DNA from: a virus | Reading direction: 5' to 3' (one strand) | IMG/VR virus record: IMGVR_UViG_3300031576_000948 | Location: 1 to 38,819 of that record | Length of the DNA stretch: 38,819 nucleotides | Shown: positions 1 to 38,819 of the stretch, piece by piece | Layout of the letters: each line of letters begins with the position of its first letter | How positions within the stretch are numbered: the first letter of the stretch is position 1 | The notes under the pieces: model-generated | The model's database searches: none | Told to the model about the DNA's origin: nothing | What the model saw: only the letters and a program-made list of their open reading frames with translations | Position numbers and translations under genes: made by a program

Positions 1-513
1 CGCGTCCTTGTCCGGCAGCCCGTCCGGCCCCACCACGCGACCCGAGGTGGGGTTGAGCGCGAAGCAGCCGTCCGCGTACGCGAGCCGGTGCACTCCCACG
101 CGCCAGGGCAGGCCCGAGACGGGATTGGGCAGGTGCGTGTAGGTCATCATCACGTGCTCGGTGCCGCCGCTTCGCACACGCTGTACCCGCGGGTCCTCGA
201 GGCTGTGCACGCCTTCGGGGGAGCCGGCCGCAAGCACCTGCTGGAACTCGTAGTCGAGCCCGTTCGTCGACGTGAACACGAGCACGTCGGCGACGTAGTC
301 GAGAAACCGCGGCCCCGGCCCCTTGTTGCGAACGTAGCCGTCCCGCACCCCTCGCGCGAACAGGTGGAAGACACCGTCGACGTCGATCACGCCCGCATTG
401 AAGATCGGGCCGTAGCCGGCGACCGCCCCGAACGCGACGACCGGCGTATCGCGAAGGCGCCGCGCGGCGACGGTGGGCGCGTCGCGCGGCGTTGGCCGGC
501 TGGGTGGGCTCAT
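1..513 (-). CDS. GH130-like glycosidase, N-terminal part (3' end outside window)
   Basis: The minus strand is open from an ATG at 513 to the window edge, giving 171 residues with no stop. The protein contains YGPIFNAGVIDVDG and FHLFARGVRDGY near residues 33-60 and HSLEDPRV near residue 103, followed by a tyrosine-threonine-histidine stretch. This is the layout of the five-bladed beta-propeller of GH130 (DUF377) mannoside phosphorylases and mannosidases. In that family such proteins act on beta-mannosides in the cytoplasm; the substrate cannot be told from this part. An AGAGG about 10 bases upstream supports the ATG at 513. An in-frame ATG at 540 would add nine residues but has no visible ribosome binding site. 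Codon use is strongly GC3 and host-like. Confidence 0.7.
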   Translation of the reverse strand, partial: MSPPSRPTPRDAPTVAARRLRDTPVVAFGAVAGYGPIFNAGVIDVDGVFHLFARGVRDGYVRNKGPGPRFLDYVADVLVFTSTNGLDYEFQQVLAAGSPEGVHSLEDPRVQRVRSGGTEHVMMTYTHLPNPVSGLPWRVGVHRLAYADGCFALNPTSGRVVGPDGLPDKDA

Positions 514-932
514 CTGGGCTGCTACCTCTACACGAGACATCGGACGATCGAGCTACCGACATAAGCTCGGCCGAACTCTTCGCGCGGCACCCTGGAAATC
601 CTGTCCTGAGCGCCTCGGACTGGCCCCACACCGTGAACGCCGTCTTCAATCCCGGCGTTACCCGCTTCGGCGGTGAGACGCTCCGTGTCAGGTCTTCCCT
701 GTGTCCCACAGTGACGGCATCCATGCCTACGCGCACGCGGAACAGCGGTGTCAGGTGTTCCATGTCTCACCAGCGCCCGCAAGGATCTGTCTCGGGCGAT
801 CCATCGGGGTCACTCCCACCTCGTTGGCGGCGCGCTGTCAACCCGTAGACGGCTGGCTCGCGAGGACGTCTGGTACAAGGGAGACCCGACTCCAGCCGTT
901 CCAGGACTGACGATGGCGAGACGAGGTCGACC
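514..932. other. Host intergenic region, no supported gene
   Basis: This 419-base gap separates the minus-strand glycosidase from the plus-strand P450, so it should hold two divergent promoters. No convincing -35/-10 pair or RNA structure was found. Reading frames here lack family resemblance and do not show the strong GC3 pattern of the neighbouring genes. Confidence 0.5.
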
Positions 933-2318
933 ATGCAACGCTCGCAGGACTCACAGGGACCCGACACCGGCCCGCGCTCGAGCGGAGCGACAATTGGCAG
1001 GGGAGCGGGGACTCGACCGCCTGCGACGCGGGCCCTTCCCCTCCTCGGGCATGCGCCCGCCTTCCGCTCCGACAAGCTCGGGTTTCTCCTTCGCTGCGCA
1101 CGCCAGGCGGACGTCGTCGAGCTGAAGCTCGGGAGAGGCCGGACGTTCCTGCTCAACGACCCCGACGACATCCGGCATGTCCTCGTGACCGACCATCACA
1201 GCTTCACGAAGAACACGCGGCTGATGGAGCCGGCTGATCCGACCCTGTTCGGAGACGCCCTCGTGGGAACGCCGAAGGCCGAGCACGCCGACAAGCGCCG
1301 CGCGCTCCAGCCGGTGTACCAGCAGCAGCATCTGTCGGCGTTCGCTGACGTCATCCAGAGCTGTATCGACGATCTCGCCGAGCGCTGGGCGGATCGACGG
1401 GAGGTCGACATCGCGGAGGAGGCAGTCGCGCTCGCACAGAGGATTCGGATCCGCGTGCTGCTCGGCGGGAGCGCCGGCGAGGCGATGGCGGCGCTCCCGG
1501 CTGCGCTCGCTGCACGCCAGCGCTACATCGCCCAGGCGTTTCTTTCTCCGCTTCCCTTCGCGGGCAGGCTTCCCTTGAAGGCGAGGCGAGACTATCGGCG
1601 CGGGCAGGCCCTGTTGGAGCGCGTCCTCTTGTCGGCGATCCGCGATCGCCGACAAGAGGATGCACCGGCAGCCGATCTGTTGTCGCGGCTGCTCGAAACG
1701 GACGATGGTGCACCGATCAGCGATCAGCGGGCCTTGGACGAGGCGCGCACGTTCCTCGCCTCGTACGAGGTGTCCAGCCGAGCCCTGGCCTGGACCCTCT
1801 ACTTGCTCGCGGAGCACCCGGAGGCTCAGTCGCGGATCGTGGACGAGGCCGAGGACGCGGCGACTCCTGCGCCGAGCGACCTCCTGGGCTACCCGCAGAT
1901 GGTTCTCTCGGAAGCCCTACGCCTGTACCCGCCCTCGTGGCTCTTCTCCCGCATGGCGCTCGACGACGTGACGCTGCCGAGCGGACCGCCGATTCCTCGC
2001 GGTTCGCGGCTGTTTCTCTCCCCGTATGCCACGCACCGCGACCCGCGCTACTTTCGCGAGCCCGAGCGCTTCGACCCCGAGCGGTTCCGGCCGGGGCCCG
2101 AGTTGCGCGCACGCCCGCGATACGCCTACTTCCCGTTCGGCGGCGGCCCCCACGTCTGCATCGGAGAAGGGTTCGTGCGCATGGAGGCGGCGATCGTGAT
2201 CTCCCGGCTCGTGCAGCGCTTCGAGCTGATGCTCACTCCGGGCGCGCAGGCGACGCCTTCCCCGCGCGTGACGCTGGAGCTGGGCGGCGCGCCTCGCATA
2301 GTGCTCAGCCCGCGTTAG
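933..2318 (+). CDS. Cytochrome P450 with atypical I-helix
   Basis: A 461-residue cytochrome P450, a heme-thiolate monooxygenase likely to be soluble and dependent on external redox partners. The K-helix ExxR motif is at E327-R330 (EALRLYPP). The PERF-type segment is near 378-385. The heme loop FPFGGGPHVCIG is at 400-411 with the proximal cysteine at C409. The I-helix, normally A/G-G-x-D/E-T around residue 276, reads ASYEVSS: glycine is replaced by serine and the oxygen-activating threonine by valine, although E279 is kept. Serines at 281-282 might substitute. Such changes occur in P450s with unusual chemistry, so peroxygenase-like or altered activity is possible. The ATG at 933 has a weak GAGG upstream. 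The gene converges on the methyltransferase 58 bases downstream. Confidence 0.93.
   Translation: MQRSQDSQGPDTGPRSSGATIGRGAGTRPPATRALPLLGHAPAFRSDKLGFLLRCARQADVVELKLGRGRTFLLNDPDDIRHVLVTDHHSFTKNTRLMEPADPTLFGDALVGTPKAEHADKRRALQPVYQQQHLSAFADVIQSCIDDLAERWADRREVDIAEEAVALAQRIRIRVLLGGSAGEAMAALPAALAARQRYIAQAFLSPLPFAGRLPLKARRDYRRGQALLERVLLSAIRDRRQEDAPAADLLSRLLETDDGAPISDQRALDEARTFLASYEVSSRALAWTLYLLAEHPEAQSRIVDEAEDAATPAPSDLLGYPQMVLSEALRLYPPSWLFSRMALDDVTLPSGPPIPRGSRLFLSPYATHRDPRYFREPERFDPERFRPGPELRARPRYAYFPFGGGPHVCIGEGFVRMEAAIVISRLVQRFELMLTPGAQATPSPRVTLELGGAPRIVLSPR
1624..1660. repeat. 17-bp perfect inverted repeat inside the P450 gene
   Basis: The arms 1624-1640 and 1644-1660 are exact reverse complements separated by three bases (CGC). 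The repeat lies fully inside the P450 coding sequence and encodes roughly residues 231-243, between the I-helix and the preceding helices. It keeps the frame open. Role unknown. Confidence 0.85.
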
Positions 2319-2376
2319 GAGAAGCCGGGCGTTGACGAGGCGCGTACGCGAGCACCACTTCCGACCGACAGGCGGG

Positions 2377-3135
2377 CTACACGAGGCCGCGTGCTGCCCA
2401 GGCCCGGGCGGTGAGTACGAACGGCGGTGCTGGCAGCATCGCGCGGCAGCGTTCGCGTAGATCGGCCTGCGGCTTCGCGTCGAGACCAGCCGCGTAGCCG
2501 CCCGCGGGGCCCACGCCGAGCGTGAACGGCTCCCACCACTCCTCGAAGCTCGGATGCTCGACGTCAACTGAAAGCGCGCTCTCCTCGATGTCGTGCAGCC
2601 CGGCTGCCTGGAACAGTTGCGCAAGGTGGCCCTCGCGGGCACCCGCGAGTTGCGACTCGTCCTCGACGTCGGGATCGAGCTCGCGCGCAGCTTCCCAAAA
2701 CAGGCTGAGCGGCCCCCGGTCGCCGGCGTGATCCCAAACGCACGCCGCCACGACACCCTGCTTGCGCGTTACCCGCGCCATCTCACGAAGTCCCACGACG
2801 GGGTCCGCCATGAAATGAACGACGAGCTGTGCCAAGGCGGCGTCGAACTCGTGATCCCCGAACGGCAGCTGCTCCGCCGCAGCGTGCAGGATACGGACCC
2901 CGGGGTGGCGCTCTAGAACGGCTGCAACGAAGGGCTCTGAAGGATCGATGGCCGACACGGCCGCCGGTCCTAGCCGCGTGACAAGCTCAGCCGTCAGTGC
3001 GCCCGGGCCGCAACCGACATCGAGCACGCGCTGACCAGGCGCGACCGCCGCGAAATCGGCGAGCAGCGGCGCGAGCGGCACCGAATATCTCCCCATGAAC
3101 CGGTCGTACGCATCAGCCCCAACCGAGAAACTCAC
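2377..3135 (-). CDS. Class I SAM-dependent methyltransferase
   Basis: A 252-residue methyltransferase of the Methyltransf_11 (UbiE/SmtA-like) type. Motif I, VLDVGCGPG, lies near residues 37-46. The acidic residue after beta-2 is in AIDPSEPF near residue 65, and AAAEQLPFGDHEFDAAL around residues 85-101 matches the motif II region. It transfers a methyl group from S-adenosylmethionine to a small molecule that cannot be predicted from sequence. It begins at an ATG at 3135 and runs towards the P450, ending 58 bases from its stop, so the two genes are convergent and not an operon. It is the last host gene before the prophage. Confidence 0.9.
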   Translation of the reverse strand: MSFSVGADAYDRFMGRYSVPLAPLLADFAAVAPGQRVLDVGCGPGALTAELVTRLGPAAVSAIDPSEPFVAAVLERHPGVRILHAAAEQLPFGDHEFDAALAQLVVHFMADPVVGLREMARVTRKQGVVAACVWDHAGDRGPLSLFWEAARELDPDVEDESQLAGAREGHLAQLFQAAGLHDIEESALSVDVEHPSFEEWWEPFTLGVGPAGGYAAGLDAKPQADLRERCRAMLPAPPFVLTARAWAARGLV

Positions 3136-3214
3136 CAGCGCAATCTACGCTCTCCACCCCAAGCGGCGAGGTCACGTCTTCCACGTTCCACGCTCACGAG
3201 CGACGTAGGTGTGC

Positions 3215-3239
3215 GAGGGGCCCGCTGTGCAGGCCCCTC
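3215..3239 (-). terminator. Hairpin downstream of the att RNA gene end
   Basis: An 8-bp GC-rich stem (3215-3222 with 3232-3239) and a 9-base loop lie just beyond the 3' end of the minus-strand tRNA-type sequence, on the host side. The position suits a terminator of that RNA gene, but there is no strong T-tract. Confidence 0.5.
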
Positions 3240-3248
3240 AAAGCCAGG

Positions 3249-3375
3249 AGTGGAGGCGGCGGGAATCGAACCCGCGAAACGTTCCCCCCGCTCGCAAGAC
3301 GCCGTCCTCCTTCGGCGCGGGATGCGTCGAGTACGACTGGCTCGAGGACTTCAAGGGCCGCGAAGGTTTCGTGCT
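3249..3375. repeat. Left attachment repeat (attL)
   Basis: These 127 bases are identical to 38693-38819. Left of 3249 the sequence is host; left of 38693 it is phage, so 3249 is the true left edge of the shared core. The right edge is not resolved because the second copy stops with the window. The repeat starts with a tRNA-type 3' end on the minus strand. Confidence 0.88.
3251..3275 (-). tRNA. T-arm and acceptor 3' strand of a tRNA-type gene (fragment)
   Basis: On the minus strand there is a 5-bp T-stem (3271-3275 with 3259-3263), the loop TTCGATT (3264-3270), a 7-base acceptor strand (3252-3258) and discriminator A (3251). CCA is not encoded. No D-arm, anticodon arm or matching 5' acceptor strand is found within 90 bases, so this is a fragment of a tRNA or tmRNA gene that the phage uses as its attachment site. 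tmRNA is weakened by the lack of the usual GGAC before the T-stem. The same segment recurs at 38695-38719. Confidence 0.6.
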
Positions 3376-3532
3376 TTCGGTCGAGCCGCTCTAGCGTCGT
3401 GTCCGCGTAATCCCCTGGCTCGGCGGCGCGCGCTATGGCTTAGGTGACGATTCCGGCGCGCCGACGGCGAGCCAACACCTCCACCGCCCAAGCCGGAGCG
3501 ACCATGGAGACCCGGGCGGTAGGCTGGCTGCC

Positions 3533-3745
3533 ATGAAGATCGGCGAGAAGAAGATGATCGAGGTGGCGACCGGGGGTGACCCTGTCGCGGCGCTGTCAGC
3601 GGGAGTCGTCCCCTACTCAACGCCCGGGCATGTGATGTCGGTCGGTGTCGGACACGATGAGGGCTGCCCCTGCACCGCCGCCGAAAAGCCGATGACGCAG
3701 TGCACCTGCGAGATCGTCGAGGTCACGATCTCGCGCGTCGCGTAG
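3533..3745 (+). CDS. Small cysteine-containing protein of unknown function
   Basis: A 70-residue ORF with phage-like GC3 codon use. It contains four clustered cysteines (CPC near residue 47 and CTC near residue 58), which could bind a metal. The ATG at 3533 has no clear ribosome binding site. It is the first candidate gene inside attL. No family is recognised. Confidence 0.5.
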   Translation: MKIGEKKMIEVATGGDPVAALSAGVVPYSTPGHVMSVGVGHDEGCPCTAAEKPMTQCTCEIVEVTISRVA

Positions 3746-3815
3746 CCGCGGCTGCAGCATGCTGGCTCCGTATCAGGACGGTCGCCGCCAGCACTGGCTT
3801 CTATCCTGCTGAGCG

Positions 3816-3975
3816 ATGGCGCGCGTGTTCTGGGAGCTGATGAAGGCGACGCTCAGCTACTGGGAGAAGTGGATCATCGCCTGGCCGTGTCGGCTCGGGC
3901 AGCCCCACGAGTACGGAGACGACGACTCCTCCAACCTTTTGCCTTCGCTGCGGCGAGTATCGGGAGCCGGCGTAG
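3816..3975 (+). pseudogene. DUF1660-like zinc-ribbon protein, apparently frameshifted
   Basis: From the ATG at 3816 the frame gives a tryptophan-rich N-terminus and then CRLGQPHEYGDDDSSN near residues 25-40. In the annotated frame the next residues are nonsense, running on to a stop at 4043. If one T is removed from the TTTT run at 3937-3940, the protein continues as NLCLRCGEYREPA and stops at 3973-3975. That restores a CRLG-x-xH ... C-x-R-C-G pattern typical of short prophage zinc-ribbon proteins (DUF1660 type). I infer a one-base insertion, either a true mutation or a homopolymer error. The restored length would be about 52 residues. Confidence 0.6.
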
Positions 3976-4006
3976 AATCCCTCGACCAGTCGGGTGCTCT
4001 GCCCGT

Positions 4007-4033
4007 AGCGGCCCCGTGTTCTGCGGGGCCGCT
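4007..4033 (+). terminator. GC-rich hairpin, terminator-like
   Basis: A perfect 10-bp stem (4007-4016 with 4024-4033) with a 7-base loop sits between the frameshifted zinc-ribbon gene and the next gene. There is no T-run after it. Terminators lacking a U-tract are common in high-GC actinobacteria. Confidence 0.55.
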
Positions 4034-4123
4034 GGCGTTGTAGGATCCGCGGCGACGGCTGTCGGGGACCGAGTGCGGTCGGCGGCCGAGTGATCTTCTC
4101 TCTTCGAGTCTGGGAGGACGCTC

Positions 4124-4393
4124 GTGCCGATCGTTCGCACGTTTCGCCTTGAGGGTGTTCAGTTCGTCGTCACGAAGGAGCGGGCTGTCGCGTTGAAGGA
4201 TGGCCGGCCGCTGTTTGAGCGTGGTAGTCCGTCGCCGAAGATGGTTGAGCAGACGTTGATCGTGTTCGCGGATCCGCAGTCGGCGACGCAGATCGTGGTG
4301 CCGTTGGACGAGGACGGCCGCCAGGAGCTGGTGCGCATGTTGACGGGCGGCATCGTTGTGCCGGCCAACGGCGATCAGGGGGCGCAGCCGTGA
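4124..4393 (+). CDS. Phage hypothetical protein (89 aa)
   Basis: A GTG start at 4124 is preceded by GGGAGGA at about six bases, one of the best ribosome binding sites in the early region. The protein looks like a small mixed alpha/beta fold with alternating hydrophobic strands (VRTFRLEGVQFVVT; TLIVFAD; TQIVVPLD) and has no cysteines or membrane segment. It overlaps the next gene by four bases. No family is recognised. Confidence 0.72.
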   Translation: MPIVRTFRLEGVQFVVTKERAVALKDGRPLFERGSPSPKMVEQTLIVFADPQSATQIVVPLDEDGRQELVRMLTGGIVVPANGDQGAQP

Positions 4394-4647
4394 GCGCTCG
4401 GCTGGAAGCGCGCTTCGGGGGTGACGCGCCGAGCCCGGTGTTTTCGGTCCCTCGCCGCGAGACGTGGCCGCTGCTGTTGAGCCTGCTGGGCGCGGACGCG
4501 TGGGAGGTGACGGTGGTGCCGTGCGAGCTGGGTGTGCGTGTGACCGCTCGCGGGCATGGCGCCCTGGTCATGGTTGAGGGCTCGTCGACGGACGCGCTCG
4601 GCTTGGTGGTGTTCGAGGCGGCGCGTCGGGTGAGGCGAGGTCTGTGA
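4390..4647 (+). CDS. Phage hypothetical protein (85 aa)
   Basis: The GTG start overlaps the previous stop (GTGA), so translation is probably coupled. The protein has a WEVTVVPCELGVRVTARG strand-rich centre and a basic C-terminus (RRVRRGL). Its role is unknown. It ends two bases before the first LuxR-type HTH gene, suggesting one small operon from 4124 to 5327. Confidence 0.68.
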   Translation: MSARLEARFGGDAPSPVFSVPRRETWPLLLSLLGADAWEVTVVPCELGVRVTARGHGALVMVEGSSTDALGLVVFEAARRVRRGL

Positions 4648-4648
4648 G

Positions 4649-4846
4649 GTGGCGTTGCTCACGCCGGCGCAGCTTGAGGTGCTGCGTCAGGCTGCTGCTG
4701 GCCGCACGATGAGGGAGATCGCTGCGGCGCAGGGCCGCTCGCCGTCGACGGTGAAGGATCATCTCGACCGTGCCCGTGTCCGGTTGCGCGCTCGGAATGT
4801 GACGCACGCGATCGCGATCGCGCTTCGCCGTGGTGTGATCGAGTGA
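4649..4846 (+). CDS. Small LuxR/NarL-type helix-turn-helix protein
   Basis: A 65-residue protein that is almost only a LuxR C-terminal type DNA-binding domain. LTPAQLEVLRQAAAG at residues 4-18 matches the scaffold helices, REIAAAQGRSPSTVKDHL at about 22-39 is the helix-turn-helix, and VRLRARNVTHAIAIALRRG follows as the dimerising helix. There is no receiver or ligand domain, so it should bind DNA constitutively. Two operator-like inverted repeats lie 560 bases downstream. Start is GTG. Confidence 0.82.
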   Translation: MALLTPAQLEVLRQAAAGRTMREIAAAQGRSPSTVKDHLDRARVRLRARNVTHAIAIALRRGVIE

Positions 4847-5055
4847 GCTGGCAGACGCTGCCGCCCCAGCTGCGCGAGCTCGCCCTGACTGTGCTGACGG
4901 CAAAGCAGCTGGAGGCGCTCAAGCTGTGGGATGCCGGTAGCGGCTACCGCCGCATCGCCGTGCAGCTCGACATCTCACCCTCGACCGCCCGCGATCGCGT
5001 GCAGAACGCGGTGCGCAAGCTGGAGCGGGCCGCCCGGGAGAAAGGGCTGGCGTGA
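4843..5055 (+). CDS. Second small HTH protein (sigma-70 region 4 / LuxR-like)
   Basis: A 70-residue protein overlapping the previous gene by GTGA. LTAKQLEALKLWDAG near residues 18-32 and YRRIAVQLDISPSTARDRV near 35-53 give the same helix-turn-helix layout as its neighbour, followed by a basic helix. It may be a diverged duplicate, or a sigma region 4-like regulator of late genes. Two such proteins side by side suggest heterodimers or antagonists at one site; this is inference. Confidence 0.78.
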   Translation: MSWQTLPPQLRELALTVLTAKQLEALKLWDAGSGYRRIAVQLDISPSTARDRVQNAVRKLERAAREKGLA

Positions 5056-5327
5056 AAGATGCTCCGCATGAGGGGCCTGCCGGGCGTGTGCTGCGGCGCT
5101 TCTACCAGGCGGTCGAGGACGCGCGGATCGAGCGGAAGTTGGCCCGCATCCTGTCGGAGGTGGGCGCCAACCTGCCCACGGCGCCGACTCGAACGCGAGC
5201 GCCGGGCGATCCGCACAAGCTGCGCGGCATCCCGGTGGTAGGCGTGCGCGGTGGCTTCGGCGGCGACGTCGCCGGCAGCCGCCCCGGACGCTCACGCGAT
5301 CTCGACCAGTGGCCGCGGCCCGACTGA
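5052..5327 (+). CDS. Phage hypothetical protein (91 aa)
   Basis: GTG start overlapping the previous stop by four bases. The N-terminal half is predicted helical (RVLRRFYQAVEDARIERKLA); the C-terminal half is glycine-, arginine- and proline-rich and probably disordered. It is the last gene before the non-coding control region. No family is recognised. Confidence 0.6.
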   Translation: MKDAPHEGPAGRVLRRFYQAVEDARIERKLARILSEVGANLPTAPTRTRAPGDPHKLRGIPVVGVRGGFGGDVAGSRPGRSRDLDQWPRPD

Positions 5328-5365
5328 GCGCGCTCGAGCGGAAGCGGGCAGGCCGCCAGGCCGCC

Positions 5366-5403
5366 AGTCAGACCTTCGGGCAACGTTGCCCGAAGGTCTG
5401 ACT
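5366..5403. repeat. Perfect 38-bp palindrome with no loop
   Basis: Positions 5366-5384 are the exact reverse complement of 5385-5403, with centre AACGTT. Zero spacer makes it a poor RNA hairpin and a better dimer- or tetramer-binding site or cruciform. It is preceded by two tandem copies of GGCCGCCA (5351-5366). It lies just after the HTH operon and just before the twin operator-like repeats. Confidence 0.9.
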
Positions 5404-5409
5404 CTCGAC

Positions 5410-5458
5410 ACCCCTGATTAGGGGTATGGACCGCGAACTAGACCCCTGATTAGGGGTA
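5410..5458. promoter_or_regulatory. Twin operator-like inverted repeats, 32 bp apart
   Basis: The 17-base sequence ACCCCTGATTAGGGGTA occurs at 5410-5426 and 5442-5458. Each copy is itself an inverted repeat, ACCCCT-GATT-AGGGGT. The 32-base period is about three helical turns, so both copies face the same side of the DNA. The AGGGGTA half matches the NarL-type heptamer TACYYMT read in reverse, and two LuxR/NarL-type HTH proteins are encoded just upstream. They are likely binding sites for one of these or for the excisionase-like protein. Confidence 0.75.
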
Positions 5459-5589
5459 GCGGAGGGCGCCCGTCTGCTGTCAGGGTGTGCGTGGCGGCAC
5501 CTCCGGGCCTTTTGGAGAACCCCACGCACGTACCACGCCAGTGGTGCGCCCGCGACCAGGCCCGAAGGTCCCGGCCTCCCTCCCCCCGA

Positions 5590-5650
5590 CCGTGCGAACG
5601 TCATCCCCTGACAGGCGGACGTCTTCCTCCCCGTCGTCCGCTTCGCACGG
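5590..5650 (+). ncRNA. Predicted three-way-junction RNA upstream of the excisionase-like gene
   Basis: An outer 9-bp stem (5590-5598 with 5642-5650) encloses two hairpins: GTCA/TGAC at 5600-5603 with 5609-5612, and a 7-bp stem at 5615-5621 with 5635-5641. The second hairpin abuts the outer stem directly. CCTTTTCG follows, then the GTG start at 5660, which lacks a Shine-Dalgarno sequence. All pairs are exact. It could be an attenuator, a translation regulator or a small RNA. No known riboswitch class is recognised. Confidence 0.5.
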
Positions 5651-5659
5651 CCTTTTCGC

Positions 5660-6064
5660 GTGACGCAGCTCCTCGGCATAGACGACGTCGCCGGCCAGCT
5701 CGGCGTGTCGCGCCGCACCGTCGAGAAGCTCCTCACCGAGGGTGATCTGCCGCGGGTCAAGGTGGGCGCTCGCACGCTCGTCGAGCAGCATGTCGTCGAC
5801 GGTTACGTGGCGAGGCTGCGTGGCGACGGTGAGGCGTCTGCGCCGACGGGAATCACGGACGGGCAGCTGCGCGCGTTCCACGCGAAAGCGAACGACCTCG
5901 ATCGTGCGCTCGAGCTCGACCGCGGCGACTCCAAGCGGACAGCCTTGCAGCTCGGGTCGAGGTGGTTCGGCCGAGAGATCACGAGCGCCTCGGACATCAC
6001 GTCCGCGGCGGCGAGCCGGCTGCTCGACTACCTCGACGACGAGCTGCGAGACGCGCGTTCGTGA
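5660..6064 (+). CDS. Excisionase-type HTH protein (MerR-like fold), 134 aa
   Basis: The N-terminal 55 residues match helix-turn-helix domains of the excisionase family: IDDVAGQLGVSRRTVEKLL at about 7-25, then a wing with LPRVKVGARTLVEQ. A helical C-terminus ends ITSASDITSAAASRLLDYL, a motif seen at the ends of several phage replication and regulatory proteins. It may act as a recombination directionality factor or as a transcription regulator; distance from the integrase slightly favours regulation. The GTG start has no ribosome binding site but lies nine bases after the predicted RNA structure. Confidence 0.75.
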   Translation: MTQLLGIDDVAGQLGVSRRTVEKLLTEGDLPRVKVGARTLVEQHVVDGYVARLRGDGEASAPTGITDGQLRAFHAKANDLDRALELDRGDSKRTALQLGSRWFGREITSASDITSAAASRLLDYLDDELRDARS

Positions 6065-6243
6065 TCACGGTCCGCGTCTGGCACGTCCTTTACCGGCACT
6101 GCGACCACTGCGACGAGCGCACCGCACACGTCGGCATCGAGGGCTACACGTGCCTGCAGTGCATCGCTGACGGCGGCACCTGCTGCTCGCTGCGCCAGTT
6201 CGATCGACACGTCCCCAACCCGATCAAGCCGAGGCGCCGGTGA
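6061..6243 (+). CDS. Small zinc-ribbon protein (60 aa)
   Basis: The GTG at 6061 overlaps the previous stop (GTGA), which fixes the start. Two CxxC pairs, CDHC near residue 15 and CLQC near residue 32, suggest a zinc ribbon, and another Cys pair lies near residue 42. The C-terminus is basic. Probably a nucleic-acid-binding or adaptor protein; its role is unknown. Confidence 0.7.
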   Translation: MITVRVWHVLYRHCDHCDERTAHVGIEGYTCLQCIADGGTCCSLRQFDRHVPNPIKPRRR

Positions 6244-6581
6244 GCATCACCACTGACCGGCACGATCCGCGTCTCGGCCACGGATCGGACGAGGAGCGCG
6301 TGCCGCAGCAGAAGGCATACCTGGTGCTCTCCGAGGAGGAGCGCACCAAGGGCTTTGTCCGCCCGGTGCGCCGCACCTACTTGCATCGCGAGGAGCTGGG
6401 CGGCTGCGGCTCCACCACGACGATGGCGCAGGCGATCGCCGAAACGTACGCGCGTGAGCCGTCCTTCTACGGCGCGACGTACTGCTGCTGCTGTCAGAAG
6501 CACAGACCGGTCGGAGCGCGGGGCGAGTTCACCTGGGTCAACGCCGACGGCTCCGACTCGGGCGAGAAGGTCGGCACGTGA
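6240..6581 (+). CDS. Conserved phage protein (YLVLSEEER family), 113 aa
   Basis: The protein contains YLVLSEEERTKGFVRPVRR near residues 27-45, GCGSTTTM near 55-62, AETYAREPSFYGATYCCCC near 67-85, and a C-terminal EFTWVNADGS. I recognise this arrangement from many hypothetical phage proteins near packaging and HNH genes; the function is not known. The cysteine cluster and histidine could bind zinc. It overlaps both neighbours by four bases (GTGA). Confidence 0.8.
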   Translation: MSITTDRHDPRLGHGSDEERVPQQKAYLVLSEEERTKGFVRPVRRTYLHREELGGCGSTTTMAQAIAETYAREPSFYGATYCCCCQKHRPVGARGEFTWVNADGSDSGEKVGT

Positions 6582-7021
6582 GCCCGCTGCTGCGTTTGTG
6601 CCCGGTCCCGGGCTGCGGCGCTCGCACGCCGGGTGGCCGGTGTCTTCCTCATAGGCAGGCGGACGATCGCCGCCGCCACTGCAAGCAGCGGGCGCATGGC
6701 AGGGATTCGTCGCATTGGCGTCGGCTGGTGGTGGCCGCGAAGGCTGCGGCCGGCTGGTGCTGCCAGCGTTGCGGCCGGCCGGAGGACAGGGGCGATCCGG
6801 CGACGAAGCTGACCGTCCACCTGCGTGAGGAGCTCGCCGGTGTCCACGAGTCGGCGACGCTCGCCGACGTCGACGTGTGGTGCGCGAGCTGTCACGGCTC
6901 GAACGACGCGCCTCGCGCGGCGGGGGGGCCTGCAGATCTCTACGGCGATCGTCCCTCCCGCCCCGCGCCAACTTTCCGCGACTTTCCTACGGCACTCGTC
7001 GCCGCCGGTGACAACAGGTGA
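6578..7021 (+). CDS. HNH-endonuclease-like protein upstream of terminase
   Basis: A 147-residue protein. N-terminal CPVPGCG and C-x-xH-type residues form a small zinc knuckle. WCCQRCGRPEDRGD near residues 64-77 and DVWCASCHGSN near 98-108 match the two CxxC pairs of phage HNH nucleases. The usual HHI core is replaced by LTVHLREEL (one histidine), so catalysis is uncertain. HNH proteins next to terminase support DNA packaging in many HK97-type phages. GTG start, GTGA overlap. Confidence 0.75.
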   Translation: MSPLLRLCPVPGCGARTPGGRCLPHRQADDRRRHCKQRAHGRDSSHWRRLVVAAKAAAGWCCQRCGRPEDRGDPATKLTVHLREELAGVHESATLADVDVWCASCHGSNDAPRAAGGPADLYGDRPSRPAPTFRDFPTALVAAGDNR

Positions 7022-7218
7022 CGGCGTTCCCGTTCCTCGATCCCGACCAGCGGTCGGCGCTCGCGGCTCACGGCATCGACCCGGACCGGTCGCTGCGCGG
7101 GCTGCTGGGCCGGCTGCTCTCACTCGACGAGGAGCATCCGCGTGTTCGTGAGCTCGCGTCTATCAACGCTCGGCCGGCGCGCGTCGGCCGCTACGGACGG
7201 CGGAGGGTGGCCGCGTGA
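7018..7218 (+). CDS. Phage hypothetical protein (66 aa)
   Basis: A GTGA-overlapped gene. PFLDPDQRSALAAHGIDP starts the protein, a leucine-rich helix follows, and the tail is basic (GRYGRRRVAA). It lies where small terminase subunits are often found, but I see no clear HTH, so the assignment stays open. Confidence 0.6.
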   Translation: MTAFPFLDPDQRSALAAHGIDPDRSLRGLLGRLLSLDEEHPRVRELASINARPARVGRYGRRRVAA

Positions 7219-7385
7219 CCGAGGACGAGGTGACGTTCGAGGTGTTCCGCGAGAAGCGGCGCCAATGGATTCGCGCGTCACATCTGCCGAGCAGGCGGCG
7301 TACCGCGTGGAGGGAGTTCACGGAGTGGGCGAACGAGCTGCGGGCCGAGCTGCTGCGCGAGCTGCGCGGGCTCGTGGAGGCGTGA
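7215..7385 (+). CDS. Small charged protein before large terminase (56 aa)
   Basis: Starts at a GTG overlapping the previous stop and ends TGA at 7383-7385, five bases before the terminase. The sequence VTEDEVTFEVFREKRRQW leads into a predicted amphipathic helix rich in Arg, Glu and Leu. Codon use is phage-like. Possibly part of the packaging complex; no family is recognised. Confidence 0.55.
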   Translation: MTEDEVTFEVFREKRRQWIRASHLPSRRRTAWREFTEWANELRAELLRELRGLVEA

Positions 7386-7389
7386 TCGT

Positions 7390-9120
7390 GTGGCTCTGGG
7401 CCGTCCTCGCAAGCGTCTCGTCGACGTGGTCAGGCAGGAGACGTTCCTCGCGCGACAGCATCATCGGCTGCTCGGGGATCGTGAGCCGCTGCCGTGGCCG
7501 GGACTGGACGGCTTCCGCCGGCGGTATCTCGCGCAGGGGTCGGAGAAGGAGCGGCGTGAGGTTGCGCTCGAGCTGGAGCGTGCGATTCGCGAGCACGGTT
7601 CTCGCGTGCTGTTGGGCGATCTGCAGGCGGAGCTGCGCCGGTTGGGCCCGCCGAAGTCGTACCGGCAGCTGGAGCGGTTCTTCCCCCGCTTCTTCAAGCA
7701 CTCGCGGGGGCCGTCTGCGGGGCAGCCGTTCAACTTGGACGGCTTCCAGCGGGCGTTCCTGCGTGAGTTCTGGCGTCGCGACGGCCGCGGCGAGCGCATC
7801 TACCAGGTCGGCTGCCTCGGCATCCCTAAGGGCAACGGCAAGACGCCTCTCGCGGCCGCGCTGGGCACACACGCTCTGGTGTCGCAGCTCGACGACCCGG
7901 AGGTGTACGGCATCGCCGGCAGCAGAGACCAGGCCGGCATCGCCCACGGCTTCGCGAGCAAGAACATCCGCGACGCCGAGCTCGCCGCATGGCTTGATAT
8001 CGGCTCCTCGATCACCTGCGTCGATCACGACGGCTTCTTCGACATCCTCTCTTCCGAGGGGGATCTGGGGCACGGCACGCAGCCGTCCGCGGCGATCGTG
8101 GACGAGTGGTGGCAGTTCCGCCACCGCGCCCAACGTGAGGCGTACACCGCGCAGGCGCAGGCTTTGCACAAGCGTCCCGGGGAGGCCTGGTTGCTAGCGA
8201 TCACGACCGCCGGCTGGGACATCGGATCGCAGCTCGGCGAGACCTACCAGGCCGCTGTCGCCGATCCGCGCCTCGAGCTGCACGACGACGGGTCGCTGAT
8301 GGTCCTCCGCGACGAGTCCGCCGGCATGCTCTTCTGGTGGTACGGGGCGCCAGACGACGCGGCGATCGACGACCCGAAGGTGATCCGCCGCGCGAACCCG
8401 CTGCGGATCGTGCGCCCCCAGGATCTGCTGCGGGAGTTGCGCCGCCCCGATACCGACGAGAACGACTGGGTGCGGCTCCACTTGAACAGGTGGACGAAGG
8501 CGCGCACCGCGTGGATGCGCGCCGGGATCTGGGCGGGCCTTCGGGCTGACGTCCAGATCCCGGTGGGCGCGGAGATCACCGTCGGCATCGACGCCGCCCG
8601 CAGCTTCGACACCACGACGGTGGCGTGGGCGTGGCGGGCCCCGGACGGGCGGCGGGTGCTGCGCTCGCACGTGTGGAGCGTCCGTCAGCAGCATCCGCAT
8701 CACACATTCGTGCCCGGCGGCGAGCTCGTGAACGAGGAGCTCGTCGAGCCCTATATCGAGCAGCTGGCCGCCATGTACCGGGTCAGGGAGATCGGCTTCG
8801 ATCCGCGTTTCTTCAGTGCCGAGGCCCGCCATCTCTCCAATCAGGGGTTCAACGTGGTCGAGCTGTACCCGCAGTCGGCGCCGATGGGCGACGCCGTCAC
8901 CGCCTTCGAGAAGGCGGCCTTGGACGGCCAGCTCTCCCACGACGGCGACCAGGTACTCGCCGCCCACATCGACGCCGTCGACGCCGTCCGCACCGACGGC
9001 GGCACGAAGATCCGCCGCACCGGCCGCCGCGCGATCGACGCCGCCGTCGCCTGCGTGATCGCCAACTACCTGACCGAGCAGCCCGCCCCCGTCGAAGCGG
9101 CCGCCTGGAGGCCGCTGTGA
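7390..9120 (+). CDS. terL: Terminase large subunit
   Basis: A 576-residue ATPase-nuclease that cuts phage DNA and pumps it into the prohead through the portal. The Walker A motif GIPKGNGKT is at 144-152 (K151), Walker B AAIVDEWW at 234-241 (D238, E239), and coupling motif ITTAGWD at 271-277. The RNase H-like nuclease domain begins with TVGIDAARSFDTTT (D401), with a further acidic residue in EIGFDPRF. The order and length are typical of HK97-type phages (Terminase_1 family). GTG start at 7390; its stop overlaps the portal start (GTGA). Confidence 0.97.
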   Translation: MALGRPRKRLVDVVRQETFLARQHHRLLGDREPLPWPGLDGFRRRYLAQGSEKERREVALELERAIREHGSRVLLGDLQAELRRLGPPKSYRQLERFFPRFFKHSRGPSAGQPFNLDGFQRAFLREFWRRDGRGERIYQVGCLGIPKGNGKTPLAAALGTHALVSQLDDPEVYGIAGSRDQAGIAHGFASKNIRDAELAAWLDIGSSITCVDHDGFFDILSSEGDLGHGTQPSAAIVDEWWQFRHRAQREAYTAQAQALHKRPGEAWLLAITTAGWDIGSQLGETYQAAVADPRLELHDDGSLMVLRDESAGMLFWWYGAPDDAAIDDPKVIRRANPLRIVRPQDLLRELRRPDTDENDWVRLHLNRWTKARTAWMRAGIWAGLRADVQIPVGAEITVGIDAARSFDTTTVAWAWRAPDGRRVLRSHVWSVRQQHPHHTFVPGGELVNEELVEPYIEQLAAMYRVREIGFDPRFFSAEARHLSNQGFNVVELYPQSAPMGDAVTAFEKAALDGQLSHDGDQVLAAHIDAVDAVRTDGGTKIRRTGRRAIDAAVACVIANYLTEQPAPVEAAAWRPL

Positions 9121-10487
9121 GGCTCTTCTCGGCCGTTCTGAGCACGGCCGCCGCGGGCGGCCGCAGGCTGCGGCGGATGGTGTTCCGCCGCCATCCGATG
9201 CGGTTCTTCGGTTTGCCGCGCACAAAGTTCGACTTCGCGGCGGAGGTCGGGGACGGCACCGGCTCGTCGACGGTGATGGCGCCGCTGCTGTGGGTCGCTC
9301 GCACGTTCCCGGAGGCGCCGCCGGCGTTGTGGGAGAAGCTCGCGAGCGGCCAGGAGGAGCCCGTCCGCGACCATCCGCTGCTCAGGCTGCTGGAGCGCCC
9401 CAACGGCTTCTACACCGGTGTTGTGATGTGGATGGCGACGATGCTCGACTGGTCGGTCGACGGCAACGCCTACTGGCTGAAGCTGCGCGACCGCGGAGGC
9501 CGCGTCGTCGAGCTGTGGTGGGCGCCGCACTGGATGATCGAGCCGCGCGGCGACGAGCAGACCTTGATCAGCCACTACGAGTACCGCGTGTCGGGCAGTC
9601 CGTGGCTGCTGCCGCCCGATGACGTCGTCCATTTCCGCTTCGGCCTCGACCGCGACGACCCACGCAAGGGGCAGTCGCCGTTGAAGAGCGTGCTGCGTGA
9701 GGTGTTCACCGACGACGAGGCGGCGAACTTCACCGCCAGCCTGCTCCGCAACATGGGCGTGCCCGGCCTGGTCGTGTCCCCCGACGGCGCGGCCTCGCCC
9801 TCGCCCGAGGATGTGGCGGCGGTGCGCGCGGAGCTGAAGGCGCGCGTCGGTGGCGACAGCCGCGGCGAGGCGATCGTGATGTCTGGCCCGACGAAGGTGC
9901 AGCAGTTCGGGTTCTCGCCGGAGCAGCTGCTGCTGAAGGAGCTGCGTCGGATCCCGGAGGAGCGGGTGACGGCGGTGCTGGGGGTGCCGGCGATCGTGGC
10001 CGGCTTGGGCGCCGGCCTCGACCGCTCGACGTTCACGAACATGGCGGAGGCGCGGGAGGCAGCGTACGAGTCGGGGATCATCCCGACGCAGCGGATCATC
10101 AGCGAGGACGTCCGCTGGCAGCTGCTGCCCGAGTTCGAGCCGGACCCGTTCATGTGGCGCTTCGGCTTCGACCTGTCCAAGGTGCGGGTGCTGCAGGAGG
10201 ATTTGTACCGGCAGGCGCAGCGGCTCAACTTGGCCGTCAACGGCGGCTGGGGTGAGGTCGCGGAGGCCCGCCGCGCGATGGGGCTCGAGGTGCGCGACAC
10301 GGATCGCATCTACCTGCGGCCCGCCAACATGGTCGAGGTGCCGGTCGACGGCGGCGGCCCGCGTGCGCTGGCGCCCGCCTCACTCAACGGCAGCGGGGCT
10401 ATCAGCGGCAACGGGCATGCGTCGGCGGCCGAGGTCGCCGACGAGATCGAACGTCGCCTCGACAGGCGCGCCCTACTCACAACGTAA
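9117..10487 (+). CDS. Portal protein (HK97 family)
   Basis: A 456-residue portal, a dodecameric ring at one capsid vertex through which DNA passes. The GTG at 9117 overlaps the terminase stop; the reading frame is open far upstream (to 8625), but that part is only a shadow of the terminase. Signature segments are HPLLRLLERPNGF, YWLKLRDRGGRVVELW, VVHFRFGLDRDDPRKGQSP, and a C-terminal LGVPAIVAGLGAGLDRSTF. The disordered tail is Gly/Ala-rich, ending ERRLDRRALLTT. Confidence 0.95.
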   Translation: MRLFSAVLSTAAAGGRRLRRMVFRRHPMRFFGLPRTKFDFAAEVGDGTGSSTVMAPLLWVARTFPEAPPALWEKLASGQEEPVRDHPLLRLLERPNGFYTGVVMWMATMLDWSVDGNAYWLKLRDRGGRVVELWWAPHWMIEPRGDEQTLISHYEYRVSGSPWLLPPDDVVHFRFGLDRDDPRKGQSPLKSVLREVFTDDEAANFTASLLRNMGVPGLVVSPDGAASPSPEDVAAVRAELKARVGGDSRGEAIVMSGPTKVQQFGFSPEQLLLKELRRIPEERVTAVLGVPAIVAGLGAGLDRSTFTNMAEAREAAYESGIIPTQRIISEDVRWQLLPEFEPDPFMWRFGFDLSKVRVLQEDLYRQAQRLNLAVNGGWGEVAEARRAMGLEVRDTDRIYLRPANMVEVPVDGGGPRALAPASLNGSGAISGNGHASAAEVADEIERRLDRRALLTT

Positions 10488-10499
10488 GAGGGAGCAGAC

Positions 10500-11690
10500 G
10501 TGAGAGAGACCACATCCCGAACGGCCGGGCCGATCCCGCACGTGCTCGCGGCGGTGGCGGAGACGCCGTGGGCGATCCGCCCGGAGAAGCTGCAGGCGAT
10601 CATCGAGCTCGTCGCCGCGCGCGCGGCCGGTGTCCGCTGGACGGACGAGGAGATCTCAGCGCGCCTCGGCGCCGGACGGCAGCGTCCGGCTGCGGCGGCA
10701 GCCGACGGTCCCGTGGCGCTGCTGCCGCTACGAGGCGTGCTGTTCCCGCGCACGAACATGCTGACCGAGATGAGCGGCGCCACCAGCCTCGAAAGCTGGC
10801 GGCAGCAGCTGCGCGGACTGGTCGAGGACCGCTCGGTGGAAGCGATCGTGCTCGACATCGACTCGCCCGGCGGATCCACCGACTTCGTCGCCGAGACCGC
10901 GGCCGATCTGCGCGCCGCACGCGCCGTGAAGCCGCTGATCGCGGTCGCCAACCCCGACGCCGGCTCGGCCGCCTACTGGCTGGCGTCGCAGGCCGCCGAG
11001 GTCGTGATCACCCCCTCGGGCGCGGCCGGGTCGATCGGCGTGCTGGCCGCGCACGAGGACATCTCGCGGCGCGAGGAGCTGCTCGGCGTGAAGACGACGC
11101 TGATCTCGGCCGGCACGTTCAAGACGGAGCTGTCGCCGTTCTCCCCGCTCACCGAGGAGGCGCTGCAGGCGGTGCAGGCGCGCGTCGACGACATGTACGG
11201 CATGTTCGTGCGTGACGTCGCCCGCGGCCGCGGCGTCGGCGTCGACACCGTCCGTCAGGGGTTCGGCGAGGGCCGCATGCTCGGCGCCAAGCGGGCGCTC
11301 GAGGAGGGCCTCGTCGACCGCGTCGACACGCTCGACGCGGTCGTCGCGGGGCTGCGCAAGCCCGGCCGCGCCGCCCACCAGCCGGCGGCGAACGCAGCCG
11401 GCCACCAGACTGTCACGCCCCAATCCACGTTCGTGGACGAGGCGGCGGCGCTGCATGACAGCCTCGCCGGTCTCGTCGGCCGCGCGCGCACGCTTGCCGA
11501 GCTCCGCGCGGAAGGCCGCCTCACCGCGGCCAAACGGGAGCAGCTCGCAGCCGTCCTCGCCGCGCTCGACTCGCTCGACGAGCGACGCGGCGAGATCCGG
11601 GAGCTTCTCTCGAGCACCGACCCCAACAGGCATGCCGACGCCGCACTGGCCGAGCGGGCCAGGTTCGAGCGTCGGCGGCACAACCCTTAG
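10500..11690 (+). CDS. S49-family head maturation protease with C-terminal extension
   Basis: A 396-residue SppA/ClpP-fold serine protease that probably processes the capsid and scaffold. VLDIDSPGGS is at 118-126. The nucleophile is likely S156 in AGSAAYW, and the lysine K208 in SAGTFKTELSPF matches the SppA Ser-Lys dyad. GSIGVLAAHEDIS at 177-189 is the usual S49 phage signature. Residues after about 300 form an Ala/Arg/Glu-rich helical tail that could act as a fused scaffold; this is inference. The GTG at 10500 has GAGGGAG upstream. No separate scaffold gene is seen before the capsid gene. Confidence 0.92.
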   Translation: MRETTSRTAGPIPHVLAAVAETPWAIRPEKLQAIIELVAARAAGVRWTDEEISARLGAGRQRPAAAAADGPVALLPLRGVLFPRTNMLTEMSGATSLESWRQQLRGLVEDRSVEAIVLDIDSPGGSTDFVAETAADLRAARAVKPLIAVANPDAGSAAYWLASQAAEVVITPSGAAGSIGVLAAHEDISRREELLGVKTTLISAGTFKTELSPFSPLTEEALQAVQARVDDMYGMFVRDVARGRGVGVDTVRQGFGEGRMLGAKRALEEGLVDRVDTLDAVVAGLRKPGRAAHQPAANAAGHQTVTPQSTFVDEAAALHDSLAGLVGRARTLAELRAEGRLTAAKREQLAAVLAALDSLDERRGEIRELLSSTDPNRHADAALAERARFERRRHNP

Positions 11691-11715
11691 GAGACGCCGG
11701 CAGGCCACGCCCCAC

Positions 11716-11736
11716 CCCGCCCCAGACACGGGCGGG
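11716..11736 (+). promoter_or_regulatory. Hairpin in the leader of the capsid gene
   Basis: CCCGCCC (11716-11722) pairs exactly with 11730-11736 around a 7-base loop, 34 bases before the capsid GTG. It could be an attenuator, an RNA processing site or an mRNA stabiliser for the heavily expressed capsid gene. Confidence 0.45.
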
Positions 11737-11770
11737 CGTCAGCGTCGACCACGGCTCGAAAGGACATCCC

Positions 11771-13018
11771 GTGAACGAGAAGTTGAAGGAGATCCGCGGC
11801 AGGATCGACGCCAAGCGCAAGGAGCTGAAGACGATCTTCGACCAGGCTGGCGCCGACAACGACATGGCCAAGGTGACGGTCGTCGAGGGCGACTCGGCCG
11901 CGAAGGTGGAGCACATCCGGGCGCTCAACGACGAGCTCGACCAGCTCGTCGCCGAGGCGGAGCCGCTGGAGGCCGACGAGGCCACGATCGCGCGTGCCAG
12001 GCTGCAGGCCGACCGTCTCAGCGAGGTCGAGCGCAGGCCGATCCACCCGGCCTCCGGCGGCCGCCGCGAGGCGCGGGAGCCGCTGCGGCCGCTGGGCGAG
12101 CTGTTCATCGGCTCCAAGGCCTACACCGACCGGGTGCAGGGCGGGCCTGGGCCGGTGACGACGTTCGAGCTCGCCGCCGGCGACCTCAAGGCGACGCTGT
12201 TCCAGACCACGGCAGGGTGGGCGCCCGAGTCGACGCGCACCGGCCTCGTCGTCGAGGACGCGCAGCGGCCGGTGCAGGTGACCGACATCTTCCCGGGTGG
12301 CGCCACCACGCAGGAGAAGGTCGTCTACATGGAGGAGACGACCTTCACCAGCAACGCGGCGGAGGTCGCCGAGGCCGGCGCCTACGGTGAGGCGGCGCTC
12401 GTGCTCACCGAGCGCGAGTCGAACGTCCGCAAGGTCGGCGTCTGGCTGCCGGTCACCGACGAGCAGCTCGACGACGTCGCGCAGGCGGAGTCGTACATCA
12501 ACGCCAGGCTGCCGTTCATGATCCGGCAGCGGCTCGACGGGCAGCTGCTGGTCGGTAACGGCACCGCCCCCAACCTGCGCGGCCTCAACAACGTGGTCGG
12601 CATCCAGACGCAGGCGAAGGGCGCCGACCCCGTCCCAGACGCCGTCTACAAGGCGCTCGTGAAGGTGCGGGTCACGGGTCGGGCGGCGCCGTCGCACGTG
12701 ATCGTCCACCCCAACGACTGGCAGGACGTCAGGCTGCTCCGGACCGCGGACGGCATCTACATCTGGGGGTCGCCGTCGGAGTCAGGCCCGGCCCGCATCT
12801 GGGGGCTGCCCGTCGTCGAGTCGGACGCGCAGACCGAGAACACGGCGATCGTCGTCGACGTCGGCTTCACGCAGCTGTTCCTGCGCAAGGGCCTCGACGT
12901 GCAGGTCGGCTACCAGTCCGACGACTTCATCAAGGGCCGCAAGGCGGTGCGCTCGGATCTGCGCGCCGCGTTCGTGGCCTACCGGCCGGAGGCGATCTGC
13001 ACCGTCACCGGCATCTAG
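11771..13018 (+). CDS. Major capsid protein (HK97 fold)
   Basis: A 415-residue capsid subunit. Residues 1-100 form a charged coiled-coil delta domain (LKEIRGRIDAKRKELK; HIRALNDELDQL), which is normally cleaved during maturation. The HK97 core follows: PVTDEQLDDVAQAESYIN near 220-237, RLDGQLLVGNGTAPNLRG near 247-264, PSHVIVHPNDWQDVR, and IWGLPVVESD. RBS AAAGGA lies upstream of the GTG. It is set apart by a leader hairpin and a strong downstream hairpin, which fits its need for high expression. Confidence 0.96.
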   Translation: MNEKLKEIRGRIDAKRKELKTIFDQAGADNDMAKVTVVEGDSAAKVEHIRALNDELDQLVAEAEPLEADEATIARARLQADRLSEVERRPIHPASGGRREAREPLRPLGELFIGSKAYTDRVQGGPGPVTTFELAAGDLKATLFQTTAGWAPESTRTGLVVEDAQRPVQVTDIFPGGATTQEKVVYMEETTFTSNAAEVAEAGAYGEAALVLTERESNVRKVGVWLPVTDEQLDDVAQAESYINARLPFMIRQRLDGQLLVGNGTAPNLRGLNNVVGIQTQAKGADPVPDAVYKALVKVRVTGRAAPSHVIVHPNDWQDVRLLRTADGIYIWGSPSESGPARIWGLPVVESDAQTENTAIVVDVGFTQLFLRKGLDVQVGYQSDDFIKGRKAVRSDLRAAFVAYRPEAICTVTGI

Positions 13019-13043
13019 CCCTGAGACCAACAAGGGCGTTCAC

Positions 13044-13071
13044 GAGGGGGCGGCTCGAGGGCCGCCCCCTC
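13044..13071 (+). terminator. Strong hairpin after the capsid gene
   Basis: A perfect 11-bp GC stem (13044-13054 with 13061-13071) with a 6-base loop starts 26 bases after the capsid stop. It has no T-tract, so it may only partly terminate, or may protect the capsid mRNA 3' end and set the capsid-to-downstream ratio. Confidence 0.7.
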
Positions 13072-13090
13072 CGCGTGAAAGGAAAAACAG

Positions 13091-13483
13091 GTGGGGTACA
13101 TCGAAGACTCAGTCCGGGTCGCGCGAGCCGAGTACGACTTCGCCGTTGACGGCGGCGGCGTCGGCGACATCGCGTTGCGCGGAGACAAGATCCCGCAGGG
13201 CGCGATCATCACCGACGTCCTCATCCACGTCGACACGGTGCTCACCTCCGGTGGCGCGCCGACCGTCGCGTTGAAGGCGGAGTCGGCCGCAGACCTCAAC
13301 GCCGCCGACCTGATCTCGGGCGCCCCGTGGTCGACGGCCGGTGCCAAGCGCGGCGACCTGACAGCGACGACGGCGCCGGTGAAAACGACCGCGGAGCGCA
13401 CGATCACCGCGACAGTGGCCGTGGCGACGCTCACCGCCGGCAAGTTCAGCGCCCTCGTCACCTACCTCGTGCTGGCCGCCTGA
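13091..13483 (+). CDS. Probable capsid decoration or head protein
   Basis: A 130-residue beta-rich protein starting at a GTG with AAAGGAAAA upstream. The sequence VRVARAEYDFAVDGGG at the start, then ALRGDKIPQGAIITDVLI and a Thr/Ala-rich C-terminus, recurs in proteins placed directly after actinophage capsid genes. The position and the all-beta character suggest a decoration protein binding the capsid surface. No cysteines or membrane segment are present. Confidence 0.65.
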   Translation: MGYIEDSVRVARAEYDFAVDGGGVGDIALRGDKIPQGAIITDVLIHVDTVLTSGGAPTVALKAESAADLNAADLISGAPWSTAGAKRGDLTATTAPVKTTAERTITATVAVATLTAGKFSALVTYLVLAA

Positions 13484-13520
13484 ATTGGCGCTCAGCTTCG
13501 AGAGGGAAAGGAGCGACACA

Positions 13521-13706
13521 GTGAGCACGTTCACGCTGACCAAGCGCTACTGGCTGACCGCCGACAAGGGCAAGCTCGTCGCCGACGGCGACCCGCACGC
13601 GGCGTTCCTGTTCGGCTCGCCCGGAGACGAAATCCCGCTCACCGAGGCCCGACGCTTCGGCCTCGCCAAGGCCAAGGCCAAGGCCAAGGAGGCCGCGGCC
13701 GAGTGA
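13521..13706 (+). CDS. Small head-region protein (61 aa)
   Basis: The best start is the GTG at 13521, preceded by AAAGGAGCG; an upstream in-frame start at 13485 lacks a site. The protein begins STFTLTKRYWLTADKG and holds AAFLFGSPGDEIP, a pattern known from short proteins after actinophage capsid genes. It ends in an AKAKAKAKEAAAE helix. Function is unknown. Confidence 0.72.
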   Translation: MSTFTLTKRYWLTADKGKLVADGDPHAAFLFGSPGDEIPLTEARRFGLAKAKAKAKEAAAE

Positions 13707-13951
13707 ACACGGCTCGCCCGGCGACGGCACGCGGCGGTCTGCGTCAGGTGACGTGGGAGGCGACCGTGATCGGCCCCTGCCGCCACTGCGGCGCCGGCGC
13801 GGAGTTTTGGCCGGACAGCCCGTGCGTGGCCGCAGGAGGGCACGAGGCGGCGTACGTGAGGCCTCTGGGCGTCGTCAGCCGCTGGCACAAGCGAAGGCTC
13901 GTCCGCGTCTGGTGGGCGGCACAGGACCGAATCCGAAGGAGGAACAGATGA
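13703..13951 (+). CDS. Small zinc-binding-like protein (82 aa)
   Basis: GTG start overlapping the previous stop. CRHCG near residue 26 and a later Cys and His (SPCVAAGGHE) could bind one zinc. The C-terminus is rich in Arg and Trp (WHKRRLVRVWWAAQDRIRRR), suggesting nucleic acid contact. It ends in ATGA overlap with the next gene. No family is recognised. Confidence 0.62.
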   Translation: MNTARPATARGGLRQVTWEATVIGPCRHCGAGAEFWPDSPCVAAGGHEAAYVRPLGVVSRWHKRRLVRVWWAAQDRIRRRNR

Positions 13952-14169
13952 GCGAGCGTGATGATCTTCTCGCGCGTCTCGCCGAGCTCGAGCAGGCGGA
14001 GCTGGGCAAGGAGCAGCGGCGCCTCGTCGCGAGGCTGCTCGCGATCCGCGTGGCGGCGTCGGAGCTGGCGGCCGAGAGCGAGGACGCCGACGTGATCAAG
14101 TCGGCGAACCTCGTCGAGGAGGCCTGCCAGCACGCCGAGCGGCTGCAGGCGCTGGCATCGGGGGCGTAG
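13948..14169 (+). CDS. Short coiled-coil protein (73 aa)
   Basis: The ATG at 13948 has GGAGG seven bases upstream and overlaps the previous stop (ATGA). The protein is almost wholly helical, rich in Glu, Leu and Ala (LLARLAELEQAELGKEQRRL), and likely forms a coiled coil. It lies between head and fibre genes; the role is unknown. Confidence 0.7.
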   Translation: MSERDDLLARLAELEQAELGKEQRRLVARLLAIRVAASELAAESEDADVIKSANLVEEACQHAERLQALASGA

Positions 14170-14172
14170 CAG

Positions 14173-14565
14173 ATGGCCACCTTCGTCGTCGACGGCGGCC
14201 TCGACATCCTGACCAACCGGATCAAGGCGCTCGGTACCGAGCCGCTCAACATCGGCTGGGGCACGGGCGCTGGCGTGACGGCGCGCACCGACACGACGCT
14301 GTTCACGGAGGCGCTCGTGTCGCTCGCGGCCGGCACCACCGATCACACGGTGGGCACCAGCTCGCGGGTCACCACGACCACCGCCAACGACACGTATCAG
14401 GTGACAGGCACCAGGACTGCGACCGGCGCGGGCACGGTCACGAACGCGGGCCTGTGGGATGCCGCCTCCGGCGGCAACCTGTTCCTGAAGGGCGACTTCA
14501 CCGGCATCGGCCTCGCCTCGGGCGACTCGATCGCGTTCACCGTCAAGGCGATCTTCGACAACTGA
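14173..14565 (+). CDS. Tail-fibre-like structural protein (130 aa)
   Basis: FVVDGGLDILTNRIKALG, PLNIGWGTGAGVT, TTDTTLFTEA-like spacing and NAGLWDAASGGNLFLKGDF mark a widespread family of small phage virion proteins found in fibre clusters. It is beta-rich and Thr-rich. It overlaps the next gene by one base (TGATG). It is the first gene of a surface-protein cassette that interrupts the usual head-to-connector order. Confidence 0.75.
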   Translation: MATFVVDGGLDILTNRIKALGTEPLNIGWGTGAGVTARTDTTLFTEALVSLAAGTTDHTVGTSSRVTTTTANDTYQVTGTRTATGAGTVTNAGLWDAASGGNLFLKGDFTGIGLASGDSIAFTVKAIFDN

Positions 14566-16397
14566 TGAACGTCACGATCAGCCTCCCCGACCAGGACGGC
14601 CTCGGCCTCACCGGGGTCGTCCCGGTCACCGTCGACGCGCAGCCGACGAAGAACCTGCAGCGCATCGACCTGCTCCTCGATGGCGTGCTCGCCGCGACGT
14701 CGCCGGCGGCGCCGATGGTGCACCAGTGGGACACCACGACGACGGCTGACGGCACGCATGTGCTGCGCGCCGAGGCGAGGTACAAGACGCGCAGGTCGGT
14801 GGGGCAGCTGGCCGTCACCGTCGCGAACGCAGCCGCTCCTCCCCCGCCGCCTCCGAACCCGCCTGTGAACGTCTCGCTGCCTTCGATCAGCGGGACGGCG
14901 GAGGTTGGGAAGACGCTTACGGCGTCGCCGGGCACGTGGAGCGGCGACCCGCCGATCGTCTACTCGTTCCGCTGGTATCGGGGCGCCACCCAGGTCGGCT
15001 CGCTGGACACGTATGTGCCGGCGTCGGCCGATGTCGGCAGCGCTCTCTCGGTCACTGTGCGGGCGACGAACGCGGCCGGCTTCCGCGAGGCGGTCAGCCC
15101 GCACACGCCGCCTGTCGCCGCCGCGCCCGCACCGCCTCCGCCTCCGCCTCCGCCTCCGCCTCCGCCTCCTGCGTCAGCACGGACGAAGGTCGCGGTCTAC
15201 AACCTCGGTGGCGGCGACGCGCTCGCCGCGCCGTTCAACGACCCGGCGAAGGTCGCGCAGCTCGACCTCGCGATCCTGTCGCCGCATCAGCGTGGCAACC
15301 GGGAGGCGATCCTGGCCGCGCCCGACCGACCGCTGCTCGTGTCGTACAAGATCGTGTCGGAGGTGACCTCCTCGTTCGCCTGGGGCAGCCCGGACTGGAA
15401 TGCGGTGCCCGCGATCGAGCGCGTCGAGACACGCCGCCGGATGAACTTCAACTCGACGGTGCCGGCCGAGGAGGCCAAGTGGCGAGACCTCAACCGTCCC
15501 GCGGGCGCGAGCTCGTGGCTGATGTATTCGGCGTCGGGGGTGCCGCTCACCTACCAGGGGTATCCGGCCGCGTTCATGTGCGACCCCGGCGACCCCGACT
15601 TCCAGGCGCGCTCGCTCGCGTACCTGCGTGAGCAGATCGCCGCGGACCGCCTCGACGGGATCTACCTCGACAACGTGCTCGTCTCCTCCGGCACGCAGCC
15701 GTCGTCGTGGCCGTACTACGTCAAGGATTCGGCGGGGCAGCTCGTGGTCAGATACGCGAGCGCCGCCGAGTACGCTGCCGCGGTCGAGTCGTACATGCAG
15801 CGGGTGGCTGCCGTGATCAAGGCCGACGGGAAGCTCGTGGTCGGCAACACGCACTGGTTTATCTCCGGCGGGCAGGGAGAGAACGACGGTTCCAAGCTCG
15901 CGGCGTGGTGGAGGCGTGTGGCGCCGACGATGACGCATCTGCTGTCGGAGTACGCGGCGATCACGCCGCAGGCGATCCACCGCAGCCGCGAGACCGACTT
16001 CGCTCCCACCTCGGACGACTCGTGGGACGACCACTGGAGCGAGTACACGGAGGACCTGCTCGCTATTGCGCGTGCGGCCGGCGCGAAGATGCTGTTCGGA
16101 TCGACCGTGGGTGACGCGGAGGAACGCTACGTGCTCGCCTCCACGCTGCTGCTGGGCGGCGACTTCTTCTGCTTCCAGCCGCAGAACGGGGCGAACTGGG
16201 TGACCGTGCCCGACCTGGGCGGCCTCGTCTCCGTGGAGTGGGTGCCGCCGGCGGGCATCCTGACGCCGTGGATCGGCGTCGGCCGCCTCGAGCGCGGCCT
16301 GGTTGTCGTCAACACGAGCCGGGCGTCGCAGCAGGTCACGGTCGACGGCCGCCTGTTCTCGCTCGGGCCGGTCGACGCGGCGAGCGCGGCTGGCTGA
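14565..16397 (+). CDS. Fibre with Ig-like domains, polyproline linkers and GHL15-like glycosidase domain
   Basis: A 610-residue protein starting at the ATG in TGATG. Residues 1-90 form an Ig-like beta sandwich. Residues 92-100 are a proline linker. Residues 101-180 form a second Ig-like domain (TAEVGKTLTASPGTW; FRWYRGATQVG). Residues 189-202 are a longer polyproline rod. From about 206 to the end is a TIM-barrel domain like putative glycosyl hydrolase family GHL15. It has MCDPGDPDFQ near 338 and RLDGIYLDNV at 362-371; D340, D364 and D369 are candidate acidic catalytic residues. It probably binds and cuts host surface glycan. The annotated frame also extends upstream, but the overlap start fits better. 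Confidence 0.82.
   Translation: MNVTISLPDQDGLGLTGVVPVTVDAQPTKNLQRIDLLLDGVLAATSPAAPMVHQWDTTTTADGTHVLRAEARYKTRRSVGQLAVTVANAAAPPPPPPNPPVNVSLPSISGTAEVGKTLTASPGTWSGDPPIVYSFRWYRGATQVGSLDTYVPASADVGSALSVTVRATNAAGFREAVSPHTPPVAAAPAPPPPPPPPPPPPPASARTKVAVYNLGGGDALAAPFNDPAKVAQLDLAILSPHQRGNREAILAAPDRPLLVSYKIVSEVTSSFAWGSPDWNAVPAIERVETRRRMNFNSTVPAEEAKWRDLNRPAGASSWLMYSASGVPLTYQGYPAAFMCDPGDPDFQARSLAYLREQIAADRLDGIYLDNVLVSSGTQPSSWPYYVKDSAGQLVVRYASAAEYAAAVESYMQRVAAVIKADGKLVVGNTHWFISGGQGENDGSKLAAWWRRVAPTMTHLLSEYAAITPQAIHRSRETDFAPTSDDSWDDHWSEYTEDLLAIARAAGAKMLFGSTVGDAEERYVLASTLLLGGDFFCFQPQNGANWVTVPDLGGLVSVEWVPPAGILTPWIGVGRLERGLVVVNTSRASQQVTVDGRLFSLGPVDAASAAG
15132..15170 (+). repeat. Hexanucleotide repeat encoding the polyproline rod
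   Basis: Six copies of CCGCCT plus a final CCT encode consecutive prolines between the Ig-like and glycosidase domains. Slippage would change rod length by two prolines per unit without breaking the frame. Confidence 0.85.
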
Positions 16398-17257
16398 TGT
16401 CTCTTCTCGGCACCGCCATCAACCGCTTCACCTGGAAGACGGGGGCCACGGACGGATTCGGCAACACGCGCGGGGTGTCCGTCACCCCCGGCAACAACAC
16501 GAAGGGGTCGTGGGCGCAGCTTCTGACGGCGATCGCGAACGACTGTTACCTGATCCACGTGCAGATCAGCGCCGGCTCCGTGTCGGCGGCGGCCCGCGAC
16601 ATGATCGTCGATATCGGCGTCGACCCTGCCGGCGGCACCGCCTACACGGTGGCGATCCCGGATCTCCTGGGGTCGTGCGCACGAGGGCTGAACGTGGGCG
16701 GCCCCAGCTGCCTTCACTACACGTTCCCGCTGTTCATCCCGGCTGGGGCGACGGTCGCCGCGCGCGCGTCGGTGAACAACGCGACGGTGGGGACGGTGCG
16801 CGTCTGGTGCAGCGTCTTCGGGCAGCCCACCCATCCGCATCTCGTTCGCGCCGGGGCGGTAGTCGAGGCGTTCGGGATTACTGCCGCCTCCTCGTCCGGT
16901 ACGGCGGTGACGCCGGGCAACAACGCGGAGGGCGCCTACGCGCAGTTGGGCGCGAACCTGGTCGCCGACTTTTGGTGGTGGCAGCTCGGCGTCGGCGTCA
17001 ACGACACGACGATGGGCGGCACCTCGATCGTCTACCGCGCCGACCTCCACTACGGCGACGCCACCACCAAGCATCCGATCATCGACAACCAGGTGTTCGG
17101 CGTCGACACGGCGGAGGCGCTCAACATGTCGGGCGCCGACCAACTGCTGATGGCGGTCTGCAACGTGCCCGCCGGCAACGGCGTCTTCGGCCGCATGGGC
17201 GCGCAGGCCGCCCCGGACGCGTCCATGTCGATGGCCGCCTACGGACTCCGAGGCTGA
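16397..17257 (+). CDS. Virion protein with a duplicated domain (286 aa)
   Basis: Starts at the ATG overlapping the previous stop by one base. Two halves resemble each other: GVSVTPGNNTKGSWAQLL near residue 26 and GTAVTPGNNAEGAYAQLG near residue 171, each followed by a strand with a W/Y-rich I/L-H/W-V pattern. It is beta-rich, with many Gly, Thr and Ala. Likely a surface or fibre subunit made by internal duplication. No known family is recognised. Confidence 0.68.
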   Translation: MSLLGTAINRFTWKTGATDGFGNTRGVSVTPGNNTKGSWAQLLTAIANDCYLIHVQISAGSVSAAARDMIVDIGVDPAGGTAYTVAIPDLLGSCARGLNVGGPSCLHYTFPLFIPAGATVAARASVNNATVGTVRVWCSVFGQPTHPHLVRAGAVVEAFGITAASSSGTAVTPGNNAEGAYAQLGANLVADFWWWQLGVGVNDTTMGGTSIVYRADLHYGDATTKHPIIDNQVFGVDTAEALNMSGADQLLMAVCNVPAGNGVFGRMGAQAAPDASMSMAAYGLRG

Positions 17258-17955
17258 TGGCTCCGTCGCAGGCGTTCAACTCCGCGGCCACGATCACCAC
17301 CACGGCCAGGTCGATGCCGTCGGACACCACCACCGGCGTCCCCGTCAGCCGCGCCGACGACGGCTACTACGAGCTCTCCCTCGACGTGTCCGCGCTCGCC
17401 TTGGGCGACGAGTACCTGGTGCGCTTCTACGAGAAAGCGCAGGCCGCCGACACGCAACGCTCCATGGAACGCTTCGCGCTGCTGGGGCCGCAAACCGCGC
17501 CGATCCTCCGCTTCCCCGCGCTGATGCTGATGCACGGCTGGGACATGACGATCGTCAAAGTCGCGGGCACCGACCGCTCTGTCGAGTGGTCGATCCGAAG
17601 CTACGGCACCCCAGCCGAATACTTCGCCGCCTCCGAGACTGTCACCACGACGGAGCATTCCTTGACCACGGACACGGCGGGGCCGGACGCGGCCACCGAC
17701 GACAAGGCGATCCAGGCGCTGATCGACGTGTCCGCGTTGGCGACCGGCGACCGCTACCAGTTGCGCGGCTACGAGAAGATCGGTGACGGCACCGACACGC
17801 AGAGGAAGGCATGGGAGCGCGTCCTCGCCGGCGCCCAGCCCGACCCGCTGATCGTCGTGCCGGTCGCCGCCTACCTGCACGGCTGGGACCTCACCCTCGA
17901 CAAGCTCGCCGGCACCGACCGCTCCGTCTCCTGGTCGCTGCGGAGCATCGGATGA
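17257..17955 (+). CDS. Virion protein with two tandem copies of one domain (232 aa)
   Basis: Starts at an ATG with a one-base overlap. Two copies of about 80 residues are easy to see. The first has LDVSALALGDEYLVRFYEK and HGWDMTIVKVAGTDRSVEW; the second has IDVSALATGDRYQLRGYEK and HGWDLTLDKLAGTDRSVSW. Each ends in SxRSxG. The copies share the order of all motifs but have diverged, so the duplication is not recent. Probably a fibre or appendage subunit. Confidence 0.72.
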   Translation: MAPSQAFNSAATITTTARSMPSDTTTGVPVSRADDGYYELSLDVSALALGDEYLVRFYEKAQAADTQRSMERFALLGPQTAPILRFPALMLMHGWDMTIVKVAGTDRSVEWSIRSYGTPAEYFAASETVTTTEHSLTTDTAGPDAATDDKAIQALIDVSALATGDRYQLRGYEKIGDGTDTQRKAWERVLAGAQPDPLIVVPVAAYLHGWDLTLDKLAGTDRSVSWSLRSIG

Positions 17956-18668
17956 GCGACTTCCTCTGGCAGCCGATCCCCGCGGCCGCCGGCACGACCT
18001 TCAACCAGGCGCTCACCGCGACGGTCACGAGCACCGCGTCGATCGTCAACCAGGCCGGGAAGATCCTGTCGGCCGCGGTCACGTCGACAGCATCGATCGT
18101 GCGCTCCGCCGGCAAGGCGCTCACCGCGACCGTCGCCGCGTCCGCGACGATCGTGAAGAGCGTCGGGAAGGCTCTGTCGGCGACGGTGACGAGCACGGCG
18201 ACGTTGGCGGCGTCCCGCGCCTACCTGCGCACCCTCGAAGCCACCGCCACCGTCTCCGCGACCGTCACCAGGCAGGTCGGGAAGCTGCTGTCGGCCACGT
18301 CGACCCTGTCCGCGACGATCGCGCGGAGCGTCGACAAGGTGCTGACAGCGACCGTGACCGCGGCCGCCACCATCAGCCGCACCGTCGGCAAGACGCTCAC
18401 AGGATCAGCGACCGTTATCGCGTCTATCACGCGAAGCGTGGGCAAGACGCTGACCGCGGCCGCGACGGTGACGGCGACCCTGCAGGCGCTGTTCCAGGCG
18501 GCGGGCCGCGTCTTCACCGCCATGTTCGGCCCGCCGTCGCCGTCAGGGCCCGGGGCCGGCAGCCCCGAAGCCGCAGCCTACGACCCGATGTCGCCGGCGG
18601 GGCCGGGCGAGGGCTCGCCCGACGACAGCGGCTGGAAGCCGATGACACCCGGGGGCCCCGATGCCTGA
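17952..18668 (+). CDS. Nonapartite 18-residue repeat protein with Gly/Pro-rich tail (238 aa)
   Basis: Nine imperfect repeats of about 18 residues run from residue 19 to 190, with consensus like L-T-A-T-V-T-S-T-A-S-I-V-R-S-V-G-K. Positions alternate hydrophobic and small or Thr residues with a terminal Gly-Lys, which fits a beta-solenoid or an elongated fibre shaft. The tail repeats SPxGPGxGSP, collagen-like in composition. ATG start overlaps the previous stop (ATGA). Likely a fibre shaft. No enzymatic motif is seen. Confidence 0.7.
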   Translation: MSDFLWQPIPAAAGTTFNQALTATVTSTASIVNQAGKILSAAVTSTASIVRSAGKALTATVAASATIVKSVGKALSATVTSTATLAASRAYLRTLEATATVSATVTRQVGKLLSATSTLSATIARSVDKVLTATVTAAATISRTVGKTLTGSATVIASITRSVGKTLTAAATVTATLQALFQAAGRVFTAMFGPPSPSGPGAGSPEAAAYDPMSPAGPGEGSPDDSGWKPMTPGGPDA

Positions 18669-19593
18669 GCGCAGGGTCTGGTACGTCGGCGACCGCAACC
18701 CCTCGATCTCCGACACGATCGAGGACAGCGCCGGTGCGGTCCTGATCCAGGGGCTGACGCTCACGTTCAAGATGCGCCCCGTCAACTCGAGCGTGCCGAA
18801 GGTGAACGCGGCCGCCGTCAACCTCGATGACGGCACCGCCGCCAACAAGGGCAAGTGGCGTTACGACTGGGCCGCCCTCGACGTCGACACCGCCGGCGAA
18901 TACCTCGCCTGGGTCGAGGCGGTCTCCGGCGGCAAGGTGCAGGCGGTCCACGAGGCGATCATCGAGTTCCAAGCGCACGGGCCCGCCAGCCAACTGTACG
19001 TCGAGCTCAAGCAGGTGAAAGCGACGCTTGAGCTGTCCACCAACACGTTCGGCGACGGTGACCTGCGGGCGGCGCTGACCGCGGCCTGCCGCGGCATCGA
19101 CTCCGTCTGCGGCCGCCGCTTCTACCTCGACACGGGAGCCGCCAACGTCCGCTACTACAGCCCGTTCGACAAGCTGCTGCTGCCCGTCGATGACATCGTC
19201 GCCGTCACCTCGCTGAAGACCGATCCGGGCGGCGACGGCACCTTCGAGCAGACGTGGACGGTCAACACCGACTACACGCGTGAGCCGTTGAACGCGGCCG
19301 CCGACGCCAGGCCGTGGAGTCTGCTGCGCGCGCACCCGTCCGGCTCGTACAGGTTCCCGACGGCGTATCCGAGGTCGGTGGAGGTGACCGGCCAGTTCGG
19401 CTGGCAGACGGTGCCCGGCCCGATCGTGGAGGCGGCCACGATCCTGGCCGGAAAGCTGTTCAAGCGAGCCCGTGAGGCGCCGTTCGGGATCGTCACCCTC
19501 GGCGTTGACGTGGGCGCGGCGATGAGGATCGCCCGCATGGACCCCGACGTCGCCTTCCTGATCGGCCCCTACACCAAGATCGGCGTCTACTAG
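18661..19593 (+). CDS. Head-tail connector (gp6-like) fused to an N-terminal Ig-like domain
   Basis: A 310-residue protein with two parts. Residues 1-105 resemble the BppU N-terminal type beta fold (VWYVGDRNPSISDTIED; GKWRYDWAALDVDTAGEYL). From residue 113 it matches phage gp6-like head-tail connectors (YVELKQVKATLELS; ALTAACRGIDSVCGRRFY; VEVTGQFGW; EAATILAGKLFKRAREAPFG). Connectors of this kind dock under the portal. An Ig-like part facing outwards could decorate the neck, or be a relic of fusion with the upstream fibre cassette. Confidence 0.82.
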   Translation: MPERRVWYVGDRNPSISDTIEDSAGAVLIQGLTLTFKMRPVNSSVPKVNAAAVNLDDGTAANKGKWRYDWAALDVDTAGEYLAWVEAVSGGKVQAVHEAIIEFQAHGPASQLYVELKQVKATLELSTNTFGDGDLRAALTAACRGIDSVCGRRFYLDTGAANVRYYSPFDKLLLPVDDIVAVTSLKTDPGGDGTFEQTWTVNTDYTREPLNAAADARPWSLLRAHPSGSYRFPTAYPRSVEVTGQFGWQTVPGPIVEAATILAGKLFKRAREAPFGIVTLGVDVGAAMRIARMDPDVAFLIGPYTKIGVY

Positions 19594-19597
19594 GCCC

Positions 19598-20014
19598 GTG
19601 GCCAAGCTGTCGGCTATCCGCGAGGGGCTCGCCGCCAACCTCGCGCCGTTGCAGGACGCGCAGGTGTCCGCCTACATGCTCGCTGCCCCGACGCCCCCCT
19701 GCATCCACGTCTACCCGGACGAGATCACGTACGACCGGGCGATGGGCCGCGGCGAGGACGACTGGCAGCTGGTCGTGCACGGCTTCGTTGGCCTCACGTC
19801 GGACGTGGGCGCGCAGAAACGGCTCGACCGCTGGCTCGCCTCGACCGGCGCCGAGTCGGTGAAGGCGCTGATCGAAACGGACCGGACGCTCGATGGCGCC
19901 TGCGACGACCTGTTCGTGCAGACGTGTAGCGGCTACCGCGTCTACCAGCTCGAAGGCCGTCCGCCGACGTTGGGCGCGGAATGGACTGTCCTCGTCATCG
20001 CAAAGGGAGCGTGA
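19598..20014 (+). CDS. Tail completion / neck protein (138 aa)
   Basis: GTG start five bases after the connector. IREGLAANLAPLQDAQV, IHVYPDEITYDRAMGRG and DDWQLVVHGFVGLTSDVGAQ match tail terminator or completion proteins of siphoviruses (gp17/gpU-like layout): an alpha-beta fold with a central sheet. It should cap the tail tube or join it to the connector. The order connector then tail completion is normal for HK97-like phages. Confidence 0.72.
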   Translation: MAKLSAIREGLAANLAPLQDAQVSAYMLAAPTPPCIHVYPDEITYDRAMGRGEDDWQLVVHGFVGLTSDVGAQKRLDRWLASTGAESVKALIETDRTLDGACDDLFVQTCSGYRVYQLEGRPPTLGAEWTVLVIAKGA

Positions 20015-20018
20015 ACGC

Positions 20019-20364
20019 GTGGCAACCCTCGTAACACAGACCATCAGCCGACTCGGGGCCAACCCGTCTTATGCTGCCGCCGCGGGCGGCGGCGACAGCT
20101 TCACCCCGGGAGCCAACACGTTCCTGCACGTGAAGAACGCGGGCGGCGGCGCGATCACCGTCACTGTCGCGATCCCGGCCGGCGTCAAGCAGATCCCCGA
20201 CGTGGTGCAGTCGGTCGCGGCCGTCACGGTCACGAACGGGCAGGAGCGGATGATCGGCCCACCCCGCCGAGTTCTTCGCCGACCCCACTGACGGCCTCGC
20301 CGACATCACCTACTCCGGCGTGACGTCGGTCACGGTCGGCGTCTTCAACGTCTCGAAGCCCTAG
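20019..20364 (+). pseudogene. Beta-rich phage virion protein, apparently frameshifted
   Basis: The GTG at 20019 opens VATLVTQTISRLGANPSYAAAAGGGD, a family of about 110-residue phage proteins. The frame holds to GQERMIGP and then runs into RRVLRRPH and a stop at 20291. One frame over, from about 20261 the sequence reads HPAEFFADPTDGLADITY and ends VFNVSKP with TAG at 20362-20364, nine bases before the next gene. The C-rich GGCCCACCCC at 20254-20263 is the likely site; removing one base or adding two restores the gene. Mutation and sequencing error cannot be separated here. Confidence 0.75.
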
Positions 20365-20373
20365 GAGGACCAC

Positions 20374-20661
20374 GTGAACCGCTATCTGGTAACCGGCCCC
20401 CGGCCGGTGCTCGACCATGCCCTCGGCGACGAGTTCGAGCACGACTTCATAGACTCGCAGGAGGCGGACCTCGTCGCCGGCGGCCGCCTCGCGATCGTGC
20501 CCGGCCGCTACGAGGTCGTCGGCACGCAGCACGTGATGGACACGCCCCCAGGGGGCACGTTCGAGCACGCGTTCACCCGCCCGCAGGAGCGGGCGCTGCT
20601 CGAGGGCGGGCATCTGGAACGCGTCGCGTCCAAGTCGAAGAGAAAGCCGAAGGAGGAGTAG
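20374..20661 (+). CDS. Small duplicated phage protein (95 aa)
   Basis: The GTG at 20374 follows TAGGAGGACC, a strong site. The two halves repeat the pattern G-x-x-x-V-x-x-x-x-x-G-x-x-F-E-H: VLDHALGDEFEHDF, SQEADLVAGGRLAIV, then VMDTPPGGTFEHAF, PQERALLEGGHLERV. The C-terminus is lysine-rich. I recognise this type from actinophage neck-to-tail regions; function is unknown. Confidence 0.75.
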   Translation: MNRYLVTGPRPVLDHALGDEFEHDFIDSQEADLVAGGRLAIVPGRYEVVGTQHVMDTPPGGTFEHAFTRPQERALLEGGHLERVASKSKRKPKEE

Positions 20662-20664
20662 ACG

Positions 20665-21078
20665 ATGGCCAAGTTCGTCCTCAAGGACGCGTTCGTGAGC
20701 GTGAACGGCGTCACCTTGTCCGACCACGTCGCGTCCGTCGAAGTCACGATGGGCGCAGAGGACGTCCCGGACACGGCGATGGGCGCCTCCGGTGTTGGCC
20801 GCAAGCCCGGTCTGCGTGACGAGTCGTTCGCGGTCACGTGGCGGCAGGACTTCGCCGCCGCCAACGTCGACGCCACGCTCGCGCCGCTGTACACCGGCGG
20901 CACCCTGCACACGGTCGAGGTGCGCCCCACGTCGGCCGCGGTGTCGGCGACAAACCCGAAGTATTCCGGCTCCTGCTACCTGAACGAGTGGTCGCCGATC
21001 GCGGGCGAGGTCGGCTCGATCGCCGAGGCGACGTCGTCGCACGTCGTGGACGGCGTGATCACGCGCGCCACCGTCTGA
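20665..21078 (+). CDS. Probable tail tube protein (major tail protein)
   Basis: ATG with AAGGAGGAG upstream. A 137-residue beta-rich protein: AKFVLKDAFVSVNGVTLSDHV, VEVTMGAEDVPDT, FAVTWRQDFAAANVDATL and GSCYLNEWSPIAGEVGS. The layout fits short siphovirus tail tube proteins, and its position just before the chaperone and tape measure genes agrees. It would polymerise into the tube that conducts DNA. It overlaps the next gene by one base. Confidence 0.78.
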   Translation: MAKFVLKDAFVSVNGVTLSDHVASVEVTMGAEDVPDTAMGASGVGRKPGLRDESFAVTWRQDFAAANVDATLAPLYTGGTLHTVEVRPTSAAVSATNPKYSGSCYLNEWSPIAGEVGSIAEATSSHVVDGVITRATV

Positions 21079-21443
21079 TGGCGGAGGCGATCCGGGTCGA
21101 GGGCCTGCGTGACCTCGAGCGGGCGCTCAGGCGCGCCGACAAGGAGTCCGCGAAGGAGCTGCGCCGCGAGCTGCGCGAGGCCGGGAAGGTCGTGTCGGCG
21201 GAGGCGAGGTCGCGGTTCGCGTCCGTGGACGCCCGCTCGGCGATGGGGATCCGCCCGCGTGTCCGTGCCGGAGCGACCGTGACCGTGGAGCAGTCGCGGC
21301 GGCGCACGACGGGGCAGCGCCCCGATTTCGGGGCGCTGCAGATGCGGCGGGCGCTGTTGCCGGCGCTCGCCGCCAAGGAAGACGAGGTCTTCGACCGAGT
21401 GGAGGCTGCGCTTGATCGCGTGGCGAGGAAGGAGGGGTTCTGA
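21078..21443 (+). CDS. HK97 gp10-like neck/tail completion protein (121 aa)
   Basis: The ATG in TGATG at 21078 is preferred over the long upstream open frame. IRVEGLRDLERALRRADKESAKEL at the start and a later VSAEARSRFASVDARS match the helical N-terminus of gp10-type proteins. The C-terminus holds LLPALAAKEDEVFDRVEAALDRV. Unusually it lies after the tube gene instead of before it, so the neck role is inferred from family resemblance only. Confidence 0.7.
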   Translation: MAEAIRVEGLRDLERALRRADKESAKELRRELREAGKVVSAEARSRFASVDARSAMGIRPRVRAGATVTVEQSRRRTTGQRPDFGALQMRRALLPALAAKEDEVFDRVEAALDRVARKEGF

Positions 21444-21444
21444 G

Positions 21445-21825
21445 ATGGCGCAGTTCACTCATCTCGACAGCGTCTACGAGCTCGTCCAGACGAGCGAGTG
21501 GACGTGGGTTGAGGGAAGGCAAGGCAAGCAGGCGTCTGGAGGAATGAGCGTCGTCGAGATCGGACAGCGTGCGACACTCGGCGACCCGGACGCGCTGATC
21601 GCGTTGATCGTCGTCTCGATCATGCGTGTCCGCCCGGCCGCGACAGCCGAGAAGATCGTGCAGGAGATCGAGGCGAGCGGCCAGCGGATGCTCGCGTTCG
21701 TCGACCAAATCTCGGCGGAGCAGGTGAGCGGCGACGACCCCCCGGCGGGGGCCGCCGAGGAGGCGGCGACATCAGCCACGACGACAACCCCCGACGACTC
21801 TGGGGACCAGAGCTCGGATACGTGA
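21445..21825 (+). CDS. Tail assembly chaperone G
   Basis: A 126-residue protein starting at the ATG at 21445. Helices such as DPDALIALIVVSIMRVRP and ATAEKIVQEIEASGQ are typical of G-type tail chaperones, which coat the tape measure protein during tail assembly. The C-terminal 30 residues are low-complexity (AAEEAATSATTTTPDDS), as expected for a stretch that overlaps a second reading frame. A CCCCCCG slippery sequence lies at 21738. Confidence 0.75.
   Translation: MAQFTHLDSVYELVQTSEWTWVEGRQGKQASGGMSVVEIGQRATLGDPDALIALIVVSIMRVRPAATAEKIVQEIEASGQRMLAFVDQISAEQVSGDDPPAGAAEEAATSATTTTPDDSGDQSSDT
21738..21744 (+). promoter_or_regulatory. Candidate -1 ribosomal frameshift site for the G-T chaperone fusion
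   Basis: In the G frame the sequence reads GAC CCC CCG, that is C-CCC-CCG, which fits X-XXY-YYZ. After a -1 slip the frame stays open to TAG at 21906-21908 and reads, near its end, RRLWGPELGYVMHVRPWEM. A 6-bp GC stem (21743-21748 with 21752-21757) follows closely. Lambda, HK97 and most siphoviruses make G-T fusions this way. The product would be about 154 residues. Confidence 0.55.
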
Positions 21826-21908
21826 TGCACGTCCGCCCCTGGGAGATGGAGCTGTTCACGCCGGCTGAGCTGGACGCGATCCGCGGCTGGGCGAGGGAAC
21901 GCCGCTAG
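21825..21908 (+). CDS. Tail assembly chaperone T segment (27 aa alone, or part of G-T fusion)
   Basis: The frame MHVRPWEMELFTPAELDAI ending WARERR resembles the T part of tail chaperones. It can start at ATG 21825 (or GTG 21822) overlapping the G stop, or be reached by a -1 slip at 21738. The upstream part of the frame (WGPELGY) also looks coding, which favours the slip. The tape measure ATG follows directly at 21909. Confidence 0.6.
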   Translation: MHVRPWEMELFTPAELDAIRGWARERR

Positions 21909-23534
21909 ATGGCCCGGAAGCTAGAAGTCGTCATCACCGGTGACGCGCGCGGCCTCGACCGCGCCTACGGTCAGGCCGGTAGGGCAACCGACTCTTTCGG
22001 CTCCAAGCTCAGCGGGATGGCGAAGGGCGGCGCTATCGCCGCCGGTGTCGCCGCCTTCGCCGGCCTCGCCGTGGCCATCAAAAGCTCGGTTGGGGCGGCG
22101 CTCGAGTCGGAGAAGGCGCAGGCTCGTCTCGATCAGGCGCTCAAGTCCTCCGGCATCTCGGCTGACAAGTACGGCGGCCAGATCGACGCCGCGATCCAGA
22201 AGACCTCGAAGCTGGCGGGCCTCGACGACGAAGCATTGTCGGACACGTTCGCGAAGCTGGCGCGCACGACAGGCGACGTCTCCAAGGCGATGGACGGCAT
22301 GCGGCTCGCGGCCGACATCGCCCGCAGCCGCAACGTGTCGCTCGAGTCCACGACCAAGGCGGTGGAGAAGGCGTACCTCGGCTCCGGCTCCGCCCTGAAG
22401 CGTTTCGGCGTTGAGGGCAAGACCGGACTCGACGCGGTCGAGGCGGCGCAACGGAAGTTCGCGGGCGGCGCCGAGGCATACGGGAAGACCGCCGCCGGCG
22501 CCCAGGACCGATTCAAGGTGGCGCTCGAGAACGTGCAGGAACAGCTCGGCGCGAAGCTGCTGCCGATCCTGACGAAGGTGATGGAGGCGCTCACGCGCGG
22601 CCTCGAGTGGCTCGAGGCCAACGGCGACAAGATCGGCGCCGCCTTCGACAAGATCCGCCCCTTCCTCGACCGCTTCATCGAGCAGATCCGCAACATCGTG
22701 CAGGTCGTCCGCGGAATCATCGAGGGGGACTGGTCGATGGTCTGGGACGGACTCAAGAAAATCGTCTCCAACGCCATCGCGCAGGCCGTCGCGCTGCTCA
22801 AGCTCAACTTCGAAATATGGAAGACGGTCCTGACGACGCTTGGCAGCAAGGCGTTGGAGGGGCTCAAGGCCGGCCTCGCCGGCCTCGCCGGGCTCGTAAC
22901 CGCAGCGGTCGGCGCCGGGCTGCAAGCGATCCGCGACAAGTTCGAGGCGGCCTTGGCCGCCGCCGCCGGCTTTGGCGGCCGAATCCTGACCGGCATCGGG
23001 CAGGGGCTCACCGGCGTCGCGCAGGCCGTCGCGGACAAGATCGGTAAGGCCATCCAGTCGGTGCGCGACGCGTTCGAGACCGCCTACAGCACCGCCAGGG
23101 CTTTCGGCGGGCGGATCTTCAAAGGCATTGAAGACTCGATGAGCGGGCTCGGCAAAGCGGTCGCAGGCTGGATCAAGGCGCCGATCAACGCGATCATCGA
23201 CGCGATCAACTCATTCAAGATCCCGGGTCTCGGCTCGATCACGATCGCCGGCGTCACCGTCTTCCCGGGCACGCCTCCGATCGACCCGATCCCGGAGATA
23301 CCGCGTCTCGCGAAGGGCGGCATCGTCACCAGGCCGACGATGGCGCTGCTCGGCGAGTCCGGACCGGAAGCCGTGGTGCCGCTCGGCCGCCGCGGCTCGG
23401 CGACGGCCACGACAGTGAACGTCTACGTGGCCGGCAGCGTCCTCTCGGAGCGTGACATCGTGGAGGCGGTGCAGCGCGGCCTGATCGAGAAGGGCCGCCG
23501 CACCGGCGGCCAGCTGCTCGGAGGCTACGCCTGA
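21909..23534 (+). CDS. Tape measure protein
   Basis: A 541-residue, mostly helical protein that sets tail length; at about 1.5 angstrom per residue it predicts a tail near 80 nm. The N-terminus has KLEVVITGDARGLDRAY, followed by a glycine- and alanine-rich hydrophobic segment (GAIAAGVAAFAGLAVAI, residues 41-57). Repeated helices such as GGRILTGIGQGL and GGRIFKGIEDSM form the rod. The C-terminus LAKGGIVTRPTMALLGESG followed by PEAVVPL is a hallmark of actinophage tape measures. No peptidase domain is seen. Confidence 0.94.
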   Translation: MARKLEVVITGDARGLDRAYGQAGRATDSFGSKLSGMAKGGAIAAGVAAFAGLAVAIKSSVGAALESEKAQARLDQALKSSGISADKYGGQIDAAIQKTSKLAGLDDEALSDTFAKLARTTGDVSKAMDGMRLAADIARSRNVSLESTTKAVEKAYLGSGSALKRFGVEGKTGLDAVEAAQRKFAGGAEAYGKTAAGAQDRFKVALENVQEQLGAKLLPILTKVMEALTRGLEWLEANGDKIGAAFDKIRPFLDRFIEQIRNIVQVVRGIIEGDWSMVWDGLKKIVSNAIAQAVALLKLNFEIWKTVLTTLGSKALEGLKAGLAGLAGLVTAAVGAGLQAIRDKFEAALAAAAGFGGRILTGIGQGLTGVAQAVADKIGKAIQSVRDAFETAYSTARAFGGRIFKGIEDSMSGLGKAVAGWIKAPINAIIDAINSFKIPGLGSITIAGVTVFPGTPPIDPIPEIPRLAKGGIVTRPTMALLGESGPEAVVPLGRRGSATATTVNVYVAGSVLSERDIVEAVQRGLIEKGRRTGGQLLGGYA

Positions 23535-23899
23535 TGGTCAACGTGATCGGTGATGGCGTAGACGCCATCACCGCCCCCGAGGCTGCCGCCTACAGCTCGT
23601 CCGTGGCGATCCCAGCTGCCAGCCGTACGACGGAGCAGCAGGCTGTCGTCGCCGCCGTCGACGCGAAGTTCGTGTCCGTCACCGTCGATTGGAACGCGAT
23701 CCAGCGCGCGGTCTCAGCCGAGATCCTCACGTTCGGGACGACGCTGCAGGCGGACCTGACCCGGGCGCTCAGGCAGTACTCCGAGCGGGGCCGCGAACGC
23801 GCCGAGACGGAGATGTTCTCCGTCGTCACCGCCCGTCTGATCTTGATGTACCGGCTGCTGCTGGAGCTGCGTGAGCGGGTCACGGCGGGCGGGCTGTGA
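23534..23899 (+). CDS. Tail-region hypothetical protein (121 aa)
   Basis: Starts at an ATG with one-base overlap to the tape measure stop and ends with GTGA overlap. The middle part is AVDAKFVSVTVDWNAIQRAVSAE; the C-terminus is a long helix (RYELRE-like, MYRLLLELRERVTAGG). The position of a distal tail protein is suggestive, but sequence resemblance to Dit proteins is not evident. Function unknown. Confidence 0.65.
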   Translation: MVNVIGDGVDAITAPEAAAYSSSVAIPAASRTTEQQAVVAAVDAKFVSVTVDWNAIQRAVSAEILTFGTTLQADLTRALRQYSERGRERAETEMFSVVTARLILMYRLLLELRERVTAGGL

Positions 23900-25797
23900 G
23901 CCTCGCAGCCACCCTCTCCCTGATCGAGTCTGCGGTCAGGGACGACCGTCCGGCCGGCTACTGGGGCCTCGACACCGCCAATCCCCTCGACGACGACTCC
24001 GGCAACGGCAACACCCTGACCGCGGTCGGTGCGCCCGCGAACGTCGCGGGCCTGCTCACCGGCGGCGATACCGGCTCCTCGGGCGCCCGCGACTTCTCCG
24101 GCGTCGGCCAGGCGTACACCGCCGCCGACGACCCCGACCTCGACCTCGCGGACGCATTCACGCTCGAAGCATGGGTCAAGTTCGACGTCGTCACGGGAGC
24201 GGCGACCCTGTTCAGCAAGGGCACGAACGGCTACCAGCTGCGCCGCAACACGACCGGGCTCGAGCTGCACAAGGAAGGCGTCGGCATCATCCTTGCGACC
24301 ACGGGCATCACTCTCGCGGTCGCGACTCTCTACCACGTCGTCGCCGCCAAGCACGGGTCGGCGTCCGCGAAGATCTACGTCAACGGCGTCGACCGCTCCG
24401 GCGCCGTCACCGACCGCACCTGTGCCGACACCGCGACCGCGCTGAACATCGGCCGCAAGTCCGACGCGACCGAGCTGCTTGACGGTCAGCTCGACGAGGC
24501 CGCCGTCTACGCGTACGCGTTCACGCTTGACATGGTCACCACGCACTACCTCGCCGGCACCGCCGGCGCCTTCGGGGTGCAGATCATGGGGACCGTCGGA
24601 GCGAACGTGCTGCCCAGGTTGAAGGTCGAGGTCGCGTTCGATTCCAACCCGCGCGACACCTACCAGCGCTGGCGCGACGTCACCTCTTACGTGCGCGAGC
24701 TGTCGTTCGGCCGCGGCCGCAACTTCGAGCTCGACCGCATGGAGACGGGTCGCCTCGACGTCGTGCTCGCGAACCGCAACCGCGAGTTCGACGACACCTG
24801 GACGGGGTCGCCCTTCTACCCGAACGTGAAGCCCACCAGGGCGGTGCGTGTGCGCGCCACGATCTCGACCTCGCCGACGTTTCCGCGGTGGTTCGGCTAC
24901 ACGGAGGGGCATCCGCTGCGGCGGCTGCACGCCGGCAAGGACTCCGTCGCGGTGGTCACGGCCGCCGGCGCCTTCAAGGCGCTGGCGCTCGACAAGATCA
25001 GCGTCGTCACCGCCCGCCCGAAGGAGCTGTCGGGCGCCCGGCTGGCGGCCGTGTTGGCGATCAACGGCGTCCGCTCGAGCGTCGGCGCCGGCCAGTCGCA
25101 GGTCGTGGCCGCCGACCTCGACCAGGCCAACCGGCTCGAGCATGCGCAGGGGGTGGCGGAAACCGACGGCGGCGTCGTGTTCGAGGCCGGCGACGGCACG
25201 ATCACGTTCCGGGACCGCCACCACCGGATCAAGAACGAGCAGACGGTCAGGGCCACCTACGGCGACGGCGGCGGCACCGAGATCCCGATCTTTCTGCTGG
25301 AGCCGATGACGGACGAGGCGAGGCTGTTCACGGCCGCCGTGATCACACCCGCGTCGGGGACGCCGCAGGAGTGGGAGCTGAGCGCGGCGTCCGACCAGTA
25401 CTGGAAGCGCACGAAGGAGCTGGCCACCCTGCACGCCTCCGACAACGAGGCGCTGGGGCAGGCGCAGTACTTCGCGGAGGCGTACTCCACGCCCCGCAGC
25501 CGCATCCCGAACATCCAGGTTGCCCCGCAGACGCACTCGGACAAGGTCACCGCCTGGCAGACGGTGCTCGGCCACGAGATCTCGCATCGCATCGAGAGCA
25601 AGGAGCGGCCGATCGGCGACCCGTCCGCCGTCACCCGCGAGCATTTCATCGAGGGCATCTCGGAGAAGGTGACGCCCTCGGACTGGCGGGTCTCGTTCAG
25701 CGTCTCGCCGGCGGAGCTGGAATCGACCTACTGGATCCTCGGCACGGGCGAGCTGGGAGACACGGTCGGCGCGACCAACACGAGGCTGCACTGGTAG
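23896..25797 (+). CDS. Tail-tip protein with N-terminal LamG/concanavalin-like domain (633 aa)
   Basis: Residues 15-225 form a LamG-type jelly roll (GYWGLDTANPLDDDSGNGN; DAFTLEAWVKFD; IYVNGVDRSGAV; GQLDEAAVYAYAFT), a fold that binds carbohydrate. The rest matches siphovirus tail-tip or hub proteins: RWRDVTSYVRELSFGRGR, LANRNREFDDTWTGSPF, and RWFGYTEGHP. It is likely to bring the tip to the cell surface and to recognise glycans. GTG start with four-base overlap. Confidence 0.82.
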   Translation: MSLAATLSLIESAVRDDRPAGYWGLDTANPLDDDSGNGNTLTAVGAPANVAGLLTGGDTGSSGARDFSGVGQAYTAADDPDLDLADAFTLEAWVKFDVVTGAATLFSKGTNGYQLRRNTTGLELHKEGVGIILATTGITLAVATLYHVVAAKHGSASAKIYVNGVDRSGAVTDRTCADTATALNIGRKSDATELLDGQLDEAAVYAYAFTLDMVTTHYLAGTAGAFGVQIMGTVGANVLPRLKVEVAFDSNPRDTYQRWRDVTSYVRELSFGRGRNFELDRMETGRLDVVLANRNREFDDTWTGSPFYPNVKPTRAVRVRATISTSPTFPRWFGYTEGHPLRRLHAGKDSVAVVTAAGAFKALALDKISVVTARPKELSGARLAAVLAINGVRSSVGAGQSQVVAADLDQANRLEHAQGVAETDGGVVFEAGDGTITFRDRHHRIKNEQTVRATYGDGGGTEIPIFLLEPMTDEARLFTAAVITPASGTPQEWELSAASDQYWKRTKELATLHASDNEALGQAQYFAEAYSTPRSRIPNIQVAPQTHSDKVTAWQTVLGHEISHRIESKERPIGDPSAVTREHFIEGISEKVTPSDWRVSFSVSPAELESTYWILGTGELGDTVGATNTRLHW

Positions 25798-25814
25798 CCG
25801 AGGAGCGATTGTAG

Positions 25815-26441
25815 ATGTCCTGGACGAGCCCGCCCCGCACCTTCGTCACCAACGAGGTGCTGACCTCGCCCATCTTCAACACGCATCTCCGCGACCAGCT
25901 GTTGGCGCTCGGTCATCCCTACGCTGCGGAGCTGTCGCAGCTCGACCGCACGAACTCGGTGGCGGAACAGTCGATCTTCGCGACGCCGCCGACGCTCACG
26001 GGCGGCGACCTCGGCGCGAACGGGTGGGCGCTGATCCGCGCTGCCGGCGACGGCCTCCACAACAACGCGGCCACGTCGATCACCTGGCGGCTGAAGCTCG
26101 GCGCGACAACGATCTGCGGCGACGCCGTCACCCCGGCCGCGAACGCCACCCGCTTCGCGTGGCAGCTCGAGTGTCTGATCCATAACATCGCGTCGCAGGC
26201 CGTGCAGCGGGCCCGGGTGCTGCTGATCACGACGCGGCTCGGGGAAACCGCGTCGGTGGCCGGCACCGGCGCGCTCGCGTTGGACGGCACCGCCGTTGTC
26301 AACGGCGGGCTGCTGATCGGCAACGCGGTCGAGGACACGTCCTCGAACAAGGTGCTGGACTTCACCGTGCAGTACGCCGTCGCGACGACGCTGGTCTCGT
26401 GGCGGCGGGAGTGGGTCGACGTGCTACTAGCGCAGGGGTAG
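25815..26441 (+). CDS. Tail fibre / baseplate-associated protein (208 aa)
   Basis: ATG preceded by GAGGAGCG. PPRTFVTNEVLTSPIFNTHLRDQLLAL is typical of the start of many small phage tail proteins, where a helical N-terminus attaches to the tip. The rest is a Thr/Ala-rich beta domain. It probably forms part of a trimeric fibre. Confidence 0.72.
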   Translation: MSWTSPPRTFVTNEVLTSPIFNTHLRDQLLALGHPYAAELSQLDRTNSVAEQSIFATPPTLTGGDLGANGWALIRAAGDGLHNNAATSITWRLKLGATTICGDAVTPAANATRFAWQLECLIHNIASQAVQRARVLLITTRLGETASVAGTGALALDGTAVVNGGLLIGNAVEDTSSNKVLDFTVQYAVATTLVSWRREWVDVLLAQG

Positions 26442-26444
26442 CCG

Positions 26445-27152
26445 GTGAGTCCGCACGTCAAGATCGACGCCGACGCCCGCCGCCCGTCGAAGCCGGCCTA
26501 CGCCGGCGTGTTGCGCTCGAACGGCGCCTGGTTGCGCAACCCGCGCGGCGGCGTCGAGGACGTCGCCGAGATGGCCGCGGCGGGAAGGCGTTGGCTGGGT
26601 CTCAACATGCACGAGCCCGACTGGACGCCAAAGCCCGCCTCCTGGGAGTACGCCGTCCGCCCGCGTGCGTTGCGGCTCGGACTCACCGTCTTCCCCTGGC
26701 TGCGCGTGTACGACCGCTCCGACGTGCGCGCTCTGCGCGATGTCGCGGAGCGTTGGAGCGAGCAGGCGGGCCGTGCGTTGCCGGTTGCGCCGAACCTCGA
26801 GGTGGAGGCGCACGACCGGCTGCCGCCGGCCGCCGTCTGCGAGGAGCTGGACGGCTACGAGGGCGAGGTGATCACGTTCACGGTCGCGTTCCTCTACCGC
26901 GCCGTCGACTGGCAGCCGCTGGCGGAGCGTGGCGCCGTCGTGCTCGAGATCTTCCCCGCCGAATCCGAGGACTCCACGCGTGTCGCGGGCTGCGTCGCGC
27001 GCGCCCACGAGGCGGGGTTCCGCGACGTCTTCCTCTGCTACGGCGCCTACGCCGGCCAGACACCCGACCTCTACGACCTCGCCCTCCCCCACTCCGTGTA
27101 CACGGGCGACGACGTCGGCGCCGGCAACTGGCGCCGCTGGAGCACGACGTGA
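26445..27152 (+). CDS. TIM-barrel-like phage protein (235 aa)
   Basis: A GTG start three bases after the fibre gene. It shows alternating strand and helix units (WLGLNMHEPDW; LGLTVFPWLRVYD; PVAPNLEVEAHD; EVITFTVAFLY; AVVLEIFPAES; DVFLCYGAYAGQ) as in a barrel of the glycosidase type. Acidic residues at the ends of strands (E in NLEVEAH, E in VLEIFP) could be catalytic. It may be a second tail glycosidase, but no family is assigned with certainty. Confidence 0.6.
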   Translation: MSPHVKIDADARRPSKPAYAGVLRSNGAWLRNPRGGVEDVAEMAAAGRRWLGLNMHEPDWTPKPASWEYAVRPRALRLGLTVFPWLRVYDRSDVRALRDVAERWSEQAGRALPVAPNLEVEAHDRLPPAAVCEELDGYEGEVITFTVAFLYRAVDWQPLAERGAVVLEIFPAESEDSTRVAGCVARAHEAGFRDVFLCYGAYAGQTPDLYDLALPHSVYTGDDVGAGNWRRWSTT

Positions 27153-27418
27153 GCACCCGCGCCCACTCGACGGCGCCGGTCACGGTCGCGCACCTGTACG
27201 ACGCGATCGAGGCCGGCCTCTCCCCCGTCAAAGCCGAGCTTGCCGCGACCCGCGCCGAGCTCACCGAGGTCCGCATCGACGTGTCCGCGATCGCCGTCCG
27301 CCTCGACGCGAAGCCGGTCCGCCGCTGGCTCAACGGCCGCGTCACCCAGCTCGTCGACAAGGCGCTGCCGCTCGCCCTGGTCGCGTTCCTCACCTACTGG
27401 TTCGCCCACTTCACCTAG
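27149..27418 (+). CDS. XhlA-like lysis accessory protein (89 aa)
   Basis: The start is the GTG at 27149 overlapping the previous stop. A coiled coil (VKAELAATRAELTEVRIDVS) is followed by a single C-terminal membrane segment (LPLALVAFLTYWFAHF). This is the arrangement of XhlA/hemolysin-like proteins that assist holins. It lies directly upstream of the holin candidate and the endolysin. Confidence 0.7.
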   Translation: MSTRAHSTAPVTVAHLYDAIEAGLSPVKAELAATRAELTEVRIDVSAIAVRLDAKPVRRWLNGRVTQLVDKALPLALVAFLTYWFAHFT

Positions 27419-27435
27419 CCCGAGAGGAGAACCCT

Positions 27436-27660
27436 ATGATCCGCCGTCTCGTCGAGCGGCTGCTCGACACACCCCAGAAGCGCCTCGCCGCCCGCTCGGT
27501 CGTTGTCGCCCTCTCCGCCGGCGCCGCCTTCCTGTACGGCGCCGATGAGCCGTTCACCCGCGCTGCGCTTGAGTCGGCCGGGCTTGCTGCCTGGTATGCG
27601 CTGCTCAACACGTTCACCCCTCTGAACGCGCTCGTCGGCTGGTGGAAAGGCCGCCCGTGA
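27436..27660 (+). CDS. Holin candidate (74 aa)
   Basis: The ATG at 27436 has GAGAGGAGA upstream. Two hydrophobic segments, VVVALSAGAAFLYG and LAAWYALLNTFTPLNALV, are flanked by a charged N-terminus (IRRLVERLL) and a C-terminal KGRP. Size, topology and position just before the endolysin suggest a holin that opens the membrane at lysis. It has GTGA overlap with the endolysin. Confidence 0.72.
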   Translation: MIRRLVERLLDTPQKRLAARSVVVALSAGAAFLYGADEPFTRAALESAGLAAWYALLNTFTPLNALVGWWKGRP

Positions 27661-28163
27661 CACCGAAGCCGGCCCGGGTGCGTGCGCTCGAGCGTGCCCG
27701 CGAGTTCCTCGGTGTGAAGGAGCAGCCGGCCAACTCCAACCGAGGCCCCTACGACCCGGTGCGGAAGGGCGGTATCGATGACTGGTGCCGCCGCGCCAAC
27801 GGCCTCGTTGGCTATGCCTGGTGCGCCGCGTTCGTGTGCGCCATGTTCTCCGACGTCGGCCGCCCGATCCGCTACCCGCGCCGCGCCTCCGTCGGCTTCC
27901 TCCTCGCCTGGGCCGAAGAGCACGCGTTCTCGGTCAAACGGCCGTTCCGTGGCGACCTTGTCTGCTACCGCTTCGACACAGGCCGTTGGCCCGACCACAT
28001 CGGCATCGTCGAACGCGTGCTCGCGCTACCCCGAGCCGGCAGGCCGTTCCTGATCGCCGCGATCGAAGGAAACACCTCCTACGGCGACAACGCCAACGGC
28101 GGCAAAGTCATGCGACGCGTCCGCCTCGCCAGCCGCTGCAGCTTTATCCGCATCCCCGACTGA
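27657..28163 (+). CDS. CHAP-domain endolysin (168 aa)
   Basis: The GTG at 27657 overlaps the holin stop. The CHAP amidase/peptidase fold has its cysteine at C56 in GYAWCAAFVCAMF, its histidine at H114 in WPDHIGIVE, and an acidic/Asn residue in AAIEGNTS at 135-140. It would cut peptide bonds of peptidoglycan. There is no separate cell-wall-binding domain and no signal peptide, so release depends on the holin. An alternative in-frame start at 27642 lies inside the holin gene. Confidence 0.9.
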   Translation: MTPKPARVRALERAREFLGVKEQPANSNRGPYDPVRKGGIDDWCRRANGLVGYAWCAAFVCAMFSDVGRPIRYPRRASVGFLLAWAEEHAFSVKRPFRGDLVCYRFDTGRWPDHIGIVERVLALPRAGRPFLIAAIEGNTSYGDNANGGKVMRRVRLASRCSFIRIPD

Positions 28164-28167
28164 CCGC

Positions 28168-28374
28168 GTGGACGACACCGTCCCTGAAGACTGGGGCGCC
28201 GCCTGGGACGAAGCCGACCGCGTCGCCGCCTGGCGCGAGCTGTGCTTCCTCCGCCTCGGCGCTCCCCTGCCGCTCGCACGCGAGCTCGCGCTCGGCGCCG
28301 TCGACGTGCACCGCTACGAGCAGCTCGTGCGGTCAGGCTGCGAGCCGCGCCTCGCCGCCAAGATCCTCGCCTAG
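28168..28374 (+). CDS. Small helical phage protein after the endolysin (68 aa)
   Basis: A GTG start four bases after the endolysin. It reads EDWGAAWDEADRVAAWRELCF, then LGAPLPLARELALGAVDVHRYE and SGCEPRLAAKIL. The pattern of a short helical protein with a late Gly-Cys turn recurs in actinophages. It is the last gene of the rightward late operon and abuts the reverse-strand cluster tail-to-tail. Confidence 0.7.
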   Translation: MDDTVPEDWGAAWDEADRVAAWRELCFLRLGAPLPLARELALGAVDVHRYEQLVRSGCEPRLAAKILA

Positions 28375-28581
28375 CTAGTAGCCGGCCGGGATCTCCGGAG
28401 GCTCTGGGTCGAGCTCGTCCATACGTGCCGGGCCGAGCCGTTCGTCGTGGCGGAACCAGTCCGCCAGGCGGCCGTTCTCGAACACGAGCTCGAGGCGCCA
28501 GCGTCCGCGGCCAAGGCCGAGGTGGTCGGCGATCGCTTCCAGCAGACGGCGGACCAGCGGCGGCGGATCGGCGATCTGCAC
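28375..28581 (-). CDS. Reverse-strand small protein (68 aa)
   Basis: GTG start at 28581 (minus). RRLLEAIADHLGLG is followed by RWRLELVFENGRLADWFRH, and the tail is proline- and acid-rich (DELDPEPPEIP). The codon pattern is phage-like and the product looks folded, but no family is known. It ends directly against the rightward gene at 28374. Confidence 0.65.
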   Translation of the reverse strand: MQIADPPPLVRRLLEAIADHLGLGRGRWRLELVFENGRLADWFRHDERLGPARMDELDPEPPEIPAGY

Positions 28582-28632
28582 GCCCGCAAGCGTACGCCCG
28601 CCACGAGGACGTTGCGGGTGTTCCTGCGTGCT

Positions 28633-28839
28633 CTACTCGGCGAGCGGCCGTTTGAAGATCAGGACGTGCCCGTCCTTCTCCTTCTGCAGCGTCTGCTCTA
28701 GCATGACCCAGCACAGTTCCCAGCCCTCGCGGCCAAGCTCGTCGAGGTGCCGCTCGAACGCCGCCCGGTCGAGCTCTTCCTTGTGGCGGCCCATGAAGCC
28801 GCCGGTCAGCACGACCGTCTTGTAGTCCCAGGCGGCCAC
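28633..28839 (-). CDS. DUF4177-like protein (68 aa)
   Basis: A GTG start at 28839 (minus). It begins WDYKTVVLTGGFMG, then FERHLDELGREGWELCWV and a final HVLIFKRPLAE, which is the full signature of the DUF4177 family of small bacterial and prophage proteins. The function of that family is not known. It lies 9 bases after the DUF4236-like gene and is probably cotranscribed with it. Confidence 0.82.
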   Translation of the reverse strand: MAAWDYKTVVLTGGFMGRHKEELDRAAFERHLDELGREGWELCWVMLEQTLQKEKDGHVLIFKRPLAE

Positions 28840-28848
28840 CGGGCCCCG

Positions 28849-29025
28849 TCAGATTCGCTTCCTGGAGAAGAGGCCGAACAGCGACAGCGAGCGCCGTCGC
28901 TCGCCGCGCGTGTTGGCGCTGAGCTTCGCGCCCCTGGGTCCTGCGCTGACGCTGGCGCCTCGCTTGCCCAGCGTCAGGCGCAGGCCGGGCGCGATCTTCA
29001 CTGACTTACGGAACCCCCACGCCAT
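28849..29025 (-). CDS. DUF4236-like protein (58 aa)
   Basis: The ATG at 29025 with GGAGGGTC upstream is the real start; a longer open frame extends to 29058 without a site. MAWGFRKSVKIAPGLRLTLG then KRGASVSAGPRGAKLSANT is the hallmark of DUF4236, a short family found in prophages and plasmids. The C-terminus is very basic (RGERRRSLSLFGLFSRKR). Confidence 0.82.
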   Translation of the reverse strand: MAWGFRKSVKIAPGLRLTLGKRGASVSAGPRGAKLSANTRGERRRSLSLFGLFSRKRI

Positions 29026-29036
29026 GACCGACCCTC

Positions 29037-29309
29037 CTATCTCTTCGTCTTTCGGCACCAGTATGTGCGTCCCCCGTAGCGGACGCGGATCGTGTCACGC
29101 GCCGTGCGCTCGCTCGCATACGAGGTGCACCACAGCCGTTTCGACCCCCACGCGTAGGTGTGGTGGTCGGACGGGCACGCGTGCTTCGTGTGGCAGGCGC
29201 TTCGGTGGGTGCTTGCGGCCTGCGCGGCGCCTCCGCCGGCGAGCAGGAAGAGCATGGCCGCAGCAGCCACGGCCGCCGCCAGCGACCGCCTACCGTCCAA
29301 AACAGACAC
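29037..29309 (-). CDS. Exported small cysteine protein with signal peptide (90 aa)
   Basis: The GTG at 29309 gives a classical signal peptide: basic RR, a hydrophobic core AAAVAAAAMLFLLAGGG and AQA before the cleavage site near residue 31. The mature part has four cysteines and many aromatic and basic residues (CHTKHACPSDHHTYAW; YGGRTYWC). It is likely secreted by the lysogen. The role could be host modification or superinfection exclusion; no family is firmly known. Confidence 0.68.
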   Translation of the reverse strand: MSVLDGRRSLAAAVAAAAMLFLLAGGGAAQAASTHRSACHTKHACPSDHHTYAWGSKRLWCTSYASERTARDTIRVRYGGRTYWCRKTKR

Positions 29310-29340
29310 TCGACACGGCGGCCCGGCGGTGGTAGGAACG

Positions 29341-29592
29341 GTGCGCCGCCAGAACATCGAGACGGGGGGAACGGCTGCGGTGCTGCTCGACGTCTCAGAC
29401 CCGCGTGACCGCGAGATCCTGCTCACGATCGTGAGCGCCATCAGCCTGCTCCTCGCTGAGGTTGAGCGGACGCTCTCGAGCGAAGCTCTTCCTCCGCGCG
29501 AGAAGCCCGCTCCTGTAGAGCGGTCGCATCTTCGGCTCCTGGAAGGGGGCGCGTCGGGGGGAGACCCAGAAACGTCCGCGCCCCTTCCGTGA
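29341..29592 (+). CDS. Possible small protein, antisense-overlapping the HTH gene (83 aa)
   Basis: GTG at 29341 with AGGA six bases upstream. The first half has strong GC3 coding character (DPRDREILLTIVSAISLLLAE); the second half is weaker and overlaps the minus-strand HTH gene by 152 bases. It might be a real divergent gene facing the exported-protein gene, or a partly open shadow. No family is recognised. Confidence 0.4.
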   Translation: MRRQNIETGGTAAVLLDVSDPRDREILLTIVSAISLLLAEVERTLSSEALPPREKPAPVERSHLRLLEGGASGGDPETSAPLP

Positions 29593-29848
29593 GCATCCCC
29601 GCTCCGTCGAGAAGCACGACAGTGGCCTCGTAGCTGCCGCGCTTGCCGCCGAACCAGCGATAGACCTTGCGTTGCGGGTCGCCTTCTGCGTAGCCGAGCT
29701 TGCGCGCCAGATCACGCTTCGTAGGCGCGTCATAGAGCGACTGCACGTGTGCGACGAGCTCCGCGAACGGCCGGGGTAACTTCGGCGTATCGGTCACCCG
29801 GCGGAGGCTATGAGGGGTCTCGCTTCGCCGCAACGACGCTAGCGCCAC
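29441..29848 (-). CDS. Reverse-strand helix-turn-helix regulator
   Basis: The open frame gives up to 136 residues from a GTG at 29850 or 135 as listed. A start at GTG 29797 gives 118 residues beginning VTDTPKLPRPF. The core is LVAHVQSLYDAPTKRDLARKLG then RKVYRWFGGKRGSYEATVVLL, an HTH of the Cro/CI type. It is divergent from the XRE repressor at 29898, the standard position for the second switch of a lysis-lysogeny circuit (Cro-like or antirepressor). The C-terminal 40 residues are disordered. Confidence 0.7.
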   Translation of the reverse strand: MALASLRRSETPHSLRRVTDTPKLPRPFAELVAHVQSLYDAPTKRDLARKLGYAEGDPQRKVYRWFGGKRGSYEATVVLLDGAGMLTEGARTFLGLPPTRPLPGAEDATALQERASRAEEELRSRASAQPQRGAG

Positions 29849-29860
29849 GATGTAGAAGAC

Positions 29861-29889
29861 TTGACGAATACGTCATGACGGTTTACGAT
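29861..29889 (+). promoter_or_regulatory. Sigma-70-type promoter for the repressor operon
   Basis: TTGACG (29861-29866) and TACGAT (29884-29889) are spaced by exactly 17 bases. Transcription would start near 29896-29898, at or next to the GTG start codon of the repressor. The mRNA is therefore probably leaderless, which is common in actinobacteria. Confidence 0.75.
29862..29875. promoter_or_regulatory. Operator-like inverted repeat over the -35 box
   Basis: TGACG and CGTCA pair around AATA, and another TGACG follows at 29876-29880. It overlaps the promoter -35 and spacer, so a bound repressor would block this promoter. Confidence 0.55.
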
Positions 29890-29900
29890 CACGATTCGTG
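29890..29900. promoter_or_regulatory. Operator-like palindrome at the start codon
   Basis: CACGA-T-TCGTG is an 11-base palindrome covering the predicted transcription start and the GTG codon. It could be a second operator for one of the two divergent regulators. Confidence 0.45.
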
Positions 29901-30245
29901 AAGACCGAAGCGAAGCGCTTCTCGGGCCGCCGCATCGTTCATCTACGGAACCGCGCGCGGATCACCCAGGCGGAGCTGGCCCGCCGCTGCGCCGTCCATG
30001 AAGCCCAAGTGAGCCGATGGGAGAACGGCGTGGTTCCCGGTGCCGACACGGTTGGCGTGCTCGCCGCGGCGCTCGGATGCGACGTCGGCGACCTGTTCGA
30101 GACGGAGCAGGGCGCCGACGACGAGGAGGACGATCGAGCGGTGCGTCTGCGCAGGGTCGCGGCGGAGCTGTCGGAGCGCGGCCTCGACCGGCTCGCGGCT
30201 GACCTGCTCGCGCTCGTGGTGGAGCTGAAGGAGCCGGTGCGGTGA
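29898..30245 (+). CDS. XRE-family repressor (CI-like), 115 aa
   Basis: GTG at 29898 at the predicted transcription start. IVHLRNRARITQAELARRCAV then HEAQVSRWENGVVPGADTV at residues 13-53 is a full HTH_3 domain. The C-terminus is an acidic loop (GADDEEDDRA) followed by a leucine-rich helix (RLRRVAAELSERGLDRLAADLL) likely used to dimerise. There is no LexA-type protease domain, so induction would not rely on RecA-driven self-cleavage. It heads the chain of overlapping genes up to the integrase. Confidence 0.85.
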   Translation: MKTEAKRFSGRRIVHLRNRARITQAELARRCAVHEAQVSRWENGVVPGADTVGVLAAALGCDVGDLFETEQGADDEEDDRAVRLRRVAAELSERGLDRLAADLLALVVELKEPVR

Positions 30246-30394
30246 GGGCGCTGAGGCTGATCGGCTACGTGAACGTCGGCTTCGCTGCCGCGTCTGCGTG
30301 TTTCTTCATCGTCCGGCCTGATCCGGTCACCGCCGTCGCGTGTGTGGTCGCGTTGGCGGGCGCGGTCGTGTGTCTGTCGGCGGGTGAGTTGTGA
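30242..30394 (+). CDS. Small two-segment membrane protein (50 aa)
   Basis: GTG overlapping the repressor stop (GTGA). Two hydrophobic segments, YVNVGFAAASACFFIV and AVACVVALAGAVVCL, are joined by a short RPDP turn. It may be a superinfection-exclusion or membrane anchor protein; its place inside the lysogeny operon suggests expression in the lysogen. No family is recognised. Confidence 0.6.
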   Translation: MRALRLIGYVNVGFAAASACFFIVRPDPVTAVACVVALAGAVVCLSAGEL

Positions 30395-30642
30395 CCGAGC
30401 TCGGGGAGCGTGCGCTGCTGGAGCTGGCCGGCTACCCGCCGGGCGACTGGGTTGAGGACGAGGAGCTGCTCGTGAGCGCGAGAGCGCTCACGTTCGTGTC
30501 CGCCCGTCTTGTCGAGCGCAGGCTGTTGCGCGGCCGCCTCGCCTACCGGCTCACGGCGGCGGGCCGCCGGCATGCGGTGTTCGTGGCCCGCGACAGGGGC
30601 ATCTCGATGGGCGCGTTGCGGCGCGGTGTGCGGGTCGCGTGA
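30391..30642 (+). CDS. Winged-helix-like protein (83 aa)
   Basis: GTG start with four-base overlap. LGERALLELAGYPPGDWVE then FVSARLVERRLLRGRLAYRLTAAGR has the helix-helix-wing order of a winged-helix domain, with a strand-turn-strand at RLAYRLT. A role in replication or gene control is likely but not proven. Confidence 0.62.
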   Translation: MTELGERALLELAGYPPGDWVEDEELLVSARALTFVSARLVERRLLRGRLAYRLTAAGRRHAVFVARDRGISMGALRRGVRVA

Positions 30643-30863
30643 GCACCGTCTCTCTGGCCACGCTGGGGCTGTCGCTGGGGCAGTTGGGCGCGGATACGCG
30701 CTATTACCCTGGGGACCGCTGCTGGCGTTGCGGCAAGCACGGCCGCTGGGTTGAGCTGTGTGTGACGGTTCACCATCACACACACGCGCGGGCGCTGGAG
30801 TGCGTCGATTTCGACCGCTGCGCGCAACGGTGCAGCCGGCGGCGGCTGCAAGAGGCGGCGTGA
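30639..30863 (+). CDS. Small zinc-binding protein (74 aa)
   Basis: GTG start, four-base overlap. CWRCGKHGRW near residue 28 gives a CxxC pair; a histidine-rich VTVHHHTHAR and a second cysteine group (CVDFDRCAQRC) complete a likely zinc site. The C-terminus is basic. Function unknown. Confidence 0.62.
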   Translation: MSTVSLATLGLSLGQLGADTRYYPGDRCWRCGKHGRWVELCVTVHHHTHARALECVDFDRCAQRCSRRRLQEAA

Positions 30864-31093
30864 ACGCCCCCTTCGTCTCGACGTGCGCCCGCTGCCGCCT
30901 GGAGCTGCCCGACCGGGGGTTCAAGCGGCGGCGGGTGCCGAACGCCCAGGGGCGTGTGAAGCGGATGAAAGTCTGTGACCCCTGCGCGGTGTTCCTGGAC
31001 GAGCACGAGCAGGAGCAGCTGTTCGAGACCGAGAAGCCGCGCCAGCGCGCCTACGACCATCCCGCTGACCGACGCGGGCGGCGCGCCGCGTGA
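30860..31093 (+). CDS. Zinc-ribbon protein (77 aa)
   Basis: The GTG at 30860 overlaps the previous stop and removes the spurious upstream extension. CARC near residue 9 and CDPC near residue 40 form a classical four-cysteine zinc ribbon, separated by a basic stretch (FKRRRVPNAQGRVKR). Likely DNA or RNA contact. Many phages carry such proteins with replication genes. Confidence 0.7.
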   Translation: MNAPFVSTCARCRLELPDRGFKRRRVPNAQGRVKRMKVCDPCAVFLDEHEQEQLFETEKPRQRAYDHPADRRGRRAA

Positions 31094-31413
31094 GCGCCGG
31101 CGACCCCGACTACTTGGCCGCGCACGCCGAACTGCTGCAGCTGCATCGGGCGAAGTCGTCCGGCTACGGCACCGGCACGGACCCGCTCGCGAACTTCACC
31201 GCCGTCGCGCTCATCGAAGGGGAGCCGCCTTGGCGCTACCCGCGCATGCGAGCTCTCGAGAAGCTGACGCGGATCAAGTCGCTCGAGGCGCAAGGGCGGC
31301 TCGACGAACTCGAGGAGGAACACCTCGACGTCGCCTCCCTGCTGCTCTGCGCCGAGGCGCTCCGCCGGCGCGCCGCCCCACGTTCACTCCTACCCGATCT
31401 GGAGGACGCATGA
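31090..31413 (+). CDS. Conserved helical phage protein, possibly MazG-like (107 aa)
   Basis: LLQLHRAKSSGYGTGTDPLANFTAV near residues 14-38 and ELEEEHLDVASLLLCAEAL near 73-91 are features of a recurrent phage family. The EEEHLD pattern looks like the E-x-x-D metal site of all-alpha NTP pyrophosphatases, so a MazG-like role is possible. Catalytic residues are not complete enough to be sure. GTG start and GTGA overlap. Confidence 0.65.
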   Translation: MSAGDPDYLAAHAELLQLHRAKSSGYGTGTDPLANFTAVALIEGEPPWRYPRMRALEKLTRIKSLEAQGRLDELEEEHLDVASLLLCAEALRRRAAPRSLLPDLEDA

Positions 31414-32228
31414 CCGCGTTCAAGGTTCTGACGCACGATTACTGCCCGCCGGTGCAGGGCGGCAAGCCGGTGTGGGACGGCGAGACGCTGCCGTTCGCGC
31501 TCCGCAAAGTGAAGCTCGACACGTCGCTGGCGGAGTGCGCGGCCGGCTGGAACTACACCGACGGCCTCTCCACCGCGCTCCGCATCGCCGGTCTGTGGCC
31601 GAACGGCCGCCCAGCCTGCTGCCTGATGGTCGAACCATCCTCGGACGCGCTCGAGCGTGGTGACAAGCGACGCTGCTCACAGCTGACCATCCAGCGGCGA
31701 GCCACGGACGAGGAGATCCTCGCCGCGATCCGCGCGCTCCCGATCGACTTCGGCGAGCACGAGGAGCGCATGGTCGACTCGCAGCTGGCCTGGTACCGGG
31801 CACTCGGCCGCCCCGACCACGACCCGGCGGCAGCAGAAGCGGGTCTCAAGGCCGCGCTCGCAGAGCGCGGCCTTGAATGGACGCTCCGCCGCTTCGACAC
31901 GCCGCGGGGCGCGCGGGACGCGTGGGACGCGTGGGGCGCGCGGGGCGCGCGGGGCGCGTGGGGCGCGTGGGGCGCGTGGGGCGCGTGGGGCGCGCGGGAC
32001 GCGTGGGACGCGTGGGGCGCGTGGGGCGCGTGGGGCGCGCGGGACGCGTGGGACGCGCGGGACGCGCGGGACGCGCTCACCGTTGAGTTCGTCGCCCTGC
32101 AGGGCTGGATCGATCTCGCCCCTCTCAAGCTCACCACGGGGCTCCGAGACGCGTACACAGCCGGTCTCGGCATCGCGCTGCCGACCGCGACGGGCGAGCT
32201 CGGGTGGGCGATGGATGACGTGTCGTGA
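31410..32228 (+). CDS. Protein with 18 tandem three-residue repeats (272 aa)
   Basis: The ATG at 31410 follows GGAGGACGC and overlaps the previous stop. Residues 1-166 look folded ([46 protein letters not shown]). Residues 167-220 are 18 units of G/D-A-R/W, encoded by a 9-bp tandem repeat. A short conserved-looking C-terminus follows ([27 protein letters not shown]). The regular W/R spacing suggests a helical or solenoid rod. Related repeat proteins exist in phages and bacteria, but the function is unknown. Unit number should vary. Confidence 0.72.
31846..31876. repeat. 14-bp perfect inverted repeat inside a coding gene
   Basis: The arms 31846-31859 and 31863-31876 pair exactly around GCA, only 31 bases before the tandem repeat tract. 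It encodes part of [13 protein letters not shown]. It has the same design as the P450 repeat: long arms and a three-base spacer within an open frame. Confidence 0.85.
31908..32069 (+). repeat. 9-bp tandem repeat, 18 units
   Basis: Units follow G-G/A-C-G-C-G-C/T-G-G and encode G/D-A-R/W. Differences are limited to two positions, so many units are identical. The tract is dense in ACGCGT and GCGCGC. Length changes of one unit keep the frame, making this a likely variable-number repeat. Confidence 0.95.
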
Positions 32229-32797
32229 CCGGCCAGCTGCCGCTGCTCGAGGTTCTCGCCGATGAGCGCACGCTCGATGACGCGGCACGGACGGTGCTGG
32301 AGGCGATCGACCGCCGTGGTTCGCTGACGGCGAAGCAGGCGGGCCGCGTCGTCTACCGGCTGCGCGGCTTCCGCGTCACGATCGGCGTCCCCACACTGTG
32401 GGTCATCGCGGCCGGGGCGCGCGTGCTCGGCCGCTTGGAGCGTCATGGGCTGGTCGAGCGTCGCAAGGGCCGCTGGAGCCGCTGCTCTGACTTGATAGGG
32501 CCCGAGCGAAGCGAGGCGGCTCGACTCGTAGCACGCGACGCACGACGGGCGCCTACCGGCCGGGCGGTTGACGCTACCGAGCGCGTGCTCGAGGCAGCCG
32601 TGCAGGTGCGGCTGCGTGAGCTCGATCAGCTCGGCGATCTGTCCGACGGCGACTCACGCCGCGTGCTCGCCCGGCTCTTCGCCGCCGTCGACGGGCTCAT
32701 CGGTCAACTGGTCTACGACCGCGCTCGAGAGCCCGCCCTTATCGCTCCGCTTGACGCCGATTCGGCCCGCTCGGAGGGGCTCCGGGAGTCCCTGTGA
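32225..32797 (+). CDS. Winged-helix-like replication-region protein (190 aa)
   Basis: A GTG start with GTGA overlap. Residues 17-80 ([43 protein letters not shown]) form a winged-helix domain. The C-terminal half is helical ([39 protein letters not shown]). It lies directly before the replication initiator and may assist origin binding. No named family is recognised. Confidence 0.62.
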
Positions 32798-34083
32798 AGG
32801 GCTCGGAATCTATGCCGTCCGATCACCCTCTTACGCTTTCAGCGGGGCACGGCGGCGATCCATGTAACGTCTCGTCAGAGTTCCGGGATAAGTCGGCACA
32901 TTACGACGACGTCCCCCCGCTTCGCGACCGGGCGTCACAGCGAGTCGACGAGGGGCGCTGCGTGAGCCCCGCCTACGGGATCCGCTGGCTCATGTACGAC
33001 GGCTCGCTCGAGCCCGTCCGCTGCGGCGCCTCGAACCGCTGCGACTACTGCGCCATGTTCGCCGCGATCGAGTCGAGCGTCGTGCTCCGTCTCGACGCTC
33101 AGATCAACCGGCCGACGTGCGGGATCACGACCACGACACGCCGGCCGGACTTCCCCGTCGACGAGCTGCGCAAGGCCGAGCAGAAGCTCTGGCGAGCGCT
33201 GCGCAAGGGCCGCCGCATCGGGGTGCTTGGGCCGCGGAGGAAGGACGAACCGCGCTACGAGGCCTTCCCGGATCTCCAATACTGCGGCTTCCTCGAGTGG
33301 ACGACAGGGGAGGGGACACACTCGGGCGGTCACCGTCGTCCCCACATCCACCACCTCGTCAAGGGCATCCCCAGCGATCACCCGCTCCTCGAGGTGCTCT
33401 GGATCGAGGGGCCGGCGCCGAACTTCGAGCCCGTCCAGACGACGAAGCTCGAGCAGCGCGTCTCGGAGCTCTGGCACGCGATCACCGGAGACGCCTTCCA
33501 GGTGGACGCGCGGCCGCTGCGAACCCCGGCCGGCGCGATCGCCTACCTCTCGTTGCACCACCACAAGCGCGAGCAGTCGCCGCCGCCAGGCTTCCGCGGC
33601 CGCCGCCTCCGCCCGTCGAAGGGCTACTACGAGCTCCCGATCGCCCAGCTGCGCCAGCTCGCACGCAAGCTGACCTCGCAGGATCGCGTGCGCATGGCAG
33701 TCAAGAACGCGGTCGCCGTCGAGCTTGAGGGCGCCGATGCCCCGGCTCATTACGAGGCCGACGAGCTGATGATGAGCGCTCTCTGTGAGGGGCTTCGCGA
33801 CCTGGCGCGCGACCCGCTCGAGCTGCAGATCGACATCTGGGGCGAGACCGATCACGAGGCCGAGCGCCAGGAGCTTCTCCGTCGCACGATCGACGAGCTG
33901 GAGAAAATCCGCAACGCCCACCCGCCCGAGCTCGTCCAGGTGCACGAGCAGCAGGACGTCGACGACTCGACCGGGATCGTCACGAGGCGCGCCACCGCCG
34001 TGCTTGGCGCGCTCGAGCCGAAGCTCAAGCGGCGCTTCGTCGCCAATCGAGACCGCGAGTTCGTGGAGGCCGTCGCCGCATGA
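32794..34083 (+). CDS. HUH-type replication initiator (rolling-circle Rep-like), 429 aa
   Basis: The N-terminal part has zinc-type cysteines (C77, C83, C86 in CGASNRCDYC). TCGITTTTRRPDFP near 108-121 and CGFLEWTTGEG near 164-174 match Rep motif 1 and its following strand. The HUH motif RPHIHHLVKG is at 182-191 with H184 and H186. The catalytic tyrosine is likely Y251 in AIAYLSLHHHK, with K258 nearby. HUH proteins nick one DNA strand and bind its 5' end to start rolling-circle synthesis. The GTG start overlaps the previous stop; an in-frame ATG six codons later is possible. Confidence 0.8.
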   Translation: MKGSESMPSDHPLTLSAGHGGDPCNVSSEFRDKSAHYDDVPPLRDRASQRVDEGRCVSPAYGIRWLMYDGSLEPVRCGASNRCDYCAMFAAIESSVVLRLDAQINRPTCGITTTTRRPDFPVDELRKAEQKLWRALRKGRRIGVLGPRRKDEPRYEAFPDLQYCGFLEWTTGEGTHSGGHRRPHIHHLVKGIPSDHPLLEVLWIEGPAPNFEPVQTTKLEQRVSELWHAITGDAFQVDARPLRTPAGAIAYLSLHHHKREQSPPPGFRGRRLRPSKGYYELPIAQLRQLARKLTSQDRVRMAVKNAVAVELEGADAPAHYEADELMMSALCEGLRDLARDPLELQIDIWGETDHEAERQELLRRTIDELEKIRNAHPPELVQVHEQQDVDDSTGIVTRRATAVLGALEPKLKRRFVANRDREFVEAVAA

Positions 34084-34445
34084 CGCTGCTCGTCGTCGAG
34101 TCGACCGTCGCCGCCTCGACCGTCTGCGAGGGCGACGAGGTCTTCATCTCCGAGGCGTTCGGCTTCTGCGTCGTCACCTCAGTCGGCGTCGACGACGTCG
34201 GGCGCGTGCGGGTCGTCTACTGCAAGCGCGGCGAGGATTCCTGGGTGAAGGGCTGGTATCGAACGTCGTGGCTCGTCGAACGCTCGCTCAGGCCGTTACT
34301 CGCAGGCGACCTGCTACGCGTGCGGCGAGGAGATCCTGACCGTGCCGACGAGGCCCGACTCGCGATGCAGTACGAACGCGAGGCGCGTTGGCGTGGCCTC
34401 GCGGTTCGTGGCGTCGTGAAGGCGCTCGGGGAGCTGGGGCCGTGA
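34080..34445 (+). CDS. Replication-region hypothetical protein (121 aa)
   Basis: ATG overlapping the initiator stop (ATGA). The N-terminal 65 residues are strand-rich (DEVFISEAFGFCVVTSVGVD; RVRVVYCKRGEDSWVKGWY), resembling a small SH3 or Tudor-like barrel; the rest is helical and basic. It may bind DNA or the initiator. No family is recognised. Confidence 0.62.
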   Translation: MTLLVVESTVAASTVCEGDEVFISEAFGFCVVTSVGVDDVGRVRVVYCKRGEDSWVKGWYRTSWLVERSLRPLLAGDLLRVRRGDPDRADEARLAMQYEREARWRGLAVRGVVKALGELGP

Positions 34446-34837
34446 GCCGGCTGCTGCTTGTCGTGTGCGTGCTCGCCGTCGGCGCGCTGATCGTGTTCAC
34501 GACGGACGCGCAGCCGCAGCCGCCTGCTGGTCGCGCGGTGATGCGCGGGTTGATCGTGGAGAGGTTCGGCTCCGGCTGGTTGGGCCGCGAGATGGTGTGC
34601 ATCGCGGATCGTGAGTCGGGTCTGGATCCGCGCGCGGTCAACTGGCGTGACCCGCATGTGAACGGCCGCGGCTCGTTCGGGCTGTTCCAGATCGGCCGCG
34701 TGCACGTGCACTACGTCGGAGGCGATTGGCGTCGTCTGCTCGTGCCGACCGTGAACGTGCGCGTGGCGTGGCAGCTGTACCGGGCTGGTCGGCGCCGCGG
34801 CGAGTCGGGGCTTGGGCCGTGGGGCGGCGGCTGCTGA
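34442..34837 (+). CDS. Membrane-anchored lytic transglycosylase (SLT-like), 131 aa
   Basis: The GTG at 34442 begins a hydrophobic segment (LLLVVCVLAVGALIVF, residues 4-19), a signal or anchor sequence. The catalytic glutamate is E58 in CIADRESGLDP, and RGSFGLFQIG at 76-85 is the second goose-type lysozyme/SLT motif. It would cleave peptidoglycan glycan strands. It is far from the lysis genes and inside the replication operon, so it is probably made in the lysogen or early in infection. Confidence 0.78.
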   Translation: MSRLLLVVCVLAVGALIVFTTDAQPQPPAGRAVMRGLIVERFGSGWLGREMVCIADRESGLDPRAVNWRDPHVNGRGSFGLFQIGRVHVHYVGGDWRRLLVPTVNVRVAWQLYRAGRRRGESGLGPWGGGC

Positions 34838-35073
34838 TGGAGCCGAGCGCACGCTGCGGGTCGTGTGAGGCGCCGATCGTGTGGGCTCGCACGGCGCGCG
34901 AGGCGGGCGGCCTGCTCGCGCGGGCGGTCACACCCGTGCGGGAGGCGGAGCTTGAGCGGCTCTTGCTGGACGCGGCCCGCGACGGAGTGTCGGCGCCGGT
35001 GCTGCTGCACGTGTCGCACTTCGCGACCTGCCCGAACGCCGGCAGTCACCGTCGTGCGAGGGCGGCGTCGTGA
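34837..35073 (+). CDS. Conserved small zinc-type phage protein (78 aa)
   Basis: The ATG at 34837 overlaps the previous stop by one base. CGSCEAPIVWARTAREA at residues 7-23, then VLLHVSHFATCPNAGSHRR near the end, is a familiar layout in actinophages: a CxxC pair and a late His-Cys pair likely to bind zinc. The function is not known. It overlaps the ATPase gene by GTGA. Confidence 0.75.
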   Translation: MEPSARCGSCEAPIVWARTAREAGGLLARAVTPVREAELERLLLDAARDGVSAPVLLHVSHFATCPNAGSHRRARAAS

Positions 35074-36878
35074 GCGACTTGCGCATCTCGCCCGAGGTTC
35101 GGCTGCCGGTGGATGTCGCCGGCGAAGCGATCGCGATCCTCGCCAAGCGCGGCGCCGGCAAGACGAACACGGCGACGGTGCTCGTCGAGGAGCTCGTCAA
35201 CCGCGCGGGCGTACAGACCGTGATTCTCGATCCGGTCGGCGCCTGGTGGGGTATCCGCTCGAGCGCCGACGGCAAGCTGCCCGGCCTGCCGGTGCCGATC
35301 CTGGGCGGCCAGCACGGGGACGTGCAGATCGAGCAGACGGCGGGCGCGTTGATCGCCGACGTCGCTGTAGACGCCGGTCAGAGCCTGCTCGTCGACCTCT
35401 CCGATCTTCCCTCGAAGGCCGCAGTGGGCAGGTTCGTGACCGACTTCGCTGAGCGGCTGTTTCGGCGTAAGGCGCGCGCGCATTCGCTGCTCCACCTCGT
35501 GCTCGAGGAGGCCGACGAGTTCGCGCCGCAGCAGGGTCGCGCCGACACGGCTCGGATGCGCGGCGCGATCGAGCAGATCGTGCGCCGCGGCCGCAGCCGG
35601 GGTTTGGGTGTGACGTTGATCACGCAGCGCTCGGCCGTCTTGAACAAGGACGTGCTCACGCAGGCGGACGTGCTGATCGTGATGCGCACGACGGGCCCGC
35701 AGGACGTGAAGGCGATCCGCGAGTGGGTCACAAGCCGCGGCGACGACCGCGGCGCCGAGGTCTTGCAGTCGCTGCCAGGCCTCGAGACGGGCGAGGCGTG
35801 GATCTGGAACCCCGAGCGCGACATGCTCGCGCGGGCGCGGATCCGTCGGCGCGAGACGTTCGACAGCTCGCGTACGCCGAAGGCCGGTGAGCGCCGCGCC
35901 GAGCCCGCCAGGACAGCGTCGATTGACCTGGCGTCGCTCGGCGAGCGGATCCAGGCGACGGCGGAGAAGGCGAAGGCCGAGGACCCGCGCGAGTTGCGCC
36001 GGCGAATCGCCGAACTCGAGCGTGAAGTGCAGAAGGCCCCCGTCGGGCAAGCCGAGCCTCGCGTCGAGACCGTGGTTGAAGAGCGCATCGTCGAGGTGCC
36101 CGTACTCAACGGCCAAGTCGAGGACCTCGAGCAGGCGATTACTGCGATGCGTGACGTCGCCAGCCAGGTCGCGGCCGCGGGCGAGGCGGTGCGGGCTGGC
36201 GCGGAGTCGATCGCCGGCGCGATCATGCAATGGCGACCCCGCGGCGTTGCGCGGCCGCGGGCGGAGCAGGGCGAACAGAAGAGAGCCGCGACGGAGGTAC
36301 AGCCCCGGGCCGCGCGCCCGACGGTCGAGGCCGTGCGTCGAGCTCCCGCGCGGCGTCCTGTTCCGCCGGCGGCCGACCGCGCCGACGCCGAGGTCACGAG
36401 CTCACAGCGTCGCGTGCTCGACGCTCTCGCCTGGTTCGAGGCGGTCGGCGTTCCGCAGCCAAGCCGACCCGCCGTCGCCTTCATCGCCGGGTCGCGGCCG
36501 ACGTCGGGCGGCTTCAAGAACAACCTGGGCGCGCTGCGCGCGCTCGGCCTGCTCGACTACCCGCAGGGCGGCCGTGTCGCGCTCACCGAGGCCGGCCGCG
36601 GCGTTGCTACGTCGCCATCGTTCGCTCCGACGGTCGCTGAGCTGCAGGAGGCCGTGTTCTCCGCCGTGGGCGGATCGAAGGCGACGATCGTGCGCATGCT
36701 CGTCGCCTGCTATCCGGATCCGCTCAGCCGCGAGGAGCTCGCCGATCGTGTCGGCGTCCCGGTCACGTCGGGCGGCTTCAAGAACAACCTCGGCGCGCTG
36801 CGCACGCTAGAGCTCATCGACTACCCGCAGACCGGCTACGTGGTCGCGCTGCCCGCGCTCTTCCTGGAGGAGGTCTGA
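35070..36878 (+). CDS. HerA/FtsK-like ATPase with duplicated C-terminal winged-helix-like repeats (602 aa)
   Basis: Residues 1-260 form a RecA-type motor: Walker A AKRGAGKTN with K31, Walker B LHLVLEEADEF at 141-151, and VTLITQRSAV at 181-190 as the sensor strand. HerA-type motors are hexameric and translocate on double-stranded DNA. Residues 285-385 are coiled coil. A basic, Pro/Ala-rich linker leads to two homologous domains near 440-515 and 525-600, each with the same SGGFKNNLGALR block (first at 479-490, second at 567-578) and a DYPQ turn. These look like winged helices that read DNA. The GTG start overlaps the previous stop. Confidence 0.85.
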   Translation: MSDLRISPEVRLPVDVAGEAIAILAKRGAGKTNTATVLVEELVNRAGVQTVILDPVGAWWGIRSSADGKLPGLPVPILGGQHGDVQIEQTAGALIADVAVDAGQSLLVDLSDLPSKAAVGRFVTDFAERLFRRKARAHSLLHLVLEEADEFAPQQGRADTARMRGAIEQIVRRGRSRGLGVTLITQRSAVLNKDVLTQADVLIVMRTTGPQDVKAIREWVTSRGDDRGAEVLQSLPGLETGEAWIWNPERDMLARARIRRRETFDSSRTPKAGERRAEPARTASIDLASLGERIQATAEKAKAEDPRELRRRIAELEREVQKAPVGQAEPRVETVVEERIVEVPVLNGQVEDLEQAITAMRDVASQVAAAGEAVRAGAESIAGAIMQWRPRGVARPRAEQGEQKRAATEVQPRAARPTVEAVRRAPARRPVPPAADRADAEVTSSQRRVLDALAWFEAVGVPQPSRPAVAFIAGSRPTSGGFKNNLGALRALGLLDYPQGGRVALTEAGRGVATSPSFAPTVAELQEAVFSAVGGSKATIVRMLVACYPDPLSREELADRVGVPVTSGGFKNNLGALRTLELIDYPQTGYVVALPALFLEEV

Positions 36879-36879
36879 G

Positions 36880-37044
36880 ATGCCACGTCGCAACCATCCC
36901 CGCCACCCCCGTCTGTACGTCGTCGACGGGATCTCGGGCAAGCCGAAGAAGCGCAAGCGTCCACGCGCGTGGCGCCGCTACGAGCGTGGGCCGACCGCGC
37001 GAACGTCCCTTCACGAGCGCCGCCGCCTCGACGAGGCGGCGTGA
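36880..37044 (+). CDS. Small very basic protein (54 aa)
   Basis: The ATG at 36880 follows GGAGGAGGTC, a very strong site, one base after the ATPase stop. MPRRNHPRHPRLYVVDG, then KPKKRKRPRAWRRYERG, gives a net charge typical of nucleic-acid binding. The stop overlaps the next GTG. It is too short for an automated caller in some pipelines but is well supported by its site and overlap. Confidence 0.65.
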   Translation: MPRRNHPRHPRLYVVDGISGKPKKRKRPRAWRRYERGPTARTSLHERRRLDEAA

Positions 37045-37385
37045 GCGGTCTGCAGCAAGGCTGGTGTCCGTCGTGCCGCGAGTGGACGGTGATCGACCCT
37101 GGCCGCCCCTGCGCGTGGTGCGACACGATCGTGTTGCGCAGGCGTGGCGGCTGGAAGCGTCCCGATCTGCAGCGCATCTCACGCGCGCAGGCGTTGGCGC
37201 TGCATGCCGTCTACCGGCGCGGCGTGTCAACGCGGGAGCCGGGCCGCAGGCTGCACGACAATCTCGGCTATTCGGCCTGGCAGTCGGCGGCCGAGGCGAT
37301 CCGTAACGCGTTCCACCGTGAGGGGCTGCCACTACGGACGCCGGCTGAGCCGAGCCTCTTCACCACGATCGAGGCGCTCGCGTGA
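37041..37385 (+). CDS. Zinc-ribbon plus helical protein before the integrase (114 aa)
   Basis: The GTG at 37041 overlaps the previous stop. Two CxxC pairs (CPSC near residue 9, CAWC near residue 24) form an N-terminal zinc ribbon. A helical domain follows (SRAQALALHAVYRRGVS; AWQSAAEAIRNAFHREG). Directly upstream of the integrase, it could be a recombination accessory factor, but this is not shown. Confidence 0.68.
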   Translation: MSGLQQGWCPSCREWTVIDPGRPCAWCDTIVLRRRGGWKRPDLQRISRAQALALHAVYRRGVSTREPGRRLHDNLGYSAWQSAAEAIRNAFHREGLPLRTPAEPSLFTTIEALA

Positions 37386-38401
37386 CGCACTCGTTGCAGG
37401 AGGTGCGCGAGGCGTTCATGATCGTCGCCGACGTCGTGCGCGATAAGAGCTACCGGGCGTTCCCGCTCGGCCAGGAGGCCGGCCACTATCTGCGGTTCAA
37501 GCGCAAGAGGCTCACCGCGGCGTCGTATCGCGACTACGAGAGCTGCCTCGACAAGCTGGCGCGTGACTTCCCGGTGCTCGAGCTGCGCGACTTCGAGCCT
37601 CCGGTCGGGACCGAGCGGCTCGAGGAGTTCCTCGACAACCGCTGGGGCGCCGGCGCCGGCCGCACGTACAACAAGAACCTCTCGATCGTCCGCGACTTCT
37701 TTAAGTGGGCGGTCCTCCGCGGCCGCCTCCACGGGGATCCGACGCTCGCGATCGAGCGGGCTCGCGGCCGGTCCGTGTACCGCACCACGTTCACCGCTGA
37801 CCAGGCGCGAGCTGTCCTCGCCGCCTCACCTGACCTGCGTGACCGGGTGGCGCTGCGGCTGCTGCTCCACTACGGGCTCCGCAAGGGCGCGCTGCGCGCA
37901 GTGCAGTTCATGCACTTCGACCATCAACGGCGGCGGCTGACGGTGTTCTCGAAGGGCGAGACGGTGCGCAGCCTTCCGCTTCCGCAGCCGAAGTTCTGGC
38001 TCGAGCTCGAGCGGCTGATCCTCGATACGGAGGCGCAGCCGGCGCACTACCTGATGCAGCGGCGCAAGACGATCCCGCGCACCTTCGACCCGGTGACTCA
38101 CAAGACGCTGACCTTCGGTCTGCGCGTCTGGCCCGACAAGCCGATGGGCGACCATGGCCTGCACGACTGGTGGTACGCGCGCCTCGCGGCCGCCGGTGTC
38201 GTCGAGCCCGGCGTCACCAGCGGGGAGCGCATGCACAAGGCGCGGCACACCGCCGGCCAGCATCTGCTCGACGAGACGGGCAACCTGAAGGCGGTACAGC
38301 GGTTCCTGGGCCACGCGACGATCAAGACGACCGGGGACATCTACACAGATTGGGACATCGACCAGCTCGAGCAGACGCTCAGGGACGCGATCGACGAGTG
38401 A
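37382..38401 (+). CDS. int: Tyrosine-type site-specific integrase
   Basis: A 339-residue tyrosine recombinase. The core-binding helices are at 33-115 (ASYRDYESCLDKLARDF; YNKNLSIVRDFFKWA). The catalytic residues are R167 in YGLRKGALRAVQ, K191 in VFSKGETVRS, H285/R288 in MHKARHTAGQ, H311 in FLGHATIKTT and the nucleophile Y321 in DIYTDWD. All are present, so it should be active. It integrates the phage into the tRNA-type site; the right repeat begins 291 bases after its stop. No N-terminal arm-binding zinc or AP2 domain is clear. GTG start, GTGA overlaps on both sides. Confidence 0.94.
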   Translation: MTHSLQEVREAFMIVADVVRDKSYRAFPLGQEAGHYLRFKRKRLTAASYRDYESCLDKLARDFPVLELRDFEPPVGTERLEEFLDNRWGAGAGRTYNKNLSIVRDFFKWAVLRGRLHGDPTLAIERARGRSVYRTTFTADQARAVLAASPDLRDRVALRLLLHYGLRKGALRAVQFMHFDHQRRRLTVFSKGETVRSLPLPQPKFWLELERLILDTEAQPAHYLMQRRKTIPRTFDPVTHKTLTFGLRVWPDKPMGDHGLHDWWYARLAAAGVVEPGVTSGERMHKARHTAGQHLLDETGNLKAVQRFLGHATIKTTGDIYTDWDIDQLEQTLRDAIDE

Positions 38402-38634
38402 ATGGCCAGCTCGCGCGGACGTTGCTCGAGCGCTCCCTCGACGGAGCGCAGAGCGATCACGCTCATGCGCCGGCACCGAGGATCTTCGCGGACGACGACC
38501 CGGCCGCATACCTCCACGCTCGCTGTGAGCAGGTGCTTGCGCGCGAGAGTGCGTACACGCCGCGGTGGACCCAGAAGGACGTGCGCGCCGTGTTGCAGGT
38601 GCTCATCAGAGGCGTTTTCGAGGCGAGCAAATGA
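38398..38634 (+). CDS. Small protein between integrase and att site (78 aa)
   Basis: The GTG at 38398 overlaps the integrase stop. Helical, with LARTLLERSLDGAQ and a second half YLHARCEQVLARESAYTPRW then DVRAVLQVLIRGVFEAS. It has no HTH typical of Xis, but it lies where excision factors are often coded. No family is recognised. It ends 58 bases before the att repeat; that gap holds nothing recognisable. Confidence 0.62.
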   Translation: MNGQLARTLLERSLDGAQSDHAHAPAPRIFADDDPAAYLHARCEQVLARESAYTPRWTQKDVRAVLQVLIRGVFEASK

Positions 38635-38692
38635 GCTACGGTGCTAATCATGCCCGCCGCCTATCGGTATTTCCCCTGCAAATTGGAGGTGT

Positions 38693-38819
38693 AGTGGAGG
38701 CGGCGGGAATCGAACCCGCGAAACGTTCCCCCCGCTCGCAAGACGCCGTCCTCCTTCGGCGCGGGATGCGTCGAGTACGACTGGCTCGAGGACTTCAAGG
38801 GCCGCGAAGGTTTCGTGCT
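38693..38819. repeat. Right attachment repeat (attR or attP), cut by window end
   Basis: Identical to 3249-3375 over all 127 visible bases. If it is attR, the rest of the tRNA-type gene lies beyond the window. If it comes from excised phage DNA, it is attP and simply re-enters the left end. The exact stop at 127 bases suggests an assembly k-mer boundary. Confidence 0.85.

Follow-up and report, generated by a model that had tools for sequence, protein, structure and literature searches.

A probable VP4/G2P-kind HUH initiator beside a HerA-like motor with two matched, putatively DNA-reading heads in a tailed prophage

HUH-superfamily initiators are carried by phages as different as the Microviridae (VP4), the inoviruses (G2P) and the temperate P2-type tailed phages, whose gpA has a tyrosine pair. 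HerA-type motors, for their part, move on duplex DNA. Exchange of HUH Rep genes among inoviruses, tailed phages and plasmids has precedent (PMC6668415), and pairs of HerA with Sir2 exist in phages (PMC9503650). Among sequence-reading motors, the TraB proteins of Streptomyces elements read 8-bp TRS repeats (PMC3218068, PMC4170104) and assemble at these repeats in clt (PMC4170104). Here we analyse a stretch of 38,819 nt (IMGVR_UViG_3300031576_000948, positions 1-38,819; hereafter the window) in which an HUH initiator gene, rep, and a gene for a HerA-like ATPase, herA, had been annotated as one replication module. The explanation that we favour, and that we consider probable as a whole, is that the two genes belong to that end of a temperate siphovirus-type prophage which serves replication and control, where a single-tyrosine HUH initiator of the VP4/G2P kind, as found in microviruses and filamentous phages, forms an exchangeable cassette using the host helicase, beside an independent, widespread phage motor that does not serve Rep as its replicative helicase.

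The prophage and its replication end

The window carries a siphovirus-type temperate prophage of 35 kb, which is inserted at the 3' end of tmRNA and has its own terminase. Terminase, portal, capsid, tape measure, endolysin, integrase and att repeats are all present (Table 1), as is a full gene set for head, tail and lysis, and the host is probably actinobacterial. As the initial annotation had noted, a DnaB-type helicase, a primase and a DnaA-like gene are not seen: Pfam gave no match to them in the 67 window ORFs among the best 25 of 36 families. Since nearly all replication genes are absent from many tailed phages, which use those of the host instead (PMC11348598), the missing DnaB and primase are not odd. 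HerA had also been described as the only DNA motor, a statement that has to be withdrawn because the prophage encodes a normal large terminase.

A further suggestion was that the region resembles the partition or transfer functions of an integrative conjugative element. On an AICE-like reading, the integrase, Rep and a dsDNA motor would together transfer the element by conjugation, as in pSAM2, and such a transfer module would accommodate the Rep relative contained in an Actinobacterial MAG, an initiator of the RCR type, a tyrosine integrase adjoining att, and a dsDNA motor whose heads appear to read sequence as TraB does on its 8-bp TRS (PMC3218068, PMC4170104). However, an FtsK/SpoIIIE-type Tra (PF01580) was not matched in the window although controls were detected, RepSA, RepAM and Prim-Pol were not matched either (Rep at E <= 1, the other ORFs among the families listed), and the gene set for head, tail and lysis is complete. 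We therefore regard a transfer module as very improbable indeed.

Table 1. Features of the prophage and of its rep-herA region
Feature	Position	Strand	Evidence or remark
Left att copy, displaced tmRNA 3' end	3249..3375	-	127-bp exact direct repeat
Large terminase	7390-9120		phrog_9, 5.6e-71
Candidate origin hairpin	31846-31876		Perfect 14-bp stem
Array adjoining the hairpin	31903-32073		18 copies of 9 bp
Rep, 429 aa: Zn-Cys N-terminus, HUH core 85-300, helical C-terminus	32794..34083	+	Motifs, relatives, core model
Rep Cys cluster C56, C77, C83, C86, putative zinc site	32959..33051	+	Invariant in three members; aligned with invariant Cys cluster of VP4
Rep E168, putative third metal ligand, strand before HUH	33295..33297	+	Invariant; aligns with invariant E115 of VP4 (GEYG)
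Rep HUH motif H184-I185-H186	33343..33351	+	Invariant His pair; modelled strand 182-190
Rep motif 3, Y251 to K258	33544..33567	+	Y251 the only conserved tyrosine there
Small ORF overlapping rep	34080..34445	+	No family match
Lysozyme-like/transglycosylase SLT-like protein	34442..34837	+	SLT_3 9.9e-5, below Pfam cut-off; transglycosylase-like gene at equivalent place in L002
Short Cys-containing ORF (CGSCEAP...HFATCPNA)	34837..35073	+	Similar short ORF between HerA and integrase in L002
HerA-like ATPase, 602 aa; stretch before Walker A too short for a HAS barrel	35070..36878	+	Profile matches
HerA winged-helix-like repeat 1, residues 439-522, recognition segment 479-490	36384..36635	+	
HerA winged-helix-like repeat 2, residues 523-602, recognition segment 567-578	36636..36875	+	
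Tyrosine integrase, adjoins right att site	37382..38401	+	PF00589 2.4e-16; phrog_1 1e-38
Right att copy, tmRNA (ssrA) 3' end, cut by window end	38693..38819	-	127-bp exact repeat; RF00023 E 9.1e-10, truncated

The Rep initiator and a candidate origin

Both rep and herA are present as open reading frames with strong GC3 codon bias, and the HIH motif and tyrosine attributed to Rep lie where they had been placed (H184-I-H186 and Y251). These residues, together with E168, K258 and C56/C77/C83/C86, are invariant across the window Rep and its two full-length relatives, so that the HxH does not occur there by chance. Because these three full-length members make up the family, its profile is weak. The profile alignment with VP4 is nevertheless collinear, with the glutamate, HUH and tyrosine in register, at an hhalign probability of only 31% (controls, 0.2-0.7%), and at position +4 from Y251, where VP4 has a second tyrosine, Rep has H255. 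In the structure model of the core (pLDDT 76, pTM 0.73), Y251 sits on a helix (245-256) after the last core strand. Foldseek matched this model to Microviridae initiators in BFVD at probability 1.00 but to no PDB entry at E <= 0.001, and VIA returned parvovirus NS1, AAV Rep, SIRV1 ORF119 and RepB at Z 6-7, scores that unrelated RRM-like folds reached as well. At the sequence level, Pfam gave no match to Rep at E <= 1, RepSA and Phage_GPA included, and REP_ORF2-G2P (PF23343) was not matched at its curated cut-off.

Relatives of this initiator are few. Single-protein tblastn against phages, plasmids and IMG/VR recovered none, a profile search of IMG/VR and 396 phylum genomes added nothing new, class-wide weak matches (E 0.002-0.1), inspected in part, contained no further Rep, and a sequence search of the PDB found nothing. 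The best relative with context (L010) sits in an inovirus-like (filamentous-phage) prophage with Zot (6.7e-20) and a Gp8-like coat protein, and itself matches REP_ORF2-G2P weakly (E 0.009, below cut-off).

Family, motifs, a probable HUH fold and the lack of any visible phage-encoded helicase or primase are matters of observation, and from them a course of replication can be proposed. After excision, Rep would nick a double-strand origin via Y251 and would stay covalently attached to the 5' end, while the 3'-OH would prime rolling-circle synthesis by the host polymerase and a host helicase, presumably recruited as in P2-type phages. A hairpin ~0.9 kb upstream of rep, whose stem is beyond chance (0/20 shuffles), and the array adjoining it are a weak candidate for this origin. 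Longer stems occur at 1624-1660, in a probable host P450 gene, and at 5366-5403, and near the two Rep relatives neither a matching hairpin nor any clear sequence shared with the candidate was found.

The HerA-like motor and its two heads

Judged from its sequence, herA encodes a HerA-like ATPase that is intact and whose C-terminus carries two winged-helix-like repeats, in agreement with the earlier assignment. DUF87 (7.5e-9) and HerA_C (3.1e-7) match over the Pfam cut-off and NCBIfam HerA matches at 7.9e-21, the Walker motifs are intact, and K31, E147 and R187 are invariant in 77/77 family members. The family extends over at least 185 IMG/VR stretches, its PHROGs matches carry only a "terminase" label or no assigned function, and its neighbours include DUF5131, integrase, ParB and RusA, with no one recurring effector.

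It had been proposed that Rep and this motor form one unusual replication scheme, in which Rep would cut the origin and bring in HerA to unwind or move rolling-circle DNA. The parts of that scheme, an HUH initiator of rolling-circle type and a dsDNA motor of the HerA kind whose two repeats may read DNA, are borne out; their union is not. In line with a dedicated replisome, rep and herA share a strand with 1 kb between them, both products act on DNA, and no DnaB-like helicase is seen, yet Rep and HerA co-occur in neither direction: a Rep of the window kind lies near herA in 0/81 other HerA loci and occurs in 0/4 whole records, and a HerA of the window type is absent from Rep-bearing genomes, absences that are soft since the comparison rests on metagenomic records, which need not be complete. 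Moreover, HerA relatives occur alongside O-like initiators and, in 5/50 HerA-bearing records, alongside DnaB, and the closest syntenic phage (L002) keeps HerA, the lysozyme-like gene and the integrase, with Rep's place taken by an O-like initiator together with ParB. HerA-type motors also translocate on duplex DNA. A dedicated replisome is accordingly improbable.

The unexpected result of the analysis is that the two heads of the motor are matched. Two or more C-terminal repeats are present in 65/77 family members, and those of the window share 72 nt at 88% identity and 63% amino acid identity over 43 residues, both recognition segments carrying the identical string SGGFKNNLGALR, which the HerA of L014 has too. 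Across 65 members, putative DNA-contact residues are 80% identical between the two repeats of one protein vs 35% in shuffled pairs, and these recognition residues differ from phage to phage. Recent gene conversion is excluded as the cause by the synonymous codons of the repeats (codon identity 0.54 vs 0.455 expected). Pfam matches the repeats only weakly to HTH/winged-helix families (HTH_Crp_2 7e-4, MarR_2 0.003), and the repeat profile has no significant match among solved structures. The pattern suggests that the motor bears a phage-specific DNA address read twice, and the heads carry what appears to be a clear signature of selection to read one phage-specific word. An intact ATPase with two such heads in turn suggests a hexameric dsDNA translocase, loaded at that word, which would move, segregate or protect the phage genome.

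Searches for the word gave no clearly over-represented candidate within the prophage and no shared repeated DNA site across HerA loci, and DNA dyads compared by HerA recognition group were shared at chance or as explained by relatedness. Iteron-like arrays in seven loci (L019, L033, L036, L053, L063, L068, L087) were rejected as HerA targets; they are probably initiator iterons, since they mostly overlap large initiator-looking ORFs and since L050 shares the HerA recognition string of L053 but not its array.

What such a motor does may be read in several ways. In one, HerA is a segregation or partition device, a motor that would move the phage genome while its matched heads hold a centromere-like site. 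Paired heads whose recognition strings are identical and specific to the phage would suit a cis site that is repeated, and ParB lies <10 kb away in 12 family loci, adjoining HerA in several. ParB is nevertheless missing from most loci and from the window, a shared repeated site did not emerge, and an integrated prophage has no need of partition, which leaves this function rather unlikely. A motor for defence or inter-phage conflict, like HerA-nuclease or HerA-Sir2, has the described phage HerA-Sir2 pairs (PMC9503650) and matches of PADLOC HerA models to the ATPase core (9e-19) in its favour. Against it, no Sir2, NurA or other nuclease adjoins herA or was found in the 67 ORFs among the families listed, four neighbouring ORFs have no PADLOC match, the family neighbours are varied, with no single recurring effector, and the window protein is without the N-terminal region of defence HerA, so that a defence role is improbable. 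We tentatively propose that the phage HerA-like proteins may be an uncharacterised class of sequence-addressed motors, which would recognise their own genome via a repeated word, like KOPS or TRS, beside and independently of the captured ssDNA-phage-type Rep.

Comparison with known systems

The window presents a tailed prophage, its host probably actinobacterial, with an initiator of ssDNA-phage type. The genes around the initiator slot are kept, but its occupant switches from HUH to O-like type or the reverse. The larger point is the motor, which belongs to a widespread phage family and whose matched heads are apparently selected for one phage-specific word, and this signature makes what DNA it reads, and why, a directly testable question.

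Rep is most like Microviridae VP4 and inovirus G2P, with which it shares the Cys cluster, the glutamate before HUH, the HUH and the tyrosine helix in identical order, and probably also the predicted fold, and one relative lies in an inovirus-like prophage. It differs in its setting, a tailed dsDNA prophage, in having one conserved tyrosine with histidine at the second position, and in its long helical C-terminus. P2-type phages resemble the window as temperate tailed phages with an HUH initiator of their own, which here would likewise use the host helicase, but the window Rep lacks a Phage_GPA match and has a single tyrosine, not two. The motor shares with HerA/FtsK-HerA ATPases the Walker A, the Walker B glutamate and the sensor arginine, invariant in the phage family, yet starts at the ATPase core, ends in a coiled-coil-like linker and two winged-helix-like repeats, and has no NurA. 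With the TraB/FtsK motors of Streptomyces plasmids and AICEs, which assemble at element-borne repeats, it has in common a dsDNA motor that would read sequence; it differs from them in having a HerA rather than an FtsK/SpoIIIE core, two matched heads per subunit, and a place in phages with a terminase.

The prophage and its integration site

Gene content identifies the element in the window as a temperate siphovirus-type phage: it has genes for terminase, portal, S49 protease, capsid, tape measure and endolysin, and the prophage is bracketed by a 127-bp exact direct repeat. The right repeat copy carries the 3' end of a tmRNA (ssrA) gene, the integration site, and ARAGORN gave no tmRNA call, as the window end truncates the gene. 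This phage gene set, together with a search of the window that found no FtsK/SpoIIIE, argues against the initial suggestion of an ICE-like conjugative element. The hairpin and tandem array upstream of rep are a weak candidate for an origin; the array codes for WDA/WGA/RGA repeats.

Coordinates of features in the window and in one related stretch
Feature	Coordinates	Strand	Remarks
Window (IMG/VR virus record)	1-38819		38,819 bp
P450-like ORF	933-2318		left of repeat; probably host DNA
Perfect 17-bp-stem hairpin	1624-1660		inside probable host P450 gene
Left repeat copy	3249-3375
Perfect 17-bp-stem hairpin	5366-5403		between prophage early genes
Perfect 14-bp-stem hairpin, then 18-copy 9-bp tandem array	31846-32073		~0.9 kb upstream of rep
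Rep ORF	32794-34083	+	429 aa
HerA-like ORF	35070-36878	+	602 aa
HerA repeats 1 and 2	36384-36635, 36636-36875
Tyrosine integrase	37382-38401		adjoins right repeat copy
Right repeat copy	38693-38819	minus	tmRNA (ssrA) 3' end; RF00023, E 9.1e-10
Apparent filamentous-phage (inovirus) prophage	L010:7910-14364		actinobacterial genome; Zot/pI ATPase, Gp8-like coat, HUH Rep

The initiator and its source

Rep belongs to the known HUH initiators, of which it is a divergent member, and occurs in an unusual setting. Against Pfam the ORF gives no hit at E <= 1, and against PHROG only a weak one ('replication initiation protein', E 0.16). Relatives occur in an actinobacterial MAG (46% identity across the core) and in another genome of the same class (39%), and a fragment adjoins an integrase in a third genome; C56, C77, C83, C86, E168, H184, H186, Y251 and K258 are common to all three full-length members. 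The AlphaFold model of the core (pLDDT 76, pTM 0.73) has the order beta-alpha-beta-beta(HUH)-...-alpha-beta-alpha(Tyr), and all named top matches among predicted viral structures are Microviridae replication initiators (probability 1.00, E 2e-4 to 1e-3). Solved HUH domains (parvovirus NS1, AAV Rep, SIRV1 ORF119, geminivirus Rep, pMV158 RepB) give Z 6-7, but unrelated RRM-like folds score equally and Thg1 reaches 8; the fold call therefore depends on the viral library together with the register of the motifs. When the Rep profile is compared with ten Microviridae VP4 proteins, the Cys cluster, Glu, HUH and Tyr are collinear (P 5e-4; HH probability 31%, vs 0.2-0.7% for reversed and unrelated controls). 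VP4 carries two invariant tyrosines four residues apart, whereas Rep has His255 at the second position and is thus a one-tyrosine version.

Around the relative in L010, the gene row encodes a Zot/pI ATPase (6.7e-20), a Gp8-like coat protein (0.004) and more small proteins. Given this inovirus-like context and the known movement of HUH initiators between inoviruses, tailed phages and plasmids (PMC6668415), the plain reading is that Rep is a captured initiator of the ssDNA-phage type.

Co-occurrence of Rep and HerA

The initial annotation had joined Rep and HerA in one replication module. Both genes are confirmed; their pairing is not supported by comparison of gene content, with co-occurrence absent in both directions. 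A Rep profile run over the ORFs of 82 HerA loci matched the window only (0/81 others), tblastn found no Rep in four whole HerA records, 46 other HerA-bearing records held no G2P-type Rep, and Rep-bearing genomes encoded no relative of the window HerA. Some of these records are possibly fragments; single absences carry little weight, and the direction is consistent. The best syntenic relative, the phage L002, keeps the transglycosylase-like gene, HerA, the short Cys ORF and the integrase, and at the Rep position has an O-like initiator (phrog_6643, 1.3e-6) and ParB. DnaB is present in 5 of 50 HerA-bearing records.

The HerA-like motor and its paired repeats

The motor matches the DUF87, HerA_C and HerA models, and its relatives are encoded in 185 IMG/VR stretches. 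All 77 members collected keep Walker A Lys, Walker B Glu and Arg187, and 65 of them have two or more C-terminal repeats. The window protein begins at the ATPase core and is too short N-terminally for the HAS barrel of repair HerA, and no NurA, Sir2 or nuclease neighbour was found next to it. Nearest neighbours across loci are mixed (DUF5131, integrase, ParB, RusA, methylases). The 'terminase large subunit' label of PHROG 2666 may be misleading: the family matches this protein, in a phage with a genuine TerL. Iteron-like arrays of 9-bp words occur in HerA-bearing phages L019, L033, L036, L053, L063, L068 and L087; most overlap ORFs, and in several the words run in both orientations (ATACTGGCA x12 in L036, for instance).

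Weak Pfam matches (HTH_Crp_2 7e-4, MarR_2 0.003) and the sequence pattern point to putative winged-helix repeats. At columns 33-43, the repeats within one protein agree in 80% of cells (65 two-repeat proteins), vs 35% under random between-protein pairing (maximum 42% over 1000 shuffles); the rest of the repeat gives 34% vs 27%. The matched columns fall at the helix 1 start, the putative recognition helix and the wing, and so fit winged-helix DNA contacts. Putative recognition-helix residues are the same in both repeats of one protein and vary strongly between phages (window 36384-36875; homologues L005, L013-L092), for example SGGFKNN/SGGFKNN in the window, SSGFEKN/SSGFEKN in L071 and GHFNNLV/GHFNNLV in L083. 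Recent copying is rejected as the cause: codons at matched residues agree in 54% of cases, near the 45.5% expected from codon usage, and selection on the protein therefore maintains the match.

We infer that both heads may read the same DNA word, differing from phage to phage; a search for this word did not find it. No description of paired, phage-specific heads in the HerA family was found in the papers searched, and they make the family worth follow-up. A parallel is plasmid TraB, whose 8-bp target repeats lie on the plasmid that encodes it (PMC4170104).
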